NCBI RefSeq assembly: GCF_013402875.1
Contig: NZ_CP058579.1
Location: 2,728,001 to 2,792,000 of the forward strand
Reading direction: 5' to 3'
DNA: 64,000 nucleotides
DNA from: Halorarum salinum
GTDB taxonomy: Archaea > Halobacteriota > Halobacteria > Halobacteriales > Haloferacaceae
A program made the translations under genes and the position numbers. Below are positions 1-64,000 of this stretch, piece after piece (within the stretch, counting starts at the first letter, position 1; each line of letters starts with the position of its first letter). The notes under the pieces were generated by a model. That model was not told the DNA's origin. It worked only from the letters and a program-made list of their open reading frames with translations, and made no database searches.

Positions 1-873
1 CGCACCGTGACGAACCGCGTGCTCGACGGCTTCCTGCCCGAGGGAGCGAAGGCCTCCGAGCGACTGGCGTCGACGCGGAACAACCACATCGCCTACCAGG
101 AGTACCGGCGGTTCCCGGAGGAGGCGTACGAGGAGGTGTCGGGCGCCATCAAGTTCTGGTGGGGCGCCATGCCCGGGCACACCGCCTACCCGTGGATCTT
201 TCCGAACTCGAACCGGGTCTGCCGGGTCGGCCTCACGATGCCCATCGGGCTGGACCTGGACGCCGTCCCGGACCGCGACGAGTACGCCCTGATCGAACCG
301 GAGGACGACGGCGTTCCCTCGGGGAAGGAGTACGTGAATCGGCTGCTCGAACGGGAGTACGGCGACGAGTACGACGTGGGGACGGAGTTCCCGCTCGTCG
401 AGGACGCGGGGAAGGCGTCCGGGACGGAGACGTATCCCATCTCGTCGACGCGCCCGATCGAGTCGCCGGTCGAGGCCGGCGTCGCGGTCACGGGCGGGGC
501 GATGGGTGCCACCTCGGCGTTCCACGAGGGCGGTGACCACGTCGCTGTCCGAACCGGCGCCATCGCGGGCGAACTCGCCGCGGAGGGGGACCTGTCGGCG
601 TACAACGACCGGTGGCACGCGGCGATCGGCGAGGAGGTGCTCAGGAACGTGACGATGGCGGAGGTGTGCCGGGACTACGGACCCGACGACTGGGACCGCG
701 TGTTCCGGACCGCCCGGGGGATGCTCGCCGACTCGAGCGGGCTGGACATGTTCGAACGGCGGTTCGCCGCCGGCTTCGGCGCCACGAGGCTTCTCCTGGC
801 CTACAAGTGGAACAAGCGGAAGTTCCGCGACGGGCGGTACGTCCAGCTGGCGGCGGACGAGTACGTGTACTGA
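1..873 (+). CDS. FAD-dependent oxidoreductase (geranylgeranyl-reductase-like), 5' truncated
   Basis: The reading frame is open from the first base, so the gene begins upstream of the window and the in-frame GTG at 7 is probably internal. About 290 C-terminal residues are present. The segment GGAMGATSAFHEGGDHVAVRTG resembles the second FAD-contacting region of geranylgeranyl-reductase/ETF-dehydrogenase-like flavoproteins, where a bound cofactor is followed by a glycine-rich turn and a helix. The N-terminal Rossmann GxGxxG motif would lie outside the window, so the substrate cannot be inferred. Membrane lipid saturation or electron transfer are the family options. The ending LAADEYVY is intact. 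Confidence 0.6.
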   Translation, partial: RTVTNRVLDGFLPEGAKASERLASTRNNHIAYQEYRRFPEEAYEEVSGAIKFWWGAMPGHTAYPWIFPNSNRVCRVGLTMPIGLDLDAVPDRDEYALIEPEDDGVPSGKEYVNRLLEREYGDEYDVGTEFPLVEDAGKASGTETYPISSTRPIESPVEAGVAVTGGAMGATSAFHEGGDHVAVRTGAIAGELAAEGDLSAYNDRWHAAIGEEVLRNVTMAEVCRDYGPDDWDRVFRTARGMLADSSGLDMFERRFAAGFGATRLLLAYKWNKRKFRDGRYVQLAADEYVY

Positions 874-959
874 CGGATCCTCGCGAATGTGGGGCGATCC
901 CGAACTCGGTCATCGCCCCGTCGACTTCTCCCCGGCCGGGCGGCTCGCCTGCCCCCGCT

Positions 960-1904
960 TCAGGCGGCCCTGTTCTCGAGGTCCTCCTCCCCGGCCTCGA
1001 GCCGTTCGACGTTCCGTGCGAGGATGTCCGCGACGCGCGCGAAGTACTCGGGGGTGTGGCCGGCGTTGTGCGGGGTGACGTGGACGTTCTCGAACCCCCA
1101 GAGCGGGTGGTCCTCCGGCAGCGGTTCGGGGTCGGTCACGTCGAGGAAGGCGCCGCCGATCAGGTTCCGCCGGAGCGCCGAGACCAGGTCGTCCGTGTCG
1201 ACGACGGGGCCGCGCGCGACGTTCACGAGCGTCGCGTGGGGTGGCAGCGTCCCGAACGCCTCGGCGTCGACGAGCCCCCCCGTCTCGTCGGTCAGCGGAC
1301 AGGCGAGCACGAGGTGGTCGGTCCGGGCGAGCGCGTCGTGGAGCTCCTCGTAGCCGAACACCTCGTCGGTCGGCCCGCCCTTCTCGGGCGAGTAGCGGAC
1401 GCCGAGCGTCTCCGCGCCGAACGGCTCGAGGTGGTCGACGAGGGCCTGCCCGATGGCGCCGAGCCCCACGACGGTGATCGTCGATCCGTGTAGCTCCCTC
1501 GTGGGGTAGGCTCGCCACTCGCGGCGGTCCTGCTGTCGCGTCGCGCGCCGGAAGTCGCGGGCCATCGTGACGAGCGCGCCGATCGCGTACTCGGAGATGT
1601 TCGGGCCGTGGACGCCGGAGGCGTTCGTCACGGCCACGCCCGCCTCCCGGAACGCGTCGAGGTCGAGGTGGCCCGTCCCCGCGTAGACGCCGGCGAACAG
1701 GCGGAGCGACTCGGCCGACGGGAGCAGCGACTCGACGGTGAACCCCGGTCCCGTCGCGACGGCCGCGTCGACGATCGCCTCCCGCTCCTCCTCGGGCGTT
1801 CGTGCGAGGACGACCTCGTGGTTCGGGAGTCGCTCCCGGATGATCTCGGCGTACTCGGCCGCCGAATGGCCGTGGATCTTCTGTCGCGTGACCAGGATAC
1901 GCAT
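960..1904 (-). CDS. D-2-hydroxyacid dehydrogenase (NAD-dependent)
   Basis: A 314-residue member of the D-isomer 2-hydroxyacid dehydrogenase family, which interconverts 2-oxoacids and D-2-hydroxyacids with NAD(P)H. Visible features are the Rossmann motif GLGAIGQ near the middle, the catalytic Arg in NVARG, Glu in the DPEPLP segment and His in TPHNAG. The second Met (MRILVTRQ) is chosen as start because family N-termini begin with the first beta strand; an ATG 12 nt upstream is possible. Substrate (glyoxylate, hydroxypyruvate, pyruvate) cannot be told. It points the same way as the FAH and malate synthase genes upstream of it, but gaps argue for separate promoters. Confidence 0.85.
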   Translation of the reverse strand: MRILVTRQKIHGHSAAEYAEIIRERLPNHEVVLARTPEEEREAIVDAAVATGPGFTVESLLPSAESLRLFAGVYAGTGHLDLDAFREAGVAVTNASGVHGPNISEYAIGALVTMARDFRRATRQQDRREWRAYPTRELHGSTITVVGLGAIGQALVDHLEPFGAETLGVRYSPEKGGPTDEVFGYEELHDALARTDHLVLACPLTDETGGLVDAEAFGTLPPHATLVNVARGPVVDTDDLVSALRRNLIGGAFLDVTDPEPLPEDHPLWGFENVHVTPHNAGHTPEYFARVADILARNVERLEAGEEDLENRAA

Positions 1905-1979
1905 GCGCGTGGCCACGACGTGGGGCCACTTAGTCGCGCCGAGGTCGGCTCGAATCGCCGTCGCCGGCCCGCGATCGGA

Positions 1980-2705
1980 CTACACGCCGCAGTCGACGGG
2001 GCCGATTCCGTTGACCAGCGTCCCGACGCCCTCGTAGGTGATCTCGACGACGTCGCCGGGTTCGACGAGCCCGGGGTTCGCTGGACTGCCGAACGCGACC
2101 CCGTCGCCCGGGCGGAGCGTGAACCGCTCGGAGAGGAACGAGACGATCTCGTGGGGGCCGAACAGCATCAGCTCGGTGTTCGCCTCCTGTCGTCGCTCGC
2201 CGGAGACGTCCGTGTGCATGTCGACGCCGGTCGGATCGACGTCCGTCTCCAGCCAGGGCCCGAGCGGCCCCGACCCCGCGAACGCCTTCCGGGCGGTGCG
2301 ACCCCCCTGGTCCAGCGCGTCCACGTCGTTCATGACCGTGTACCCGCGGACGTAGTCGGCGACCTCGCCCGGCGACACGTCGCGACACGGCTCGTCGATC
2401 ACCGCTACGAGTTCGCCCGCATAGGTGAGTTCCTCGGTCCAGCGGGGGTACGGAATCGTCTCCCGGTGTCCGAGCAGCGAGTGCGGCGGTTTGATGAAGA
2501 AGTCGGGCTCCTCGGGCCGTTCGTAGTCCATCTGGTCGAGCGTCGCCGCGAAGTTCCGCCCGACGCAGAACAGCGCGTCCGGTTCGCAGGGCGGAAGGAG
2601 CGACTCCTCGTCGACGTCGTACTCCGCGTCGTCCGTGAGGAGGGTGCCGTCGCGGTACTCCCCCTCCCGGACGCCGTCGGTCGTGCGGGCGCGTGCGACT
2701 CGCAT
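1980..2705 (-). CDS. Fumarylacetoacetate hydrolase-family protein
   Basis: A 241-residue FAH-fold protein, related to acylpyruvases, 2-hydroxyhepta-2,4-diene-1,7-dioate isomerases and oxaloacetate decarboxylases. Recognisable are GRNFAAT near residue 48, the metal-site strand TYAGELVAVID, GYTVMNDVDA with the metal Asp, the RKAFAGSGPLGPW lysine segment, and the C-terminal LRPGDGVAFGSPANPG and EPGDVVEITYEGVGTL elements. The first metal-ligand Glu of the usual YExEL strand is Ala here. MRVARART is taken as start; an upstream Met adds nine residues. The compound cleaved or decarboxylated cannot be named. Confidence 0.8.
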   Translation of the reverse strand: MRVARARTTDGVREGEYRDGTLLTDDAEYDVDEESLLPPCEPDALFCVGRNFAATLDQMDYERPEEPDFFIKPPHSLLGHRETIPYPRWTEELTYAGELVAVIDEPCRDVSPGEVADYVRGYTVMNDVDALDQGGRTARKAFAGSGPLGPWLETDVDPTGVDMHTDVSGERRQEANTELMLFGPHEIVSFLSERFTLRPGDGVAFGSPANPGLVEPGDVVEITYEGVGTLVNGIGPVDCGV

Positions 2706-2850
2706 GTCCGTGCCACGCGCTCGGGCCGGCAAGTAGTTCCCGGTTCCCGGGTTTGGCCCGACCGATCCGGCCTGACGGACCCAGGCGAATCGGTCGGCCC
2801 GAGGGCAGGACGCCGGCGGGTCGACCGGGACGTCGGCGCCGGTCGCCGGG

Positions 2851-4158
2851 TCAGTTGCCGACGGCCGTCGCGCGCTCGACGACGTCGGCGCCGTACCGCT
2901 CCTCCAGTTCCTCGTGCTGGTCGGGCCGGTGCTCGTGGACGTCCTGGAACAGCGTGATCGGCGTTTGGGCGGCCTGATAGGTCGCCTCGTCCCACATCCG
3001 GTCCTTGTCGAGGTCGACCTCGACGCCGTCGATCACTAACGTCGCCGACTGCGTCATGGCGATGGCGCCCCTGCCCGCCTCCTTGGCCGCCTCGAACTCC
3101 TCCATCGAGTCGACGATGTCGTCCATGCTCGGCACGTACGCGGTCATGTCGAGCAGTTCCTCGCGCAACCCGTCCGCGTCGAGTTCGAGTTCCTCGTCGC
3201 CGACCTCGAGGACGTACGTCCCCTCGCCCTCCTCCTCCAGTTCGACGGCGTCGCCGTCGTACACCTGGCGGCCGTCCTCCTCGCGGAGGTCGACCTCGCG
3301 GTCGTCGAACCGGAGCAGCCAGCGTCCCTCCTTCGGCGGAAGCGGCGCCGTGTTCGCCACCTCGACCTGCGTCGGCGTCAGCGACCAGATGCCGGTCATC
3401 CCCTTCGCCCGGTTCTCCTCCATGCGCTCGCGGTACCCCTCGACGTCGCGGATGTCGTCGTACGGGCCGTCGACGGCGATCAGCCCGGCCGCGCTGGCCC
3501 CGCGGGAGGTGTTGTGCCGGAGTTCGGGCCACGGCGGGAGTTCGCCGGTCGGCGTCATCGCGCGCATGTCCTTCGTGTAGTCGACCTCGCCGTCGACGAG
3601 CATGAACAGCCGTTCGAGGTTGTTGGAGGGCTTGCCCATCTCCGCGCGGAGCTCGCCCATGGCGAGTTCGGCCTCGCCGCTCTCGACGATCACCGACATC
3701 GAGAGGCTGCCCTCCTCCAGCCCGTGTTCGTTCTCGACGATGGTGAGGGCCTCGTCGGCCTTCTTCCAGTCGTCGACGTCCCCGACCTCGGGGATGACGA
3801 AGCCGTCGACGTGCTCGACCGCGCCGTTGTCCGGGTCCGCGATCTCCATGATCTGCTGGAAGCCCTGGTGGCGGGTGGTGGGGTCGTCCCGGTGCCAGAC
3901 GACGCGGGGGTGGATCTCGCCGGGGAAGTCGGCGCCGTTCTCGGAGACGACCTCGACGATGTTCTCGACGCCCTCGGCGCGCATCGAGGGCGCCGTCGCG
4001 TCCTCGTTGTCCGGGACCCAGACGTCGGGCGCCTGCAGACCCCGGAGGCCGGCGGCGCTCCGGATCATCTTCGCCGAATCCTCCTCGCCCTTCACGGCCG
4101 TCGGCGAGGTGAAGAAGGTCCGAACGAACTCGCGTTCGTAGTGCCGTTGTGTACTCAT
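2851..4158 (-). CDS. aceB: Malate synthase, haloarchaeal type
   Basis: A 435-residue protein closely resembling the short haloarchaeal malate synthase, a distinct HpcH/HpaI-like TIM-barrel isoform that condenses glyoxylate with acetyl-CoA to malate. Characteristic stretches include VPDNEDATAPSMRAEG near the N-terminus, FPGEIHPRVVWHRDD, MTGIWSLTPTQVEVAN and the C-terminal WDEATYQAAQTPITLFQDV. It completes the glyoxylate or methylaspartate route for growth on acetate. In several haloarchaea it sits beside isocitrate lyase; no aceA is present here. A TATA-like element lies about 32-40 nt upstream of the ATG. Confidence 0.92.
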   Translation of the reverse strand: MSTQRHYEREFVRTFFTSPTAVKGEEDSAKMIRSAAGLRGLQAPDVWVPDNEDATAPSMRAEGVENIVEVVSENGADFPGEIHPRVVWHRDDPTTRHQGFQQIMEIADPDNGAVEHVDGFVIPEVGDVDDWKKADEALTIVENEHGLEEGSLSMSVIVESGEAELAMGELRAEMGKPSNNLERLFMLVDGEVDYTKDMRAMTPTGELPPWPELRHNTSRGASAAGLIAVDGPYDDIRDVEGYRERMEENRAKGMTGIWSLTPTQVEVANTAPLPPKEGRWLLRFDDREVDLREEDGRQVYDGDAVELEEEGEGTYVLEVGDEELELDADGLREELLDMTAYVPSMDDIVDSMEEFEAAKEAGRGAIAMTQSATLVIDGVEVDLDKDRMWDEATYQAAQTPITLFQDVHEHRPDQHEELEERYGADVVERATAVGN

Positions 4159-4189
4159 ACGTGCCGGTTTCCAGTGGTTCGGGAACCGT

Positions 4190-4198
4190 GATAAACGT
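4190..4198 (-). promoter_or_regulatory. TATA-like element upstream of malate synthase
   Basis: On the minus strand the AT-rich stretch CGTTTATC lies in otherwise GC-rich DNA 32-40 nt before the aceB ATG, giving a short or absent leader. Assignment is by position and composition only. Confidence 0.45.
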
Positions 4199-4344
4199 TG
4201 GTCATGGACATAGTTTTGTCCGTAACCGCCCCGATCCGTTCCCGTCCGCCGTCGGGGGCTCGCCGGCGATCGTCCGCTTCGGCGCGTAGCGGTCCACGTC
4301 GAGGAGTGACGGTCTCCGGGCGTCGCTCGACCGACGGTCGCCGG

Positions 4345-4710
4345 CTACTCCAGCGGTTCGACGAGTTCGACCGTGTGGCCGTCCGGGTCCTTCAGGAACG
4401 CGGTCCGCGCGCCAGCCTCCGGCTGGTCGCCGGGCTCCTTCACGACGCCGTGGTGGTCGATCCCCGCGAACGCGGCGTCCACGTCGTCGACGCCGACCGC
4501 GAAGTGGTCGACGCCCGTCCCAGGGTCGAACTCGTCCTCGCCCTCCGTGTCGGAGAGCTGGAGTTCGACGTCGTTCCCGTCCGCCACGTAGACGTTCCGG
4601 GTGTCGCCGCTCTCGAACTCCCAGCTGTACTCGAACCCCAGGTTCTCGGCGTACCAGTCGGCGGCCGCGTCCGCGTCGGCGACGTTCAGGCAGACGTGCA
4701 GGAACTCCAT
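4345..4710 (-). CDS. VOC / glyoxalase-fold protein
   Basis: A 121-residue vicinal-oxygen-chelate protein with two beta-alpha-beta-beta-beta modules. The N-terminus MEFLHVCLNVADADAAADWY carries the first metal-ligand His; WEFES and YVADGNDVELQL follow; VDHFAVGVDDVDAAF begins the second module, and DPDGHTVELVEPLE ends it with the final metal Glu. It looks like a lactoylglutathione-lyase or methylmalonyl-CoA-epimerase relative, but haloarchaea lack glutathione, so the reaction is undefined. The start is set at MEFLHV because upstream codons lack VOC similarity. Confidence 0.8.
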   Translation of the reverse strand: MEFLHVCLNVADADAAADWYAENLGFEYSWEFESGDTRNVYVADGNDVELQLSDTEGEDEFDPGTGVDHFAVGVDDVDAAFAGIDHHGVVKEPGDQPEAGARTAFLKDPDGHTVELVEPLE

Positions 4711-4846
4711 CGTCCCGGAACGTGTCACGCGTTGCCAAACTCGTTCCGGCAACGGCAACGATTTCCGGACCTGGACGCCTCCGGAAGGCGCTCGGCCGTC
4801 AGTATCTACCAAAGCGTTTTGCGGCCGCACCTCCTCCCCCCGAAAC

Positions 4847-7800
4847 ATGGCAACGGAGAGGCAGGGAGACGCGTGGGAGACGTCGGCCGCGTCGCTCGGA
4901 CACGAGCGACCCGACGACCCCGCGTACGCCGCGCTCGCCGCGGACCTCCGCGAGCGAGTGGACGGCGAGGTCCAGTTCGACGAGTACGCGCAGGTGCTGT
5001 ACGCGACCGACGGGAGCATCTACGGGGCCAGGCCCGCGGGCGTGGTCAGCCCGCGGGACGCGGCGGACGTGCGGGCGGCGGTCAGGGTCGCGGCCGAACA
5101 CGACGTCCCCGTGCTCCCGCGGGGGGCCGGCTCGTCGCTCGCCGGGCAGGCGGTCGGTCCCGGCTGCGTCGTGCTCGACCTCTCGCGGCACATGGACTCG
5201 ATCCTCGAGGTCGACCCCGACGCCCGGCGCGCGACGGTCCAGCCGGGCGTCGTCCAGGACCACCTCGACGACAGGCTCGCCGAGGACGGGCTTAAGTTCG
5301 CGCCCGACCCCGCGTCGTCGGCGCGGGCGACCGTCGGCGGCGGCCTCGGCAACAACTCCACGGGCGCACACTCGGTCCGGTACGGCATCAGCGACGCCTA
5401 CACCGAGGAGCTAGACGTCGTGCTCTCGGACGGCTCGCTGATCCACACGCGCGAGATCGTGCTCGACTCCCCCGAGTGGGAGGAGGTGGTCGGCAAGGCG
5501 GATCGCGAGGCCGAACTGTACCGGACGGTCCGCGGGCTCGTCGAGGAGCACGAGGACGAGATCGAGGAGCGGTACCCGACGCTCAAGCGCTCCGTCTCCG
5601 GCTACAACCTCCACAAGGTCATCTACGAGAACGACGACGGCGAGGAGGTCATCAACCTGAGCAAGCTGTTCGTCGGCGCGGAGGGGACCCTCGGCGTGAT
5701 CGTCGAGGCGACCGTCTCGCTCGTCACCCGGCCGGAGGAGACCGCGCTCGCGCTCTACTGCTTCGAGGACCTCGTCGACGCGATGAGGGCCGTCCCGGAG
5801 GCGCTGGAGTACCCCGTCTCGGCGGTGGAACTTATGGACGACGAGGTGTTCAGGCTCGCCAGCGAGTCGACCGAGTACGCCCAGTACGCGGAGCCGATCC
5901 CCGACGGGACGGCGGCGGCGCTGATGCTCGAGTGGGACTCGGAGGTCGTCTCCCCCTCGACCGACGGCGCCGGGCCGATGGAGACGTCCCACTCGTCCGG
6001 CGACGAACTGCCGGCCGAGGCACTCGACTTCGAGTCGGCGGTCGCGGACACCACCCGCGCGTTCCTCACGGAGGGGGACGCGTTCGACGTGCTCGAGGCG
6101 TACACCGACGAGGCGCAGGCCGACCTCTGGAAGCTACGGAAGGCGGCGATCCCGCTCCTGATGAGCCTCGAGGGCGACCCGAAGCCGTACCCGTTCATCG
6201 AGGACGCCTCCGTCCCGCCCGAGGAACTCGCGGAGTACGTCCAGGAGTTCGAGGCCGTCCTCGAGGATCACGGCACCTCCGCCGCGTACTTCGCCCACGC
6301 CGGCGCCGGCACGCTCCACATCCGCCCCATCCTCTCGCTGAAGGAGGAGGAGGGGATCGGGACGATGCACTCGATCGCCGACGACGTGACCGACCTGGTG
6401 CTCGCGCACCACGGCGCCTTCTCCGGCGAGCACGGCGACGGCCTCGCGCGCACGGAGTTCAACCCGAAGATGTACGGCCCGGCGCTGTGGGGCGCGTTCC
6501 AGGAGGTCAAGTCGGCGTTCGACCCGGACTGGCGGATGAACCCTGGGAAGGTCGTCTACACGGACGAGGACACCGCGCGGGAGCGGGGCTACCCGGACTC
6601 GGCGGCCGACGCTGACATGCGTGAGAACCTCCGGTACGGCGCCGAGTACCGGTCGCTCGAACCGCAGACGGCGCTCGACTTCTCGGACGAGGGCGGCTTC
6701 TCGCACCTCGTCGAACTGTGCAACGGCTGCGGGACGTGCCGGCAGACGCGCGGCGACGTGATGTGCCCGACCTACCGCGCGTCCGAGGAGGAGATCCAGA
6801 CGACGCGCGGCCGGGCGAACATGCTCCGGGCGGCCATCTCGGGCGACCTCGACGAGGACGAGATCCACTCCGACCGGTTCCAGGACGAGGTGCTGGGGCT
6901 CTGTGTCGGCTGCAAGGGCTGCAAGTCCGACTGCCCGACGGGGGTCGACCTCGCGAAGCTGAAGGCGGAGGTGAAACACCAGCACCACGAGGAGGAGGGC
7001 GCCGGGTTGCGCGAACGCCTGTTCGCGGACATCGACGACGCCAGCCGGCTGGGTGCCGCGCTCGCGCCCCTCTCGAACGTCGCCACGAGCCTCCCCGGGG
7101 CGCGGTGGGCGATGGAGAAGACGCTCGGCATCGCAGCGGACCGCGAACTCCCCTCGTTCACCCGGGACACGTTCGTCCGGCAGTTCGAAGCGCGCGGCGG
7201 TCCGGCCGTCCCCGAGAGCGAGGCCGACTCGACCGTCGTCCTGTTCCCCGACACGTACACGAACTACAGCGCACCCGAGGTCGGACTCGCGGCCGTCGAC
7301 GTGCTGGAGGCCGCCGGCTGTCGCGTCGAGGTGCCGGACGAGCTCGCGCCGTCCGGACGGGCGGCGTACTCGAGCGGCTTCCTCGACCGGGCCCGCGACC
7401 GGGCGGAGCGTAACGTCGAGGCGCTGCTCCCCCGCGTGGAGGGGGGCGCCTCGGTCGTCTTCGTCGAACCCTCCGACGCCGTGATGTTCCAGGACGAGTA
7501 TCGGGACCTGCTCGACGGCGAGGGCGCGGAGGCGGTCTCCGCGGCCAGTTACGGCGTGCTGGAGTACCTCGACGTCGCGCGTGCCGACGACCGGATCGAG
7601 TTCGCCGAACCGGGCGAGTCGCTCGCGTACCACGGCCACTGCAACCAGAAGGCGACGAACAAGGACCACCACGCGGTCGGCGTGCTCCGCCGTGCGGGCT
7701 ACGAGGTCGACCCGCTGGACACGACGTGTTGCGGGATGGCCGGAAGCTTCGGCTACGAGGCCGAGCACTACGAGCTCTCGAAGGCGATCGGTTCCCTGCT

Positions 7801-7939
7801 GTTCGAGGCGGCGGACGGGAGCGACGCGGAGACGGTGACCGCACCGGGGGCGTCCTGCCGGTCACAGCTCGGGGACCGCGACGGGGCCACGGAGCGGCCG
7901 CCCCACCCCGTCGAGAAACTGGCCGACGCCCTGGCCTAG
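4847..7939 (+). CDS. Fused FAD-linked / Fe-S dehydrogenase (D-lactate or glycolate dehydrogenase type)
   Basis: A 1030-residue fusion of GlcD-like and GlcF-like halves. Residues about 55-195 form the PCMH FAD-binding fold with RGAGSSLAGQ and GGLGNNSTGAHSVRYG; about 230-560 the FAD-oxidase C-terminal domain ending HGDGLARTEFNP. Two ferredoxin-like motifs follow near residue 624 (CNGCGTC with downstream CP) and 685 (CVGCKGC with CP). The last third has CCG-type heterodisulfide-reductase-like domains, with HGHCNQKATNK and TCCGMAGSFGYE near residue 959. It would oxidise D-lactate, glycolate or a similar 2-hydroxyacid and pass electrons through Fe-S centres to the membrane. Its stop codon overlaps the convergent asd stop in a shared CTAG. 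Confidence 0.88.
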   Translation: MATERQGDAWETSAASLGHERPDDPAYAALAADLRERVDGEVQFDEYAQVLYATDGSIYGARPAGVVSPRDAADVRAAVRVAAEHDVPVLPRGAGSSLAGQAVGPGCVVLDLSRHMDSILEVDPDARRATVQPGVVQDHLDDRLAEDGLKFAPDPASSARATVGGGLGNNSTGAHSVRYGISDAYTEELDVVLSDGSLIHTREIVLDSPEWEEVVGKADREAELYRTVRGLVEEHEDEIEERYPTLKRSVSGYNLHKVIYENDDGEEVINLSKLFVGAEGTLGVIVEATVSLVTRPEETALALYCFEDLVDAMRAVPEALEYPVSAVELMDDEVFRLASESTEYAQYAEPIPDGTAAALMLEWDSEVVSPSTDGAGPMETSHSSGDELPAEALDFESAVADTTRAFLTEGDAFDVLEAYTDEAQADLWKLRKAAIPLLMSLEGDPKPYPFIEDASVPPEELAEYVQEFEAVLEDHGTSAAYFAHAGAGTLHIRPILSLKEEEGIGTMHSIADDVTDLVLAHHGAFSGEHGDGLARTEFNPKMYGPALWGAFQEVKSAFDPDWRMNPGKVVYTDEDTARERGYPDSAADADMRENLRYGAEYRSLEPQTALDFSDEGGFSHLVELCNGCGTCRQTRGDVMCPTYRASEEEIQTTRGRANMLRAAISGDLDEDEIHSDRFQDEVLGLCVGCKGCKSDCPTGVDLAKLKAEVKHQHHEEEGAGLRERLFADIDDASRLGAALAPLSNVATSLPGARWAMEKTLGIAADRELPSFTRDTFVRQFEARGGPAVPESEADSTVVLFPDTYTNYSAPEVGLAAVDVLEAAGCRVEVPDELAPSGRAAYSSGFLDRARDRAERNVEALLPRVEGGASVVFVEPSDAVMFQDEYRDLLDGEGAEAVSAASYGVLEYLDVARADDRIEFAEPGESLAYHGHCNQKATNKDHHAVGVLRRAGYEVDPLDTTCCGMAGSFGYEAEHYELSKAIGSLLFEAADGSDAETVTAPGASCRSQLGDRDGATERPPHPVEKLADALA

Positions 7940-8976
7940 AGCCAGCCTTCCGCGGCCAGCAGTTCGCCGTTGAGCACCGACGCGCCCGCCGCGCCGCGGA
8001 TGGTGTTGTGCGCGAGACAGTTGTACTTCACACCCTCGGGGGTGGACTCGACGCCGCCGGCGACGACTTGCATCCCGTCGCCCTTCATCCGATCCATGCG
8101 GGGCTGGGGTCGGTCGGGGTCCTCGGGACCGAAGACGTGAACGAGCGGGTCCGGCGAGGAGGGGAGGTCCGCCCCCGGGAACGATGCCATCGCCTCCCGG
8201 ACCTCGTCGGGGTCGGGGTCCGCGGCGAGTTCGGCGAACACGTTCTCCAGATGGCCGTCGAGGGTCGGAATCCGGTTGCACGACGCGGCGACCTCCGCGT
8301 CGTGGAGCGACAGTTCGGTGCCGTCGAACGAGCCGAGGAGCTTCCGGGACTCGGACTCCATCTTCTCCTCCTCGCCGCCGATGTGGGGGATGGCGTTGTC
8401 GAGGATCTCCATCGAGGTGACCCCGGAGTAGCCCGCGCCGGAGACGGCCTGGAGCGTGGAGACGTGGACGCGTTCGAGCCCGAACTCGTCGATGGCGGCG
8501 AGCGTCGGCACCATCGTGATCGTCGAGCAGTTCGGGTTCTTGAGGAGCGCGCCGTCCCAGCCCCGCTCGTCCCGCTGGACCTCGATGAGCCCCAGGTGGT
8601 CGGGGTTGATCTCGGGGATGGTGAGGGGGACGTCCGGCGCCATCCGGTCGTTCGAGGAGTTCGAGGAGACGACGTAGCCGGCCTCGCACAGCTCCGGTTC
8701 GACCGCGGCGGCGGCGCCGGAGGGGAGCGAGGAGAACAGCAGGTCGACGTCGTCGGGGATCGCCTCGGGGCTCGTCTCGCGGACGGTCAGGTCGGCCACG
8801 TCGTCGGGGATCGGCGTGTCGACGCGCCACTTGGCGGCCTCGCGGTACGGCTTGCCCGCGCTCGCGTCGCTGGCGGTGACGCAGACGAGTTCGAACTGGG
8901 GGTGGTCCTCGAGGAGTTGGACGAATCGCTGGCCCACGGCGCCCGTCGCGCCGAGGATGCCGACTCGGTGGGTCAT
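7936..8976 (-). CDS. asd: Aspartate-semialdehyde dehydrogenase
   Basis: A 346-residue ASADH of the archaeal/fungal long type, reducing aspartyl phosphate to aspartate semialdehyde for lysine, threonine and methionine synthesis. The N-terminal NADP motif is GILGATGAVGQRF, the active-site Cys is in NPNCSTITMVPT, and SSNSSNDRM plus the C-terminal VKYNCLAHNTIRGAAGAS match the family. MTHRVGIL is chosen as start: it directly precedes the Rossmann strand and lies about 24 nt from a TATA-like box, implying a leaderless mRNA. The cystathionine synthase gene upstream in the same direction acts later in the same amino-acid branch. Confidence 0.93.
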   Translation of the reverse strand: MTHRVGILGATGAVGQRFVQLLEDHPQFELVCVTASDASAGKPYREAAKWRVDTPIPDDVADLTVRETSPEAIPDDVDLLFSSLPSGAAAAVEPELCEAGYVVSSNSSNDRMAPDVPLTIPEINPDHLGLIEVQRDERGWDGALLKNPNCSTITMVPTLAAIDEFGLERVHVSTLQAVSGAGYSGVTSMEILDNAIPHIGGEEEKMESESRKLLGSFDGTELSLHDAEVAASCNRIPTLDGHLENVFAELAADPDPDEVREAMASFPGADLPSSPDPLVHVFGPEDPDRPQPRMDRMKGDGMQVVAGGVESTPEGVKYNCLAHNTIRGAAGASVLNGELLAAEGWL

Positions 8977-8999
8977 TGTGTGCTCCTGTGTCACACGCG

Positions 9000-9007
9000 C
9001 ATAAGAC
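9000..9007 (-). promoter_or_regulatory. TATA-like element of asd
   Basis: Minus-strand TCTTATGC lies about 24-31 nt before the asd ATG, the spacing expected for a leaderless haloarchaeal transcript. Confidence 0.45.
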
Positions 9008-9174
9008 GGTTCGGATTCGGGTGAGGGCGGCGAGATTTACCGTAACGAGGGGTTCTCGCGGTCGTCGGTCGCTGGGCGAGGGATCGTCGGGATCCCGTCC
9101 GGTTCGGCGACGGTTCGACGGCCGGGTCGACGGCGTCGGTCCTATGAGGGCGCGCTCGCGGGACGACGGCGACC

Positions 9175-10341
9175 CTACCGCGCCGCGTCGAACGCCGCCT
9201 CCAGGTCGGCCTTCATGTCCTCGACGTGCTCGACGCCGACCGAGACGCGGATCAGCCCGTCGGTGAGCCCCACCGCGAGCCGTTCCTCGCGGGGGATGGC
9301 CGCGTGGGTCATCGACGCCGGCTGTTCGATGAGGCTCTCGACGCCGCCGAGGCTCTCGGCGAGCGTGAACACCTCCGTCTCGGAGACGACGGTGCTCGCC
9401 TGCTCCAGCGAGCCGTCGAACTCGAACGAGAGCATCCCGCCGAAGTCGTCCATCTGCTCGGCCGCCAGGTCGTGCTGGGGGTGGGAGTCGAGTCCGGGGT
9501 AGAACACCGCCGAGACGGCCTCGTGGTCGTCGAGCCAGCGGGCGAGTTCGCGCGCGTTGTCGCAGTGGCGGTCCATCCGGACGGGGAGCGTCTTCGTTCC
9601 CCGCAACACGAGGAAGCAGTCGAACGGGGAGGGCGTCGCGCCCACGGAGTTCTGGTAGAACCCGATCCGCTCGTCCAGATCGGCGTCGTCGGTGACGAGC
9701 GCCCCGCCGACGACGTCCGAGTGGCCGCCGAGGTACTTGGTGAGCGAGTGCGAGACGATATCCGCGCCGTGCTCCAGCGGCCGCTGGAGGTACGGCGTCG
9801 CGAACGTGTTGTCGACCGCGCAGAGCGCGTCGTACTCGTGGGCGACGTCGGCGAGCGTGCCGATGTCGTTCACGTTCATGAGCGGGTTCGTCGGCGTCTC
9901 GACCCACACCAGCTCCGTCGACTCGCCCATCGCGTCGCGGACGGCGTCGCGGTCGGTCGTGTCGACGAAGTCGAACTCCAGGTCGTACCGCTCGTACACC
10001 CGGGTGAAGATGCGGTGGGTCCCGCCGTACACGTCGTCGCCGGCGACGACGTGGTCGCCCGCCTCCAGCAGGTTGAGGACGGTGTTTATCGACCCCATCC
10101 CCGAGGAGAAGGCGCGGCCGTACTCGCCGCCCTCCAGCGCCGCGAGGTTCGCCTCAAGGTCGGTCCTGGTCGGGTTCCCGGTCCTGCTGTACTCGTAGCC
10201 GCGATGGTCGCCCGGGGCGTCCTGTTCGTACGTCGAGTTCGCGTAGATGGGCGTCATCAGCGCGCCAGTCTCCTCGTCGGGGTCCTGTCCCGCGTGGACC
10301 GCGTCCGTCTCGATGCGGAACCCGTCGGCGTCGTCGGTCAT
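9175..10341 (-). CDS. Cystathionine gamma-synthase/gamma-lyase family PLP enzyme
   Basis: A 388-residue Cys/Met-metabolism PLP enzyme. The pyridoxal lysine is in [17 protein letters not shown], and the family signatures YSRTGNPTR near the N-terminus, [28 protein letters not shown] and the C-terminal [23 protein letters not shown] are all visible. Transsulfuration in either direction, or O-acylhomoserine sulfhydrylation, are compatible; sequence inspection does not separate MetB from MetC activity. [21 protein letters not shown] is taken as start, as family members begin shortly before this segment. Confidence 0.88.
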
Positions 10342-10424
10342 GGGGGGACATGCGACCGCGCGTGGTGTCACTCTTGTCATCCGGACCGCCTCCGAGCGGG
10401 TCCAGGGGGCTCTCCGGAGCACGG

Positions 10425-10432
10425 ATTTAAAA
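10425..10432 (+). promoter_or_regulatory. TATA box of the aMBF1 gene (leaderless)
   Basis: ATTTAAAA centred about 27 nt before the ATG at 10455 in a GC-rich setting. The spacing places transcription start at the A of the ATG, so the mRNA is expected to be leaderless. Confidence 0.65.
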
Positions 10433-10454
10433 GGCGTCGCCGAATACGGGTGGT

Positions 10455-10979
10455 ATGGCCAAGTACTCCACCGGCAGTGGCGGCGGTGGCGACTCCGCGG
10501 ACGCCTGCGAACTGTGCGGGCGCGAGGGGTCCTCGCTCACCCGCGCCAACGTCGCGGGCGCGGACCTGCTGGTCTGCTCGAACTGTGCGCCACACGGCGA
10601 GAACCGTCACACGGAGCGCAAGAAGTCCGACCGGGAGGGCGGCTCCCGCGACGACACGGAACGCAACCGCAAGAAGCGTGCAGCACGGAACACGGCCCGC
10701 GTGTACGACGCCTCCCGCGCGAACACGAAACGCTGGGAGGAGGAGGGGACCGACTACGAGGAGGACCGCCTCCCGTACCTGGCGAGCGGCTACGGCGAGC
10801 GGGTCGAGGCCGCCAGACGGGACGCCGGGCTCACGACCGACGAACTCGCGGCCGAACTCGACGTCGACGAGGAGGACCTGCTCGCCGTCGAGGAGGGGCG
10901 CGCCTCCCGCGCGGGCGTCGGCGGCTCGGTCGTCCGGAAGCTCGAGGACCGGCTCGACGTCGAACTCGTCGACGAGTGA
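10455..10979 (+). CDS. Archaeal multiprotein bridging factor 1 (aMBF1)
   Basis: A 174-residue MBF1-type regulator. The N-terminal zinc ribbon has CELCGRE and CSNCAPHG (two CxxC pairs), followed by a basic, charged linker about residues 50-95, and a C-terminal XRE-type helix-turn-helix about residues 112-170 (YGERVEAARRDAGLTTDELA). MBF1 proteins bridge TBP to activators in eukaryotes; the archaeal form associates with transcription and ribosomes. The gene stands alone between divergently placed neighbours and has a clear TATA box with leaderless start. Confidence 0.87.
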   Translation: MAKYSTGSGGGGDSADACELCGREGSSLTRANVAGADLLVCSNCAPHGENRHTERKKSDREGGSRDDTERNRKKRAARNTARVYDASRANTKRWEEEGTDYEEDRLPYLASGYGERVEAARRDAGLTTDELAAELDVDEEDLLAVEEGRASRAGVGGSVVRKLEDRLDVELVDE

Positions 10980-11066
10980 GCCGCGCCTCGTGACGGAGCC
11001 CGACCGCGCGGCGACCGGGCCGCGACCGCCGAGCGATTTTTCCCGCCCGACGGCGACCGACCGGCA

Positions 11067-12266
11067 ATGAGCGGAACGCTCGCGGCCGCACGTCCCGAGG
11101 TGCGGGAGTTCACGGCGACCGTCGATCGGGTCGACGGAAGCGAGATCGTGCTCGACGAGACGTACTTCTACCCCGAGGCCGGCGGTCAGCCGGCCGACCG
11201 GGGGACGCTGGCGGGGGTAGAGGTTCGCGACGTGCGGACCGGACCCGACGGCGTCGTCCACGTCCTCTCGGCGGCGCCCGACGTCCGGGACGGCGACGAG
11301 GTGTCGGGCGTCGTCGACGACGACTTCCGGACCTACTGCATGCGGGCCCACACCGCGAGCCACGTCCTGTACGGCGCGGGACGGCACCTCCTCGAGGACC
11401 TGGGGTACGGCGGGTTCGACATCTCCGAGGGGAAGGTGCGAGTCGATTTCACCACGACGACCGACGTCGACGACGGGACGCTCGTCGAACTCGAGCGGCT
11501 GGTGAACCGGGCCGTCTGGGACTCCCGCGAGGTCTCCTGGGAGGAGCTCCCCGTCGAAGCCGCCCGCGAACGGGAGGAGGTCGCCTTCAACACGAAGACG
11601 GAGGAGGGCGTCATGGCCGACGCCGAGTCCGTTCGCGTCGTCACCGTCGAGGGCTGGGACTGGGCGGCCTGCGGCGGTACCCACGTCTCCGACACCGCGG
11701 AGATCGGCCCGGTCACGGTTCTCTCGCGCTCTAACCCGGGGGAGGGGATGACCCGGGTGGAGTTCGCGGTCGGCCCCCCGGCCATCCGCGAGCGGGCCGC
11801 GAACCACGGCGCCGCGCTCGCGGCCGCGCGCGCGCTCGACGGCAACGTCGGGGCGCTCCCCGACGCCGTCGCCAGGGTCCGGGACGAACGTGACGACCTC
11901 GAGTCGGAGCTCGCGGCGCTCCGGAACGAGGTGCTCGACGCCCGACTCGGCGAGTTCGACGAACTCCGGACGGAGGGAACCGACTGGCTGCTCGGCAGCG
12001 TCGCCGGCTTCGACGCCAACGCGGTCGGGGAACGCGCGAAGGCCCTCGCGGGGGAGCGGGCCGACGTCGTCGTCGCGGTCGGGGAGCGGGACTCCCCGTT
12101 CGTCGTCGTCGCCTCCGAGGGGGAGCCCCACGCCGGCGCCGTCGTCGACGCGCTCACCGAGGAGTTCGGCGGCGGCGGCGGGGGCGGCCCCCCCTTCGCA
12201 CAGGGCGGCGGCCTCGACGCCGACGCCGAGGCGCTCCTCGATCGGCTCCGCGACTACGTCGCGTAG
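11067..12266 (+). CDS. AlaX-type alanyl-tRNA editing protein with DHHA1 domain
   Basis: A 399-residue free-standing homologue of the AlaRS editing domain that hydrolyses mischarged Ser/Gly-tRNA(Ala). It begins with the AlaRS-like YFYPEAGGQPADRG segment (about residues 30-50). The zinc/catalytic motifs HTASH (HxxxH, near residue 94) and CGGTH (CxxxH, near 200) are intact. A coiled region about 250-300 leads to a DHHA1-like C-terminal domain ending in a glycine-rich GGGGGG-PPFAQGGG segment. The length fits the AlaX-L class. Its 3' end overlaps the convergent small membrane-protein gene by 13 nt. Confidence 0.88.
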   Translation: MSGTLAAARPEVREFTATVDRVDGSEIVLDETYFYPEAGGQPADRGTLAGVEVRDVRTGPDGVVHVLSAAPDVRDGDEVSGVVDDDFRTYCMRAHTASHVLYGAGRHLLEDLGYGGFDISEGKVRVDFTTTTDVDDGTLVELERLVNRAVWDSREVSWEELPVEAAREREEVAFNTKTEEGVMADAESVRVVTVEGWDWAACGGTHVSDTAEIGPVTVLSRSNPGEGMTRVEFAVGPPAIRERAANHGAALAAARALDGNVGALPDAVARVRDERDDLESELAALRNEVLDARLGEFDELRTEGTDWLLGSVAGFDANAVGERAKALAGERADVVVAVGERDSPFVVVASEGEPHAGAVVDALTEEFGGGGGGGPPFAQGGGLDADAEALLDRLRDYVA

Positions 12267-12499
12267 GAGTAGTCGATCGCGAGATAGAGGACGTACATCA
12301 CGGCGAAGAAGCCGACGATGACGGGGCCGAGGTCAGCGGTTCCCAGCGCGATGGCGACGCCCCAGAGGACGACGGCGACGACCGCGAACACGAGCCCCGC
12401 GCCGAGTTCGTTCAGTTCGTCCTCGCCGCCGGGCGGCAGCCGTCGCCGAATCCTGAGGTAGAAGCGCTCGGCCTCGTCGTGCTCCTCGTCGGCGGACAT
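12254..12499 (-). CDS. Small two-helix membrane protein, unknown
   Basis: An 81-residue protein, unrecognised. The N-terminal half is charged (MSADEEHDEAERFYLRIRRR and a short DELNE segment); two hydrophobic helices follow, about residues 36-52 (LVFAVVAVVLWGVAIAL) and 58-75 (VIVGFFAVMYVLYLAID). An alternative start at 12520 adds seven residues. The gene is convergent to, and overlaps, the AlaX gene. The long open frame that continues upstream on this strand is only the shadow of the acyl-CoA dehydrogenase gene. Confidence 0.65.
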   Translation of the reverse strand: MSADEEHDEAERFYLRIRRRLPPGGEDELNELGAGLVFAVVAVVLWGVAIALGTADLGPVIVGFFAVMYVLYLAIDYSYAT

Positions 12500-12589
12500 A
12501 CCACGTTGTTCGCCGGACATGCGGAAGGCTCTTCCCCCGGCGTCGAACCACCCCCGACGTCGAACCTCCCCGCAGTGGGAGTGAGAACC

Positions 12590-12597
12590 GTTTAACT
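12590..12597 (+). promoter_or_regulatory. TATA box of acyl-CoA dehydrogenase gene
   Basis: GTTTAACT lies 23-30 nt before the ATG at 12620, matching a leaderless haloarchaeal start. Confidence 0.6.
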
Positions 12598-12619
12598 TCG
12601 ACCGCCCGAACGGGGGGGT

Positions 12620-13774
12620 ATGACCGACGTCTACGGCCACTCGCCCTCGCTGCTCACGGACGAACAGCGGGCGATCCGGGAGGTCGTTCGCGAGTTCGCG
12701 ATCGACGAGGTCCGCCCCGGCGCACGCGAGGCGGACGAGGAGGAACGGTTCCCCGAGGACGTGTGGGACGCGCTGGCCGACCTCGACCTGACGGGGCTGA
12801 CCGTCCCGTCCGAGTACGGCGGCTTCGACGCCGACCGGGCGACGTACGCGCTCGTGAACGAGGAACTCGCGTACGGCCAGCTCGCGGTCGCCACTGCGCT
12901 GTCCGTCCACTGTCTGGCGACCTCGTGCATCGCGAAGTTCGGCTCCGAGGGCGTCCGGGAGGAGTGGCTCCCGGAGATGGTCGACGGTCGCCCGGTCGGC
13001 GCGTTCTGCCTCTCGGAACCGCACGCCGGGTCGAACCCCGCCGAGCTGTCCACCACCGCCACCCGCGAGGGCGACGAGTACGTCCTGGACGGCGAGAAGC
13101 AGTGGATCACCAACGGCGAACGGGCCGGCGTGTACGTCGTCTTCGCGAAGACCGACCCCGAGGACGACGGCTCCATCACGCAGTTCCTCGTCCCCGCGGA
13201 TCTCGACGGCGTCACCGTCGGCCCGAAGGAGGACAAACTCGGCCTCCGCGCGTCGGACACGACGTCGATGCAGTTCGACGACGTGCGTCTCCCGGAGCGG
13301 TACCGCCTCACCGAGGAGGGCGAGGGGCTGAACGCCGCGTTTCGAATCCTCACGGGCGGTCGCATCGCCATCGCGGCGCAGGCGGTGGGACTCGCACAGG
13401 CCGCGATCGACGAGGCGCGGGCCTACGCCTGGGAGCGGGAGCAGTTCGGCGGCCCCATCGCGGAGATCCAGACCGTCCGCCACAAGTTCGCCGACATGGC
13501 GACGAACACCCAGGCCGCGAGGCTCCTCGTCAGGGAGGCGGCCCGGCAGTCGGACGCTGGCGAGGACCCCCGATTGCTCGCCTCGATGGCGAAGTACTTC
13601 GCCAGCGAGACGGCCGTCGACGTGACGAACGAGGCCGTCCAGATCCACGGCGGCTACGGCTACACGACGGAGTTCGACGTCGAACGGTTCTACCGCGACT
13701 CGAAGATCACGACCATCTACGAGGGGACCTCCGAGATACAGAAGAAGATCGTCGCGCGGGAGGTCCTGTCGTAA
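12620..13774 (+). CDS. Acyl-CoA dehydrogenase
   Basis: A 384-residue flavoprotein of standard length that introduces the alpha-beta double bond into acyl-CoA and donates electrons to ETF. Visible family elements: FCLSEPHAGSNPAEL (FAD contact), EKQWITNGERAGVYVVFAKT, KLGLRASDT, YAWEREQFGGPIAEIQ, QIHGGYGYTTEFDVERFYRD and the catalytic Glu in IYEGTSEIQ near the C-terminus. Chain-length specificity is not readable. It is monocistronic; partner ETF genes lie about 15 kb away in the same window (27.7-32 kb) but linkage is not implied. Confidence 0.92.
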   Translation: MTDVYGHSPSLLTDEQRAIREVVREFAIDEVRPGAREADEEERFPEDVWDALADLDLTGLTVPSEYGGFDADRATYALVNEELAYGQLAVATALSVHCLATSCIAKFGSEGVREEWLPEMVDGRPVGAFCLSEPHAGSNPAELSTTATREGDEYVLDGEKQWITNGERAGVYVVFAKTDPEDDGSITQFLVPADLDGVTVGPKEDKLGLRASDTTSMQFDDVRLPERYRLTEEGEGLNAAFRILTGGRIAIAAQAVGLAQAAIDEARAYAWEREQFGGPIAEIQTVRHKFADMATNTQAARLLVREAARQSDAGEDPRLLASMAKYFASETAVDVTNEAVQIHGGYGYTTEFDVERFYRDSKITTIYEGTSEIQKKIVAREVLS

Positions 13775-13886
13775 CCGCCCTCCGTCGCAACCGCGTTCGC
13801 GGCGGCGTCCCCGAACCGACCCCTCCGACGCGGAGCGCTCGTCAGCCCACCGCACCCTTTTCTTGCCCCGGCGCCACCCTCCATCC

Positions 13887-14417
13887 GTGAGTCCCATCGA
13901 ATTCGACGACTACGACGCGGTCGTGTACGACCTCGACGGTACGCTCGTCCGCCTCGCGGTCGACTGGGACGCCGCGACCAGGGACGCCGCCGCCCTCTTC
14001 GAGCGAAACGGCCACGAGGTCCCGGAGTCCGGGCTCTGGGAACTCCTCGAACGGGCGGACGACGCGGGTCTCAGGGGGGAACTCGAGGTCCAGCTCTCGG
14101 AACGCGAGTGCGAGGGCGCCCGCCGGTCGGAGCGGTTACCGCGGGCCGACGACCTCCCCCTCCCGGTACCGACCGGGGTCTGTTCGCTGAACTGCGAGGC
14201 GGCGTGTCGGCTCGCCCTCGACCGGCACGCGCTCTCCGGGCACGTCCGGTCGGTCGTCGGACGCGACTCGAACGCGACGTACAAACCGGATCCCGAGCCG
14301 TTGCTCGCGACGATCGAGGAACTCGGCGTCCCGCCGGCGCGGGCGGTGTTCGTGGGCGACTCCGCGCGTGACGAACTGACGGCCGAGCGGGCCGACGTCG
14401 ACTTTCTGTGGGTGTAG
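13887..14417 (+). CDS. HAD-superfamily phosphatase
   Basis: A 176-residue HAD hydrolase starting at GTG (VSPIEFDDYDAVVYDLDGTL). Motif I is DLDGTL, motif II is likely within VPTGVCSLN, the motif III lysine is in YKPDPEPLL, and motif IV is FVGDSARDELTA. Only a short helical cap is present between motifs I and II, so it is smaller than phosphoglycolate phosphatases. The substrate is undefined. A T-rich stretch (CCCTTTTCTTG) just upstream may be part of the promoter. The GTG is preferred to an upstream TTG because homology begins there. Confidence 0.75.
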   Translation: MSPIEFDDYDAVVYDLDGTLVRLAVDWDAATRDAAALFERNGHEVPESGLWELLERADDAGLRGELEVQLSERECEGARRSERLPRADDLPLPVPTGVCSLNCEAACRLALDRHALSGHVRSVVGRDSNATYKPDPEPLLATIEELGVPPARAVFVGDSARDELTAERADVDFLWV

Positions 14418-14456
14418 CGTACGACGCCGACGGGGCTCACGGTCCGTTCGCGCTCC

Positions 14457-14687
14457 TCAGCGGTAGGCGCGTGCGTAGAGGAACACCGAGGTCGCGGTGA
14501 GGAACCAGACGACGGCCCCGACCCGGATCGCGAACTCGGCGCGGCTCGCCCAGGTCGGGAGCGTCGCGAACGTCGAGAGCCCGGTCACCACGGGGGCTCC
14601 GAGGACGATGGTGAGGACGAACGTCGTCTGCATCACCCAGCCGTAGTCGACTCCCTCCGGGGCCGTGGTCTCGACGCGCGTCGGCAC
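14457..14687 (-). CDS. Small two-helix membrane protein, conserved haloarchaeal
   Basis: A 76-residue protein with probable GTG start (VPTRVETTAPEGVDYGWVMQ). Two membrane helices are evident: about residues 17-36 (WVMQTTFVLTIVLGAPVVTG) and 48-70 (FAIRVGAVVWFLTATSVFLYA). A second GTG at 14705 would add six residues. I recognise the layout as a common haloarchaeal small membrane protein but know of no function. It is divergent from panB, sharing a 142-nt intergenic region. Confidence 0.65.
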   Translation of the reverse strand: MPTRVETTAPEGVDYGWVMQTTFVLTIVLGAPVVTGLSTFATLPTWASRAEFAIRVGAVVWFLTATSVFLYARAYR

Positions 14688-14798
14688 GGTGAACCGTTCG
14701 ACCACTCGGGCTAAGTGGTGTCGGTTCGGGCCGGCGGTCGGTCGTCCGGACGGCGACGTTCGACGGCCCGACGGACGGCTCTCGTCCGAACCGGACCA

Positions 14799-14806
14799 AT
14801 TTATCA
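14799..14806 (+). promoter_or_regulatory. TATA box of panB
   Basis: ATTTATCA stands 24-31 nt before the panB ATG, consistent with a leaderless or near-leaderless mRNA. Confidence 0.6.
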
Positions 14807-14829
14807 CGACACCGGAACACGAGTTCCCC

Positions 14830-15642
14830 ATGACCACGACACGGAGTCTCGGTGAGAAGGCGGGCGAGGAGCCGATCACGATGCTCACCGCGTACGACGC
14901 GCCGACGGCCGCCATCGTCGACGAGGCCGGCATCGACGTGATACTCGTGGGCGACAGCATGGGGAACGCCGTTCTCGGCTACGACTCGACCCTGCCGGTC
15001 ACGATGGAGGAGGTGATGAGCCGAACCGGCGCCGTCGCTCGCGCGACCGAGGACGCGCTCGTCGTCGCGGACATGCCGTTCCTCTCGTTCGGCGTCGACG
15101 GGGCCGAGAGCGTCGAGAACGCCGGCCGGATGCTGAAGGAGGCGGACGCGGACGCCGTGAAGATCGAGAGCGGCCCGCACACGGTCGAGCTGACCCGGCG
15201 GCTCACCGACGTCGGCATCCCGGTCATGGCTCACCTGGGGCTCACCCCACAGCACGTGAACCAGCTCGGCGGCTACCAGCGGCAGGGGACCGAACGGGAC
15301 GCCGCGGAGACCATCGTCGACCTCGCGCGGGAGCACCAGGAGGCGGGTGCGTTCTCGCTCGTGCTCGAACACGTGCCGTCGAACCTGGCCAGGCAGGTGA
15401 CGGAAGCGCTCTCCGTCCCGACGATCGGCATCGGCGCGGGCCCGGAGACGGACGGGCAGGTGCTCGTCATCACCGACGTGCTCGGGATGGACGACTGGTC
15501 GCCGCCGTTCTCGAAGCAGTTCGGCGACGTGCACGGCGAGATGGAGCGGGCGATCTCGGCGTTCAGGGAGGGGGTCGAGGCGGGGGAGTTCCCGGCCGAG
15601 GAGCACAGCCACGTCGAGGACGACGTGGAGGACGTCTACTAG
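14830..15642 (+). CDS. panB: 3-methyl-2-oxobutanoate hydroxymethyltransferase
   Basis: A 270-residue ketopantoate hydroxymethyltransferase, transferring a one-carbon unit to 2-oxoisovalerate in pantothenate/CoA synthesis. Signatures: ITMLTAYDAPTAAIVDEAG, the metal/substrate segment VGDSMGNAVLGY, MPFLSFG, VKIESG, VMAHLGLTPQ and the C-terminal IGIGAGPETDGQVLVITDVLGM. Length matches the family. The start MTTTRSLGEK follows a TATA box at the proper distance. A dimetal-folate donor is used in bacteria; the archaeal C1 donor is not visible from sequence. Confidence 0.95.
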   Translation: MTTTRSLGEKAGEEPITMLTAYDAPTAAIVDEAGIDVILVGDSMGNAVLGYDSTLPVTMEEVMSRTGAVARATEDALVVADMPFLSFGVDGAESVENAGRMLKEADADAVKIESGPHTVELTRRLTDVGIPVMAHLGLTPQHVNQLGGYQRQGTERDAAETIVDLAREHQEAGAFSLVLEHVPSNLARQVTEALSVPTIGIGAGPETDGQVLVITDVLGMDDWSPPFSKQFGDVHGEMERAISAFREGVEAGEFPAEEHSHVEDDVEDVY

Positions 15643-15811
15643 CGGACGGGCGGTTCGAGGGCCGGCAGTTCGAGGGATCTCGATTCGAGGACCGGCGATC
15701 CCGGAGCGGTGAACCGCGCGACCGCGTGCCGCTCCGGGCCGGAGGTCAGGTCACGACGGGTGTGGCCGCGTTGCCCTATTTGAACCCTCGTCGTGGACGC
15801 GTTCTCCCGCT
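15643..15811. repeat. Intergenic region with short TTCGAGG direct repeats
   Basis: Just after panB, the heptamer TTCGAGG occurs three times within about 50 nt (near 15654-15696), interspersed with GCCGGC/ACCGGC. The remainder is plain GC-rich DNA. The stretch separates two convergent genes, so a role in termination is possible but no clear hairpin-plus-T-tract is seen. Confidence 0.35.
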
Positions 15812-16582
15812 TCAGAGACGGTCGAGGAACGACTCCAGTTCGTCGTTGAACGCGTCGGGCGCCTCGAGCATCGTGAGGTGGGCGGCGTCCTGGACGACCG
15901 CCAGTTCGCAGTCGGGCACGTGTTCGGCGAGGTACTCGTGATACCGGACCGGCGTCAGCTGGTCGTGTTCGCCAACGATCGCGAGGGCGGGTGAGTCGAG
16001 TTCGCCGAGCCTGTTCCGCACGTCGAACGCGTGGCACGTGCGGAAGTCGCGCTCGGTGACGGCCCTGCCGGCGTCGTACATCGCCTCCTTCGAGAGTTCG
16101 ACGTAGCGGCCGTCCGGGTCGTGGAACAGCCTGTCGTCGGCGTGGAGGAACTCCACCGCCCTGTCGAAGTCGTCCGCGAGCCAGGCCAGCAGGTCATCGA
16201 GCACGGTCAGTTTGGCGCCGGTGCCCGCGAGCACCAGCCCGTCCAGGTCGAGGTCCCGCTCCAGCGCGGTCCACGTCGCGACCGCCCCGCCCAGCGAGTT
16301 GCCGACGAGCACGCTCGCCCCGGTCTCCTCGGCGACCGCGACGACGTCGTCGGTGTACGCCTCGAGGGCGTCGGGGCCGCCCGTGGCGTTCACGTCGTCG
16401 CTCTCGCCGTGGCCGCTGAGTTCGAGAGCGACGACGGGCGCCCGCCCGGCCAGCCTGGACTGGGACTTCCAGACGCCCGCGGCGCCACCGCTCCCGTGAA
16501 TGCAGAGGAGCCCCGGCCCGTCACCCCCGCGGTCGGAGACGCGGTAGGCCGTCCGCCGTCCGTGGTGTGTCACTCCGTCCAT
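15812..16582 (-). CDS. Alpha/beta hydrolase
   Basis: A 256-residue alpha/beta-hydrolase. The oxyanion-hole segment is CIHGSGG near residue 28; the nucleophile elbow is VGNSLGGAVA with the catalytic Ser near residue 94; the acid is likely the Asp in VGEHDQLTP and the base His is in QDAAHLTMLEAPDAFN. The cap between residues about 120 and 185 is helical. It could be an esterase, lipase-like or C-C hydrolase. A TATA-like element (TTTATG, minus strand) precedes the ATG by about 24 nt. Confidence 0.85.
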   Translation of the reverse strand: MDGVTHHGRRTAYRVSDRGGDGPGLLCIHGSGGAAGVWKSQSRLAGRAPVVALELSGHGESDDVNATGGPDALEAYTDDVVAVAEETGASVLVGNSLGGAVATWTALERDLDLDGLVLAGTGAKLTVLDDLLAWLADDFDRAVEFLHADDRLFHDPDGRYVELSKEAMYDAGRAVTERDFRTCHAFDVRNRLGELDSPALAIVGEHDQLTPVRYHEYLAEHVPDCELAVVQDAAHLTMLEAPDAFNDELESFLDRL

Positions 16583-16694
16583 ACGGGGTGTCTCGACGGC
16601 GACGGCATAAATGGGAGGGGACGCTGGACTGTGAACCGCAACACGACCGCAAGATCGGTAAAACGGCTACCGTACCGCGATTAACACACGGAAG

Positions 16695-16703
16695 TTTTAT
16701 ATA
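16695..16703 (+). promoter_or_regulatory. TATA box of the Hsp20-like/cdc48 operon
   Basis: TTTTATATA, the most AT-rich block in the neighbourhood, lies 33-41 nt before the ATG at 16736. It predicts transcription start about 8-10 nt upstream of the ATG for the two-gene operon. Confidence 0.7.
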
Positions 16704-16735
16704 CTGTAGCGCATTACTTGGGGTTAGGACCACTA

Positions 16736-16984
16736 ATGAACCAGCCCCAACACACCGGCCGAACGGAGCGGTTCGTCCGTCGATACGACTACGACGACGA
16801 GACCGTCGTCGCAGCCGACGTCGACGCGGACGAGGACGCGGTGACCGTCGACACGGTCGACGGGACGGCCATCGTCGTCGTGGAGCGGGACGGCGGGGAG
16901 GAGGAGTTCGAACTCGAACTTCCCGGACCGGCCGCAAACGTTGACACGCAGAACGGCGTACTCACCATCAGGATCAGCCAATGA
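16736..16984 (+). CDS. Small Hsp20/alpha-crystallin-like protein coupled to Cdc48
   Basis: An 82-residue acidic protein. After a short polar N-terminus it shows alternating beta-strand character: [41 protein letters not shown] and the terminal [10 protein letters not shown]. The end strongly recalls the last strands of the Hsp20 fold (LP...NGVLTI). It is shorter than typical Hsp20 proteins (about 140 residues) and lacks the N-terminal arm and the C-terminal IxI tail. Its stop overlaps the cdc48 ATG (ATGA), implying translational coupling and stoichiometric production. I infer a co-chaperone or substrate adaptor for Cdc48; this is unproven. Confidence 0.75.
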
Positions 16985-19242
16985 AGCTCACAGTCAAACC
17001 GCTGAAACAGAAGGACGCCGGACGGCGCCTCGCCGCCATAGACCGCGTCGCGGCCGATGAACTCGACCTCGCGGGCGGGGACTACATCCGCATCCAGGGC
17101 GACTCGACCGCCATCGCGCGGGTGTGGCCCGGCTACCCCGAGGACGACGACACCGGCGTCGTGCGCATCGACGGCCAGCTCCGGCAGGAGGCCGGAGTCG
17201 GCATCGACGACCGGGTGGAGGTCGAGGCGGCCGACGTCGAACCGGCCGAGCGCATCACCATCGCGCTCCCCCAGCAGTTCGGCATCCGCGGCAACGTCGG
17301 CTCCATCATCCGAGACAAGCTCTCGGGCCAGCCCGTGACGCAGGGCCAGACCATCCGGTTCCCGCTCGGGCTGGGGCTCATGGGCGGCGGCTCGCAGGCG
17401 GTCCCCCTGAAGATCGCCTCGACCCAGCCCTCGGGGACGGTCGTCATCACCGACTCGACCGAGGTCGACATCTCCGAGAAGCCGGCCGAGGAGATCACCG
17501 AGACGGCGGCGGCGGGCGGCGCGGAGTCGCCCGACGTCACCTACGAGGACATCGGCGGACTCGACGACGAACTCGAGCAGGTCCGGGAGATGATCGAGCT
17601 CCCGATGCGCCACCCGGAGCTGTTCAAGCGGCTCGGCATCGAGCCCCCGAAGGGGGTGCTCCTGCACGGCCCGCCCGGCACCGGGAAGACGCTCATCGCG
17701 AAGGCCGTCGCCAACGAGATCGACGCGCACTTCACGACCCTGTCGGGCCCCGAGATCATGTCGAAGTACTACGGGGAGTCCGAGGAGCAGCTCCGGGAGG
17801 TGTTCGAGGAGGCCTCCGAGAACGCCCCCGCGATCATCTTCATGGACGAACTCGACTCGATCGCGCCCAAGCGCGAGGAGGCCGGCGGCGACGTGGAGCG
17901 CCGCGTCGTGGCCCAGTTGCTCTCGCTGATGGACGGGCTCGAGGAGCGCGGCGAGGTCGTCGTCATCGGCGCCACGAACCGCGTGGACGCCATCGACCCC
18001 GCGCTCCGGCGGGGCGGCCGCTTCGACCGCGAGATCGAGATCGGCGTCCCGGACCGGGACGGCCGCAAGGAGATCCTCCAGGTCCACACCCGGAACATGC
18101 CGCTCGTGGAGGACATCGACCTCGACGAGTACGCCGAGTCCACCCACGGGTTCGTCGGCGCGGACCTCGAGTCGCTGGCCAAGGAGGCCGGCATGAACGC
18201 CCTCCGGCGCATCCGCCCGCAACTCGACCTCGACGCCGAGGAGATCGACGCCGAGGTGCTCGACTCCATCGAGGTGCGCGAGTCGGACGTGAAGGAGGCG
18301 ATGAAGGGAATCGAGCCCTCCGCGCTCCGGGAGGTGTTCGTCGAGATCCCCGACGTCACGTGGGGGGACGTCGGCGGGCTCGAGGACACGAAGGAACGGC
18401 TCCGCGAGACGATCCAGTGGCCCCTCGAGTATCCCGAAGTGTTCGAGGCGATGGACATGCAGTCGGCCAAGGGCGTCATGATGTACGGCCCGCCGGGGAC
18501 CGGCAAGACCATGCTCGCGAAGGCCATCGCGAACGAGTCCGACTCGAACTTCATCTCGATCAAGGGGCCCGAACTGCTCAACAAGTTCGTGGGCGAGTCC
18601 GAGAAGGGCGTCCGCGAGGTGTTCAGCAAGGCGCGCGAGAACGCCCCGACGATCGTGTTCTTCGACGAGATCGACTCCATCGCGACCGAGCGCGGCCGCA
18701 ACACGGGCGACTCGGGCGTCTCCGAGCGCGTCGTCTCACAGCTCCTGACCGAACTCGACGGGCTGGAGACGCTTGAGGACGTGGTCGTCATCGCGACGAC
18801 GAACCGGCCCGACCTCATCGACCCGGCGCTGCTGCGTCCCGGCCGGCTGGACCGCCACGTCCACGTGCCGGTGCCGGACGAGGATGCGCGTCGGGCCATC
18901 TTCGAGGTCCACACCGAGCACAAACCGCTCGCCGACGACGTCGACCTCGACTCGCTGGCCCGCCGGACGGACGGCTACGTCGGCGCCGACATCGAGGCGG
19001 TCTGCCGCGAGGCGTCGATGAACGCCTCCCGCGAGTTCATCGAGTCGGTGACCCGCGAGGAGGTCACGGAGTCCGTCGGCAACGTCCGCGTGACGATGGA
19101 CCACTTCGAGGACGCGCTCGAGGAGGTGAGCCCCTCGGTCACCGCCGAGGTGCGCGAGCGCTACCAGGACATCGAGAAGCGGTTCCAGCAGGCCGACACC
19201 GGGGAGCGCGAGGGGGACGAACTCGGGCGGACCTTCCAGTAA
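16981..19242 (+). CDS. cdc48: Cdc48/VCP-type AAA+ ATPase
   Basis: A 753-residue archaeal Cdc48, an unfoldase that works with the proteasome and remodels protein complexes. The N-domain (residues about 1-190) begins [19 protein letters not shown]1 has Walker A GPPGTGKT near residue 230 and Walker [17 protein letters not shown]2 has Walker A near residue 503 and [13 protein letters not shown]. Arginine-finger segments ([12 protein letters not shown] and [11 protein letters not shown]) are present. The C-terminal tail after residue about 735 is short and acidic, without an obvious HbYX proteasome-docking ending (it ends GRTFQ). Coupled upstream to an Hsp20-like gene; a hairpin follows the stop. 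Confidence 0.96.
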
Positions 19243-19608
19243 CCCCCGTCGTCGGAGCCCCGGCCCGGGCCTCCGACGGGGAACCTCCCTGAATTGGGCC
19301 GACGAAACGCTCGTTCGGGCCTTCCGGTCGTCGCTCTCGACCGGTTGCCCGGCTCTCCCGTTTTTCGGTTCCGTAGCGCTTCTCCCGTTCGACGGCGTGT
19401 CCGTACGTCGGTCGATCGGGTCGTCCTCGGTACGAATCCACCGGGGGCTACAGCCGTTCTGCCGTTCGAGAACGCCATATCCGGTCGCTCGCCGACGACT
19501 TCGGGAGCAGTTACGGCGGCGTGTAGCGGATCGCGCCGATACGACGTGGTCGGCGGTCGCCCGTTCGACCCCAGTTCCCGACCGCCGTCGCGTACCGACG
19601 CCACCCCC
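19243..19608. other. 366-nt convergent intergenic region (cdc48 / EF-1alpha)
   Basis: No supported gene. Immediately after the cdc48 stop there is a strong GC hairpin: GTCGGAG at 19251-19257 pairs with CTCCGAC at 19271-19277 around a C/G-rich loop. A T5 tract at 19361-19365 (CCCGTTTTTCGG) is the clearest T-run and may terminate the cdc48 message. The remainder is GC-rich with overlapping open frames that show no family resemblance. Confidence 0.5.
19251..19277 (+). terminator. Hairpin directly after cdc48
   Basis: Perfect 7-bp stem GTCGGAG/CTCCGAC nine nucleotides after the cdc48 stop codon, with further C/G pairing possible inside and CCCC/GGGG outside. It lacks an adjacent U-tract, so termination versus 3'-end stabilisation is undecided. 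Confidence 0.35.
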
Positions 19609-20880
19609 TCAGGTTCGCTCGTTCACGCTGAGCACCTTGCCGGCCGCGATGGTCTGACCCATGTCGCGGATGGCGAAGCTGCCGAGTTCCGGGATCTCGC
19701 TCGACGGTTCGATGCTGAGCGGCTTCTGCGGGCGGATGGTGACGACCGCGGCGTCGCCGGACTTGATGAAGTCCGGGTTCTCCTCGGCGACCTCGCCCGA
19801 GGCGGGGTCGAGCTTCTGGTCGAGCGACTCGATCGTACACGCGACCTGCGCGGTGTGGGCGTGGAACACCGGCGTGTAACCCGCCGTGATCACGGACGGA
19901 TGTTGCATCACGACGATCTGGGCCTGGAACGTCTCGGCGACCGTCGGCGGGTCGTCGGCGGGGCCGCAGACGTCGCCGCGGCGGATGTCGTCCTTGCCGA
20001 TGCCGCGGACGTTGAACCCGACGTTGTCGCCCGGGCCCGCGTAGTCGACCTCCTCGTGGTGCATCTCGATGGTCTTCACTTCCCCGCCCACGTCGCTGGG
20101 CTGGAAATTGACGTTGTCGCCCGTGTTGAGCGTCCCCGTCTCGACGCGGCCGACCGGCACCGTCCCGATGCCCGAGATGGTGTAGACGTCCTGGATCGGC
20201 AGGCGGAGCGGCGCGTCCGTCGGCGGCGACGGTTCCGGTAGGTCGTTCAGCGCCTCGAGGAGGACGTTGCCGTCGTACCAGGGGGTGTTCTCGGACCGCT
20301 CGGCGACGTTGTCGCCCTTGAACGCGGACACCGGAATGAACTCGGCGTCCTCCGTGTCGAAGCGGACCTGATCGAGGAGCTCCCTGACTTCGCCGACGAC
20401 CTCGTCGTAGGTGTCCTGCGAGTAGTCGACGAGGTCCATCTTGTTGACGGCGACGATGAGTTCGTTGATGCCGAGCGTGCGGGCGAGGAAGACGTGCTCG
20501 CGGGTCTGGGGGGCGACGCCGTCGTCGGCCGCGACGACGAGCACCGCGTGATCTGCCTGGGAGGCGCCCGTGATCATGTTCTTCACGAAGTCGCGGTGCC
20601 CGGGCGTGTCGACGATGGTGAAGTAGTACGTGTCCGTGTCGAACTCCTGGTGGGCGATGTCGATGGTGACGCCGCGCTCGCGCTCCTCGGCCAGGTTGTC
20701 CATGACGTAGGCGAACTCGAAGCCGCCCTTGCCCTTCTCCTCGGCCTCCTCTCGGTGCTGCTCGATGACGTGCTCGGGGACGCTCCCGGTCTCGAAGAGG
20801 AGGCGACCCACGAGCGTGGACTTCCCGTGGTCGACGTGGCCGATGATGGCCAGGTTCTGGTGGGGTTTGTCTTGGCTCAT
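19609..20880 (-). CDS. tuf: Translation elongation factor EF-1alpha (stand-alone copy)
   Basis: A 423-residue archaeal EF-1alpha delivering aminoacyl-tRNA to the ribosome. G1 GHVDHGKST (near residue 14), G2 region [15 protein letters not shown]3 DTPGHRDF, G4 NKMD (near 147) and G5 SAFKGDN are intact; domains 2 and 3 follow with [12 protein letters not shown] and the ending [16 protein letters not shown]. In haloarchaea this gene normally lies in the str operon between EF-2 and S10; here it is flanked by convergent cdc48 and an unrelated small gene, so it is relocated or a second copy. G3 reads DTPG. A promoter lies directly upstream. Confidence 0.95.
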
Positions 20881-20901
20881 ACGCTAGTGATAGGGCCGGA
20901 A

Positions 20902-20911
20902 CGTACTATAG
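20902..20911 (-). promoter_or_regulatory. TATA-like element of EF-1alpha
   Basis: Minus-strand CTATAGTACG is centred about 27 nt before the EF-1alpha ATG, the distance expected for a leaderless transcript. Confidence 0.55.
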
Positions 20912-21022
20912 TGGTGGGGATGCACACACGTCCCCGTCGACGCGGACGGTGGCCGACCGAGTCAGTCCGACCCTGAACGACCTGTCGTCCCGTCGACCCG
21001 TAGTCGGCTCGCGTCGCCGACG

Positions 21023-21337
21023 CTACTCCCGCTTCAACCCGCCGCGCTCCTTGATCTGCATGATCCGCCGCACGTTCAGGTAGATCTCCTCGGGCGAGGT
21101 GTCCTCGTCGGGGTCGTACAGGTCCGAGACGCGGTAGAGGATCGCCGAGAGCTGTTTCGACTCGCTGGACTCGCCCCGAACGTCCTCCGCGAGTTGGCGG
21201 ACGAACTCCCGGCGGCGCTCGTCGGGGGTGAACTCGGCGTCCGAGTCGGGTGCGAGCGCCCAGTCCTCCTCCTCGTCCCGTGACTCGGGGGGGAGGTCGT
21301 CGTCCTCGGCGTCCGAACCGGAACCCGCGTCGGTCAT
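21023..21337 (-). CDS. Conserved haloarchaeal acidic protein, unknown
   Basis: A 104-residue, very acidic protein (MTDAGSGSDAEDDDLPPESR). The second half is helical and better conserved in character: FTPDERRREFVRQLAED, SKQLSAILYRVSDLYDP, SPEEIYLNVRRIMQIKE. No cysteine clusters, membrane segments or known domain. It starts 73 nt after the Mrp/ApbC gene in the same direction, so the two may be co-transcribed. No function can be assigned. Confidence 0.7.
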   Translation of the reverse strand: MTDAGSGSDAEDDDLPPESRDEEEDWALAPDSDAEFTPDERRREFVRQLAEDVRGESSESKQLSAILYRVSDLYDPDEDTSPEEIYLNVRRIMQIKERGGLKRE

Positions 21338-21410
21338 GAGTCGTCCGTCTCCGCCCGGCGCCTAAGCGCTTGCTGAATCGGGGCGGAAGGCGGCCGGAAC
21401 GGAAGGGAGC

Positions 21411-22481
21411 TTACTGGCTGGGCGGACCCGAGGCGGCGCGCTGGCTCGCCTTCCGGCGCTGCACGATGCCGACGTTGTTCGCGACGTTCTCGGTGACCAG
21501 CCTGAACGCGTCGGCGGTGTCGGAGTCCTCGCGGAGCACGATCGGCTTTCCGCCATCGCCGCCCTTCCTGACGTCCGGGTCGAGCGGGACGCCGCCGAGG
21601 AACGGGAGGTCGTTGTCCGCGGCGAACGCCTTGCCGCCGCCCTTGCCGAACACGTCGTGTTCGCTGCCGCAGTCCGGGCAGACGAAGCCGCTCATGTTCT
21701 CGACGATGCCGAGCACGTTCGTGTCGTGCTTGCCGAACATCCGCAGCCCCTTGTTCGCGTCGTCGAGCGCCACGTCCTCCGGGGTGGTGACGATGACGGC
21801 GCCGGTGAGCGGGAGCGTCTGGAGGATGGTGAGCTGGGTGTCCCCGGTGCCCGGGGGGAGATCGAGCACCATGTAGTCGAGTTCGCCCCACTCGACGTCC
21901 TCGACGAGCTGGGTGAGCACCTTGTGGACCATCGGTCCCCGCCAGATGACCGGGTCGTCCTCGCCCACGAGGAACGCCATGCTCATCAGCCGCATGCCGT
22001 ACTTCTCCGGCGGAACGATCGTCTCCTCGCCGGTCGCGCGCGGCGCCTCGTCGGCGTCGACCATCCGGGGCACGTTCGGCCCGTACACGTCGGCGTCGAA
22101 CAGGCCGACGCGTGCGCCCAGTTCCGAGAGCCCGGCCGCGAGGTTCACCGCCACGGTCGACTTGCCGACGCCGCCCTTCCCCGAGGCGACGGCGATCACG
22201 TTCTTCACGCCGGGGAGCACCTGCTCGTCCCCCGAGAGGTCCGAGGGGACGGACGCCGAGAGGTCGACGTCGTACTCGAGGTCCGAGAGTTCCTCGCGCA
22301 CCCGCTCGGCGATTCGCGTCTCGTGGGGGGAGTACGGCGCGCCCAGCGCGAGCGACACGCGAACGACCCCCGCGTCGTCGTCGACGTCGATCGCGTTCAC
22401 CAGCCCCAGCGAGACGACGTCGTCGCCGAGGTCCGGGTCCTCGACGGCCGCGAGGCGCTCGCGGACCGTGGATTCGTCCAT
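21411..22481 (-). CDS. apbC: Mrp/NBP35-family Fe-S carrier P-loop ATPase
   Basis: A 356-residue protein with an N-terminal MIP18 (DUF59)-like domain (residues about 1-85, [18 protein letters not shown]) and a MinD/Mrp ATPase domain. The deviant Walker A is [10 protein letters not shown] near residue 101; [26 protein letters not shown] and the Fe-S ligand pair in [12 protein letters not shown] are all present. Such proteins scaffold or carry Fe-S clusters to apoproteins; the archaeal homologue binds a bridging cluster at the CxxC. The Fe-S-rich genes in this window (MoaA, FixCX, ferredoxin, GlcDF fusion) are plausible clients. Confidence 0.92.
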
Positions 22482-22629
22482 GCCCGTGGGTCCGCGAGGA
22501 CGCCGAATAAGGGTTTTGACCGGTCACCCCGATGAGTTCCCCTCCACCGCCGTGAAGCAACCACATCCGGTTACATCAACCCCCGTATCGGCCACAGATT
22601 CAAGTACGCACGCACGAACCCTCGACCAT

Positions 22630-23598
22630 ATGCCGACGCCGCTCGCGGACGAGTTCGGGAGGGAGGTGACGGGGGTACGGGTCTCGCTGACGGACCGGTG
22701 TAACTTCGACTGCGTCTACTGTCACAACGAGGGGCTCGGCGACACGCGCGGTCCGATGGACCCCCAGGACGACGAGATGTCCGCCGACGACGTCGTGCGC
22801 TTCCTGGAGGTCGCCGCCGAGTTCGGCGTCGACTCGGTGAAGTTCACGGGCGGCGAGCCGATGCTGCGCGACGACCTGGAGGAGATCGTCCGCCGGACGC
22901 CCGACTCGATGGAGACGTCGATGACGACGAACGGCACGTTCCTGCCCGGGCGAGCGGAGGGGCTCGTGGACGCCGGCCTCGACCGCGTGAACGTCTCACA
23001 GGACGCGCTCGACCCCGACGCGTTCGCGGAGATCACCAAGTCCGGCGCCTACGAGCGGGTGATGGAGGGCGTCGAGGCGGCCCTCGACGCGGGACTCGCG
23101 CCGGTGAAGCTGAACATGGTCGTGTTCGAGCACACCGCCGGCTACGTCGAGGGGATGGTCGAGCACGTCGCGGAAAACGACGGGCTCCAGCTCCAGCTCA
23201 TCGAGTACATGCCGGAGCTGACCGGCAGGCCCGAGTGGAACATCGACATCGGGAGGGTTCACGACTGGCTCGCCGACATCGCGGACCGCGTCGAGCACCG
23301 CGAGATGCACGACCGGAAGCGCTACTTCGTCGACGGCGGGATGGTCGAGATCGTCGATCCGGTCGAGAACGAGACGTTCTGCGCGAACTGCGGGCGCGTC
23401 CGCGTCACCCACGAGGGCTACCTGAAGGGCTGTCTGAACCGCAACGACGACCTCCGTTCGATGGGCGAGATGACGAAACCGGAGATCCGCGAGGCGTTCC
23501 GCGAGGTCGTCGCGAACCGCGTCCCCTACTACGGGGAGTACCTCGTCGAGAACGACCGCGGCGAGTACGAGGTCGACGAGAAGTACATCGGCGCGTAG
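22630..23598 (+). CDS. moaA: GTP 3',8-cyclase (molybdenum cofactor)
   Basis: A 322-residue radical-SAM enzyme that with MoaC makes cyclic pyranopterin monophosphate. The N-terminal cluster motif is CNFDCVYC, the glycine-rich SAM loop is FTGGEPMLR, and the C-terminal 4Fe-4S site is CANC plus the Cys in YLKGC, fitting CxxC-x13-C. Characteristic GRVRVTHEG and MTTNG segments are present. The chain ends EKYIGA rather than in the Gly-Gly pair seen in bacterial and human enzymes. It is divergent from apbC, sharing a 148-nt intergenic region. Confidence 0.92.
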
Positions 23599-23670
23599 CC
23601 GGCCGCGACCCGTCCCTCACCGTCGGTCCCCGACCCGTACCCTCTTTTGCCGCCCGACCGATGCGACCCC

Positions 23671-24060
23671 ATGGATCCGGCCGACCTCCCGGAGCCCGGC
23701 ACCGTCGTCCGCCACGAGCGCACGTTCACCCGCGGTGAGGTGGAACGGTTCGCGGACCTCTCCGGGGACCGCGGCGACCACCACGAGGAACCCGACGAGG
23801 ACGGCCGAGTCGTCGTCCACGGCCTGCTCACCGCCACGCTCCCGACGAAGATCGGCGGCGACCTCGACGTGCTCGCCCGGACCATGACCTTCGAGTTCCA
23901 CCGGCCGGTGTACACCGGCGAGCGGGTCGCCTGTGAGGTGACCGTAGAGAGCGTCGAGCGCGGCGACGGGCGCGCGGATCTCGATGCGAGCATCGAGTGC
24001 CACGACGGAGCGGGCGAGGTCGTCCTCACGGGCGAGTTCGACGGCGTCGTGTTCGCCTGA
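23671..24060 (+). CDS. MaoC-like hot-dog dehydratase
   Basis: A 129-residue hot-dog protein. The hydratase dyad fits FADLSGDRGDHH, with Asp and a His five residues on, as in (R)-specific enoyl-CoA hydratases; the VVHGLLTATLPTKIG helix follows, then MTFEFHRPVYTGERVACEV as the central strand. It probably hydrates or dehydrates an acyl-CoA. The ATG at 23671 is preferred over an in-frame TTG 24 nt upstream. It is 72 nt downstream of moaA and could be read through, but no functional tie is evident. Confidence 0.78.
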   Translation: MDPADLPEPGTVVRHERTFTRGEVERFADLSGDRGDHHEEPDEDGRVVVHGLLTATLPTKIGGDLDVLARTMTFEFHRPVYTGERVACEVTVESVERGDGRADLDASIECHDGAGEVVLTGEFDGVVFA

Positions 24061-24245
24061 GCGCCCCGCCGACGCGGTACACGCGCCGGAGGCAGTCGTG
24101 TGACCAGCTCGCCCGGCAGGCCCGCGCGGATCTCTCCGACGTGCGGTACGGTCCCGGCTCGGAGGCCGACTCCGCGGAATGCGACGGGCGGTTCCGGTTC
24201 CCTGCAGCGATTCCGTCGAGTACGGGGCGCGGTCGGGAACCGGAC

Positions 24246-24743
24246 TCAGCCGGGCACCAGGACGAACGCGACGAACCCGACGAGCATCGAGAGCGTGAGG
24301 AGGAACTGCGCGACCGCGGAGGCGAGCAGCCCCGCGACCGTCCACGCCGACGCGACGGCGGCCTCGCGTGGCTCCTTTCCGGCCCGGAGCTCCGCCGCCG
24401 CGACGACGCCGACCAGCCCGAGAATCGCGCCGAGCGGCCCCAGGAAGAGGAACAGCAGGAGCGACGCGACCCCCGCGAGGAGGACCGTCCCCGTCTCCGC
24501 GCCGCCGGCCTTCGCGGCGATTGCGCCGCCGAAGTGCTCGACGAGGGCCGTCGTGACGCCGACGAGGGTGAAGCCTGCGAGGAGCAGGGGGTCGATCGCG
24601 CCGCCCGCCTCCGAGGGGCCGAGGAAGTGGTGGAGGTAGACGCCGGCGAGCGCCGTCACCCCCGCGGGGACGAGGGGGAGGACGCTCCCCGCGACGGCCG
24701 CGACGAGGAGCAGGGTCGAAAGCGCCGTGACTGGGTCGACCAT
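24246..24743 (-). CDS. DUF456-family membrane protein
   Basis: A 165-residue hydrophobic protein with about five membrane helices, starting MVDPVTALSTLLLVAAVAGS. The VLPLVPAG turn after the first helix and the glycine-rich GPLGAILGLVGVVAAAEL segment match the DUF456 pattern. Members are widespread small membrane proteins without established function. It lies 71 nt downstream of tmcA in the same direction. No signal peptide beyond the first helix. Confidence 0.72.
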   Translation of the reverse strand: MVDPVTALSTLLLVAAVAGSVLPLVPAGVTALAGVYLHHFLGPSEAGGAIDPLLLAGFTLVGVTTALVEHFGGAIAAKAGGAETGTVLLAGVASLLLFLFLGPLGAILGLVGVVAAAELRAGKEPREAAVASAWTVAGLLASAVAQFLLTLSMLVGFVAFVLVPG

Positions 24744-24814
24744 GGACGTTCGAGGCGCCGGGGGTCGAAGAAGTTCCCGGGTCCGGAAGGTCGACCGCAG
24801 CCGTCGCGTCCCCG

Positions 24815-27058
24815 TCAGTCGTGCTGCTCGAAGCGGGCCCGCTCCTCGCGGGCGACGGCGGTGCCGTACTCCCCGACGAGCGACCGGTAGGCGCCCCCGA
24901 GCGCGCGCATGCACTGTCGGGTGGAGACGAACCCCAGTTCGTCGGCCACCGACTCCCAGGGGCGGGCCTGCAACACCTTCCCGACGAGCAGCCGTTCCTC
25001 CCTGGCGGAGAGGCCGGCGGACCCCTCGAGGAGATGTGCGAGCGCGAGCCGTCGGAACGGTCGCGGGGCCGCGCCGTACGCGCCGGGGCCGAACGAGGCG
25101 CCGACCACGACGCGCCACTCGTACTCCGAGAGGTCGAGCAGGGGCTCGGGGTCCGCCTCGCAGGCCCGGAGCGCCCCCCGGATCACGTCCGGGTCAACGT
25201 CGCGCAGCGCGTCCGAGAGCGCGTCGCCCACGCGGTCACGGAACCGCGCGGCGTTCCGGTCGTGGAGTTCGCGGCCGGCCCGGCTCGTCGGCCCGAGCAT
25301 CACCGCCGAGTGCTCGCCGCTGGCGTCGTTGCGCGTCGTCGCGAGGTGGACGGTCCGGTAGCCGTTCCGCCGCCAGAACCGGAGGAGCTCCGGCGTCGCG
25401 CCGAACCCCGTGCCGAAGTAGTCCGCCCGATCGCAGAGTTCCCTGTGGACCTCCTCGAGCAGTCGCGACCCGAGCCCCTCGTCGCGGACCGCGTGGTGGG
25501 TGGCGATGCGCATCACCCGGTAGCCGACCGGCTCCGCCGCGTCCTCGTCCCGAAGTTGGCTGGTCAACACGTCGGGGATCATGTTCCCCCGGACGCGTGC
25601 TCCCTCGTACATCGACGCCCGGGTGTCCGCGTCGAGCCCGCCCTCGCGCGCGAGCAGCGCGACCGAGACGACGTGCCCCTCGTGGGCGAGCGCTCGGAGC
25701 GAGAGGTTCGGGGCGTCGAGCAGCCTTGCGAGGTCGTCGGGTTCGGTCCGGTAGTGCGCGAGCACGAGCAGGCCGAACGCCTCGCCAAGCTGGCGCTCGT
25801 CGTCGGCCAGTTCCCCCGCGTCGACGACGCGATAGCGCGTCGACTCGGGCGTCGCGTCTGCGACCGCGTCAGCGACCGCCGGGCGCGCGTCGAGCATGAG
25901 CGCGTGGAACGCCCACGCCTCGACCGGGTCGCCGGCCGCGTAGCGGATGGGGTCCTCGAGCCGGACCTCCCGCACGTCGCGGTCGGCCTCCCGTAACCGG
26001 TCCCGAAACCGGACCGAGAACCCGCGTCCGGCCCCCTCGTAGCCGTGGACCGTCGTGACGAACGCGACCGCGGACGCCGCGAGGAACCGTTCGAGCAGTC
26101 GGACCGGCAGCGCGGCCGCCTCGTCCACCACGACGACGTCGGCCTCGGCCGCGACCGCCGCGGCGTCCGCCGGGGATTCGTACCCGACGCGACCGCCGGC
26201 GGTCGATTCGAGCGAGCCGTCGTCCGCGCCGTCGAGCGCGTCCTCCCCCTCCAGCAGTTCCCGTGCCCGGTCGAACAGGGCGTCCGTGCCCCGGGCGTCC
26301 GCCGCGGTGACGAGCACGTCGCGCCCCTCCAGGGCGAGCGCCCCGGCGGCGAGGCCGGCGGCGCTCGATTTCCCCCGGCCCCTGTCGGCCTCCAGTACGA
26401 CGGCGTTCCCGGGGTGACGGAGCCGCTCGAGCGCCCGCACGGCGCGCGACTGGTCCCGGGTGAGACACGACGCGTAGGCCGATTCGGCGAAGGCGTGCTT
26501 CGCGGGCACGGTCGGTTCCGGCGACTGTCGAGGCGCGCTCCCGTCCGTCAACCCGTCGCGTTCCAGTACGCCGGCGTCCGCGTCGTAGACGGCGACGCCG
26601 GGGTGTCGCCGGAGCGTCCGAACGAGTCGGGTCCGGAACCGTCCCGTCACGTCCGCCACGGTGAACGGCGGGACGGCGAGCGACTCGTCGAAGTCGTCGC
26701 GGCGGTCCGACCACTCCCCGAGCGGCGGCGCGAGCAGGACGTAGAGCCCGCCGCCGTCGACCGCGCCGACCGACTGGCCGACGGCGTTCGCGGAGAACTC
26801 CTCGAAGGCGTCGAGGACGACGGCGTCCCTGGTGGTTCCCAGGAGGCGATCGGCGTGCTTCGGCCGCAGGCGGTCGTACCTTAACCCCTCGCGGGTGGTG
26901 AGCAGCGTGGCGTCCTCGGCGTCGACCGCGGCCGCGTCGAGGGCGTCGTAGGCGGCGTCGAGACACGAGTCCCGGTCGCCGTGGACGACGAGGAGCCGTC
27001 GCTGGTCGGTCTCCCGAGCCTCCTCCAGGAGGGCGACCACGGCGTCCCGGAACGGCAT
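24815..27058 (-). CDS. tmcA: tRNA(Met) cytidine acetyltransferase TmcA
   Basis: A 747-residue RNA acetyltransferase of the TmcA/Kre33/NAT10 family that makes N4-acetylcytidine using acetyl-CoA and ATP. Domain order is as in the family: N-terminal DUF1726-like domain (about 30-190), helicase-like ATPase with Walker A EADRGRGKSS near residue 220 and VVVDEAAALPV as Walker B, GNAT acetyltransferase about 400-560 with VRGNMIPDVLTSQLRD and DEGLGSRLLEEV, and a C-terminal RNA-binding tail. Haloarchaeal length is slightly greater than bacterial. The upstream divergent gene encodes a ferredoxin. Confidence 0.94.
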   Translation of the reverse strand: MPFRDAVVALLEEARETDQRRLLVVHGDRDSCLDAAYDALDAAAVDAEDATLLTTREGLRYDRLRPKHADRLLGTTRDAVVLDAFEEFSANAVGQSVGAVDGGGLYVLLAPPLGEWSDRRDDFDESLAVPPFTVADVTGRFRTRLVRTLRRHPGVAVYDADAGVLERDGLTDGSAPRQSPEPTVPAKHAFAESAYASCLTRDQSRAVRALERLRHPGNAVVLEADRGRGKSSAAGLAAGALALEGRDVLVTAADARGTDALFDRARELLEGEDALDGADDGSLESTAGGRVGYESPADAAAVAAEADVVVVDEAAALPVRLLERFLAASAVAFVTTVHGYEGAGRGFSVRFRDRLREADRDVREVRLEDPIRYAAGDPVEAWAFHALMLDARPAVADAVADATPESTRYRVVDAGELADDERQLGEAFGLLVLAHYRTEPDDLARLLDAPNLSLRALAHEGHVVSVALLAREGGLDADTRASMYEGARVRGNMIPDVLTSQLRDEDAAEPVGYRVMRIATHHAVRDEGLGSRLLEEVHRELCDRADYFGTGFGATPELLRFWRRNGYRTVHLATTRNDASGEHSAVMLGPTSRAGRELHDRNAARFRDRVGDALSDALRDVDPDVIRGALRACEADPEPLLDLSEYEWRVVVGASFGPGAYGAAPRPFRRLALAHLLEGSAGLSAREERLLVGKVLQARPWESVADELGFVSTRQCMRALGGAYRSLVGEYGTAVAREERARFEQHD

Positions 27059-27167
27059 GCTCGCCCGTAGTCGGTTCGAGCGGATGGTTCTTTCCGTCCG
27101 CGGCGACGGCGAGGGTCGATTCCCGCCGACGACCGGACGCCGCGGGCGGGGTGGCGTCGCCGGGTGG

Positions 27168-27175
27168 TTTAATTA
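27168..27175 (+). promoter_or_regulatory. TATA box of ferredoxin gene
   Basis: TTTAATTA lies 26-33 nt before the ATG at 27201. This spacing supports that ATG (MAIDPS) as the start rather than the in-frame ATG at 27177, which would lie inside the promoter. Confidence 0.65.
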
Positions 27176-27176
27176 G

Positions 27177-27530
<354 letters not shown>

Positions 27531-27677
27531 GGTCCAGGTCGACCCGCTCCGGCGCGCGGTCACGCTCGCGCCGCGGGCCCGAGTCGCACGGGGGCCCGTC
27601 GGTCCCGGTCAGCCGCGGTCCCCCAGCGGCGCCTCCGCGTCGCTCCGGGGAAGGCTCGGCTCTCAGCGGAGCAACAG

Positions 27678-27685
27678 TTATTAAT
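27678..27685 (+). promoter_or_regulatory. TATA box of the fix operon
   Basis: TTATTAAT within the AT-rich run at 27676-27688, 36-43 nt before the fixA ATG. The expected start of transcription is about ten nucleotides ahead of the ATG. It marks fixA-fixB-fixCX-unknown as one operon separate from the ferredoxin. Confidence 0.65.
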
Positions 27686-27720
27686 TTTCGTTAGGAAACA
27701 CCGGACGACGAGTGTTTCCA

Positions 27721-28572
27721 ATGCACACGGTAGTTCTGACGAAGGGCGTTCCCGACTTCCGCGAGGGGAAGGTGTCGTTCGACGAGGACGGCCACCTCGA
27801 GCGGGGGAACACCCCGACGACGATGAATCCGAACGACGAACACGCCCTGCGGGCGGCGTTACAGACGCGCGTCCGGCACGGCGGCCGGGTGGACGTGATG
27901 AGCATGGGGCCGCCGGGCTACACGAGCGTGCTCCGGGAGGCGATGGAGTCCGTCTACGCGGACGACCTGTTCCTGATCTCGGACAAGCAGTTCGCCGCGG
28001 CCGACACCTGGGCGACGGCCATCACGCTGGCCACGGCGATCCAGCACCTCGGGGAGCCGAGCCTGATCTTCGCGGGGTTCAAGACCGCCGACGGGGAGAC
28101 GGGCCACACCGGGCCCCAGACGTGCTGGTGTCTGGACATGCCCCTCATCACCCACGTCGTCGCGCTCGACGTGGACGAGGAGGCCGAACGGGTCCGCGCG
28201 AAGCGGCTCGTGGAGGGCGACGTCTCCGAGATCGAGACCGTCGAGGCGCCGCTGCCGGCGTTCGTCGTCGCCGACCCCGAGTTCGAGCCGTCCTACCGCA
28301 CGGCCCGACACCGGCTGGAACGAAAGCGGCTGCGAGCCGAGGCCCGGGAGCGAGCCGAGACCGCCGAGGAGGAGGTGACGTTCTGGGACCACGCCGAGCT
28401 GAACCTCGACCCCGACTACGTCGGGCTGGACGGCTCTCCGACCATCGTCGAGTCGGTCGACCCCATCCCGAAGGCGCCGTCCGAACGCGAGGCGACGGTG
28501 GTGGACCCCGGCGACCCGGAGGCGATGGGGGAGGTCGTGGACGAACTCGCACCGTTCGCGGGGGGTGACTGA
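27721..28572 (+). CDS. fixA: Electron transfer flavoprotein beta subunit (FixA type)
   Basis: A 283-residue ETF beta. It begins MHTVVLTKGVPDFREGKVSF and has the ETF-beta landmarks MNPNDEHALRAALQ and VMSMGPPGY. The segment KTADGETGHTGPQTCWCLDMP corresponds to the DGDTxQVGPxxA motif that, in group 2 (Fix/bifurcating) ETFs, binds a second FAD in the beta subunit rather than AMP. Starts at the ATG; an in-frame GTG nine nt upstream is possible. The fixB GTG follows after two nucleotides. It would accept electrons from NADH or an acyl-CoA-type donor and pass them to FixB. Confidence 0.9.
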   Translation: MHTVVLTKGVPDFREGKVSFDEDGHLERGNTPTTMNPNDEHALRAALQTRVRHGGRVDVMSMGPPGYTSVLREAMESVYADDLFLISDKQFAAADTWATAITLATAIQHLGEPSLIFAGFKTADGETGHTGPQTCWCLDMPLITHVVALDVDEEAERVRAKRLVEGDVSEIETVEAPLPAFVVADPEFEPSYRTARHRLERKRLRAEARERAETAEEEVTFWDHAELNLDPDYVGLDGSPTIVESVDPIPKAPSEREATVVDPGDPEAMGEVVDELAPFAGGD

Positions 28573-28574
28573 CC

Positions 28575-30302
28575 GTGCCCCCGTTCGACCCCGCCGACTA
28601 CGACGTGTCGGAGCTCGGTCCGAAGGTCCAGGGCATCGAGGGCGCGGCGGAGCTCGAGGAACTGCTGGCGGCCGAGGAGGACGGCGAGAACCGCGCCCCC
28701 GTCCTCACCGTCATCCGGAGCCGCATCGACAAGCTCTCCGAGGACGAGGACGCGGGCGACGCCGAACTCGACCTCGCGGGGATGAGCGCCGCGGACGTGG
28801 GCAACGCCCTGCAGGACGTCGACGACGTGGACCGCCTGCGGGACGTCCTCGACCGCGAGCGGTCGGGCGAGGACCGCGACTCGGTCGTCCGCCTGATCGA
28901 GCGGCGCATCGACTCGCTGGAGGGCGGCGGCGAGGACGGTGAGGCCGAGGAGACCGAGCCGGAGACCCCGGAGGAACGCCACCCGGACCTCGACCACCCG
29001 ACCGCGGACAAGCGCTACGTGAAGGCGCTCGCGGACGGCACCTACGGCGACATGTGGGTGTACTGCGAGACGCAGGCGGGCGACCTGCTGGACGTGTCCC
29101 GCGAGATGCTCGGCCACGCCCGGACGATGATGGACGGCTACAACGACCGGTACCTGGACGACGATGCGGACCCCGAACGGGTGGTCGCGGTGCTCATCGG
29201 CTCCGACGTGCGGGGCCACGCCGACGAGTGCATCGAACTCGGCGCCGACGTGGTCGTTTACCACGAGGACGAGCGACTGGAACGCTTCAGACACAAGCCC
29301 TACACCGAGGTGTTCGCGGACATGGCCCGCTGGGGCGCCGACCCGCCCTCGCGCGACGAGGGTGAAGGCCGCGAGGGCGAGTCCGCCGACTGGCGTGAGT
29401 ACGACGAACCCCGCTACACCCTGTATCCGGCGACGAACAACGGCCGCGACCTCTCGGCGCTGGTCCAGGGCGAACTCGACTCGGGGCTCGCCTCGGACTG
29501 TTCCGGGCTGTTCATCGAGAACACCGTCATCTCGAACCCGGTGAAGACCGGCAGCGCCGGGTCGAACCGGACGTTCGAGCGCGTGCTCCACATGAAGCGC
29601 CCGGACTTCTCGGGGTTCGAGTACTCGACCATCCTCTGTCTCGACAACCCGAACCGGGAGTTCCACCCGCAAGGCGCCTCGGTCATCCCGGGGAGCTTCG
29701 ACCTCCCCGAACCCGACCCGGATCGCGAGGGGCTGGTCGTCGAGCACGACGCCGACCTCGAGGACGACTGGTTCCGCGTCGACGTGACGGAGTTCGACCG
29801 GCTCTCGGCCGGCGTCGACCTCACGGGCCACGACGTCGTCGTCGCCGTCGGGCGGGGCATCGGCGCGGATCCGACGCGCGGCATCGAACTGGCGGTCGAA
29901 CTCGCCGACGCCTTCGAGGACGCCGACGTGGGCGTCTCGCGGGGCATCGTCACCGGTTCGTACAACTTCGACGGACACGTCGAGCAGTACACCCGGGAGG
30001 AGCGCCAGATCGGGGAGACTGGGCAGGTCGTCGAACCGAAGATCTACGTCGCGGCGGGCATCTCCGGGGCGGTCCAGCACAAGGTCGGCTGCGACGAGTC
30101 GGACACCATCGTCGCGGTCAACACGGACCCGGAGGCACGCATCCGCGACTGGTCGGACTACTTCATCGAGGGGGACCTGTTCGAGGTGCTCCCGGAACTG
30201 ACGGCCGCGGTGAAGGCCGGCGAACTGGGCGTGGCCGCCGACGGCGGGGCCACGCCGGCGGGCGACGCCGACGGCGAACGGGAGAGTGATGACGATGAGT
30301 GA
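28575..30302 (+). CDS. fixB: Electron transfer flavoprotein alpha subunit (FixB) with N-terminal repeat extension
   Basis: A 575-residue ETF alpha, much longer than the usual 310-360 residues. Residues 12-54 and 73-115 are an ungapped duplication (14 of 43 identical, sharing a Leu-x3-Leu-x2-Glu-x2-Gly-Glu-x-Arg core), followed by an acidic linker to about 140. The ETF domain proper starts near KRYVKALADGTYGDMWVYCE; the FAD signature RQIGETGQVVEPKIYVAAGISGAVQHKVG is near residue 475-505. A second insert (about 255-275) is acidic. GTG start two nt after fixA; its 3' end overlaps fixC. The extension may dock partner proteins; that is inference. Confidence 0.9.
   Translation: MPPFDPADYDVSELGPKVQGIEGAAELEELLAAEEDGENRAPVLTVIRSRIDKLSEDEDAGDAELDLAGMSAADVGNALQDVDDVDRLRDVLDRERSGEDRDSVVRLIERRIDSLEGGGEDGEAEETEPETPEERHPDLDHPTADKRYVKALADGTYGDMWVYCETQAGDLLDVSREMLGHARTMMDGYNDRYLDDDADPERVVAVLIGSDVRGHADECIELGADVVVYHEDERLERFRHKPYTEVFADMARWGADPPSRDEGEGREGESADWREYDEPRYTLYPATNNGRDLSALVQGELDSGLASDCSGLFIENTVISNPVKTGSAGSNRTFERVLHMKRPDFSGFEYSTILCLDNPNREFHPQGASVIPGSFDLPEPDPDREGLVVEHDADLEDDWFRVDVTEFDRLSAGVDLTGHDVVVAVGRGIGADPTRGIELAVELADAFEDADVGVSRGIVTGSYNFDGHVEQYTREERQIGETGQVVEPKIYVAAGISGAVQHKVGCDESDTIVAVNTDPEARIRDWSDYFIEGDLFEVLPELTAAVKAGELGVAADGGATPAGDADGERESDDDE
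28608..28919 (+). repeat. Tandem protein-coding repeat in fixB N-terminus
   Basis: Two ungapped 43-codon units (28608-28736 and 28791-28919) encode homologous helical segments with conserved Gly, Gln, Leu, Leu, Glu, Gly-Glu-x-Arg and a final Arg-Ile-Asp-x-Leu. DNA identity is moderate, so the duplication is not recent. Confidence 0.8.
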
Positions 30303-32010
30303 CACACGGAACGCCGACACGGACGGGGGAACCGACGCGACGACCGGAACCGACGCCGAGCGCTTCGAGGCCGTCGTCGTCGGGGCCGGCCCCGGCGGCG
30401 CGGCCGCGGCGGCCGTCCTCGCGGACAACGGCGTCGAGACGCTCGTGCTCGAGCGGGGCGTCGAGGCGGGGTCGAAGAACGTCTCAGGCGGGCTCATCTA
30501 CGCCGGGAAGTCGGCCGCCTACACCGCCGACGACCTGTTCCCAGGCTTCCGCGAGGAGGCGACCGAGCGCCCCGTCACCCGGAACTACATGGACAACGTC
30601 GCCGGCGACGAAGTCCACACGATCGACCTGAAGCGGGTTCACGAACACGACACGGCGTGGGTCGACTCGGTGCTCCGGCGTCGGATGGACTCCTGGCTCG
30701 CCGAGCGCGTCCACGAGCGGACCGCCGAGGCCGGCGGTGGCCTCCTCACCGACGTCCGCGTGAACGGACTCCTCTGGGAGGACGGCGAGGCGGTGGGCGT
30801 CACCTGCGACAAACTCGACCCCATCCGCGCGGACGTGGTCATCGCGGCCGACGGCGTCAACAGCGAACTCGCGCGGGCGGCCGGGCTGATGGACTGGGAG
30901 GAGCCCGACGAGTGGTTCCAGGGGGTGAAAGCCGTCGTCGACGTCGAACCCGACGTCATCGCCGATCGGTTCGACGTCGCCGAGGACGAGGGCGTCGCGA
31001 GGCTGTTCGGCGGCGACCTGTTCGACGGCGTCCGGGGCGGCGGGTTCCTCTACACGAACCGCGACTCGCTGTCGATCGGGACCGTCTTCCACCTCGACAG
31101 CCTCGCGGAGGAGCGCGCCGAACCGCACGAACTCCTCGACGGCCTCCTCACCCACCCGCACCTGGGCCAGTGGCTGCCCGACGAGTACAGCGAGCGGGAG
31201 TACTCGGCGAAACTGGTCCCCGACTCGAAGAAGGTCGCGCACGGCTCGCCCCACCGCGACAGGATGCTGCTGGTCGGCGACGCCGCCGGCCAGATGCAGG
31301 CGCAGGGCCCCATCATCAAGGGGATGAACCACGCGGTCAACGCGGGCGGGCTGGCGGCCGAGGCGTACGTCGAGGCGAAGTCGCGCAACGCTCCCCACAG
31401 CGCGGGGGAGCTGTACGCGAGCAAGCTCCGCGAGGAGGGCGTGATGGACGAGCTCCGGCCGACGCGCTACGAGGTGACCCGGCGGCTGAGCGAGTCCGAC
31501 GCCGTCACGAACGTGCTGGACTCGGTCGCGCGTTCGTCGGTCGGTCGGTTCGGCCTCCGGGCGACCGGCGGGCTGGCCGCTCGCCTGTTCAACTCGCCGT
31601 TCGTCCTCGGCATGATCCCCGACACTCGCACCTCCTACGTGACCGTCCCGACGGTGCTCGCGGAGGAACTGGGCGAGCGGGCGACGGGCGCGAACGACGC
31701 CGACCCGCCGACCCTCGAGGAGCGCATCGGCGAACTCACCTACGACACCGACGTCGGCAACCCGCACATCGAACTGGTGGACGAGTCGTTCGAGGCGAGC
31801 GGGGTCGCCGTCACGGCCTGCCCGGTGAGCGCCGAGGGGTTCGGCGGGGGCTGCTACCGCGAGGAGACCGTCCGCGTGAACGGGGGCGAGGAGCGCGTCG
31901 TGAGCCTCGACACCCAGCCCTGCGTGGAGTGCGGGACGTGCGCGGTCGTCGCCGACACCGAGTGGACCCACCCGCGTGGCGGCAAGGGCGTCGCCTTCGA
32001 CGAGGGATGA
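30295..32010 (+). CDS. fixC: FixC-FixX fusion: ETF-quinone oxidoreductase-like flavoprotein with ferredoxin domain
   Basis: A 571-residue protein. The N-terminal FAD Rossmann motif is VVVGAGPGGAAAAAVLADNG followed by ERGVEAGSKNVSGGLIY, typical of FixC/ETF-QO; the second FAD segment is LLVGDAAGQMQAQGPIIKGMNHAV. The last about 95 residues are a FixX-type domain with CPVSAEGF, GGGCY and CVECGTC, then EWTHPRGGKGVAFDEG, the canonical FixX ending. FixX is a separate gene in rhizobia and E. coli; here it is fused. It would pass electrons to membrane quinone. Start at ATG 30295, overlapping fixB; GTG 30286 and ATG 30289 are alternatives. The stop overlaps the next ATG. Confidence 0.9.
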   Translation: MSDTRNADTDGGTDATTGTDAERFEAVVVGAGPGGAAAAAVLADNGVETLVLERGVEAGSKNVSGGLIYAGKSAAYTADDLFPGFREEATERPVTRNYMDNVAGDEVHTIDLKRVHEHDTAWVDSVLRRRMDSWLAERVHERTAEAGGGLLTDVRVNGLLWEDGEAVGVTCDKLDPIRADVVIAADGVNSELARAAGLMDWEEPDEWFQGVKAVVDVEPDVIADRFDVAEDEGVARLFGGDLFDGVRGGGFLYTNRDSLSIGTVFHLDSLAEERAEPHELLDGLLTHPHLGQWLPDEYSEREYSAKLVPDSKKVAHGSPHRDRMLLVGDAAGQMQAQGPIIKGMNHAVNAGGLAAEAYVEAKSRNAPHSAGELYASKLREEGVMDELRPTRYEVTRRLSESDAVTNVLDSVARSSVGRFGLRATGGLAARLFNSPFVLGMIPDTRTSYVTVPTVLAEELGERATGANDADPPTLEERIGELTYDTDVGNPHIELVDESFEASGVAVTACPVSAEGFGGGCYREETVRVNGGEERVVSLDTQPCVECGTCAVVADTEWTHPRGGKGVAFDEG

Positions 32011-32429
32011 GCGATCCGGGGGAGCCTCCGGCGCCGGGTACCCGACGGCCCTCGGGGGAGCGCCCGGGCGGGACGGATGGTCCGGCCTCGATCGAACGGC
32101 TCTCGACCGAGGCTCGGCGGGCGCGGGAGTCCGCGAATCCTCCGTCGGACCCGCCGGACGCCGACGTGGCCCTGGAGGCGGCCAGGGACGGTCTCGGCCC
32201 GGTCGTCGCCCGCTACGTCCGGGCCAGGACCGGGGACCAGGAACGGCTGTCGTCCGGACAGATGGACGGGCTCCACCGGGCCACGAACGACTGGCTCGCG
32301 GTGTACGCCCTCGGGTACGGGGTGGAGACGGACCCGGACGTGACCGTCCGCGAGGCCGCGGAACTGCTGGTGGAGACGCACGACATCGTCGCCACGGCGG
32401 GGCTTCTGACGGGCGTCCCGGACGGCTGA
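32007..32429 (+). CDS. Unknown fix-operon protein
   Basis: A 140-residue protein starting in an ATGA overlap with fixC, so translationally coupled to the Fix complex. The first 50 residues are proline-rich and disordered. From about residue 50 it is helical: VALEAARDGLGPVVARYVRAR, MDGLHRATNDWLAVYALGYG and TVREAAELLVETHDIVATAGLL. No cysteines or membrane helices. I do not recognise a family. Its position suggests a small accessory or assembly factor for the electron-transfer complex; that is inference only. Confidence 0.72.
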   Translation: MSDPGEPPAPGTRRPSGERPGGTDGPASIERLSTEARRARESANPPSDPPDADVALEAARDGLGPVVARYVRARTGDQERLSSGQMDGLHRATNDWLAVYALGYGVETDPDVTVREAAELLVETHDIVATAGLLTGVPDG

Positions 32430-32478
32430 GGCGCCTGCAGCACGTAGAATTAAGTGGTGCTAATTGTTATCAACGTTC

Positions 32479-33213
32479 ATGGAACTCACCGACCGACTCT
32501 CCTTCAGCCACGACGACAGGAAGGACCTGTACCAGTACGTCGAGCAGCACGGGACGGTCCGGGAGGACGCCGCGCGACGGGCGCTCAACATGGACCCGAC
32601 GGCGTTCGGCCACCACGTGACCGTGCTCCAGCGGGACGGCTACGTCCGGCGCGTGGACGGAAAGCTCACCGTCGCGTACGGCGAGGAGGAGAGTCGCGAG
32701 TACGAGTCGGACGGCGTGACCTACCTCATCAGGCAGGCCGGACAGGGCGACCTCTCCGGGCTCGTCGACGTCATCCGGCGCGTCGCCGGCGACGGGAGCT
32801 ACATCGAGGCCGAGACGGTCGCGGACGTCGTCGAGACGGAGGAGGTCGTGCTCCGACACAACCAGCTCGGCTCCCGGCTGTTCTTCGTGGCCGTCGTCGA
32901 CGACGAGGTGGTCGGGTGGGTCCACCTCGACCTCCCCGAGGCGGCGAAACTGAGCCACACCGCGGTGCTGACGGTGGGGCTCCTTTCCGAGTACCGCGGC
33001 AAGGGGATCGGCGAACGGCTCCTCGCCCGCGGTCAGGAGTGGGCGCGCGAACAGGGGTTCGAGAAGCTGTACAACAGCGTCCCGGCGACGAACGAGAACG
33101 CCATCGCGTTCCTCGAGGACCACGGCTGGGAGACGGAAGCGGTGCGTTCCGACCACTACCGGATCGACGAGGAGTACGTCGACGAGGTGATGATGGCGAA
33201 GCGGCTCGACTAA
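32479..33213 (+). CDS. Winged-HTH / GNAT fusion protein
   Basis: A 244-residue protein. Residues about 1-75 look like a winged helix (DRKDLYQYVEQHGTVREDAARRALN, then FGHHVTVLQRDGYVRRVDGKLTV as recognition helix and wing). Residues about 85-244 form a GNAT acetyltransferase: IRQAGQGDLSGLVDVIRRVA, LLSEYRGKGIGERLLARGQE as the acetyl-CoA loop, and NSVPATNENAIAFLEDHGWE. Such a fusion could be a regulator sensing acetyl-CoA or an acetyltransferase with DNA-targeting. Start at ATG 32479; an in-frame upstream codon is possible. It stands 49 nt after the fix operon. Confidence 0.82.
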   Translation: MELTDRLSFSHDDRKDLYQYVEQHGTVREDAARRALNMDPTAFGHHVTVLQRDGYVRRVDGKLTVAYGEEESREYESDGVTYLIRQAGQGDLSGLVDVIRRVAGDGSYIEAETVADVVETEEVVLRHNQLGSRLFFVAVVDDEVVGWVHLDLPEAAKLSHTAVLTVGLLSEYRGKGIGERLLARGQEWAREQGFEKLYNSVPATNENAIAFLEDHGWETEAVRSDHYRIDEEYVDEVMMAKRLD

Positions 33214-33241
33214 AGCCGCCCGCCGTCGGGGACGCTCGGCG

Positions 33242-33406
33242 TCAGTTCCACTCGCCGTCGGCGTCGACCAGCGGCTCCGCGACCACGCCCTCCCGCTGGA
33301 CCAGCGCCCGACCGTGAGCCGTGCAGACGTTCCGATCGTCCGCCCATGGGACGTGGAGTCGAACCGACGCGGGCGCGCCGCAGTCCGGCTCGGAACACTC
33401 GACCAT
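33242..33406 (-). CDS. Small zinc-finger protein (54 residues)
   Basis: A 54-codon frame beginning MVECSEPDCGAPASVRLHVP and ending DADGEWN. Cys4, Cys9, Cys28 and His31 (VCTAHGRAL) give a plausible single zinc site (CxxxxC...CxxH). This matches the general pattern of haloarchaeal one-domain zinc-finger microproteins, often missed in annotation. It is convergent with the wHTH-GNAT gene (29 nt apart) and divergent from the cyclase gene. Function unknown. Evidence is the Cys/His pattern and clean boundaries between neighbours. Confidence 0.62.
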   Translation of the reverse strand: MVECSEPDCGAPASVRLHVPWADDRNVCTAHGRALVQREGVVAEPLVDADGEWN

Positions 33407-33489
33407 CGTTCCGCCCTTCTCGCGCGCGGCTAATCGGTGTGTCGGCGACGATGACCGGCTTTACACGTCGCCCCGACGACGGACGCCCG

Positions 33490-34134
33490 ATGACGCTCCG
33501 GGACCTGACGCGGCCGGTCGAGGACGGGATGGCGACGTATCCGGGCGACCCGGCCGTCTCGGTGGCCGAACACGCGAGCATGGCGTCGGACGGCTACCGC
33601 GTGACGGCGCTCGAACTGGGGACTCACACCGGAACGCACGTGGACGCGCCGAGCCACGTCGAACCCGACGGCGCGACGCTGGGGGAGTTCGGGCCAGGCG
33701 CGTTCGAGTTCGACGCGCACGTCGTCGACGCGACGGGGCTCGACCCGCGCGAGGCCATCGGACCGGAGGCGGTTCCGGGAACGGACGCGGACCTCGTGCT
33801 GTTCCACACCGGATGGGAGGACCGCTGGGGGACCGACCGATACCGGGCGCACCCGTATCTCTCTCGGGCCGCCGCGGAGCGCTGTGCCGGCCGGGGGTTC
33901 GCGGTCGGACTGGACTGTTTCAGCCCCGACCCGACGCCGGGTTCGGACGGCGGGAACGGGTTCGAGGGGTACGGGGTGCCGGCCCACCGCGCGCTGCTCG
34001 GCGCGGGCCTGCTCGTCGTCGAGAACCTGATCGGACTCGGCGACCTTCCCGAGCGCTGCTCCGTGTCCGCGTACCCCCTGCGCGTCGACGCCGACGGGGC
34101 TCCGGCTCGGGTGGTCGCCGAGTTCGAGGGGTGA
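33490..34134 (+). CDS. Cyclase-family metal hydrolase (kynurenine formamidase-like)
   Basis: A 214-residue member of the cyclase family (PF04199). The metal motif HTGTHVDAPSHV is near residue 40-52, preceded by DGMATYPGDPAV. The C-terminal LLVVENLIGLGDLPER matches family members, where the Glu is a further active-site residue. Relatives include arylformamidase and polyketide cyclases. Start MTLRDLTRPVEDGM is chosen; an upstream in-frame ATG at 33451 would add 13 poorly conserved residues. Substrate unknown. Confidence 0.8.
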   Translation: MTLRDLTRPVEDGMATYPGDPAVSVAEHASMASDGYRVTALELGTHTGTHVDAPSHVEPDGATLGEFGPGAFEFDAHVVDATGLDPREAIGPEAVPGTDADLVLFHTGWEDRWGTDRYRAHPYLSRAAAERCAGRGFAVGLDCFSPDPTPGSDGGNGFEGYGVPAHRALLGAGLLVVENLIGLGDLPERCSVSAYPLRVDADGAPARVVAEFEG

Positions 34135-34290
34135 GGCGGGCCGGCGGACCCCGCGTCCGCCGGACGTCGACACGTTCGAGACCGAGCATCCGCCGTCGAG
34201 CGTCGGCCGCCCCGGATCGGCGATCGGCCGCAGAAAACGTGGCGCCGAAACCGTGTACTGCACTCACACGGACGGGATACATTGAAAGCG

Positions 34291-34297
34291 TTTATAC
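34291..34297 (+). promoter_or_regulatory. TATA box of the L7Ae operon
   Basis: TTTATAC in the context AAAGCGTTTATACGG, about 115 nt before the L7Ae ATG. With start about 25 nt downstream, the message would carry a leader of roughly 90 nt, unusual beside the leaderless genes around it. Confidence 0.6.
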
Positions 34298-34368
34298 GGC
34301 AACCCGGCCAACCGTGGAAGTACACCCTTCCCGGGGTCGTGAGCCTCTCCGTCGTCAGGGATCTACAT

Positions 34369-34398
34369 CGGCGGGGAAGTCGAGCCGCCGGGAGGAGG
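34369..34398 (+). promoter_or_regulatory. Leader hairpin abutting a strong Shine-Dalgarno before L7Ae
   Basis: CGGCGG (34369-34374) pairs with CCGCCG (34385-34390) around a ten-base loop; immediately next, GGAGGAGG (34391-34398) is a strong Shine-Dalgarno sequence about ten nt before the ATG. The arrangement could control ribosome access. I could not identify a convincing kink-turn by eye. Confidence 0.5.
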
Positions 34399-34408
34399 AG
34401 ACCAACCA

Positions 34409-34771
34409 ATGTCAGTATACGTCGACTACGATGTACCCGCGGACCTCGCGGAGCGAAGCCTCGAAGCGCTCGAGGTCGCCCGCGACACAGGCACCGTCAA
34501 GAAGGGAACCAACGAGACGACCAAGGCCGTCGAGCGCGGCAACGCGCAGCTCGTCTACGTCGCCGAGGACGTCGAACCGGAGGAGATCGTGATGCACCTC
34601 CCCGAACTGTGCGAGGAGAAGGGGATCGCCTACGTCTTCATCGAGACCCAGGACGACGTCGGCCACGCGGCCGGCCTCGAGGTCGGCTCCGCGGCCGCCG
34701 CCATCACCGACGCCGGCGACGCCGAGGACGACGTCGGGGACATCACGGCCAAGGTCGAGGAACTCCGGTAA
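34409..34771 (+). CDS. rpl7ae: Ribosomal protein L7Ae
   Basis: A 120-residue L7Ae, which binds kink-turns in 23S rRNA, box C/D and H/ACA guide RNAs and RNase P. The RNA-binding signature [25 protein letters not shown] is intact, as is the [12 protein letters not shown] strand that helps to form the loop contacting the kink-turn. The C-terminal tail is acidic, as usual in halophiles. First gene of the L7Ae-S28e-L24e-Ndk cluster and preceded by a long leader, which in some archaea is bound by L7Ae itself. Confidence 0.95.
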
Positions 34772-34777
34772 CCGACC

Positions 34778-35002
34778 ATGTCGGCTGAAGAACAAGAGAG
34801 CGGCTCGACGCCCGCCGAGGTCATCGAGGTCGTCGGCAAGACCGGGATGCACGGCGAGGCCATGCAGGTCAAGTGCCGCATCCGGGAGGGCGACAACCAG
34901 GGCCGCATCATCACGCGGAACGTTCTCGGTCCCGTGCAGGAGGGCGACGTCCTCCAGCTGCGCGAGACCCAGCGGGACGCGGACTCCATCGGAGGTCAGT
35001 AA
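34778..35002 (+). CDS. rps28e: Ribosomal protein S28e
   Basis: A 74-residue S28e, a small-subunit protein with an OB-like beta barrel. The conserved core [22 protein letters not shown] and the ending [32 protein letters not shown] fit the family. The archaeal start [13 protein letters not shown] is acidic. Spaced six nt from L7Ae and four nt from L24e, so co-transcribed. Confidence 0.95.
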
Positions 35003-35006
35003 ACCA

Positions 35007-35183
35007 ATGCCACAGCACCGAACCTGCGACTACTGCGGCGCGGACATCGAGCCCGGGACGGGCACGATGTTCGTCCACACGGACGGGAGCATCACGCACT
35101 TCTGCTCGGCGAAGTGCGAGAAGAACGCCGATCTCGGGCGCGAGGCCCGGGATCTGGAGTGGACCGAGGCGGGGAGGGAATGA
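35007..35183 (+). CDS. rpl24e: Ribosomal protein L24e
   Basis: A 58-residue zinc ribosomal protein. The four zinc ligands are in TCDYCGADI (CxxC) and FCSAKCEKN (CxxxC), separated by the [15 protein letters not shown] turn. Its length is typical for archaea. The start ATG lies five nt after the S28e stop; its own stop overlaps the ndk ATG (ATGA). It is the short middle gene in the L7Ae-S28e-L24e-Ndk set. Confidence 0.95.
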
Positions 35184-35662
35184 GCCACCACGACGAGCGA
35201 ACCTTCGTGATGGTCAAGCCCGACGGCGTCCAGCGCGGCCTCATCGGCGAGATCGTCTCCCGGTTCGAGGACCGCGGCCTGAAGCTCGTCGGCGGCAAGT
35301 TCATGCGCATCGACGAGGAGCTCGCCCACGAGCACTACGGCGAGCACGAGGGCAAGCCGTTCTTCGAGGGGCTCGTCGAGTTCATCACCTCCGGGCCGGT
35401 CTTCGCGATGGTCTGGGAGGGCGCGGACGCGACGCGGCAGGTCCGCTCCATGATGGGCGAGACCGACCCCGCCGAGTCGGCGCCGGGCACCATCCGGGGC
35501 GACCTCGGGCTCGACCTGGGCCAGAACGTCATCCACGGCTCGGACCACGAGGACGAGGGCGCCAACGAGCGCGAGATCGCGCTGTTCTTCGACGAGGACG
35601 AACTGGTCGACTGGGACCTCGGCACCGCGGAGTGGGTGTACGAGGACGCTGGCGATCACTAG
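35180..35662 (+). CDS. ndk: Nucleoside diphosphate kinase
   Basis: A 160-residue NDK, equilibrating nucleoside di- and triphosphates through a phosphohistidine. [20 protein letters not shown] opens the fold; the active-site His is in [13 protein letters not shown], followed by [13 protein letters not shown]. Slightly longer than bacterial NDKs at the C-terminus, as is usual in halophiles. The start in ATGA overlap with L24e is preferred over upstream codons without homology. In many archaea the next gene is the translation factor IF-2/aIF5B; here a 620-nt structured non-coding region follows. Confidence 0.95.
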
Positions 35663-35752
35663 TTAGCGAACGTTCTTCCGTCGTTTGCCGTTCTCGGATT
35701 CGTTGTGCTATCGCCGACAGCACCGCAGCTACTCCGGCGACGACCGCGGAAG

Positions 35753-35868
35753 CCCCCGCGGCTCTCGGCTCGGGGGCCTCGCTGCGCGCTTCGCGCTCGC
35801 TCCGTTCGCGCTCCAGCGCTTGCGTCGTCCACCGTCGCCGAGAGCCGCGGCCCCTTCCATTCCCACCC
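35753..35868 (-). repeat. Structured element, copy A (minus orientation)
   Basis: Read on the minus strand it opens GGTGGGAATGGAAGGGG, then CCGCGGCTCTCGGC, a purine-biased core of GCGAGC/GAACGGAGCG character, and closes with the perfect 14-nt complement GCCGAGAGCCGCGG followed by GGGGCT. Arms: 35837-35850 and 35756-35769. The opening and closing blocks match copy B. Confidence 0.7.
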
Positions 35869-35899
35869 TGCCGGCTTCCCGACCGGGCGAAGCAGGCCC

Positions 35900-35929
35900 G
35901 ACTACCGAACGCGCACGCCGTCGGTAGTC
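35900..35929 (+). terminator. Perfect 9-bp hairpin between the two elements
   Basis: GACTACCGA (35900-35908) is the exact complement of TCGGTAGTC (35921-35929) with a twelve-base loop. It may end the ndk message or an RNA from copy A; there is no U-tract, so the role is open. Confidence 0.4.
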
Positions 35930-36055
35930 TACGGTGACGCTAGCCGGTTGACGGTCGACGGGATGCGGCGGGCGCACCGCGAGCGACCAGCGGGAGCGGG
36001 CCGCGCCCGCCGGGGAGGCGTGGGGAGCCCACGCGACGACCCGACCGTCCCACGG

Positions 36056-36184
36056 GGTGGGACTGAAAGGGGCCGGCTTCTCGGGGAAGGCGCGGACCGT
36101 CAAGCACCGCGGGAACGAGGCCGAAGGCCGAGTGACGAGGAGCGCGGCGGCCGCACCGAGCCGAGAAGCCGGGGCTTTCAAGTC
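36056..36184 (+). repeat. Structured element, copy B (plus orientation)
   Basis: Opens GGTGGGACTGAAAGGGGCC, continues with arm GGCTTCTCGG (36075-36084), a purine-rich core, and closes with arm CCGAGAAGCC (36161-36170) and GGGGCTTTCAAGTC (36171-36184). The outer GACTGAAAG and CTTTCAAGTC also pair, so the whole about 125 nt can fold as one long hairpin. The opening block is 17 of 19 identical to copy A. Confidence 0.7.
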
Positions 36185-36285
36185 ATTGTCGACGCCCCCA
36201 GTCATCTCGCCTTGCATCGATCGTACTGACACACGTGGCTCCGGTATCGCAAGGGTCCAAGTCCCCCCGGACCCACCCACCACGC

Positions 36286-37278
36286 ATGGTCACGTTCCTG
36301 GCCGGCGGCACCGGCACGCCGAAGCTACTGGAGGGTGCCGCCCCCGTCTTCGCCCCCGGGGACGCCACGGTCGTCGGCAACACCGGCGACGACGTAGAAC
36401 TCGGCGGGCACCTCGTCTGCCCGGACCTCGACACGGTGCTTTTCGCGGGCGGCGACGTCCTCGACCGCGAGCGCTGGTGGGGGATCGCCGGCGACACGAC
36501 CGAGACGCACGAGGAACTCTCGAGGCTTGCCGAGGCCGCCGGCCTCGATCCCGGCCCCCGCTACCTCGACGACGAGGCCCAGACCGCCGGGCGCGACGTC
36601 GCGCGCTGGCGACGGTTCTCGGCGGTCGCGGAGTTCATGGAGATCGGCGACCGCGACCGCGCGGTCCACCTCACGCGCACGTCGCTGCTCGACGAGGGGT
36701 ACACGCTCACGGAGGTCACCCGGACCCTCGCGGACGCGTTCGGCCTCGAAGTGGACCTCGTCCCGATGAGCGACGACCCCGTGGCGAGCATCGTCCACAC
36801 CGCCGAGGGCGAGATGCACTTCCAGGAGTTCTGGGTGGCGAACCGGGGGGAGCCGACCGTCGAGGGCGTGGAGTTCCGCGGCGCCGAGGCGGCCGACCCG
36901 TCCGAGCCCGCCCTGGATGCCCTCGCGGACGACGTGATCGTCGGCCCCTCGAACCCCGTCACCAGCATCGGGCCGATGCTCGCCGTCCCCGGCATCGAGG
37001 CGGCGCTGCGCGACACCCGGGTCGTCGCCGTCTCGCCGTTCGTGGGGGACCGGGCGTTCTCGGGGCCGGTCGCCGACCTCATGGAGGGGGTCGGCTACGA
37101 CCCGAGCACCGCCGGCGTCGCCGAGGCGTACCCCTTCGCGGACGCCTTCGTCCTCGACGACGGGGACGGCACCGACCTCGATCGCCCGGTCGTCCGGACC
37201 GACACGCGGATCGACGACGAGGCCGACGCCGAGCGCGTCGCACGCGCCTGCCGGACGGCGCTGGAGGCGGTCCGATGA
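36286..37278 (+). CDS. cofD: 2-phospho-L-lactate transferase (F420 biosynthesis)
   Basis: A 330-residue CofD, which joins the lactyl-phosphate or equivalent moiety to FO during coenzyme F420 synthesis. The N-terminus [17 protein letters not shown] carries the nucleotide-binding glycine loop; [38 protein letters not shown] and [18 protein letters not shown] are family hallmarks. It heads a four-gene run in which every junction is an ATGA or GTGA overlap. Start at ATG 36286, directly before the first beta strand. Confidence 0.95.
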
Positions 37279-38123
37279 GCGATCCACCGACGTCCGGTCC
37301 GGCGGCGTCGGACCCGTCCGATCCGCCGTTCGAACCGCGCCTCGCGCTGGCGTCGCTCTCCGGCGAATCGGACCACGAGTGGGCCCGTGCCGGCGCCGAG
37401 CACGCGGGCGCGGCGTTCCTCGGCGGCGTCGCGCTGGACGGGGCGAGCAGGGACGCGGCGCGAGCGATGGTCGCCGACCGCGACCGGTCCGAGTTCCTCC
37501 CGCCGGACCCCCTGGCGTGGATGGACGACCAGCTACGTGCGCTCGGGGACGCGACGGTCGACGTCCGACCGGGCGTGAACGTCCGGAGCGCGACGGTCGA
37601 ACCGGTCCGGGAGGCCGCCCGGATCTGTGCCGATCACGGCGCGGTGCTCGAGGTGAACGCCCACTGCCGACAGGAGGAACTGTGTGCCGCAGGCTGCGGA
37701 GAGACGCTCCTCCGCGACACCGAGCGGCTCGCCGAGTACGTCGCTGCCGCGGCCGATGCGGACGCGGCGGTGTCCGTCAAGGTGCGCGCCGAGGTGCCGG
37801 GCGTCGACCTGGCCGAGACCGCGGGGGCGATCGGGGCCGCCGGCGGGGACGCCGTCCACGTGGACGCGATGGACTCGGAGGGCGTCGTGGCGACGGTCGC
37901 CGACGCCGCACCCGACCTGTTCGTCGTCGCCAACAACGGGGTCAGGGACGAGCGGACCGTCAGGGAGTACCTGGCGTACGGGGCCGACGCGGTGAGCGTC
38001 GGCCGGCCGAGCGACGACCCGCGCGTGCTCCGACGGGTGCGGCGGGCGGTCGACGGGTGGTTCGTCGCCGACGGGGAGGGACGGGGGAAGCGACCGGAGT
38101 CGGAACGGGAGGGCCGGCCGTGA
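37275..38123 (+). CDS. Dus-like TIM-barrel flavoprotein (tRNA-dihydrouridine synthase-related)
   Basis: A 282-residue TIM barrel related to dihydrouridine synthases. [24 protein letters not shown] opens it; [49 protein letters not shown] and [14 protein letters not shown] give phosphate- and FMN-binding loops at strand ends. The classic Dus NxGCP motif is absent, so tRNA reduction is uncertain and another flavin-linked reaction is possible. Overlaps cofD by ATGA and citG by GTGA, implying a shared pathway. Confidence 0.7.
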
Positions 38124-38947
38124 CCGATCCAGCCGCGAACGCCGAACTGGCGCTCCTCCTCGAGGTCGCCGGGACGCCCAAGCCCGGCAACGTCGACCGA
38201 CACCGCGACCTCGCGAACCTTCGTTTCGAGCACTTCCTCGCGGGCGCGGTCGGCGCACGCCCCGGACTCGACCTGGCGGCCGGCGGCGCGCCGGTGGGCG
38301 AGGCGTTCGAGACCGCCGTGGAGGGGATGAGCCGGCAGTCCGGCGGCAACACGCAGTTCGGCTGCCTGCTGCTGCTCGTCCCGCTCGTGAAGGCCGCTGC
38401 GGCGGGCGACCTCTCTCCGGACGGGGTCGCGGCCGTTCGAGACGCGACGACCGTCGAGGACGCGGCGGGCTTCTACCGCGCGTTCGAGCACGCCGACGTG
38501 GCGGTCGCCGACCCCCCGCAGGGGATGGACGCGCTCGACGTCCGGTGCGGCGTCGACGCGGTGCCCGTGCTCCGCGACCGCGACCTGACGCTGGCGGACG
38601 TGCTGGCCCGCTCGGAGGGCGACGCGAACGCCCGCGAGTGGCGGGAGGGCTTCCCGCGGACGTTCCGCGCGGCCGAGTCGATGCTGGCCGACGACGGACC
38701 GATGGCCGACCGCGCGGCGCGGGCGTTTCTCGACCTGCTGGCCGGATCGGAGGACACGCTCGTCCGGGTCCAGCACGGGCCCGAGGTGGCCCGGGAGGTC
38801 CGCGAGCGCGCCGCCGGGATCGAATCCACGGCCGAGGCGGAGGCGTGGGCCGACGAACTCGTCGAGCGCGGCGTCAACCCCGGAACGACGGCGGACCTCA
38901 CCGCGGCCGCGCTGTTCGTCGCGCTCGAACGGGGGGCCGAGGTGTGA
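38120..38947 (+). CDS. CitG/MdcB-like triphosphoribosyl-dephospho-CoA synthase family protein
   Basis: A 275-residue all-helical protein of the CitG family (PF01874). LLLEVAGTPKPGNVDRHRDL near the N-terminus and SGGNTQFGCLLLLVPLV carry the family's nucleotide-binding residues; the C-terminal ERGVNPGTTADLTAAALFVA is typical. Bacterial CitG makes the prosthetic-group precursor of citrate lyase; archaea lack that lyase, so a different ribosyl/phosphoribosyl transfer in cofactor synthesis is likely. GTG start overlapping the previous stop; next gene begins within its stop. Confidence 0.82.
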   Translation: MTDPAANAELALLLEVAGTPKPGNVDRHRDLANLRFEHFLAGAVGARPGLDLAAGGAPVGEAFETAVEGMSRQSGGNTQFGCLLLLVPLVKAAAAGDLSPDGVAAVRDATTVEDAAGFYRAFEHADVAVADPPQGMDALDVRCGVDAVPVLRDRDLTLADVLARSEGDANAREWREGFPRTFRAAESMLADDGPMADRAARAFLDLLAGSEDTLVRVQHGPEVAREVRERAAGIESTAEAEAWADELVERGVNPGTTADLTAAALFVALERGAEV

Positions 38948-39585
38948 CCGCCGACGGCGCCGCCGACTGGCCGGTCGACCTCCGCGGCGTCACCGAGTCG
39001 GTCGTCGCGACGCTCGGGCCGAACGATCTGTGGAACCTTGCGGCGCTGGGGCTTCACGCACCGACGGCCGATGGCGCCGACGCCGGTCGCTCCGACGGCG
39101 CGGAGGGGCTACCCGGGGCGGTCCGTGCGAGGACGTGGGGACGCACCCGCACCCGCCGCAACTTCGAGGCGCGGGGCGAGGGGGTCGTCCAGTTCGTGAC
39201 CGACCCGCGCGACTTCGTCGACGCCGCGGCGACGGTCCGCGAGGAGCCGGACCCCGTGCTCGACTCGGCGGACGCGTGGGCCCGAGTCGCCGTCGAGCGG
39301 GTACGGAGCGGCTCCGAGGGCGACACCGAGTGGGTCGACTGGCACCTCCGGCCGACGGAGGCGGCCGTCGAGCACACGGGCGTTCGAACCATCAACCGCG
39401 GCTTCGGCGCCGTGGTGGAGGCGACCGTCGCCGCCTCCCGGCTGGACGTGCCGGGGTACGAGTCGTCCGCGTTGGTGGATCGACTCGCGTGCCTCGAGTC
39501 CGTCGTGGACCGGTGCGGCGGCGCCCCCGAGCGCGAGGCGTTCGAGCGCCTCTCGAAGGTCACCGGCTGGCGTGACCGTCGGTGA
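38944..39585 (+). CDS. DUF447-family split-barrel protein
   Basis: A 213-residue protein of the DUF447 type, thought to have an FMN-binding split-barrel fold. WPVDLRGVTESVVATLGPNDLWNLAALGL opens it, TRTRRNFEARGEGVVQFVTDPRDFVDAA marks the flavin-contact region, and the second half (ALVDRLACLESVVDRCGG) is helical. GTG start in a GTGA overlap with the CitG-like gene. As I recall, DUF447 and CitG-like genes also occur together in methanopterin-linked C1 clusters of methylotrophs. Biochemical role unknown. Confidence 0.78.
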   Translation: MTADGAADWPVDLRGVTESVVATLGPNDLWNLAALGLHAPTADGADAGRSDGAEGLPGAVRARTWGRTRTRRNFEARGEGVVQFVTDPRDFVDAAATVREEPDPVLDSADAWARVAVERVRSGSEGDTEWVDWHLRPTEAAVEHTGVRTINRGFGAVVEATVAASRLDVPGYESSALVDRLACLESVVDRCGGAPEREAFERLSKVTGWRDRR

Positions 39586-39628
39586 GCGTTTCGAACGCTT
39601 TTAGTCGTCGTTGCCCGAACGTCCCGGC

Positions 39629-39826
39629 ATGCCGATCAAACCCAAGTACGTCAAACAGCTCGCGACCATGCTGCTCGAGGAGTATCCCCAGTCGTTCAAC
39701 CGGGACTTCGAGACGAACAAGGAGAGCGTGACCGCGCTCACCAACGTGGAGTCGAAGGCGGTGCGGAACCGCATCGCGGGCTACATCACGCGCAAGAAGT
39801 CGAGCGCGGCCGCACAGGCGGCGTAG
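39629..39826 (+). CDS. rps17e: Ribosomal protein S17e
   Basis: A 65-residue S17e with the conserved [20 protein letters not shown] start and [15 protein letters not shown] near the end. The length matches archaeal S17e. It follows the DUF447 gene by 43 nt. The T-rich stretch CGCTTTTAG about 26 nt before the ATG may serve as its own TATA box. Confidence 0.95.
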
Positions 39827-39941
39827 TTCGGCACGCGGTTCTCCGTTCGATCTCGAACCGGTAGCGACGGCTCCGCGGGCTGGTTCCAGGGGGGCAACGG
39901 AGGACCGACACCTTCAACGAGGAGGCGCCCTCCGAACCGGT

Positions 39942-41039
39942 ATGTCAGGACTCGCGGACCGGGTCGGGGTCTCCCCGATCCGCGCGTATCTCGGCGCGGT
40001 CGGCGCGGGGGTGCTCGCGCTCGTGCTCGGTTCGACACTGTTCCCCCGTACGGTCTACGACGGCTTCGTCTGGCAGTACTTCTGGGGGCCCGTGCAGGCG
40101 GACGCGAACGACGCCTCCTGTGCGGTCCGCGCCGGCGGCGAGACGACGTACCTGCACAACGCCGCGGAGTGCCAGTCGGCGGCCGGCATCACCGCCTACC
40201 CCGGTTACACCCTCGTCTCGGAGGCCGGATACGTCGTCGTTCTGCTGGTGGCGCTCTCGGGGCTGGTGCTCATGCTCCGCGAGTTCGACCTCGGCGGCGA
40301 CGTCGAGTTCTTCTACGCACTCGTCCCGTTCTTCCTCTTCGGCGGGGCGCTCCGCGTCCTCGAGGACGCCGACAACGCGCTGGGCGACACGCTGTTCCCG
40401 TACCCCTGGGACACCCTGCTCATCTCCCCCATCATCTACTTCACCGTCTTCCTGCTCACGCTCGCCGCCCTCGCTGCCGCCGTCCTGCTCGTCCGCGAGG
40501 GCGTCGTCTCCGACCAGTACCGGGTCATCCTGTGGACCGGTGTCGGCCTGAACGTCCTCACGATCGGCCCCCTCCTCGCGCTCGGACTGGGCGGCGTCGG
40601 CCCGGTGACGTTCCACCCGCAGGTGTTGCTCGCCGTCTCGCTGGTGACGGTCGTCGCGACGGCCCTGACGTGGTATCTCACGATGGCGGTCGTCCCCTGG
40701 ATCCACCACGGGACGGGTGCCGCCGGCGTGGTCGTCATCGGCGCCCACGCGCTCGACGGGGCGGCGAACGTCGTCGGCCTCGACTACATGACGGCGCTCG
40801 GCGCCGGCCCGAACCTCGTCCCCAAGCACCCGGTCAACCAGTTCATCGTCGACACGGCCGGCGCCGCGTGGCCGTTCCTCCCCGTGAAACTGGTCGCCGC
40901 CGTCGCGGTGCTCGCCATCTTCGACGAAAAGCTGTTCGAGGACTCGCCGCGGTACGCCGTCCTCCTGCTCGTCGCGGTCACGGCCGTCGGGATGGGGCCC
41001 GGGACGCGCGACGTGCTTCGGGCGACGTTCGGCGTCTAG
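39942..41039 (+). CDS. DUF63 membrane protein
   Basis: A 365-residue polytopic membrane protein with about eight helices. DUF63 features seen are [15 protein letters not shown] after helix 1, [36 protein letters not shown], and the C-terminal [18 protein letters not shown] and [18 protein letters not shown]. Conserved acidic and aromatic residues sit at helix ends, suggestive of an enzyme or transporter in the membrane, but no function is known. Start ATG lies 115 nt after S17e. Confidence 0.8.
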
Positions 41040-41094
41040 AACGGAAGATCGGAGCGGCGTGTTCCCGGCCGGACGAGTGCTGGTTTCCGGTCGG

Positions 41095-42933
41095 CTACTC
41101 CAGGACGATGAGCGCGTCGCCCATGTCCACGCTGTCTCCCTCTTCGACGAGCACCTGCGAGACGACCCCGCCGCGGTCGGCGACGACGTCGTTCTCCATC
41201 TTCATCGCCTCCAGCACGCAGACGACGTCGCCGGCCGCCACCTCGTCGCCCTCGGACACGTCGACCGAGAGGATGGTCCCCTGCATATCGGCTGCCACCG
41301 TCTCGCCGTCGCCCTCGACGACGACCTCCTCGTCGTCCCCCTGGGCGACGTCGGGCCGTTCCATCCGGCCGGACCCCCGTCCGCCCGACGGGTTCGGGAT
41401 GGCCGGGGCGCCCCGCTCCTCGAGGCTGACCTCGAACCGCTTGCCGTTGACCTCGACGGTGAAGTCCCGTTCGGTGGTCTCCCCGCCCTCGGCGGCCGAC
41501 CCGCCCTCGGTCCCCCACTTCTCCTGTGCCTCCGCGATCCGGCCCTCGTCGAGTTCCTCGTCGAGGTACTTCGTGGTGTGGGTCCCCGCCAGGAAGCGTT
41601 CGTCCTCCAACATCAGGCGGTGGAACGGAATCACGGTCACGACGCCCTCGAGGTCGTACTCGGCGAGCGCCCGCTTTGAGCGGGCGACGCACTCCTCGCG
41701 GTCGGCGCCCCAGACGATCAGCTTCGCGATCATCGAGTCGTAGTCGGTGACGAGGTCGTCGCCCTGCCGTAGCGCGTCGTCCAGCCGGACGCCGATGCCG
41801 CCGGGGGGGTCGTACGTCTCGAGCGACCCGCCCGTGGCCGGCGCGAAGCCGTCCGCGGCGTTCTCCGCGTTGATGCGGAACTCCATCGCGTGCCCGTCCA
41901 GTTCGACCTCCTCCTGGGAGAACGCGAGCTCCTCGCCCGCGGCCACCCGTAGCTGTTCCTTCACGACGTCGATGCCCGTCAGCTCCTCCGTGACGGTGTG
42001 TTCGACCTGGATGCGGGTGTTCACCTCGAGGAAGTAGAAGTTCGTGTCGGCGTCCAGGGGGTCCCCGGCGTCGCGGTCGGGGTTCTCCTCGACGAGGAAC
42101 TCAACGGTGCCCGCGTTCGTGTACTCGGCCGCGCGGACGCCCTCGCGGGCGGCCTCGCCGATGTTCTCCCGGAGTTCCTCCGAGAGCGCGGGCGAGGGAC
42201 CCTCCTCGATTACCTTCTGGTGGCGGCGCTGGAGCGAGCAGTCGCGCTCGCCGAGGTGTCGCACGTTGCCGTGGTGGTCCGCGAGGATCTGAACCTCGAC
42301 GTGACGGGGGGTCTCCAGATAGCGCTCCAGGTACACCGAGTCGTTCGAGAAGTACGCCTCCCCCTCCCGCTTGGCGGACTCGAACTGCTCGTCGGCCTCC
42401 TCGGCCGACTCGACGACCTTCATGCCGCGGCCGCCGCCCCCGCCCTCGGCCTTGATGGCGACCGGATAGCCGTGTTCGTCGCCGAACGCCCGGACCTCCT
42501 CGGCCGACTCCGCCGGGTCGGTCGTCCCGGGGACGATGGGGACGCCGGCCTCCCGCATCACCTTCCGGGCCTCCGTCTTCTCGCCGAGCGTCTCCATCGC
42601 GTCGCTGGACGGGCCGACCCAGGTGATGCCCTCGGTCGCCTCCACCTTCGCAGCGAAGTCGGCGTTCTCGGCCAGGAAGCCGTAGCCCGGGTGGATTGCG
42701 TCCGCGCCCGCGCGTTGGGCCGCGTCGACGACCGCCTCCTGGTCGAGGTACGAGTCCGCGGCGCGCGCGGGACCGACGTTGTACGCCTCGTCGGCGTAGC
42801 GGACGTGGCCCGAGTGCTTGTCCGCCTCGGAGTAGACGGCGACGGTGTCGATGCCGAGTTCCTCGCAGGCTCGCATCACGCGGACGGCGATCTCGCCCCG
42901 GTTGGCGACGAGCACCTTGTCGAATTCGGTCAT
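41095..42933 (-). CDS. pccA: Acetyl/propionyl-CoA carboxylase, biotin carboxylase + BCCP subunit
   Basis: A 612-residue alpha subunit. The biotin carboxylase domain (about 1-450) begins [22 protein letters not shown], has the glycine-rich [17 protein letters not shown] loop, [13 protein letters not shown], and [18 protein letters not shown] analogue residues. After a BT-like linker the biotin carrier domain ends the chain, with the biotinyl Lys in [10 protein letters not shown] near residue 577. It carboxylates biotin for transfer to acetyl- or propionyl-CoA by PccB. PccB and PccX lie 2.2 kb upstream on the same strand, separated by an HTH_10/P450 pair. Confidence 0.94.
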
Positions 42934-43007
42934 TCTTGCGATGGCCTTCCCCCGGCCGTCTACTCAAACCGTCGGTTCGTCGCGGGTCCACACGGGGGGT
43001 CCCCCTG

Positions 43008-43670
43008 TCACGCCCCCTCCAGGGCCCGGGTGACCAGCGATCGCTCGGCCTTCCGGAGGTGTGCACTCACGGTCGCCTCGCTGAGGCCGAGCGCGTCCGC
43101 GACGTCCGCCAGCGCCCCCTGGCGAGGAACCTCGTAGTAGCCCATTTCGTCCGCGGCCGCCAGGACCTCGCGCTGGCGGGCCGTGAGGTCGGCCCCGCCC
43201 GTCCCGAGCCGTCGGTCCAGGTCGCCGACGCGGTGGACGGTCGTCCGTACCGACCCCGGAAGTTCCGCGAGCATCGCGCGGAGGTCCCCGGCCCGGCCGA
43301 CGACGGTCAGCCGCATCCGGGCGTCGGCGTCGTACACGACCGGGTAGGTGACGACGAGGTTCCGCTCGGCGAAGGCGGTCCGCCAGGCGCGGTCCGCCTC
43401 CCGCGTCCGCTGCTCGACGTACACGTAGAAGCGCTCCCCGTCGACGGCGGCCGTCTCCCAGTCGCGCACCGACCCGACGTCGTCGATGGCGACCCGGTAG
43501 GCGTCGAGGTCACCGTGGACGAGAAACAACGCGTACTCGACGTCCGCCGACCCGTGCAGGTGCCACGCGAGCAGTTCCTCCCGCAGTATCTCGTCCGTCG
43601 ACGCGAGGAACTCCTGCATCGGGTGGCGCATCCGTCCGGGCAGGTCGAACGTGACCTCGAGCGAGCGCAC
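43008..43670 (-). CDS. HTH_10 (bacterio-opsin-activator-type) transcriptional regulator
   Basis: A 220-residue haloarchaeal regulator with GTG start (VRSLEVTFDLPGRM). Residues about 20-155 form the sensor-like N-terminal domain common in Bat-family proteins; the C-terminal HTH_10 runs from about 165: LTARQREVLAAADEMGYYEVPR then LADVADALGLSEATVSAHLRKAE. The start is set by a TATA-like box 21-28 nt upstream. Divergent from the P450 gene across 81 nt, so it probably controls that gene and itself. Confidence 0.85.
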   Translation of the reverse strand: MRSLEVTFDLPGRMRHPMQEFLASTDEILREELLAWHLHGSADVEYALFLVHGDLDAYRVAIDDVGSVRDWETAAVDGERFYVYVEQRTREADRAWRTAFAERNLVVTYPVVYDADARMRLTVVGRAGDLRAMLAELPGSVRTTVHRVGDLDRRLGTGGADLTARQREVLAAADEMGYYEVPRQGALADVADALGLSEATVSAHLRKAERSLVTRALEGA

Positions 43671-43690
43671 CGGCGGTGGTTCGGGGCAAT

Positions 43691-43698
43691 ACTTAAAG
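43691..43698 (-). promoter_or_regulatory. TATA-like element in the HTH_10/P450 divergent region
   Basis: Minus-strand CTTTAAGT 21-28 nt before the regulator's GTG start. The region is the only AT-rich part of the 81-nt divergent spacer and could also hold the regulator's own binding site affecting the P450 promoter. Confidence 0.5.
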
Positions 43699-43751
43699 AA
43701 ACTAACTCCTTCGTGCCAACGACGAGGGGGCCGCACCGTCGAATTCCGACC

Positions 43752-45137
43752 ATGGAACAGCAGGACGCGACCCTCGACGGGACGGACGCCGGGCGTGCCG
43801 GCGCGGCCCCCGACGACCTTCCGCTGCCGCCGGGCCCGGACGGACTTCCCCTGGTCGACAACACGTTCCAGTTCCTCGACGACGTCTGGGCGTTCTACGA
43901 CGCGCTCGCCGAGCACGGCGACGTCGTCTCCTATGGCGTCGGCGGCTACGACTTCGTGACGCTGCTCCACCCGGAACACGTCGAGCGCGTCCTCGTGGGC
44001 GAGCCCGACCGGTTCCGGAAGGGCGACATCCAGCGCCAGTCGGGCATCGAGTTCCTCGAACGGGGGCTGCTGCTCTCGGAAGGGGAGGCGTGGCGGCGGC
44101 AGCGCGGGACGCTCCAGCCGATGTTCTACAGGGAGCGCGTGGAGTCGTTCGGCGAACCGATGGTCGAGGAGGCGGTCGCGGCGGTCGGGTCGTGGGACGA
44201 CGGGGCGGTGCTGGAGCCGCAGTCGGCGTTCTCGGAGCTCACCCTCCGAATCCTCGCCCGGACGCTCGTCGGGGCTGACTTCGGCGAGGAGTACGGGGTC
44301 GTCCGGGAGGCGGCCGAGGCCATCCAGGCGAAGTCGGACGCGGGCGCGCTGTCGTCGTTCCTCCCCCACTGGCTCCCGGCGCCGCGGAACCGCCGCTTTC
44401 GCGGCGCGACCGCCGCGTTCGACGACCTCGTCGGGGGGCTCATCCAGGAGCGGCGCGATACGGGGGGAGACGAGCATGCTGACCTCCTCTCGACGCTGGT
44501 GGCCGCCGGCGAGGCGCCCGACGGCCCCTCGGAGAAGGAGATGCGGGACCAGCTGATGACGTTCCTGTTCGCCGGCCACGAGACGTCCTCGCTCGCGCTC
44601 ACGTACGTCGTGTACGCGCTCACTCAGCATCCGGAGGTCGCCGAGGGGCTCCGCGAGGAAGTCGACGGCGCGCTCGACGGCTCGACCCCGACCGTCGGGG
44701 TCCTCCCTGACCTGACCTACACGGAGCGGGTGATTCGGGAGACGCTCCGGCTGTACCCGCCGGCGTACGTCATGTTCCGGCGCACGACCGAGGACGTCGC
44801 CTTCGGCGGCTACCGCGTCCCGGCCGGCACGGAGCTCACGCTCCCGGCGTTCCGGCTCCACACGGACCCGCGATTCTGGGACGACCCCGAAGCCTTCGAC
44901 CCGTCCCGCTGGGAGGGGTCCCGAGAGGACGTCCCCGAGTACGCCTACTTCCCGTTCGGGGGTGGCCCGCGTCACTGCATCGGGATGCGGTTCGCGATGC
45001 TCGAACTGAAGCTGCTGCTGGCGACGGTAGTCCAGCGCGCGCGGTTCGACCTCGTCTCGGACCCCGACCTCGCGTTCGAGCCGGCGGCGACGCTCCAGCC
45101 GCGGGACCCGATCCGCGTCCGCGTCAGGCACCGCTAG
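43752..45137 (+). CDS. Cytochrome P450
   Basis: A 461-residue P450. The proline-rich start LPLPPGPDGLPLVDN leads to the catalytic domain; the I-helix oxygen motif is FAGHETSSLAL near residue 275, the K-helix is ETLRLYPP, the PERF-like segment is FDPSRWEG, and the heme loop is FPFGGGPRHCIGMRFA with Cys near residue 412. It lacks an N-terminal membrane anchor. Sequence style recalls class I bacterial CYP102/CYP110-like soluble enzymes working with ferredoxin; substrate unknown. Divergent from an HTH_10 regulator and set between carboxylase genes. Confidence 0.93.
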   Translation: MEQQDATLDGTDAGRAGAAPDDLPLPPGPDGLPLVDNTFQFLDDVWAFYDALAEHGDVVSYGVGGYDFVTLLHPEHVERVLVGEPDRFRKGDIQRQSGIEFLERGLLLSEGEAWRRQRGTLQPMFYRERVESFGEPMVEEAVAAVGSWDDGAVLEPQSAFSELTLRILARTLVGADFGEEYGVVREAAEAIQAKSDAGALSSFLPHWLPAPRNRRFRGATAAFDDLVGGLIQERRDTGGDEHADLLSTLVAAGEAPDGPSEKEMRDQLMTFLFAGHETSSLALTYVVYALTQHPEVAEGLREEVDGALDGSTPTVGVLPDLTYTERVIRETLRLYPPAYVMFRRTTEDVAFGGYRVPAGTELTLPAFRLHTDPRFWDDPEAFDPSRWEGSREDVPEYAYFPFGGGPRHCIGMRFAMLELKLLLATVVQRARFDLVSDPDLAFEPAATLQPRDPIRVRVRHR

Positions 45138-45171
45138 AACTGGCCGGCACCGCTGGAAGCGTCGCCCGCCG

Positions 45172-45435
45172 CTAGAACCGGTCCGTGCGCCCCGCCGCCG
45201 TCCAGGCGTCCGTTGGCGCGCCGTCCGGGACGCGCTCGACCCGGCCCTGGAGCGACCGCGTTCGGCCGGCGAACGCCCATCGCTTGCCGTCCCACGTCTC
45301 CTCGCCGGCCGCGGCCGCCTCGGCCGCCGCCGCTTCCCGGTCGCGGAGGTGGGCGCCGACCGCGGCCGCGATGGCGGCGGCCTCGTCGTCGTCGGCCGAG
45401 TCGGGGACGGAGAGTCGTTCGGGGTCCATCGCCAT
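45172..45435 (-). CDS. pccX: Carboxylase small subunit PccX
   Basis: An 87-residue protein beginning in ATGA overlap with pccB. The N-terminal [27 protein letters not shown] is a helix; the C-terminal [24 protein letters not shown] resembles the WxxxGR ending of acyl-CoA carboxylase epsilon subunits. The haloarchaeal third subunit PccX is needed for propionyl-CoA carboxylase activity in Haloferax mediterranei. Its coupling to pccB supports this identity. Confidence 0.85.
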
Positions 45436-46985
45436 CAGATGGGGATGTTGCCGTGTTTCTTCTCGGGCAGCGAGTCGCGCTTGGACCGGAGCATCTCCAG
45501 GTCCGCGATCAGCCGCGGGCGCGTCTTCGGCGGCTCGAGCACGTCGTCGAGGAACCCTTCGTCGGCGGCCGTGTACGGGTTCGCGAACTCCTCGCGGTAC
45601 TCATCGATGAGCGCCTCCCGGCGCTCGTCGGGGTCGTCCGCCTCCGCGAGCTCGTCCGAGTAGAGGATGTTGACCGCGCCCTGGGGCCCCATCACCGCGA
45701 TCTCGGCGGACGGCCACGCGTAGTTCACGTCGCCGCCGATGTGCTTGGAGGCCATCACGTCGTAGGCGCCCCCGTACGCCTTGCGGGTGATCACCGTCAG
45801 GAGGGGCACGGTGGCCTCAGAGTAGGCGTACAGCAGTTTCGCGCCGTGCCGGATGATGCCGCCGTGCTCCTGGTCTGTGCCGGGCATGAAGCCGGGCACG
45901 TCGACGAACGTCACGATGGGGACGTTGAACGCGTCACAGAACCGGACGAACCGGGCCGCCTTCTCGCTCGCCTCGATGTCGAGGGTGCCGGCGTTCACCC
46001 TCGGCTGGTTCGCCACGACGCCGACGCTGTGGCCGTCGAGTCGGGCGAAGCCGGTGACGATGTTCTTCGCGAACGTCTCGTGGGTCTCGAAGAAGGAGCC
46101 CTCGTCGAGGACGCTGTCGATCACGTTCGTCATGTCGTACGGTTTCCGGGGCTCGTCGGGCACGATGGAGTTCAGCTCCTCGTCCTCGCGCTCGGGGTCG
46201 TCCCACGGGTCGACGCGCGGCGGGTCCTCGACGTTGTTCTGCGGGAGGTACGACAGCAGCCGGCGCATGTCGTCCAACGCGTCCTCCTCGGAGTCCTCCG
46301 CGAAGTGTGCGACCCCCGAGGTCGACGCGTGGGTCGTCGCGCCGCCCAGTTCCTCGAAGCTCACCTCCTCGCCCGTGACGGTCTTGATGACCTCCGGGCC
46401 GGTGATGAACATGTGGCTGGTGTCTTTCACCATGAAGACGAAGTCCGTGATGGCCGGGGAGTACACCGCGCCGCCCGCGCACGGACCCATGATCGCCGAC
46501 AGCTGCGGGATGACGCCGGACGCCTCCGTGTTCCTGCGGAAGATCTCGGCGTAGCCGGCGAGCGAGCCGACGCCCTCCTGGATGCGGGCGCCCGCCGAGT
46601 CGTTGAGCCCGACGAACGGCGCACCGACGTCCATCGCCTTGTCCATCACCTTGCAGACCTTCTCGGCGAACACCTCGCCGAGCGACCCCCCGAAGACGGT
46701 GAAGTCGTGCGCGAAGACGAACGTCTTCCGCCCGTTCACCTCGCCGTACCCCGTGACGACGCCGTCCCCGTAGATCCGTTGTTCCTCCATCCCGAACGCG
46801 TGGGTGTCGTGGGTCCGGAACTGGTCGAACTCGTGGAAGGTGCCGTCGTCGAGGAAGTAGTCGATGCGCTCGCGCGCCGTCATCTTCCCCTTCTCGTGTT
46901 GGCGCTCGATCCGGTCCTCGCCGCCGCCGAGCAGCGCCTCCTCGCGCTTCTCCCGGAGCTCCTCGATGCGCTCGTCCATCGTCAC
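45435..46985 (-). CDS. pccB: Propionyl/acetyl-CoA carboxylase carboxyltransferase subunit
   Basis: A 516-residue beta subunit transferring carboxyl from biotin to acyl-CoA. Crotonase-like halves are evident: [37 protein letters not shown] as the oxyanion loop of the N-domain, [20 protein letters not shown], and in the C-domain [18 protein letters not shown] with [19 protein letters not shown]. The Asp in YDVM favours propionyl-CoA-type specificity by analogy with known carboxylases, but that is an inference. PccX is translated from its overlapping stop. Confidence 0.94.
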
Positions 46986-47089
46986 GGCGGACCACCCTTC
47001 GTGGACATTCGTTGGCGGGATTCTCGGTCAGCCGCTCCAAAAGGGTTCCGTAACGGAAATTCGGGTGCGAGCGTGGGTCCGGCGGGGGA

Positions 47090-47962
47090 TCAGTCGGTCG
47101 CCCCGGCCGCGAACGACTCGATCGCACCCCACGACAGGTCCGCCCGCGCGCCGACACAGCGCGACGCGATGGCGCCGCAGGCGTTCGCGACCGAGAGCGC
47201 CGCCTCGTACCCCTCGCCGTCGGCCCGCGCGGCGAGGAAGCCGGCGGCGAAGGCGTCGCCCGCACCGGTCGTGTCCAGCGGGTCGATGTCGAACCCCTCG
47301 TGAACGTACGTGCGTCCGTCCGCCCTGAGTTCGGCGCCCGCGGCGCCGCGGGTGATGACCAGTTCCGCCCCGTCGGCGAGAGCGTCCAGGCCGGCGCCGT
47401 TCGTCAGCGCGGTCGCCTCGCGCCTGTTGAGGAACACCAGGTCGGCGAGCGGGAGCGTCCTCGAGAAGTCCCGGTCCGCGAACCGGCGGCCGGGCGAGAA
47501 GCTGACCCGCACCCCCTCCTCGCCGGCCCTGCGCGCCAGCGCGGCGGCCACGTCCGGGGGCTGGTTCGTCAGGTGCAGGAGGTCGACGTCGAGCACGCCC
47601 GCCGGGAGGTCGGACGCCTCGAACGCCTCGTTCTTCCCCCGGTTCGAGAGCATCATCACCTCCCCGTCGCCGTCGACGACGAGGTACTTCACCGCCGTCG
47701 CGCCGTCGGCCTCGACGAGGTGCGTCTCGACGCCGGCCTCGGTCAGTTCCCGCCGGGCGAGCCGGCCGGACTCGTCGCCCCCGACCGAACCGAACAGCGC
47801 GGCGTCGTGGTCGAGGCTCTCCACGTTGACGGCGACGTTCGCGGCGCTCCCGCCCCCGGCCTGGTGCTGCTCCTCGATGGTCACCTCGCCGTCGCGGGCG
47901 GGGAGCCGGTCGACGCGGAGGGTCACGTCCCAGTTGACGTGGCCCGCACAGAGCACCTGCAT
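47090..47962 (-). CDS. PfkB-family kinase, probable ribose-1-phosphate kinase
   Basis: A 290-residue PfkB sugar/nucleoside kinase. AGGGSAANVAVNVESLDH is the substrate-side PfkB signature, the catalytic DTTGAGDAFAAGFL motif is near residue 238, and VITRGAAGAEL precedes it. The start directly abuts the stop of the ribose-1,5-bisphosphate isomerase gene. Haloarchaeal PfkB proteins phosphorylating ribose 1-phosphate feed that isomerase in the non-carboxylating pentose bisphosphate pathway, so this substrate is the best guess. Other ribosyl substrates remain possible. Confidence 0.8.
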   Translation of the reverse strand: MQVLCAGHVNWDVTLRVDRLPARDGEVTIEEQHQAGGGSAANVAVNVESLDHDAALFGSVGGDESGRLARRELTEAGVETHLVEADGATAVKYLVVDGDGEVMMLSNRGKNEAFEASDLPAGVLDVDLLHLTNQPPDVAAALARRAGEEGVRVSFSPGRRFADRDFSRTLPLADLVFLNRREATALTNGAGLDALADGAELVITRGAAGAELRADGRTYVHEGFDIDPLDTTGAGDAFAAGFLAARADGEGYEAALSVANACGAIASRCVGARADLSWGAIESFAAGATD

Positions 47963-48994
47963 CTACGACGACTTCGCTCCGCCCTCGCTCCCGTCCCCGG
48001 CCAGCCCGTGCCGCGAACCCCCGGAACCCCCGGACTCCTCCCACGGACGCGCCGCCGACTCGCCGAACAGTTCCCGCATCAGCGTGACGACGCTCTCGGG
48101 CGGGAACTGGCCGCTCTCGGTGACGATGGCGTCGAGGTACCGCGGCGGGGTGACGTCGAACGCGGGGTTCTCGACGGTGAGATCGCCCAGTTCCGCGCGC
48201 TCGTCCGCGGAGATGACCTCCGCCTCCTCGCGCATCTCGATCTCGACGGTGTGGCCGGTGAGCGTGTCCGGGTGGAACTTGATGGTCTGGGCGGCGACCA
48301 TGATGGGGACCCCCCGCTCGCGGGCGTTGACCGCGAGCCCGGACGTGCCGATCTTGTTGATGACGCTCCCGTCGGCGGCGATGGCGTCCGCGCCGACCAC
48401 GACGTGGTCGACCTCGTCGAGGTACCGACGCGCCGCGGAGTCGACGATGAGCACCACCGGGACGCCCATCTCGCGGAGTTCGCGCGCCGTGATGTGGCCC
48501 TGTCGTCGCGGGCGCGTCTCCTTCACGATGGCCGAGATCTCCTTGCCCTGCTCCACGGCGGCGCGAACGCACGACAGCGCGTCCGTAGAGTGGCAGTGGG
48601 TCATGATGGTGTCGCCGTCCCGGAGCCTGTTGGCGCCGATCTCCCCCAGTTGCTCCTGTGCGGTGTCGAGCCGTTCCGCGAAGTCGGCGGCCGCGGTCGT
48701 CACGGTCGACTCGAGTTCCGGCACCGTCTCCCCCTCCATCCGCCCGAGGACGTACCGGAGGGAGTTCGGCAGCGAGACGGCCGTCGGGCGGGTTCCGTAC
48801 AGTCGCCTGCCGGCCGCGCGCATCGTCCGCCCGAACGACTCGGGGTCGTCGGCGTCGACGGCGCGCGCCTGTGCGGCGAGCGCGTCCGCCGCAGCCGCGG
48901 CGATGGTCGCCGCGCCGCGCGTCTCCATCGTCGCGATGGCGTCCGCCGTCTCCTCGACGGATTCGTGGAGGTCGGGTTCGGCGGTCGTCGTCAT
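47963..48994 (-). CDS. Ribose-1,5-bisphosphate isomerase (eIF2B-alpha-like)
   Basis: A 343-residue member of the eIF2B/MTNA/R15P isomerase family. METRGAATIAAAAADALAAQ carries the RGAxxI phosphate site, the catalytic Cys is in MTHCHSTDALS near residue 133, ETRPRRQGHITARELRE and VVVGADAIAADGSVINKIG are shared with R15P isomerases; the latter holds the catalytic Asp. It converts ribose 1,5-bisphosphate to ribulose 1,5-bisphosphate in nucleoside breakdown. The C-terminal tail after residue 315 is Gly/Ser-rich and disordered. Followed without gap by a PfkB kinase. Confidence 0.87.
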   Translation of the reverse strand: MTTTAEPDLHESVEETADAIATMETRGAATIAAAAADALAAQARAVDADDPESFGRTMRAAGRRLYGTRPTAVSLPNSLRYVLGRMEGETVPELESTVTTAAADFAERLDTAQEQLGEIGANRLRDGDTIMTHCHSTDALSCVRAAVEQGKEISAIVKETRPRRQGHITARELREMGVPVVLIVDSAARRYLDEVDHVVVGADAIAADGSVINKIGTSGLAVNARERGVPIMVAAQTIKFHPDTLTGHTVEIEMREEAEVISADERAELGDLTVENPAFDVTPPRYLDAIVTESGQFPPESVVTLMRELFGESAARPWEESGGSGGSRHGLAGDGSEGGAKSS

Positions 48995-49146
48995 TGGCGG
49001 GTGTAGGCCACCGGCGCTCTTGAGTGGTGGGGTCGATCGGCCCCGTAGCCGTCCCGTACGCCGGGGTCGGTCGACGAACCCGGGCCGACCGACGCCGAAC
49101 GCACAACATACTGAAGGGCGTCTCCGTCCAGTATCGGTGTACGAAC

Positions 49147-49623
49147 ATGGAATTCGACCTCGACAGAGCCGACATGGGGATCCTCCACGTCCTCCAGACG
49201 GACGCGCGCAACGCCACGACCGAGTCCATCGGCGAGCGTGTCGGCCTCGCGTCGAGTACGGTCGCGACGCGCATCCGGAACCTGGAGGACAGCGGGGTGA
49301 TCAAGGGGTACTCCCCGATCATCGACTACGAGAAGGCCGGATTCGACCAGCGCATCCTCCTGACGGGGACGATCCGGCCCGACGACTCCGGGCGGGTGCT
49401 GGAGGAGGCGAGCAACGTCGCGAACGTCATCTCGGTCAGGGAACTGATGACCGACGAGGAGAACGTCCACGTCGAGCTCGTCAGTCCCACCCAGGAGCGC
49501 GCGGAGTCGGTCGTCGACGAACTCAACGAGATCGGAGTCGACGTCGTCGAGACGAGGATCGTCAAGGGCGAACTCGAGCGGTCGTTCAACCACTTCGGGA
49601 ACGAGTACGTCAGGGAGAAGTGA
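49147..49623 (+). CDS. Lrp/AsnC-family transcriptional regulator
   Basis: A 158-residue Lrp-type regulator: N-terminal helix-turn-helix (ILHVLQTDARNATTESIGERVGL, then SSTVATRIRNLEDSGVIKGYSPIIDYEKAGF) and a C-terminal ligand-binding RAM-like domain whose strands end with VHVELVSPTQERAESVV. It is divergent from the R15P isomerase/PfkB pair across 152 nt, which makes that pair a plausible target. Effector unknown. Confidence 0.86.
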   Translation: MEFDLDRADMGILHVLQTDARNATTESIGERVGLASSTVATRIRNLEDSGVIKGYSPIIDYEKAGFDQRILLTGTIRPDDSGRVLEEASNVANVISVRELMTDEENVHVELVSPTQERAESVVDELNEIGVDVVETRIVKGELERSFNHFGNEYVREK

Positions 49624-49749
49624 TCCATCCGCAGCGACTACGGCGGAATAAATGGCTTTTCGGATGAGTTTCGACGGGGTACTAAAGTACCGTAGAGAGA
49701 TATACAGTTCGCGTCACGTTTTAGGGCGTCCTAGCGCAATCTACGGGCG

Positions 49750-50073
49750 ATGCCCATGTCTTGGAGATCCGACGACGACCGTGAGGCGATCATCCAGCGA
49801 ATCGTCGACGAGGTCGCGAGAGCGACCGACACGCCGCCGATCGAACTCTCGCCGCCGCTGTACGACGTCGTCGACCCCGAAGCGTTGAGCGCGCTCACGG
49901 GAACCCACGCCGGCTCCGACCTCGAGGTCACCTTCCGATACAACGGGTGTCGGGTGGCGGTCGACGGCGCGGGACGCGTCGAGGCGTCCGTACGCGACGG
50001 GATCACGGCGTCCGACGTGCGCGCACCGGGGGAGGAGCGGTCCGCCGACGGTGCGGTCGCTCGGAACGACTGA
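49750..50073 (+). CDS. HalOD1-domain protein
   Basis: A 107-residue protein consisting mainly of the haloarchaeal output domain HalOD1: IIQRIVDEVARATDTPPIELSPPLYDVVDPEALSAL, then LEVTFRYNGCRVAVDGAGRVEASV. These single-domain proteins are abundant in haloarchaea and thought to act in regulation, without proven activity. Start MPMSWRS. The 126 nt upstream contain AT-rich GAGATATACAG (49697-49706) and TTTTAGG (49719-49725) that may form the promoter. Confidence 0.78.
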   Translation: MPMSWRSDDDREAIIQRIVDEVARATDTPPIELSPPLYDVVDPEALSALTGTHAGSDLEVTFRYNGCRVAVDGAGRVEASVRDGITASDVRAPGEERSADGAVARND

Positions 50074-50211
50074 GAGACGGAGTGAGCCGTCCACGCGCGA
50101 CGGACGCCGAGACCCGTACCCCGTTGGAGTCGAGCGGCGTGGAGATCCGTTCCGGGCCGGCGTCCGGGCCCCGGTGTGGACGAGCCCGCGGAACTCGCGC
50201 CGATCGGGTCG

Positions 50212-51294
50212 CTAGTCGTCCGCGGTCGGCGCCGTGCCGGCGACGGGGACCTCCACCTCGCCCGCGTCGAGTTCGGCCTCGAGTTCCCGGGCGGCCTGCA
50301 CGAGGTTCTCCATCTTACCGTAGGCGACCTCGCGCGGGAGGAGCTTCAGCCCGCAGTCGGGCGAGACGGTGAGCTTCTCGGGCGGCACCACCTTCAGCCC
50401 CTGCCGGACGTTCTCCTTGATCTCGGCGACCGGCTCCACCTCGGCGACGTGGGCGTCGACCACGCCGAGCGCGAGGTCCGGCGCGAACTCGCCGTCCGCG
50501 AAGGTGTCGATCTGTTCGTAGTCCCCGTTGCACAGTTCCACGTCGAACTCGTCGATGGGGTAGTCGTTGATCTCGGGGTAGACCCGCGAGTAGTCGCCGT
50601 AGCAGACGTGCAGGCCGACGCGCACGTCCTCCGGGACGCCCGCGACGATGCGGTCGAGACATTCGCCGACGATGGCGTGGTCGTCGGGTATCGTCGCGAG
50701 CGCCGGCTCGTCGATCTGGACGTACCGCGCGCCCGCTTCGACGAGCTTCTCGACCTCCTCGTTCACCAGATCCGCGAGGTCGTACGCGAGCACCTCGCTG
50801 TCGTCGTACGCCTCGTTGAACGACCAGTTCGCCAGCGTGTACGGGCCGGTGATGGGTACCTTCACCGGGCGCGAGGCGACCGCGTCGGTGAACTCGAACT
50901 CGTCGACGAGCCAGGGGTCGGCGTACGCCACCTCGTCGACGACCGAGGGCTTGTCGAAGTAGTTGTGGCCCCACACCTTCACCGGACCGTTGAACTCGTA
51001 GCCGTCGATGCGCTCGGCGAAGAACTCCACCATCTCCTCGCGGCGCATCTCCCCGTCGACGACCGTGTCGAGGCCGGCGCGCTCGTGTTCGTGGGTGATG
51101 ACCCGACAGGCGTCGTCGTGGGCCTCGGCGAGGTCGCCCCCGTCGAACTTGGCGTCCCCGTCCTCGGCGAGGTCGGTCGCCCGGTTGAGCCACTTCGGCT
51201 TGGGGTACGAGCCGACGACCGTGGTGAGCAGGAAGTGGTCGGTCGGGTGGCCCTCGGGGCGGAACTGCTCGCGGTTCCCGGGGTTCCGGCTCAC
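50212..51294 (-). CDS. MetE-like methionine synthase, zinc/catalytic subunit
   Basis: A 360-residue cobalamin-independent methionine synthase C-terminal-type barrel. FLLTTVVGSYPKPKWL is the conserved start, YVQIDEPALATIPDDH the substrate segment, and the zinc ligands appear in GLHVCYGDYSR (His, Cys) and SPDCGLKLLPREVA (Cys). It would methylate homocysteine; the methyl donor in archaea may not be folyl-triglutamate. GTG start overlaps the stop of the upstream MetE-like gene, so the two are produced together. The C-terminal tail is disordered. Confidence 0.88.
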   Translation of the reverse strand: MSRNPGNREQFRPEGHPTDHFLLTTVVGSYPKPKWLNRATDLAEDGDAKFDGGDLAEAHDDACRVITHEHERAGLDTVVDGEMRREEMVEFFAERIDGYEFNGPVKVWGHNYFDKPSVVDEVAYADPWLVDEFEFTDAVASRPVKVPITGPYTLANWSFNEAYDDSEVLAYDLADLVNEEVEKLVEAGARYVQIDEPALATIPDDHAIVGECLDRIVAGVPEDVRVGLHVCYGDYSRVYPEINDYPIDEFDVELCNGDYEQIDTFADGEFAPDLALGVVDAHVAEVEPVAEIKENVRQGLKVVPPEKLTVSPDCGLKLLPREVAYGKMENLVQAARELEAELDAGEVEVPVAGTAPTADD

Positions 51295-52313
51295 GCCTCC
51301 ACCTCCCCGGCCTCGACCAGCCGAGCGCCCTCCACGAGCGTCGAGAGCTTCTCGAGGTGCTTGTTCGTCGGCAGGTAGAACAGCTCCGCGTTGGTCGCCA
51401 CGTACGTCGTTCCGAACGACTGGGACGGGATCCGCTCGTCGGCCCAGGCGACCCGCTCCGCGACGGTCCGTGGCTCCTCGACGAGCGTGTTCTGCCCGTC
51501 GACCAGTCCGAGCGCGACGTCGTCCTTCGTGCCGTACTCGTTGATGCACTCCAGGTTCGCCCCGCGGTCGGCGGCGACGAGGTCGAAGCCGATGGCGTCC
51601 ACGTCCGCGTCCATGAGGTGGGCGTACGGCTTCTCGTCGAACGCCTCCCAGTACGTGTGGACGACGACCTCGGCGTCGGTCGCGCCCGCGACGGCGTCGA
51701 TGGCCTCGCTCGCCCGCTCGTCGAGTCCGTCGCCCGGGGCGTTCGTCACGTAGGACGGTTCGAGCAGGAACAGCGTCGCGTGGTCGGGGAACGCCTCGAC
51801 CTCCCCGGCGAGGAACTCCGAGACGGCGGCGAGGAACTCCGCCTCGTCGCCGTAGTGCTCGTCGGTCGCCAGGTCCGCGAGCGTGTACGGGCCGGGGAGG
51901 ACGGCCTGGAGTCGGTCGCCAGCGTCGCTTCCGAGCAGTTCCGCCGCAGCCTCGAGTTCGGCGGCGACGTCGCCCGAGAACCCGAGTTCGCCGGTCACGC
52001 GGGGGTCGCGGTAGAAGTTGTTGTTGTCGTAGTATCGGACGATTCCGCCCGTCTCGACGTTCCCGTGGACGGTCAGCGGGTGCGCGAGCATGTCGTCCCA
52101 GCGGGCCTGCCCCTCGACGACCCTGTCGAGGTCGGCTTCGATCTGGTCGTCGACGAACTCGCCCCGGACGCGCTCGTACGCGGCGGCGACGCGTCCGCCC
52201 TCCCCGCCCGAGACGAGGTCGCCCTTCTGGTGGCCTTTCAGGTCGGAGAGCTCCCGCTTCGCCTCGTCCGGGAGCGGGAACAGCCCCGGTGTGGTCGCGA
52301 CTACGTCAGTCAT
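51291..52313 (-). CDS. MetE-like barrel lacking zinc ligands (partner subunit)
   Basis: A 340-residue MetE-like barrel. GLFPLPDEAKRELSDLKGHQKGD opens it, VLPGPYTLADLATDEHYGD and LFLLEPSYVTNAPGD align with PxTxL and DEPAL regions of methionine synthase. Where the catalytic barrel has His-x-Cys, this has VVHTYWEAF, so Cys is missing, and no C-terminal SPDCG is seen. It therefore resembles the non-catalytic N-terminal barrel of full-length MetE as a separate polypeptide. Translationally coupled (GTGA) to the zinc subunit. Confidence 0.82.
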   Translation of the reverse strand: MTDVVATTPGLFPLPDEAKRELSDLKGHQKGDLVSGGEGGRVAAAYERVRGEFVDDQIEADLDRVVEGQARWDDMLAHPLTVHGNVETGGIVRYYDNNNFYRDPRVTGELGFSGDVAAELEAAAELLGSDAGDRLQAVLPGPYTLADLATDEHYGDEAEFLAAVSEFLAGEVEAFPDHATLFLLEPSYVTNAPGDGLDERASEAIDAVAGATDAEVVVHTYWEAFDEKPYAHLMDADVDAIGFDLVAADRGANLECINEYGTKDDVALGLVDGQNTLVEEPRTVAERVAWADERIPSQSFGTTYVATNAELFYLPTNKHLEKLSTLVEGARLVEAGEVEA

Positions 52314-52340
52314 CACTCACGAGTTCGGAATGCCGAGGCA

Positions 52341-52348
52341 TAATACTT
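52341..52348 (-). promoter_or_regulatory. TATA-like element of the MetE pair
   Basis: Minus-strand AAGTATTA stands 28-35 nt before the first MetE-like ATG in an AT-rich island, so the operon has its own promoter just after the HemK-type gene. Confidence 0.55.
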
Positions 52349-52368
52349 GCTAAAGCGAATAATGCCCT

Positions 52369-53010
52369 CTAGTTATCCATCGTGAGCGCGAGCACCGACA
52401 GCGTCTCGTAGGGGAACGACTCCTCGCGAACCGTCTCCGCCCGGAACCCGCCGTCGAGGGCGTACTCGATCACCTCGCCGAACCCGGCCAGCGAGGAGAC
52501 GAGCAGGAGGGCCACGCCCGAGGGCGCGAGCACGCGCCCCGCGTCGTCGAGGAACGGTTCGATCAGGTCGCGTCCCGACGCGCCGCCCGAGAGGGCGGCC
52601 TCCTGCCAGTCGTCCCACTCCGCGTCGGGGTCGGTCGGGAGGTAGGGGGGGTTGAACAGGACCGCGTCGAAGGCGGCCCCGCGGAAGGGGTCGAGCAGGT
52701 TCGCGCACACGGCCTCGACCCCCCGATCGCGGGCGCGACGGCAGGCGTGGGGGTTCACGTCGCTCCCGACGACGCGCTCGACGCCGTCCACGTCGGCCAC
52801 CCGTTCGGCGACCCACCCCGACCCCGTTCCGACCTCGAGGACGGTCCCGCGGGCGCGTGCGGCCGCGGCCTCGGCGAGCAGCCCCGAGTCCTCCGCCGGC
52901 GCGTAGACCGGGTCGGCGAGCCCCCGACGCTCGGCCAGGCGGTCCCGGGAGCCGGGACGTCCGCCCGGCGGCTCCGCGTCCTCCCCGCCGCCGGGCCGGT
53001 CACTCGGCAC
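52369..53010 (-). CDS. HemK/Mtq2-type protein methyltransferase
   Basis: A 213-residue SAM methyltransferase. VLEVGTGSGWVAERVAD is the SAM motif I, GSDVNPHACRRA motif II, and the substrate-glutamine motif NPPY occurs in VLFNPPYLPTDPD. Relatives methylate the Gln of release-factor GGQ; the archaeal homologue acts on aRF1 with a Trm112-like partner. GTG start overlaps the MscS stop by 11 nt. The first 30 residues are Gly/Pro-rich. It closes the L21e-Rpb4-DUF655-KsgA operon. Confidence 0.87.
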   Translation of the reverse strand: MPSDRPGGGEDAEPPGGRPGSRDRLAERRGLADPVYAPAEDSGLLAEAAAARARGTVLEVGTGSGWVAERVADVDGVERVVGSDVNPHACRRARDRGVEAVCANLLDPFRGAAFDAVLFNPPYLPTDPDAEWDDWQEAALSGGASGRDLIEPFLDDAGRVLAPSGVALLLVSSLAGFGEVIEYALDGGFRAETVREESFPYETLSVLALTMDN

Positions 53011-54241
53011 CGTCGGCCTCCGCGGGGTAGCCGTCCTCGGCGGCCGCGCCGGCGACGTCGACGCGTGAGGCCTCGTCCCGGGCCGACAGCTCCCGCTGCG
53101 GGTACGGGATGGACACGTCCGCCTCGTCGAACGCGGACTTGACGGCCGCGATCACGTCCGTCCGCGCCTTCCACATCTTCCGGGCGCTCGGGTTGTCGAT
53201 GTGGAACCGCAGCCGCAGGACCACGGCCGAGTCGCCGAACTCCGACAGGACGACCTGCGGGTTCGGCTGCTCGAGCAGGACGTCGAGGTCGGCCATCGCC
53301 TCCTCGGCCAGCGCGGTCGCCGCCTCGAGGTCGGCCTCGTAGTCGACGCCCACGTCCACGTTGCCCCGGAGCCGCCCCTTCCGGGAGCGGTTCACGATCT
53401 CCTCGCTCGTCACCATGTCGTTTGGCACCATCACGAGTTCGTCGTCGAACGTCCGGAGCTGGGTGTTGACGATGTTGATGTCGGTGACGATCCCCTCCTG
53501 CTCGTCGATGCGGACCCAGTCGCCCAGTTCGAACGGCCGGGAGAACAGCACGACGAACCCCGCGAGCACCGCGCCGAGCGTCTGTCGCGCCGCGAACCCG
53601 AGGATGATGCCGGCAAAGCCCGCGCCGACCAGCAGCCCGCCGACGTTTTGCCCCCAGAGGGCGAGCACGACGAGCGACGCCACGCCGAAGATGCTCACCT
53701 GGAGGACGTGATGGACGATCTGCCGCTGGTGCCGGGTGATCCGGCCACGACCGCGTGCGACCCGCCTGACGGCCTGCTTCGTCACGCGGGTGGCCGAGTA
53801 CGCGCCGACGAGGATGACGAGCGTGAACACGGTGCTGACGACTTCCGCCCGCCCGAAGTCGAGCACGTCGAAGACGTAGCCCAGCACCGCGGTTCCCCGC
53901 CAGAGGACGACGAAGAAGACGCCGGCCAGAACGGTCAACACCGCCATCGTGCCCGCCTGGACCGACTCGACGAACGCGTCGCCGAATCGCTCCTTCGCCG
54001 GATCGCCGGCCCGTCGGACGAGCTCCGCCGAGATCAGGAGCACCGCGAGCGCGACGGCGGTCCCCGCGAGCTGGGCGCCGACCGTCGGGAACATCCCCTG
54101 GACGGGTTCCGTCACCTCGGGCGGCAGCAGCGGGGTTCCACCGGCCGTCTCGTTTCCGACCGGGAAGGGGGTCTCCGTCCCGTTGCCGGCCTGAAACGGG
54201 GCCTCCGTCTCGTTGCCGGACTCGGTACCAGTCTGGGTCAC
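53000..54241 (-). CDS. MscS-family mechanosensitive channel
   Basis: A 413-residue MscS. An Asn/Gly/Glu-rich, probably external N-terminus (residues 1-45) precedes helices near 55-75, 90-112, 128-150 and 170-190; the pore helix is VGGLLVGAGFAGIILGFAARQTLGAVLAGFVVLFSRPFELGDWV in pattern (Gly/Ala-rich, positions about 190-233). The beta domain RIDEQEGIVTDINIVNTQLRT and VPNDMVTSEEIVNRS follow. It releases solutes on hypo-osmotic shock, an obvious need for a halophile. GTG start shares its G with the ksgA stop. Confidence 0.9.
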   Translation of the reverse strand: MTQTGTESGNETEAPFQAGNGTETPFPVGNETAGGTPLLPPEVTEPVQGMFPTVGAQLAGTAVALAVLLISAELVRRAGDPAKERFGDAFVESVQAGTMAVLTVLAGVFFVVLWRGTAVLGYVFDVLDFGRAEVVSTVFTLVILVGAYSATRVTKQAVRRVARGRGRITRHQRQIVHHVLQVSIFGVASLVVLALWGQNVGGLLVGAGFAGIILGFAARQTLGAVLAGFVVLFSRPFELGDWVRIDEQEGIVTDINIVNTQLRTFDDELVMVPNDMVTSEEIVNRSRKGRLRGNVDVGVDYEADLEAATALAEEAMADLDVLLEQPNPQVVLSEFGDSAVVLRLRFHIDNPSARKMWKARTDVIAAVKSAFDEADVSIPYPQRELSARDEASRVDVAGAAAEDGYPAEADGAE

Positions 54242-55107
54242 TACTGCCCACCACCTACGTCGCTCACTCGGCGGGCCGTGCGCGCCAGCGCCGCGAAGGC
54301 CGAGGGGTCGAGTTCGCCGGGTCGCCTCGAGAGCGTCGCCTCGTCGACGGCCTCGACGACCGCGTCCGGGTCGGCGAGCCCCGAGATGTGGGCCGTGTTC
54401 CGGATCGCGTTCCGGACGGTCTTGCGCCGCTGGGTGAAGAGCGCCTTCACGAACCGGAGGAAGAACGCCTCGTCCTCGACCTCGTAGGTCGGCTCCCGCG
54501 GGGTGCACCTGACGACCGCGCTCTCGACGCGCGGCTGGGGGTCGAACGCCTCCCGCGGAACCGTCTCGACGAGTTCCACGTCCGCGTAGTGGCCCGCGCT
54601 CACCGAGAGCCGACCGTACTCGGGCGTGTCGGGCTCGGCCACCATCCGCTCCCCGAACTCGAACTGGACCATCAGGACGAGCGGACGCCCCTCGGGCAGC
54701 AGCCGGAAGGCGATCTCCGAGGAGACGCCGTACGGCAGGTTCGACACGCAGGCGGTGAACGGCGGAAGCTCCACGGCGAGCGCGTCCCCCTCGATCACCG
54801 CCAGCCGACCGGCCTCGACCGCGTCGGCGAACTCCTCCCGCAGGAACGCCGCGAGTTCGGGGTCGCGCTCGACGACGGTCACGCGCTCGCTCACGTCGAG
54901 CAGGCGGTCGGTCAGCGCGCCGGTCCCCCCGCCGATCTCCAGGACGTGCGAGCGGTCGGCGTCGGCGGGGAGGTAGCCGGGGAGCCTGTCCAGGACTCGG
55001 TCGTCGACGAGGAAGTGCTGGTCCCTGTCCGGGTCGCCCCTGACCCCCGCGCGCCGGCGGAGACGGTCCGGGTCCCGGGAGGCGGACTCGGACTCGAACT
55101 CGGTCAT
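54241..55107 (-). CDS. ksgA: 16S rRNA (adenine-N6,N6)-dimethyltransferase
   Basis: A 288-residue KsgA/Dim1 enzyme that dimethylates the two adjacent adenines at the 3' end of 16S rRNA. DQHFLVDDRVLDRLPGYL at the start, SAM motif LEIGGGTGALTDRLL, acidic VVERDPELAAFL and the catalytic NLPYGVSSEI are all present; FDPQPRVESAVVRCTPRE and LFTQRRKTVRNAIRN mark the C-terminal part. Lies in the conserved L21e-Rpb4-DUF655-KsgA order. Confidence 0.95.
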   Translation of the reverse strand: MTEFESESASRDPDRLRRRAGVRGDPDRDQHFLVDDRVLDRLPGYLPADADRSHVLEIGGGTGALTDRLLDVSERVTVVERDPELAAFLREEFADAVEAGRLAVIEGDALAVELPPFTACVSNLPYGVSSEIAFRLLPEGRPLVLMVQFEFGERMVAEPDTPEYGRLSVSAGHYADVELVETVPREAFDPQPRVESAVVRCTPREPTYEVEDEAFFLRFVKALFTQRRKTVRNAIRNTAHISGLADPDAVVEAVDEATLSRRPGELDPSAFAALARTARRVSDVGGGQ

Positions 55108-55156
55108 CGTCCCCGCTTCGAAGTCGTCGGCCGTAAATCCGTCTATCGGGGGCGCG

Positions 55157-55804
55157 TCATCCCCCGTCGCCGCCGTTCCGGCCGACGAACGTCCGGTACT
55201 TGAGGTCCTCGTCGCGCAGTTCCTCCATGATCCGTTCGACGAGCACGTCCTGCGGGTGGTGGAGCCCCGAGACGCGATCGGTCACATCGTCGAACGACTC
55301 GAACGGCCCCCGTTTCCGCTCGTCGAGGATGTTGTTCCTGAGCTTCTTCCCGATGCCCGGGAGGAGGTTCAGCTGGTGGAGCCGGAGCGAGATGGGTCCG
55401 GCGTCGTTGAAGAAGTCCACGAACCGCCGCTCCTCGCGCTCGACCAGCTCCTCGACGGCGTACTCCAGTTCGCCCTGCGCGTTCCGCGTCAGGTCGTCGT
55501 AGCCGATCTCGGTCATCCGGTCCACGACGGCCGGGTCGGGTTCGGGGTCGACGACGAGCCCGTCGCCGATGGAGACGTCGGCGCCGTCGACGATCTGCAG
55601 CCGGAAGAGCCGGAAGTCGTCCGTGTCGAGCGCGTACGCCAGTGCCGGCTTCTGGTGGGGCGCCCTGTTGTCCGCCGGATCGCCGTTCGGCAGGAAGTCG
55701 AGTATCACCGCCTCGCGTGTCTCGCCCCTCGATCCGGCCGTCTCGTCGGCCGTGGCGGCGTCCGCGTCTGTCGGGGGGTTCTCCGTCGACGGCTCGTCGG
55801 TCAT
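55157..55804 (-). CDS. DUF655 protein
   Basis: A 215-residue protein of the archaeal DUF655 family. After an acidic 35-residue start, EAVILDFLPNGDPADN opens a beta domain; the second half contains a helix-hairpin-helix-like segment LRLHQLNLLPGIGKKLRNNILDERKRGPFESFDD, a nucleic-acid-binding motif. It sits between rpoF and ksgA as in many archaea and is presumed to act in RNA metabolism. MTDEPSTEN is chosen as start; an upstream codon adds nine residues. Confidence 0.85.
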   Translation of the reverse strand: MTDEPSTENPPTDADAATADETAGSRGETREAVILDFLPNGDPADNRAPHQKPALAYALDTDDFRLFRLQIVDGADVSIGDGLVVDPEPDPAVVDRMTEIGYDDLTRNAQGELEYAVEELVEREERRFVDFFNDAGPISLRLHQLNLLPGIGKKLRNNILDERKRGPFESFDDVTDRVSGLHHPQDVLVERIMEELRDEDLKYRTFVGRNGGDGG

Positions 55805-55859
55805 ACACCTGAATAGAGCCGGCAGGTGCATAAAAGGTGGTCGCCGCGGCGGCCCGCGT

Positions 55860-56216
55860 TCAGGCGTACTTCGCGACGACGTTGAGGATCTCGTCGAGTT
55901 CGTCGCCCGAGAGCGCGTACCGCTCCTGGGCGTACACGGCCCGCAGCTCCGTCCGGTCGCGCGGCAGCAGATCGGCGATCTTGTAGGCGGTCGCCTCGTC
56001 CACCTTCTCCAGTTCCCGGAGCTCCTCGACGAGTTCGAGCGACTCCTCGGCGTCGAGGACGGCGAACCGGTTCACGTGCTCGATGGCCCGCGCCAGCTCG
56101 TAGCGGAGCTCGCGGTCCTCGTCGGCCGCGCGCTCGGTCTCGACGTCGGCGAGCAGTTCCTTCGCCTGGGAGACGGTGAGGTACTCCTCGTCGAGCTTCT
56201 CCTTGAAGATCGTCAT
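55860..56216 (-). CDS. rpoF: RNA polymerase subunit Rpb4/RpoF
   Basis: A 118-residue Rpb4 homologue that pairs with Rpo7/RpoE to form the RNA polymerase stalk. [49 protein letters not shown] and the HRDC-like C-terminus [29 protein letters not shown] match the family. ATG overlaps the L21e stop (ATGA). Confidence 0.93.
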
Positions 56217-56512
56217 TCCTCGGACTGCTGGGCGCGGAGGTGGGCCGGCTTGGCGATGAGCGTCTTGGTCACGCTTCCGTCGGTTATCTCCACCTTGTAG
56301 GCGGTCCCCTGTTCGCCGACGACGGTCCCCGTCCGGCCGTTGAACCGGGGGTGGAACCGGCCGTCGGGGACGGAGGGGTCGAGCGTCAGGTGGACCGTCT
56401 GGCCCTCCTCGAACTCCGCGATGGCGCGCTGGGGCGGGGAGGTGCCCCGCTCCCGGGGGTCGTTCGACAGCTTACCTCGTGTTCCGTGGAGCGGTCCGTT
56501 CGAACTCGGCAT
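56213..56512 (-). CDS. rpl21e: Ribosomal protein L21e
   Basis: A 99-residue L21e beginning [20 protein letters not shown], with [37 protein letters not shown] as its SH3-like core. First gene of an operon running to the HemK-type methyltransferase; a clear TATA box lies 29-36 nt ahead. Confidence 0.95.
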
Positions 56513-56540
56513 AATCGTACGAGGTCTTTCTTCGGGTTCA

Positions 56541-56548
56541 CTTATAAA
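56541..56548 (-). promoter_or_regulatory. TATA box of the L21e-rpoF-ksgA operon
   Basis: Minus-strand TTTATAAG is 29-36 nt before the L21e ATG and is the sole AT-rich block in the spacer. Predicted transcription start is about five nt before the ATG. Confidence 0.7.
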
Positions 56549-56626
56549 TGGTGCGTTCTCGGTTCCCGCGTGCGGCGGCCGAACACGGCCGGCCGGCTTC
56601 GACGGCGGGTCACGGCCCGCCCGGCC

Positions 56627-57658
56627 TCACCGGACGACCCGTTTCACGTCGGCTCCGTCCGCCCGCCGAACGACCGCACGCACGGGGTCGCGAGCGCCAG
56701 CGAGGTTGTCGCTGTCCCCGTCGAGCACCAGGAGTTCGGCGGGTCGTCCCTCCTCCACGAGTCCGCAGTCGAGGCCCGCCAGTTCCGCCCCGTCGACCGT
56801 GGCCATCCGGAGCACCTCGGTGGCGGTCGCGTCGGTGAGTTTCGCGGCGAACTCCATCTCGCGGAACATGGACGGGGAGTTCAACATCACGTTGTCCGTG
56901 CCGAGCGCGACCGTCGTCCGGTCGAGCAGTTCCCGCAACGGCGGGACGCCGACGCCGGTGACGAGGTTCGAGCGCGGGCAGACGACGACCGGCGTCCCCG
57001 CGTCCGCCAGCCTGTCGAGGTGGACTGGTTCGGGGTGGACCATGTGGACGAGGTGGTCGGGGTCGAGGTCCATCGCGGCGTTCACGTCGTCGGCGTCGCG
57101 CTCGCCCGCGTGGATGCCGAACAGCTTCCCCTCACGCCGGGTCGCGTTCCGCTCGGCGTCGAAGTCGCCGTCGCGCGCGCCGCTGGCGCCGAACCCGTCC
57201 GCGTCCGGGTGCTCCATCGCGGCCACGGACCCCCGCCCGAGGACGACGCTCTCGACGGGGATGTCGGCGCCCGCCTCCCGGATGGCCTCCACCCCCTCGA
57301 CGCCGCCCTCACGGAACTCGACGTGCGCGACGGTCCCCGTCTCGGCCATGAACCGCAGCGAGCGCCGCATGGCCCCGACGGTCTCCTCGCGGGTCGCGTC
57401 CCGGAGCAACCGGTGTTTGAGCCCGTCGGGCGGCGCGACGAGTTCGTCGAGCGACAGGCCGCCGCCGGCCTCCTTCGCGATGGAGTCGCCGATGTGGGTA
57501 TGGGCGTTGACGAACCCGGGGAGGATGAGGTCCGTCGACCCCGTCGGCGCCTCCTCGACGGCGGTCACGACGCCGTCCTCGACGACGACGCGGCCCTCGA
57601 TCGGCTCGAACCCCCGGCCGACGAGCACCGTCCCCTCGAACGTCCGGGGTCCGGTCAT
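56627..57658 (-). CDS. Amidohydrolase-superfamily enzyme
   Basis: A 343-residue metal-dependent hydrolase. LILPGFVNAHTHIGDSIAKE carries the HxH metal motif near residue 53; VEFREGG, the metal His region KLFGIHAGERD, HMVHPEPVHL and the catalytic Asp in VALGTDNVMLNSPSMFREME follow in the usual order. It resembles chlorohydrolase/adenosine-deaminase-like members acting on purines or pterin-type amines; the substrate is unknown. Start overlaps the HD gene stop (ATGA), so the HD protein and this enzyme are co-produced. Confidence 0.85.
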   Translation of the reverse strand: MTGPRTFEGTVLVGRGFEPIEGRVVVEDGVVTAVEEAPTGSTDLILPGFVNAHTHIGDSIAKEAGGGLSLDELVAPPDGLKHRLLRDATREETVGAMRRSLRFMAETGTVAHVEFREGGVEGVEAIREAGADIPVESVVLGRGSVAAMEHPDADGFGASGARDGDFDAERNATRREGKLFGIHAGERDADDVNAAMDLDPDHLVHMVHPEPVHLDRLADAGTPVVVCPRSNLVTGVGVPPLRELLDRTTVALGTDNVMLNSPSMFREMEFAAKLTDATATEVLRMATVDGAELAGLDCGLVEEGRPAELLVLDGDSDNLAGARDPVRAVVRRADGADVKRVVR

Positions 57659-58890
57659 CGCGACGCGCCCTCGAACTCGTCCAGCGTCGCGGTCACGCCG
57701 GGCGTGACGTCCGCGACGAGCGCTCCCTCGATGTCCAGGCCGAGCCGTTCGGCCGCCGCCCGGCCGACGCGGTCGGTCGCGTCCGCCACGGTGTACACGC
57801 CGAGGCGCCACTGCTCCCGCTGGGCCGTCCTGAGCGCCGTCACGAGCGGCGACTGGTCCTCCAGCCGTCGGACGTCGCCGTTCACGAGCACCTTCGAGGT
57901 TGACTCCTTCATCGACGGCTCGGGCGGGACGTCGACGATGACCTCGCTCGTGTCGAGTTCGCACCGCTCCGCGACGTCGGCCTCCACCGCCCGAAGCTCC
58001 TTCGGGTCGGCAGTCCGCAACGAGTCCGGAACGTCGTGGTACTCGGCCCAGACGGCGCGCTTGTAGAGGTCGCGCGAGTCGTACCGCCGCGCGAACCCGG
58101 CCGTCCCGTCGTTCATCCGCATCGCACTGACCAGGTCGTAGTCGTCCATCCGGCGGACGGCCCCCGCCTCGATGTCGGGCGAGTCCAGCAGGCGCTCGGT
58201 CGCGCGCCGGAGCATCGCCTTGCTGATGCGGGCGACCGGGTGGGTGTACACCGTCGGGTTCATCAGCGCCCGCGCGAGCAGGAGCGACTCGGCGGTCTGG
58301 ACGTTCCCCTCGTCGAGCACGAGTTCGCCGTCCACGAACGTCAGCTCCCGGACGAGCCGCTCGTGGTCGATGGTGCCGTAGGGGACGCCCGTGTGGTGGG
58401 CGTCCCGCACCAGGTAGTCCATCCGGTCGACGTCCAGTTCCCCCGAGACGAGCTGGCCGTACTGGCCCTCCCCGGCGATGAGGTTCGCGACGCGGTCGGG
58501 GTCGAGCCCGTGGTCCGCGAGGACGTCCCCCACTTCCGTGTTCGCGATGAGGCCGTTCACGTCGTCGTGATACAGCCCCGTGTACTGGTGGAGCAGCTCC
58601 TCCACGTTGTGGCTGAACGGCGCGTGCCCGACGTCGTGGAGGAGCGCGGCGGCCCGGACCCGCTCGGCCTGGACGCCCTCGACGGAGAGCTGTTCCAGCG
58701 CGTGGGAGGCGAGGTGGTAGACGCCGAGGCTGTGCTCGAACCGGGTGTGGTTGGCCGACGGGTAGACGAGCTTCACCGTGCCGAGCTGTGCGATCCGGCG
58801 GAGTCGCTGCACCTGCGGGGTGTCGACCAGGTCGGTCGCCACGCCCTCCAGTTCGATGTGGTCGTGGACGGAGTCCTTGATCGTCGTCAC
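57655..58890 (-). CDS. HD-domain phosphohydrolase (paralogue 1)
   Basis: A 411-residue HD-domain protein of the dGTPase/SAMHD1-like class. GTG start (VTTIKDSVHDHIEL) is fixed by alignment with the paralogue at 59699-60862. Metal-site residues: HTRFEHSLGVYHLA, ALLHDVGHAPFSHN (HD), and the later DVDRMDYLVRDAHHTGVPYG. Functions in dNTP hydrolysis or nucleotide signalling are possible. Its start codon overlaps the stop of a 25-codon leaderless micro-ORF; its stop overlaps the amidohydrolase start. Confidence 0.87.
   Translation of the reverse strand: MTTIKDSVHDHIELEGVATDLVDTPQVQRLRRIAQLGTVKLVYPSANHTRFEHSLGVYHLASHALEQLSVEGVQAERVRAAALLHDVGHAPFSHNVEELLHQYTGLYHDDVNGLIANTEVGDVLADHGLDPDRVANLIAGEGQYGQLVSGELDVDRMDYLVRDAHHTGVPYGTIDHERLVRELTFVDGELVLDEGNVQTAESLLLARALMNPTVYTHPVARISKAMLRRATERLLDSPDIEAGAVRRMDDYDLVSAMRMNDGTAGFARRYDSRDLYKRAVWAEYHDVPDSLRTADPKELRAVEADVAERCELDTSEVIVDVPPEPSMKESTSKVLVNGDVRRLEDQSPLVTALRTAQREQWRLGVYTVADATDRVGRAAAERLGLDIEGALVADVTPGVTATLDEFEGASR
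58346..58459 (-). repeat. 114-nt perfect direct repeat, copy 1 (in HD paralogue 1)
   Basis: Identical base for base to 60318-60431 in the second HD gene. It encodes the metal/active-site region around DVDRMDYLVRDAHHTG. Flanking parts of the paralogues are clearly more diverged. Confidence 0.85.
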
Positions 58891-58964
58891 GCGTGGTCCC
58901 CCCGTGGGTACCGGCCGTGCGACCGGGGCGCCCCGCGTCGGGACGGCGCGGCGAGTCGGGTCAT
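58887..58964 (-). CDS. Leaderless micro-ORF coupled to HD gene (25 residues)
   Basis: An ATG-initiated frame (starting MTRLAAPSRRGAPRSHG) of 25 codons. It begins 22 nt after a TATA box, placing transcription start on its ATG, and its TGA overlaps the GTG of the HD-domain gene (GTGA). Ribosomes entering the leaderless mRNA would therefore translate it first and could restart on the HD gene. The peptide is arginine-rich, opposite to the acidic proteome. Whether the peptide itself matters is unknown. Confidence 0.45.
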   Translation of the reverse strand: MTRLAAPSRRGAPRSHGRYPRGDHA

Positions 58965-58986
58965 ACCCCGCGTTTGGCCGCCACCG

Positions 58987-58994
58987 GATAAAAA
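58987..58994 (-). promoter_or_regulatory. TATA box ahead of the micro-ORF/HD operon
   Basis: Minus-strand TTTTTATC, 23-30 nt before the micro-ORF ATG and about 100 nt before the HD gene GTG. It fits a leaderless start at the micro-ORF rather than at the HD gene. Confidence 0.6.
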
Positions 58995-59134
58995 CGGTTG
59001 GCGATTCGACCGGGACGGGTGGACCGGCGTCTCCCCCGTCCGCGTTCGCCGGGGGCTCCGAGACGCCGCTCGACCGTCGAAACCCCGCAGTTCCGGGCAA
59101 AACAGCTAATCAGGACGGCGTGCAACGGTAACGC

Positions 59135-59626
59135 ATGACGATACGTGAGGCGTCCGACGACGACGTCGACGCGATCCGTGACGTCGCGCGCGCCTCGTGG
59201 GAGGCCGACTACCCGGAGATTCTGAGCCGCGAGACCATCGAGGAGGGCGTCGAGGAGTGGTACGGCACGGACGCCCTCCACGAGGCGGTCTCGGACGCGC
59301 GGACCCGGCTGCTCGTCGCCGACGAGGGGGACGCGGTCGTCGGATTCGCCCACGCGGTCCTGAACGGCGAGGACGAGGGGGACATCCTGCGACTGTACGT
59401 CCACCCCGAGCACAGACGGCAGGGGATCGGCCGTCGGCTGTTCGAGCGGGTGCGGGACGACCTGTACGAGCGCGACGTCGACCGGATCTACGCGATGGTC
59501 CTCGCGGACAACGACCTCGGAAACGCGTTCTACCGGGACCTCGGCCTCGAGCGGGTCACCGAGGAGGAGACGACGATCGGCGGGGACGCCGTCCGGGAGC
59601 ACACGTTCGCGCTGGAACGCGGGTAG
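59135..59626 (+). CDS. GNAT-family N-acetyltransferase
   Basis: A 163-residue GNAT protein. MTIREASDDDVDAIRDVARASW begins the fold; acetyl-CoA loop LYVHPEHRRQGIGRRLFERV is near residue 90-108, and VLADNDLGNAFYRDLGLE marks motif B. Substrate may be a small molecule or ribosomal protein N-terminus. It lies between, and divergent from, the two HD paralogues; no link to them is demonstrated. Confidence 0.85.
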   Translation: MTIREASDDDVDAIRDVARASWEADYPEILSRETIEEGVEEWYGTDALHEAVSDARTRLLVADEGDAVVGFAHAVLNGEDEGDILRLYVHPEHRRQGIGRRLFERVRDDLYERDVDRIYAMVLADNDLGNAFYRDLGLERVTEEETTIGGDAVREHTFALERG

Positions 59627-59698
59627 GTCCGGGGACGACCGGGCCGTTCGCGGTACGCCGCTCGACGGTTCGTCCCCGGACGGAGGACGGGCGCGTCG

Positions 59699-60862
59699 TT
59701 ACGGCACCATCGCACGGACGCCGAGGACGTCCTCGGCCGCCGCGGCCACCTCGTCGACGTGCTCCTCGGGCGCGTACACCCCCATCCGCCAGCCCGCGCG
59801 CTGGGCGGCGCGAAGCCCGGACACGAGTTCGGAGGCGTCCTCCAGCCGCTGGGGGACCCCGTTGACGACGACCCTGCTGCCGGCCTCCGTGAACGTCGGC
59901 CGGTCCGGCACGTCGACGACGACGTCCCGGGCGTCGACGTCCGCGAGGTCGGCGATCTCCCGCTCCGTGGCCCGCTCCTCGCCGTGGTCGAACTCGACGA
60001 CGTCCGTCGGGACGGCGGCCAGGTCGGCCCACACGGCGCGCTTGTACAGGTCGCGGTACTCGATGCGGCGGCCGAGTTCGGGCACGTCCCCGCGCAGCGC
60101 GACCAGCAGGTCGTGGTCCGCCATCCGGCGGAACGTCTCGACGTCCGTCCCGCACTCGATGAGCCGCTCGGAGGCGCGCTCCAGCATCGCGCCGGCGATG
60201 CGGGAGACGTGGTGGCGGTACACCGTCGCGTCCATGAGCGCCCGCGCGAGCAGGAGCGATTCGGCGGTCTGGACGTTCCCCTCGCCGAGGACGAGCTGCC
60301 CGTCGCTGTACCGAAGTTCCCGGACGAGCCGCTCGTGGTCGATGGTGCCGTAGGGGACGCCCGTGTGGTGGGCGTCCCGCACCAGGTAGTCCATCCGGTC
60401 GACGTCCAGTTCCCCCGAGACGAGCTGGCCGAGTTCCCCCTCGCCGCGGACCAGCGCGGCGACCCGGTCCGGGTCCAGCCCGTGGTCCGCGAGGACGCCG
60501 GCCGCGTCCGTCCGTTCGAGCAGGTCGCCCACCTCGTCGTGATGGCGGCCGGTGTGGCGCTCGATGACCTCCTCGGTCTGGTGGCCGTACGGACCGTGGC
60601 CGACGTCGTGCAGGAGCGCCGCGGCACGGACGTGCCTGGCGCGGTCGCCCTCCACGCCGAGGTACTCCAGCGAGCGCGACGCGAGGTGGTAGACGCCGAG
60701 GCTGTGCTCGAACCGGGTGTGCGAGGCGGAGGGGTAGACGAGTCGAACGGTGGAGAGCTGTTTGATGTGTCTGAGCCGCTGGAAGGCGTCGGTGTCCAGC
60801 AGGTCCGCCGCGACGGGATCGAGGGTGATGTAGTCGTGAACGCTGTCCTTGATTGCCTTCAT
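59699..60862 (-). CDS. HD-domain phosphohydrolase (paralogue 2)
   Basis: A 387-residue paralogue of the HD protein at 57655-58890. MKAIKDSVHDYITLDPVAADLLDT starts it at the conserved position; HTRFEHSLGVYHLASRSLEYL, ALLHDVGHGPYGHQTEEVIE and DVDRMDYLVRDAHHTG carry the metal-binding histidines and aspartates. A 114-nt segment is identical to the other gene, indicating recent exchange, while ends diverge. Probably a nucleotide phosphohydrolase; the two may have different regulators or nucleotide preferences. Confidence 0.86.
   Translation of the reverse strand: MKAIKDSVHDYITLDPVAADLLDTDAFQRLRHIKQLSTVRLVYPSASHTRFEHSLGVYHLASRSLEYLGVEGDRARHVRAAALLHDVGHGPYGHQTEEVIERHTGRHHDEVGDLLERTDAAGVLADHGLDPDRVAALVRGEGELGQLVSGELDVDRMDYLVRDAHHTGVPYGTIDHERLVRELRYSDGQLVLGEGNVQTAESLLLARALMDATVYRHHVSRIAGAMLERASERLIECGTDVETFRRMADHDLLVALRGDVPELGRRIEYRDLYKRAVWADLAAVPTDVVEFDHGEERATEREIADLADVDARDVVVDVPDRPTFTEAGSRVVVNGVPQRLEDASELVSGLRAAQRAGWRMGVYAPEEHVDEVAAAAEDVLGVRAMVP
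60318..60431 (-). repeat. 114-nt perfect direct repeat, copy 2 (in HD paralogue 2)
   Basis: Exact copy of 58346-58459, 1,972 nt away in the same orientation. Consistent with gene conversion between the paralogous HD genes or strong constraint; all synonymous positions agree. Confidence 0.85.
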
Positions 60863-60944
60863 CGGTCGCTACGCGGTGGTCGGCTCCTCGTCGTGAAACA
60901 CTGTCGATGGGTGTCCGCCCGTCCATGTGCGGCCCCGAGCGACG

Positions 60945-61394
60945 CTAGATCGGAACGCCCGTCTCCTCGTAGGCGGTCCCCAGGATGACCATCGTCTGGG
61001 ACCGGTCGAACCCCTCCATGCCGGCGATCTGTCCGAACATGAGCTCCCGGAGGTCGTCGGTGCTCCCGGCGTACACCCGCATCATCACGTCCCACTCGCC
61101 CGTCGTCAGGTGGACCTCCCGGACGCCCTCCACGTCGCGAAGCCGCGCGAGCGCCTCGTCCTCGTGCCCCTGCTGGACGCGGAGGCCGACGAGCGCCGAG
61201 ACGCCGTAGCCCACCGCACCCGGGTCGATCTCGGCGTGGTACCCCCGGATGACGCCCGCCTCCTCCATGCGCGAGACCCGGTCGTGGACGGTCGCGCTCG
61301 ACATGTCGATCCGGCGCGCCACCTCGCTGAACGGCGTCCGCGCGTCCTCCTGGAGGATGCGGAGGATGGCCCGGTCCGTCTCGTCGAGTTCCAT
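60945..61394 (-). CDS. Lrp/AsnC-family transcriptional regulator
   Basis: A 149-residue Lrp protein: helix-turn-helix MELDETDRAILRILQEDART through SSATVHDRVSRMEEAGVIRGYHAEIDPGAVGYGV, then a RAM domain with VHLTTGEWDVMMRVYAGSTDDLREL. The GEWD element sits in the ligand-binding RAM domain. Positioned just upstream of HD paralogue 2 with an 82-nt gap in the same direction. Confidence 0.88.
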   Translation of the reverse strand: MELDETDRAILRILQEDARTPFSEVARRIDMSSATVHDRVSRMEEAGVIRGYHAEIDPGAVGYGVSALVGLRVQQGHEDEALARLRDVEGVREVHLTTGEWDVMMRVYAGSTDDLRELMFGQIAGMEGFDRSQTMVILGTAYEETGVPI

Positions 61395-61515
61395 ACCGCC
61401 CCTCCGGATGGACGGTACTTCGACGTTGCGTTCGACCCGATCGGGGACCGCGTCGATCGGGGACGATGCGGGTCGGAAACGACGCGGATCGGGATCCCGC
61501 GTCGCTCCCGAACGA

Positions 61516-62355
61516 TCAGTCCCGAACGGCGTCGACGCCGCGGGCGGCCGCCAGCACCTCGTCGTGTAGTTCGCCGTTGGAGGCGACCAGCCCGCGCGAG
61601 TCGTGGGTCCAGCGATCGCCGTTCAGATCCGTGACCGTCCCGCCGGCGTTCCGGATCATGTGGACCCCCGCGACGGTGTCCCAGGGGTTGCAGGCGACGT
61701 TGGTGACGGTTCCCTCCAGCGAACCGTCGGCGACCATGGGGAGCGTCGCCTGGGCGGAGCCGAACCGGCGGAGGTCGGCGAACCGCCGGACGATCTCCGA
61801 GCAGGCGGCCGCGTACTCGTCGCGCCGGTCGCGCCCCCACCAGATGGTGGGCGCGACGGCGCCCCGCTCCGGGTCGTCGACGTCGCTGACGGTCACCCGC
61901 TCGCCGTTCCGGTAGGTCGCGTCCCCGTCGGCGACGTACGCGTCGTCCATCGCCGGCAGGACGTTCGCGGCGGCGACCGGTTCGCCGTCGACGACGGCCG
62001 CGACGGCGGTCGCGAACACCCGGATGTCCCGCACGTAGTTGTTCGTCCCGTCGATGGGGTCGATCACCCAGACCGGCCCCTCCGGCGGAACCTCCTTCAG
62101 TACGTCCACCTCGGCGGTCTCACCGTCGCTCCCGCGGGCACTCTCCTCCTCGCCCACGAACGCGTCGTCGGGGAACGACTCGCGGACCGTCTCGATGACC
62201 CGCCGCTGGGCGGCGCGGTCGGCCGCCGTGACCACGTCGGTCTTCTCGGCCTTCGTCTCCACGTCGATTCCGATGCGAAAGTGCTTCGCGGCGACGGCCG
62301 CGCCGGCGCGGGCCGCCTGCTCGGCCACGGCGGCCCGGCCCGGTTGCTCGCTCAT
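61516..62355 (-). CDS. Inositol monophosphatase-family phosphatase
   Basis: A 279-residue IMPase/FBPase-superfamily enzyme. Metal motifs: VTAADRAAQRRVIE, FVGEEES (Glu ligands), VWVIDPIDGTNNYVRD (DPIDGT) and NPWDTVAGVHMIRNAGG (WD). In archaea such enzymes often act on both inositol monophosphate and fructose 1,6-bisphosphate. MSEQPGRAAV chosen as start; three codons of extension possible. Located between the Lrp regulator and a divergent small gene. Confidence 0.9.
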   Translation of the reverse strand: MSEQPGRAAVAEQAARAGAAVAAKHFRIGIDVETKAEKTDVVTAADRAAQRRVIETVRESFPDDAFVGEEESARGSDGETAEVDVLKEVPPEGPVWVIDPIDGTNNYVRDIRVFATAVAAVVDGEPVAAANVLPAMDDAYVADGDATYRNGERVTVSDVDDPERGAVAPTIWWGRDRRDEYAAACSEIVRRFADLRRFGSAQATLPMVADGSLEGTVTNVACNPWDTVAGVHMIRNAGGTVTDLNGDRWTHDSRGLVASNGELHDEVLAAARGVDAVRD

Positions 62356-62446
62356 GGCCCGCACGAACGGGGAGGCAACCCGAATATCCGTCGGTCCGCC
62401 GGCGCCGGCGGATGGGTTTAGGTGCGTCCGCGCGGTAGCTTCGACC

Positions 62447-62722
62447 GTGACCGACGAGCGAACGGACCGCCCCGGTGACGTCGACGCGACGCTCTCGGGC
62501 CTGCTCTCGACCGCACGCGGGCACGCCAGCGAGGGCGAGACGGACGAACTGCTCGACGCGCTGGAGGCGGTCGCGACGGTCGCCCGGGCCGAACTCCCCG
62601 AGACGGGTCGGCGGGAGCGGGTACTGTTCGGTTGCTCGCGGGTCGAGTACCACGCCGAGGCCGACCACGAGGTGGCGGCCGAGTACCTCCGGGTGATGGA
62701 GCGCCTGTTCGATTCCGATTAA
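62447..62722 (+). CDS. Small helical protein, unknown
   Basis: A 91-residue protein with GTG start (VTDERTDRPGDVDATLSGLL). Predicted all-helical: TDELLDALEAVATVARAEL and EADHEVAAEYLRVMERLF. One Cys; no membrane helix or known motif. A TATA-like GGTTTAGG (62415-62422) about 25-32 nt upstream supports a leaderless GTG start. I do not recognise the family. Confidence 0.6.
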   Translation: MTDERTDRPGDVDATLSGLLSTARGHASEGETDELLDALEAVATVARAELPETGRRERVLFGCSRVEYHAEADHEVAAEYLRVMERLFDSD

Positions 62723-62774
62723 CTCGATTCCGACTCAGAGTGAGTTTAACTGGCGCGGGACCGAACGGCCGTCC

Positions 62775-63026
62775 ATGCGACCGACGGAAGCGGTCAGACA
62801 GCTCGAACACGTCATCGACGCGACCACGACCGACGGCGGCAGGCGCTGTGCGGTCACCTACCGGCGGACGTTCGAGCGGGTCGCCGCCGACGGGACCGGC
62901 GACGACGTGACCGACCTCGCCACGGCGCTCGGGACGGAGGTCCGACGCGGGAACCGGCCGTCGCCCGCGCAGGCCCGGCGGGAGGCGGACCGCGTCCTCG
63001 GCGTCGCGACCGACGGCGGCGAGTAG
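62775..63026 (+). CDS. Small protein, unknown
   Basis: An 83-residue protein beginning MRPTEAVRQLEHVIDATTTD and containing VTDLATALGTEVRRGNRPSPAQARREADRVLG. A TATA-like AGTTTAAC (62743-62750) 25-32 nt before the ATG supports expression. The middle (YRRTFERVAADG) is basic. No family recognised. It follows another small unknown gene by 52 nt. Confidence 0.55.
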   Translation: MRPTEAVRQLEHVIDATTTDGGRRCAVTYRRTFERVAADGTGDDVTDLATALGTEVRRGNRPSPAQARREADRVLGVATDGGE

Positions 63027-63156
63027 GTCGCCGGTGGGCCCGGCCGGAACCGCGGCCGGGACCGGGACGTGGGAGCGACCGTCAGCCACGCCCGCCGCCC
63101 GACCGCCGTTCCGCTTTCGTGCTAGACGGTTTTACCGTGGGTCGTGAAGGGCCGGC

Positions 63157-63471
63157 ATGGTACGGTCCGACCTGGCCGATCGACTCGTCGTACTGGCGAT
63201 CGGACTGTTGATCGTACTCGGTCCGGTCGTGCTCCTCGTGCTCACCCTCGGCTTCCTCATGGTCACCGGGGACCTCCTGGTCAACCAGGTGACGCCCGTC
63301 GAGTTCCTCGAACTGTACGTCATCGACCTGCTCCTGTTCTCCGCCTTCGGCTACGGGGTCTATCGGCTGACGCTGACGCTGGTCGAGAGCCACCTCCCCG
63401 CTTCGCTGGACGCCCTCGAAGGGGAGGACGCCGAGCGGGAAGCCACCGACACGTCCGACGACGCGGAGTGA
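63157..63471 (+). CDS. Small two-helix membrane protein
   Basis: A 104-residue protein with two membrane helices, about residues 9-36 (LVVLAIGLLIVLGPVVLLVL and a following hydrophobic turn) and 48-72 (LELYVIDLLLFSAFGYGVYR), and an acidic C-terminal tail. The TTTTACC at 63128-63134 may be a promoter element. Function unknown. Confidence 0.65.
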   Translation: MVRSDLADRLVVLAIGLLIVLGPVVLLVLTLGFLMVTGDLLVNQVTPVEFLELYVIDLLLFSAFGYGVYRLTLTLVESHLPASLDALEGEDAEREATDTSDDAE

Positions 63472-63714
63472 AGCGCCGCCCTCGCGCGAGCGGCTGAGGG
63501 CCTCCAGCCAGTCGGACCGTGCCCGGTACGACCCTTCCCGTCGGTCGAAGCGAGCGTCGTGCTCGGGAGCGTATCGAGAGCGTGCCCCGAGCCCGTGAAC
63601 CGAGACCCGATCCGATACCCGCGGGTCGGCGTCGGACGCCTCGGCAGTAATCGCGAGGGAAGATCGTCCCGAGAGACGACCTCCGCACTCGTACGGCGGG
63701 TCTCCGCCAGCGAG
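63472..63714. other. Non-coding stretch before tRNA-Leu
   Basis: About 240 nt between a small membrane-protein gene and the tRNA 3' end. It is GC-rich, without a supported reading frame or obvious repeat. It is downstream of the minus-strand tRNA and should contain its trailer. Confidence 0.4.
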
Positions 63715-63798
63715 TGCGAGGGATGCGATTTGAACGCATGGACCTCTACAGGAGCGGATCTTGAGTCCGCCGCCGTTTCCAGGCTTGGCTACCCTCGC
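63715..63798 (-). tRNA. tRNA-Leu (anticodon CAA)
   Basis: An 84-nt class II tRNA on the minus strand. Acceptor GCGAGGG pairs with CCCTCGC, discriminator A; D-arm GCC/GGC with AAGCCTGGAAAC loop; anticodon stem GCGGA/TCCGC around loop CTCAAGA giving anticodon CAA; a long variable arm; T-arm ATGCG-TTCAAAT-CGCAT. The CAA anticodon and large variable arm identify leucine (UUG codon). No intron is seen in the anticodon loop, and the 3' CCA is not encoded. Confidence 0.93.
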
Positions 63799-63861
63799 AC
63801 GCGTTCGAATCTCCGGCGTGGGTGGGGTAAAACGTTGCGACTCCGTCCGTTCGCCGCCGAC

Positions 63862-64000
63862 TCACCGTCGTGCGGTTCCGGCCCCGACCAGCGACGTGTA
63901 GAACACGGTGCCGAACGAGCCGAGCTGGAGCCCGATCTCGACCCGCGTCACGTCGCCGCCGCCCCGGAGCAGGTACGTCACGAAGCTGGCGAAGCCGAGC
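63862..64000 (-). CDS. Membrane protein, C-terminal part (truncated by window end)
   Basis: The last 46 codons of a minus-strand gene whose beginning lies beyond the window. The visible part reads LGFASFVTYLLRGGGD then TRVEIGLQLGSFGTVFYTSL and ends GAGTARR; hydrophobic stretches suggest the final membrane segments of a polytopic protein. Family not recognised. Confidence 0.45.
   Translation of the reverse strand, partial: LGFASFVTYLLRGGGDVTRVEIGLQLGSFGTVFYTSLVGAGTARR

Follow-up and report, generated by a model that had tools for sequence, protein, structure and literature searches.

A dispersed family of paired hairpin repeats with covarying arms in Halobacteriales

The intergenic region between ndk and cofD of the haloarchaeon Halorarum salinum carries two hairpin units in inverse orientation, here called A and B, separated by a centre of 186 bp. 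We consider it moderately probable that this region is one composite of a non-autonomous, dispersed family of mosaic hairpin repeats in haloarchaea. Members of the family share a fold, a particular folding strand and an organisation in inverted pairs, and they are restricted to Halobacteriales. They are scattered through intergenic DNA with no preference for gene orientation, are variably present or absent between close species, and include mosaic copies whose identity ends just past CTTTC. Taken with large differences in copy number, these features point to a non-autonomous element, and the presence of conserved unpaired bases on one folded strand suggests that single-stranded hairpins are recognized.

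The original prediction, made from the letters of the 64 kb window (the whole stretch of H. salinum DNA that was analysed), described two inverted copies of one structured layout at this locus, which both the sequence and covariance-model matches bear out (Table 1). Its limits for the copies (35868-35753 and 36056-36184) have been adjusted by the model. The opening blocks, GGTGGGAATGGAAGGGGCC in A and GGTGGGACTGAAAGGGGCC in B, are indeed 17/19 identical, differing at two positions, and a search of the window for the motif GGTGGGANTGNAAGGGG, allowing at most two mismatches, returns only the 2 sites in A and B, against a chance expectation of 0.16. The arm of A was correctly given as 14 perfect base pairs; that of B has 12, also perfect, instead of 10. 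Overlooked at first were an additional outer stem of 5 bp in both copies, which a G-rich internal loop sets apart from the arm, the recurrence of the 186-bp centre elsewhere in the genome, and the nature of the region as a single composite. This type I centre also lies between inverted units at loci L006, L019, L020, L026, L029 and L034. As had been proposed, there is no plausible protein: the long ORFs spanning the region lack coding support, and copies elsewhere are intergenic.

Table 1. Features of the composite between ndk and cofD (positions in the window).
Feature	Position	Strand	Description
Whole composite element	35748..36179	.	432 bp; made up of unit A in inverse orientation, the centre and unit B
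Hairpin unit A, inverted copy	35748..35868	-	covariance model from other genera: 91.7 bits, E 1.7e-15
Unit A unpaired 5' tail	35868-35859	-	
Unit A P1, GGAAG/CTTCC	35858-35854 with 35752-35748	-	
Unit A P2 arm	35850-35837 with 35769-35756	-	14 bp, perfect
Unit A GGG/GGG internal loop	between P1 and P2 arm		
Unit A inner core			carries AAGC...GCGCAG motif
Type I centre	35869..36054	.	186 bp; multi-hairpin repeat common to other composites of the H. salinum genome
Hairpin unit B	36055..36179	+	covariance model from other genera: 70.9 bits, E 1.4e-11; individual fold
Unit B unpaired 5' tail	36055-36064	+	
Unit B P1, GAAAG/CTTTC	36065-36069 with 36175-36179	+	
Unit B P2 arm	36073-36084 with 36161-36172	+	12 bp, perfect
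Unit B G-rich internal loop	between P1 and P2 arm		
Unit B inner core			carries AAGCACCGC...GAGGAGCGC

A search of haloarchaeal genomes with a covariance model had been suggested as a check, and it has yielded other copies with compensatory arm changes. The exact 5' block occurs 40 times in the H. salinum genome (4.26 Mb in two contigs; 0 for a reversed control) and up to 78 times in the genomes of relatives. A covariance model built only from other genera recovers both window copies and 48 copies in the H. salinum genome, and it finds matches in 38 of 60 relatives. Among 247 genomes drawn from the phylum, 37 were matched, all belonging to the same order, and roughly 204 from outside that order gave 0 matches. 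These scans scored at most 61 candidates per genome for the relatives and 14 for the phylum, so high counts are lower bounds. Complete genomes of similar-sized relatives contain from 0 to more than 50 copies. When the exact block was compared with 84,980 species genomes, only Halobacteria appeared among the matches listed. A virus-borne element was rejected as an explanation, with 0 exact matches in 2.9 million viral contigs. No Rfam model reached its gathering score in the window (the best over the element is at chance level, E 7), and a description of the family was found neither in Rfam nor in the open-licence papers that the literature search covered.

The basic unit of about 110-130 nt consists of a conserved unpaired GGGTGGGACT tail followed by a hairpin closed by GAAAG/CTTTC (P1). 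Its 5' half reads, in order, GGGTGGGACT, GAAAG, GGG, a copy-specific arm of 12-15 nt, GAA, a second stem and AAGCACCGCAG; a tip of very variable length leads into the 3' half, comprising GAGGAGCGCAG, the second stem, A or GA, the complementary arm, GGG and CTTTC. Individual folding of units repeatedly yields this same structure. Its covariation was scored, with the shared structure, on an alignment of 24 units taken exclusively from other haloarchaeal genera. Pairing is found in 97.4% of cells, 23 of the 31 pairs show double changes, and the score is 0.61; with the 3' letters shuffled, 74% remain paired and the score is 0.18, and a partner shifted by 1-3 columns leaves 34-47% paired. Even the closing stem covaries (GAAAG/CTTTC in 185 units, GGAAG/CTTCC in 24, other combinations in 5), and the first 10 nt of the arm form 129 different sequences among 164 units. 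The folded RNA or DNA hairpin that had been proposed from arm covariation between A and B is thereby established for a dispersed haloarchaeal family. While the stems vary, the unpaired tail, the GGG/GGG loop, GAA and an AAGCACC/GGAGC motif are conserved across genera, and in this last motif both sides change together, from C-G to G-C and from C-G to U-A.

The interior of the unit is less constant. Some units have no inner core, and others (L039, L048, L065 and L149) retain the usual ends around a different core, GGTCGGGTCAGCGACCCCTATC...GATATGTCG, as though one core had been swapped for another. At L026 (1707+), L037 (983-), L220 (1499+) and L245 (1499-) the core is inverted relative to the outer arms, which speaks for inversion at the DNA level between the arms. 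The loops of L028, L031, L037, L127, L139 and L148, from several genera, contain a nested module of two hairpins, GTGGTTCGA[stem]TCGTCATCACGA[stem]TCGAACGACA. Separately, GTGGGANTGAA resembles the 3' end of haloarchaeal CRISPR repeats; an interpretation of the tail as CRISPR-repeat-like was dropped, since GAAAG is the paired strand of P1 and no repeat palindrome or array is present.

Mismatches within the arms reveal which strand folds. There are 112 G.T or T.G mismatches and 27 A.C or C.A mismatches under a selection that treats the two kinds alike (p 1.7e-13, a value overstated because copies are related). Cruciforms in duplex DNA would give equal numbers, because an A.C on one strand is a G.T on the other. 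The excess of G.T over A.C therefore identifies the strand beginning with GGGTGGGACT as the folding strand. The folded molecule may equally be RNA or single-stranded DNA, as the wobble bias fits both.

One possibility, which we judge unlikely, is that the units constitute a folded RNA family: they would be transcribed, alone or in a longer transcript, fold, and bind a protein or regulate near or distant genes. Both marks of a structured RNA, covariation and tolerance of G.U on one strand, are present; the covariation is very strong and accompanied by conserved loops, G.U but not A.C is accepted on the GGGTGGG strand, and 90% of units have their lower free energy on the plus strand. Moreover, conserved intergenic small RNAs of unknown function have been described in Halobacteria by a haloarchaeal community study (PMC7002113). 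Against this stands the genomic context. None of 284 copies has a TATA-like box at -45 to -15, by which an independent RNA gene with its own archaeal promoter was rejected, and another GC-rich hairpin usually lies upstream of the unit. Copies occupy tandem, divergent and convergent gaps in the proportions 131/64/57, compared with a background of 176/84/67 (gaps of at least 60 bp), and in tandem gaps 74 units run along the genes and 57 against them. Given this lack of gene-orientation bias and of a T-tract after the hairpin, a cis-acting leader, terminator or 3' UTR element was likewise rejected. Furthermore, any transcript across an inverted pair would have one of the two units on its wrong strand, close species differ in copy number and position, and there is no Rfam family. 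The earlier suggestion of a dispersed non-coding RNA family or a miniature element holds as to a dispersed haloarchaeal family. As to its kind, the divergent pairs, the missing promoter, the indifference to gene orientation, the mosaicism and the turnover between species make a miniature element the better fit.

About 90% of 301 copies are intergenic, and the remainder appear mostly to be 5' over-extensions of ORFs (genes were called with a codon-based caller, whose calls are approximate in GC-rich DNA). Among the matches listed in annotated haloarchaeal plasmid records, nearly all have no underlying gene.

The composite appears to be the dispersed entity. Neighbouring units nearly always diverge, with their tails facing each other (46 such pairs and 1 other arrangement), and the centres between them, 15-330 bp overall, fall into separate length classes. 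The commonest class measures 15-27 bp and is often a palindrome such as AGCCGGTTGGTCAACCGGCT; a second, to which the window composite belongs, spans about 179-193 bp; and a third, of 195-324 bp, contains a further hairpin repeat that ends in GGAGGCTGGGGAGGGTGAGG. In a short composite, one strand is predicted to fold into a four-way junction in which both lateral hairpins are intact. The outer flanks of a composite are alike in inverse orientation, agreeing at 5.9 of 10 bases versus 4.2 between different composites; none of 20,000 permutations reached this value, to which lineage-specific end types contribute. A check of complete composites for target site duplication found inverted, not direct, similarity between the flanks.

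Additional modules accompany many units. Directly upstream of many of them (L002-L038; for example the minus strand of L012, -110 to -1) is a second module, CGCGCGAGGGACGAGCACCGCAG...GAGGAGCGCAGGAGGCTGGGGAGGGTGAGGTGCGGTGCGGTG, which has a AGCACCGCAG...GAGGAGCGCAG motif in common with the units and is absent from the window. Extra copies of the 3' end alone (CCGCGGGGGCTTTCGGGAACTGCTCC) follow the unit at a spacing of about 57-70 bp at L003, L004, L007, L008, L018 and L025. An autonomous parent lying between divergent units was considered and rejected: the only pair 1-2 kb apart in the H. salinum genome (1665193/1666578) appears from its sequence to enclose a thioredoxin reductase-like gene. Neither an autonomous version nor a linked transposase turned up, and no autonomous copy was seen between units.

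Comparison of species shows both persistence and turnover. The original prediction called for a conserved position in relatives, and the ndk-cofD composite is shared with Halobaculum sp. XH14 at 82% identity through the region; the ndk-cofD gap of H. halophilum has no copy. That gap (L069) appears to hold a small ORF in place of the element. Across H. salinum, XH14 and H. halophilum several sites are common and many are not, with some unshared sites containing only debris. A clean empty site with defined ends was not obtained among the available species, where intergenic DNA is too diverged. At shared sites the arms differ between species yet remain complementary, as in CCGGGCGCTGGGC/GCCCAGCGCCCGG versus CCGGGCGCTCGCT/AGCGAGCGCCCGG. 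Two sites in XH14 carry a 425-bp copy of the composite, 91.5% identical, whose identity stops just past CTTTCGAGGTGT; other XH14 copies have only blocks in common. Near-identical and block-sharing copies, considered with the complementary arms at shared sites, indicate copying or exchange of units within a genome, with pairing kept where they stay.

The long persistence of shared sites with intact pairing would also fit a host function or correction between copies. A host DNA site, forming a cruciform or hairpin for chromosome organisation, supercoiling, replication or recombination and dispersed because it is useful, is nevertheless improbable in our estimation. BIMEs and gyrase reportedly offer a precedent, and such a role agrees with pairing that is kept although arms change, with tens of copies across the chromosome and with purely intergenic placement. 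However, the range of copy numbers among similar-sized relatives marks the element as dispensable, and an extruded duplex would treat the strands alike, whereas the wobble bias is 4 to 1. Least credible and already disfavoured are neutral palindromic relics of no present function, in which template switching, or conversion from arm to arm or copy to copy, keeps the arms identical: occasional core inversion and module exchange between copies do imply DNA-level exchange, but across genera the stems vary around conserved internal loops, bulges and unpaired motifs, and arm correction would produce no bias of G.T over A.C.

For the non-autonomous mosaic repeat that we prefer, we infer the step that leads from recognition to movement. 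Two inverted units around a centre constitute the composite. A trans-acting protein would recognize the folded single strand of each unit through its tail, GGG/GGG loop, GAA loop and AAGCACC/GGAGC motif, and would copy or exchange the composite into intergenic DNA in a manner analogous to REPINs and BIMEs. This putative protein would be something other than a Y1 transposase of the IS200/RAYT type, and the composite would be predicted to end just beyond GAAAGCCCC...GGGGCTTTC plus about 8 bp. More tentatively, and with distinctly less confidence, the family may represent an ancient Halobacteriales-wide class of mobile or functional hairpins, with tens of copies in each genome and so far uncatalogued as a family, whose folded strand (DNA or RNA) is recognized by a putative non-Y1 enzyme. 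The family is abundant between the genes of an entire archaeal order and detectable with one covariance model, its covariation is as clear as that of accepted RNA families, and current haloarchaeal annotation leaves its copies blank. As an archaeal counterpart of REP/BIME apparently lacking a known mobilising enzyme, it implies that there is a new mobiliser to be found, or else a new host structure.

The closest parallels are REP, BIME and REPIN sequences, which are likewise hairpins scattered between genes, with a conserved, unpaired tag at the 5' end and complementary stem changes. REP/BIME elements also occur in intergenic DNA as mosaics and as inverted pairs around a spacer (PMC2817692). 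However, a REP palindrome comprises 20-40 nt with a GTAG or CGTC tag, whereas the haloarchaeal unit has 110-130 nt and a GGGTGGGACT tail, contains an internal conserved motif and is restricted to Halobacteriales. The Y1 transposase domain PF01797 is absent from the H. salinum genome and from G001 (H. halophilum), G002 (XH14), G008, G015, G034, G042, G053 and G059 (the latter eight with 25-59 copies), and it is present in G003, G007, G010 and G030, which have 0 copies; some copy-rich genomes (G016, G021 and G023) also have it. Because Y1 is missing from many copy-rich genomes and present in genomes with no copies, membership in REP/BIME fails and RAYT/IS200-driven REPs were rejected.

Bacterial ERIC and BOX sequences are intergenic, structured and partly modular repeats of about 100-200 nt that are thought to be non-autonomous mobile elements. 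The haloarchaeal family resembles them by description in size, intergenic structure and modularity, and we know of no comparable copy-specific covarying arms in ERIC or BOX. The attC sites of integrons act as a folded single strand of one DNA strand, and have variable sequence, conserved structure, bulges and a variable tip. The family is similar in that one particular strand folds, structure is conserved over sequence, and bulges and a variable tip are present. Unlike attC, its units lie outside cassette arrays, were not seen in association with an integron integrase, and carry their conserved sequence in the tail and inner motif.

Haloquadratum offers SMRs, PATEs and MITEs as examples of short transposase-free repeats in a haloarchaeon (PMC3119063). 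SMR-A is about 110 bp long with inverted ends, reaches 54 copies, makes no target duplication, targets PATEs and IS605 elements, and is highly conserved in sequence; PATEs are related to IS605-type elements and possess palindromes and no inverted ends (PMC3119063). In contrast to the Haloquadratum repeats, the arms of the present family differ in nearly every copy and its units stand in divergent pairs, and, unlike those of a PATE, the ends of its composite are inverted copies of each other.
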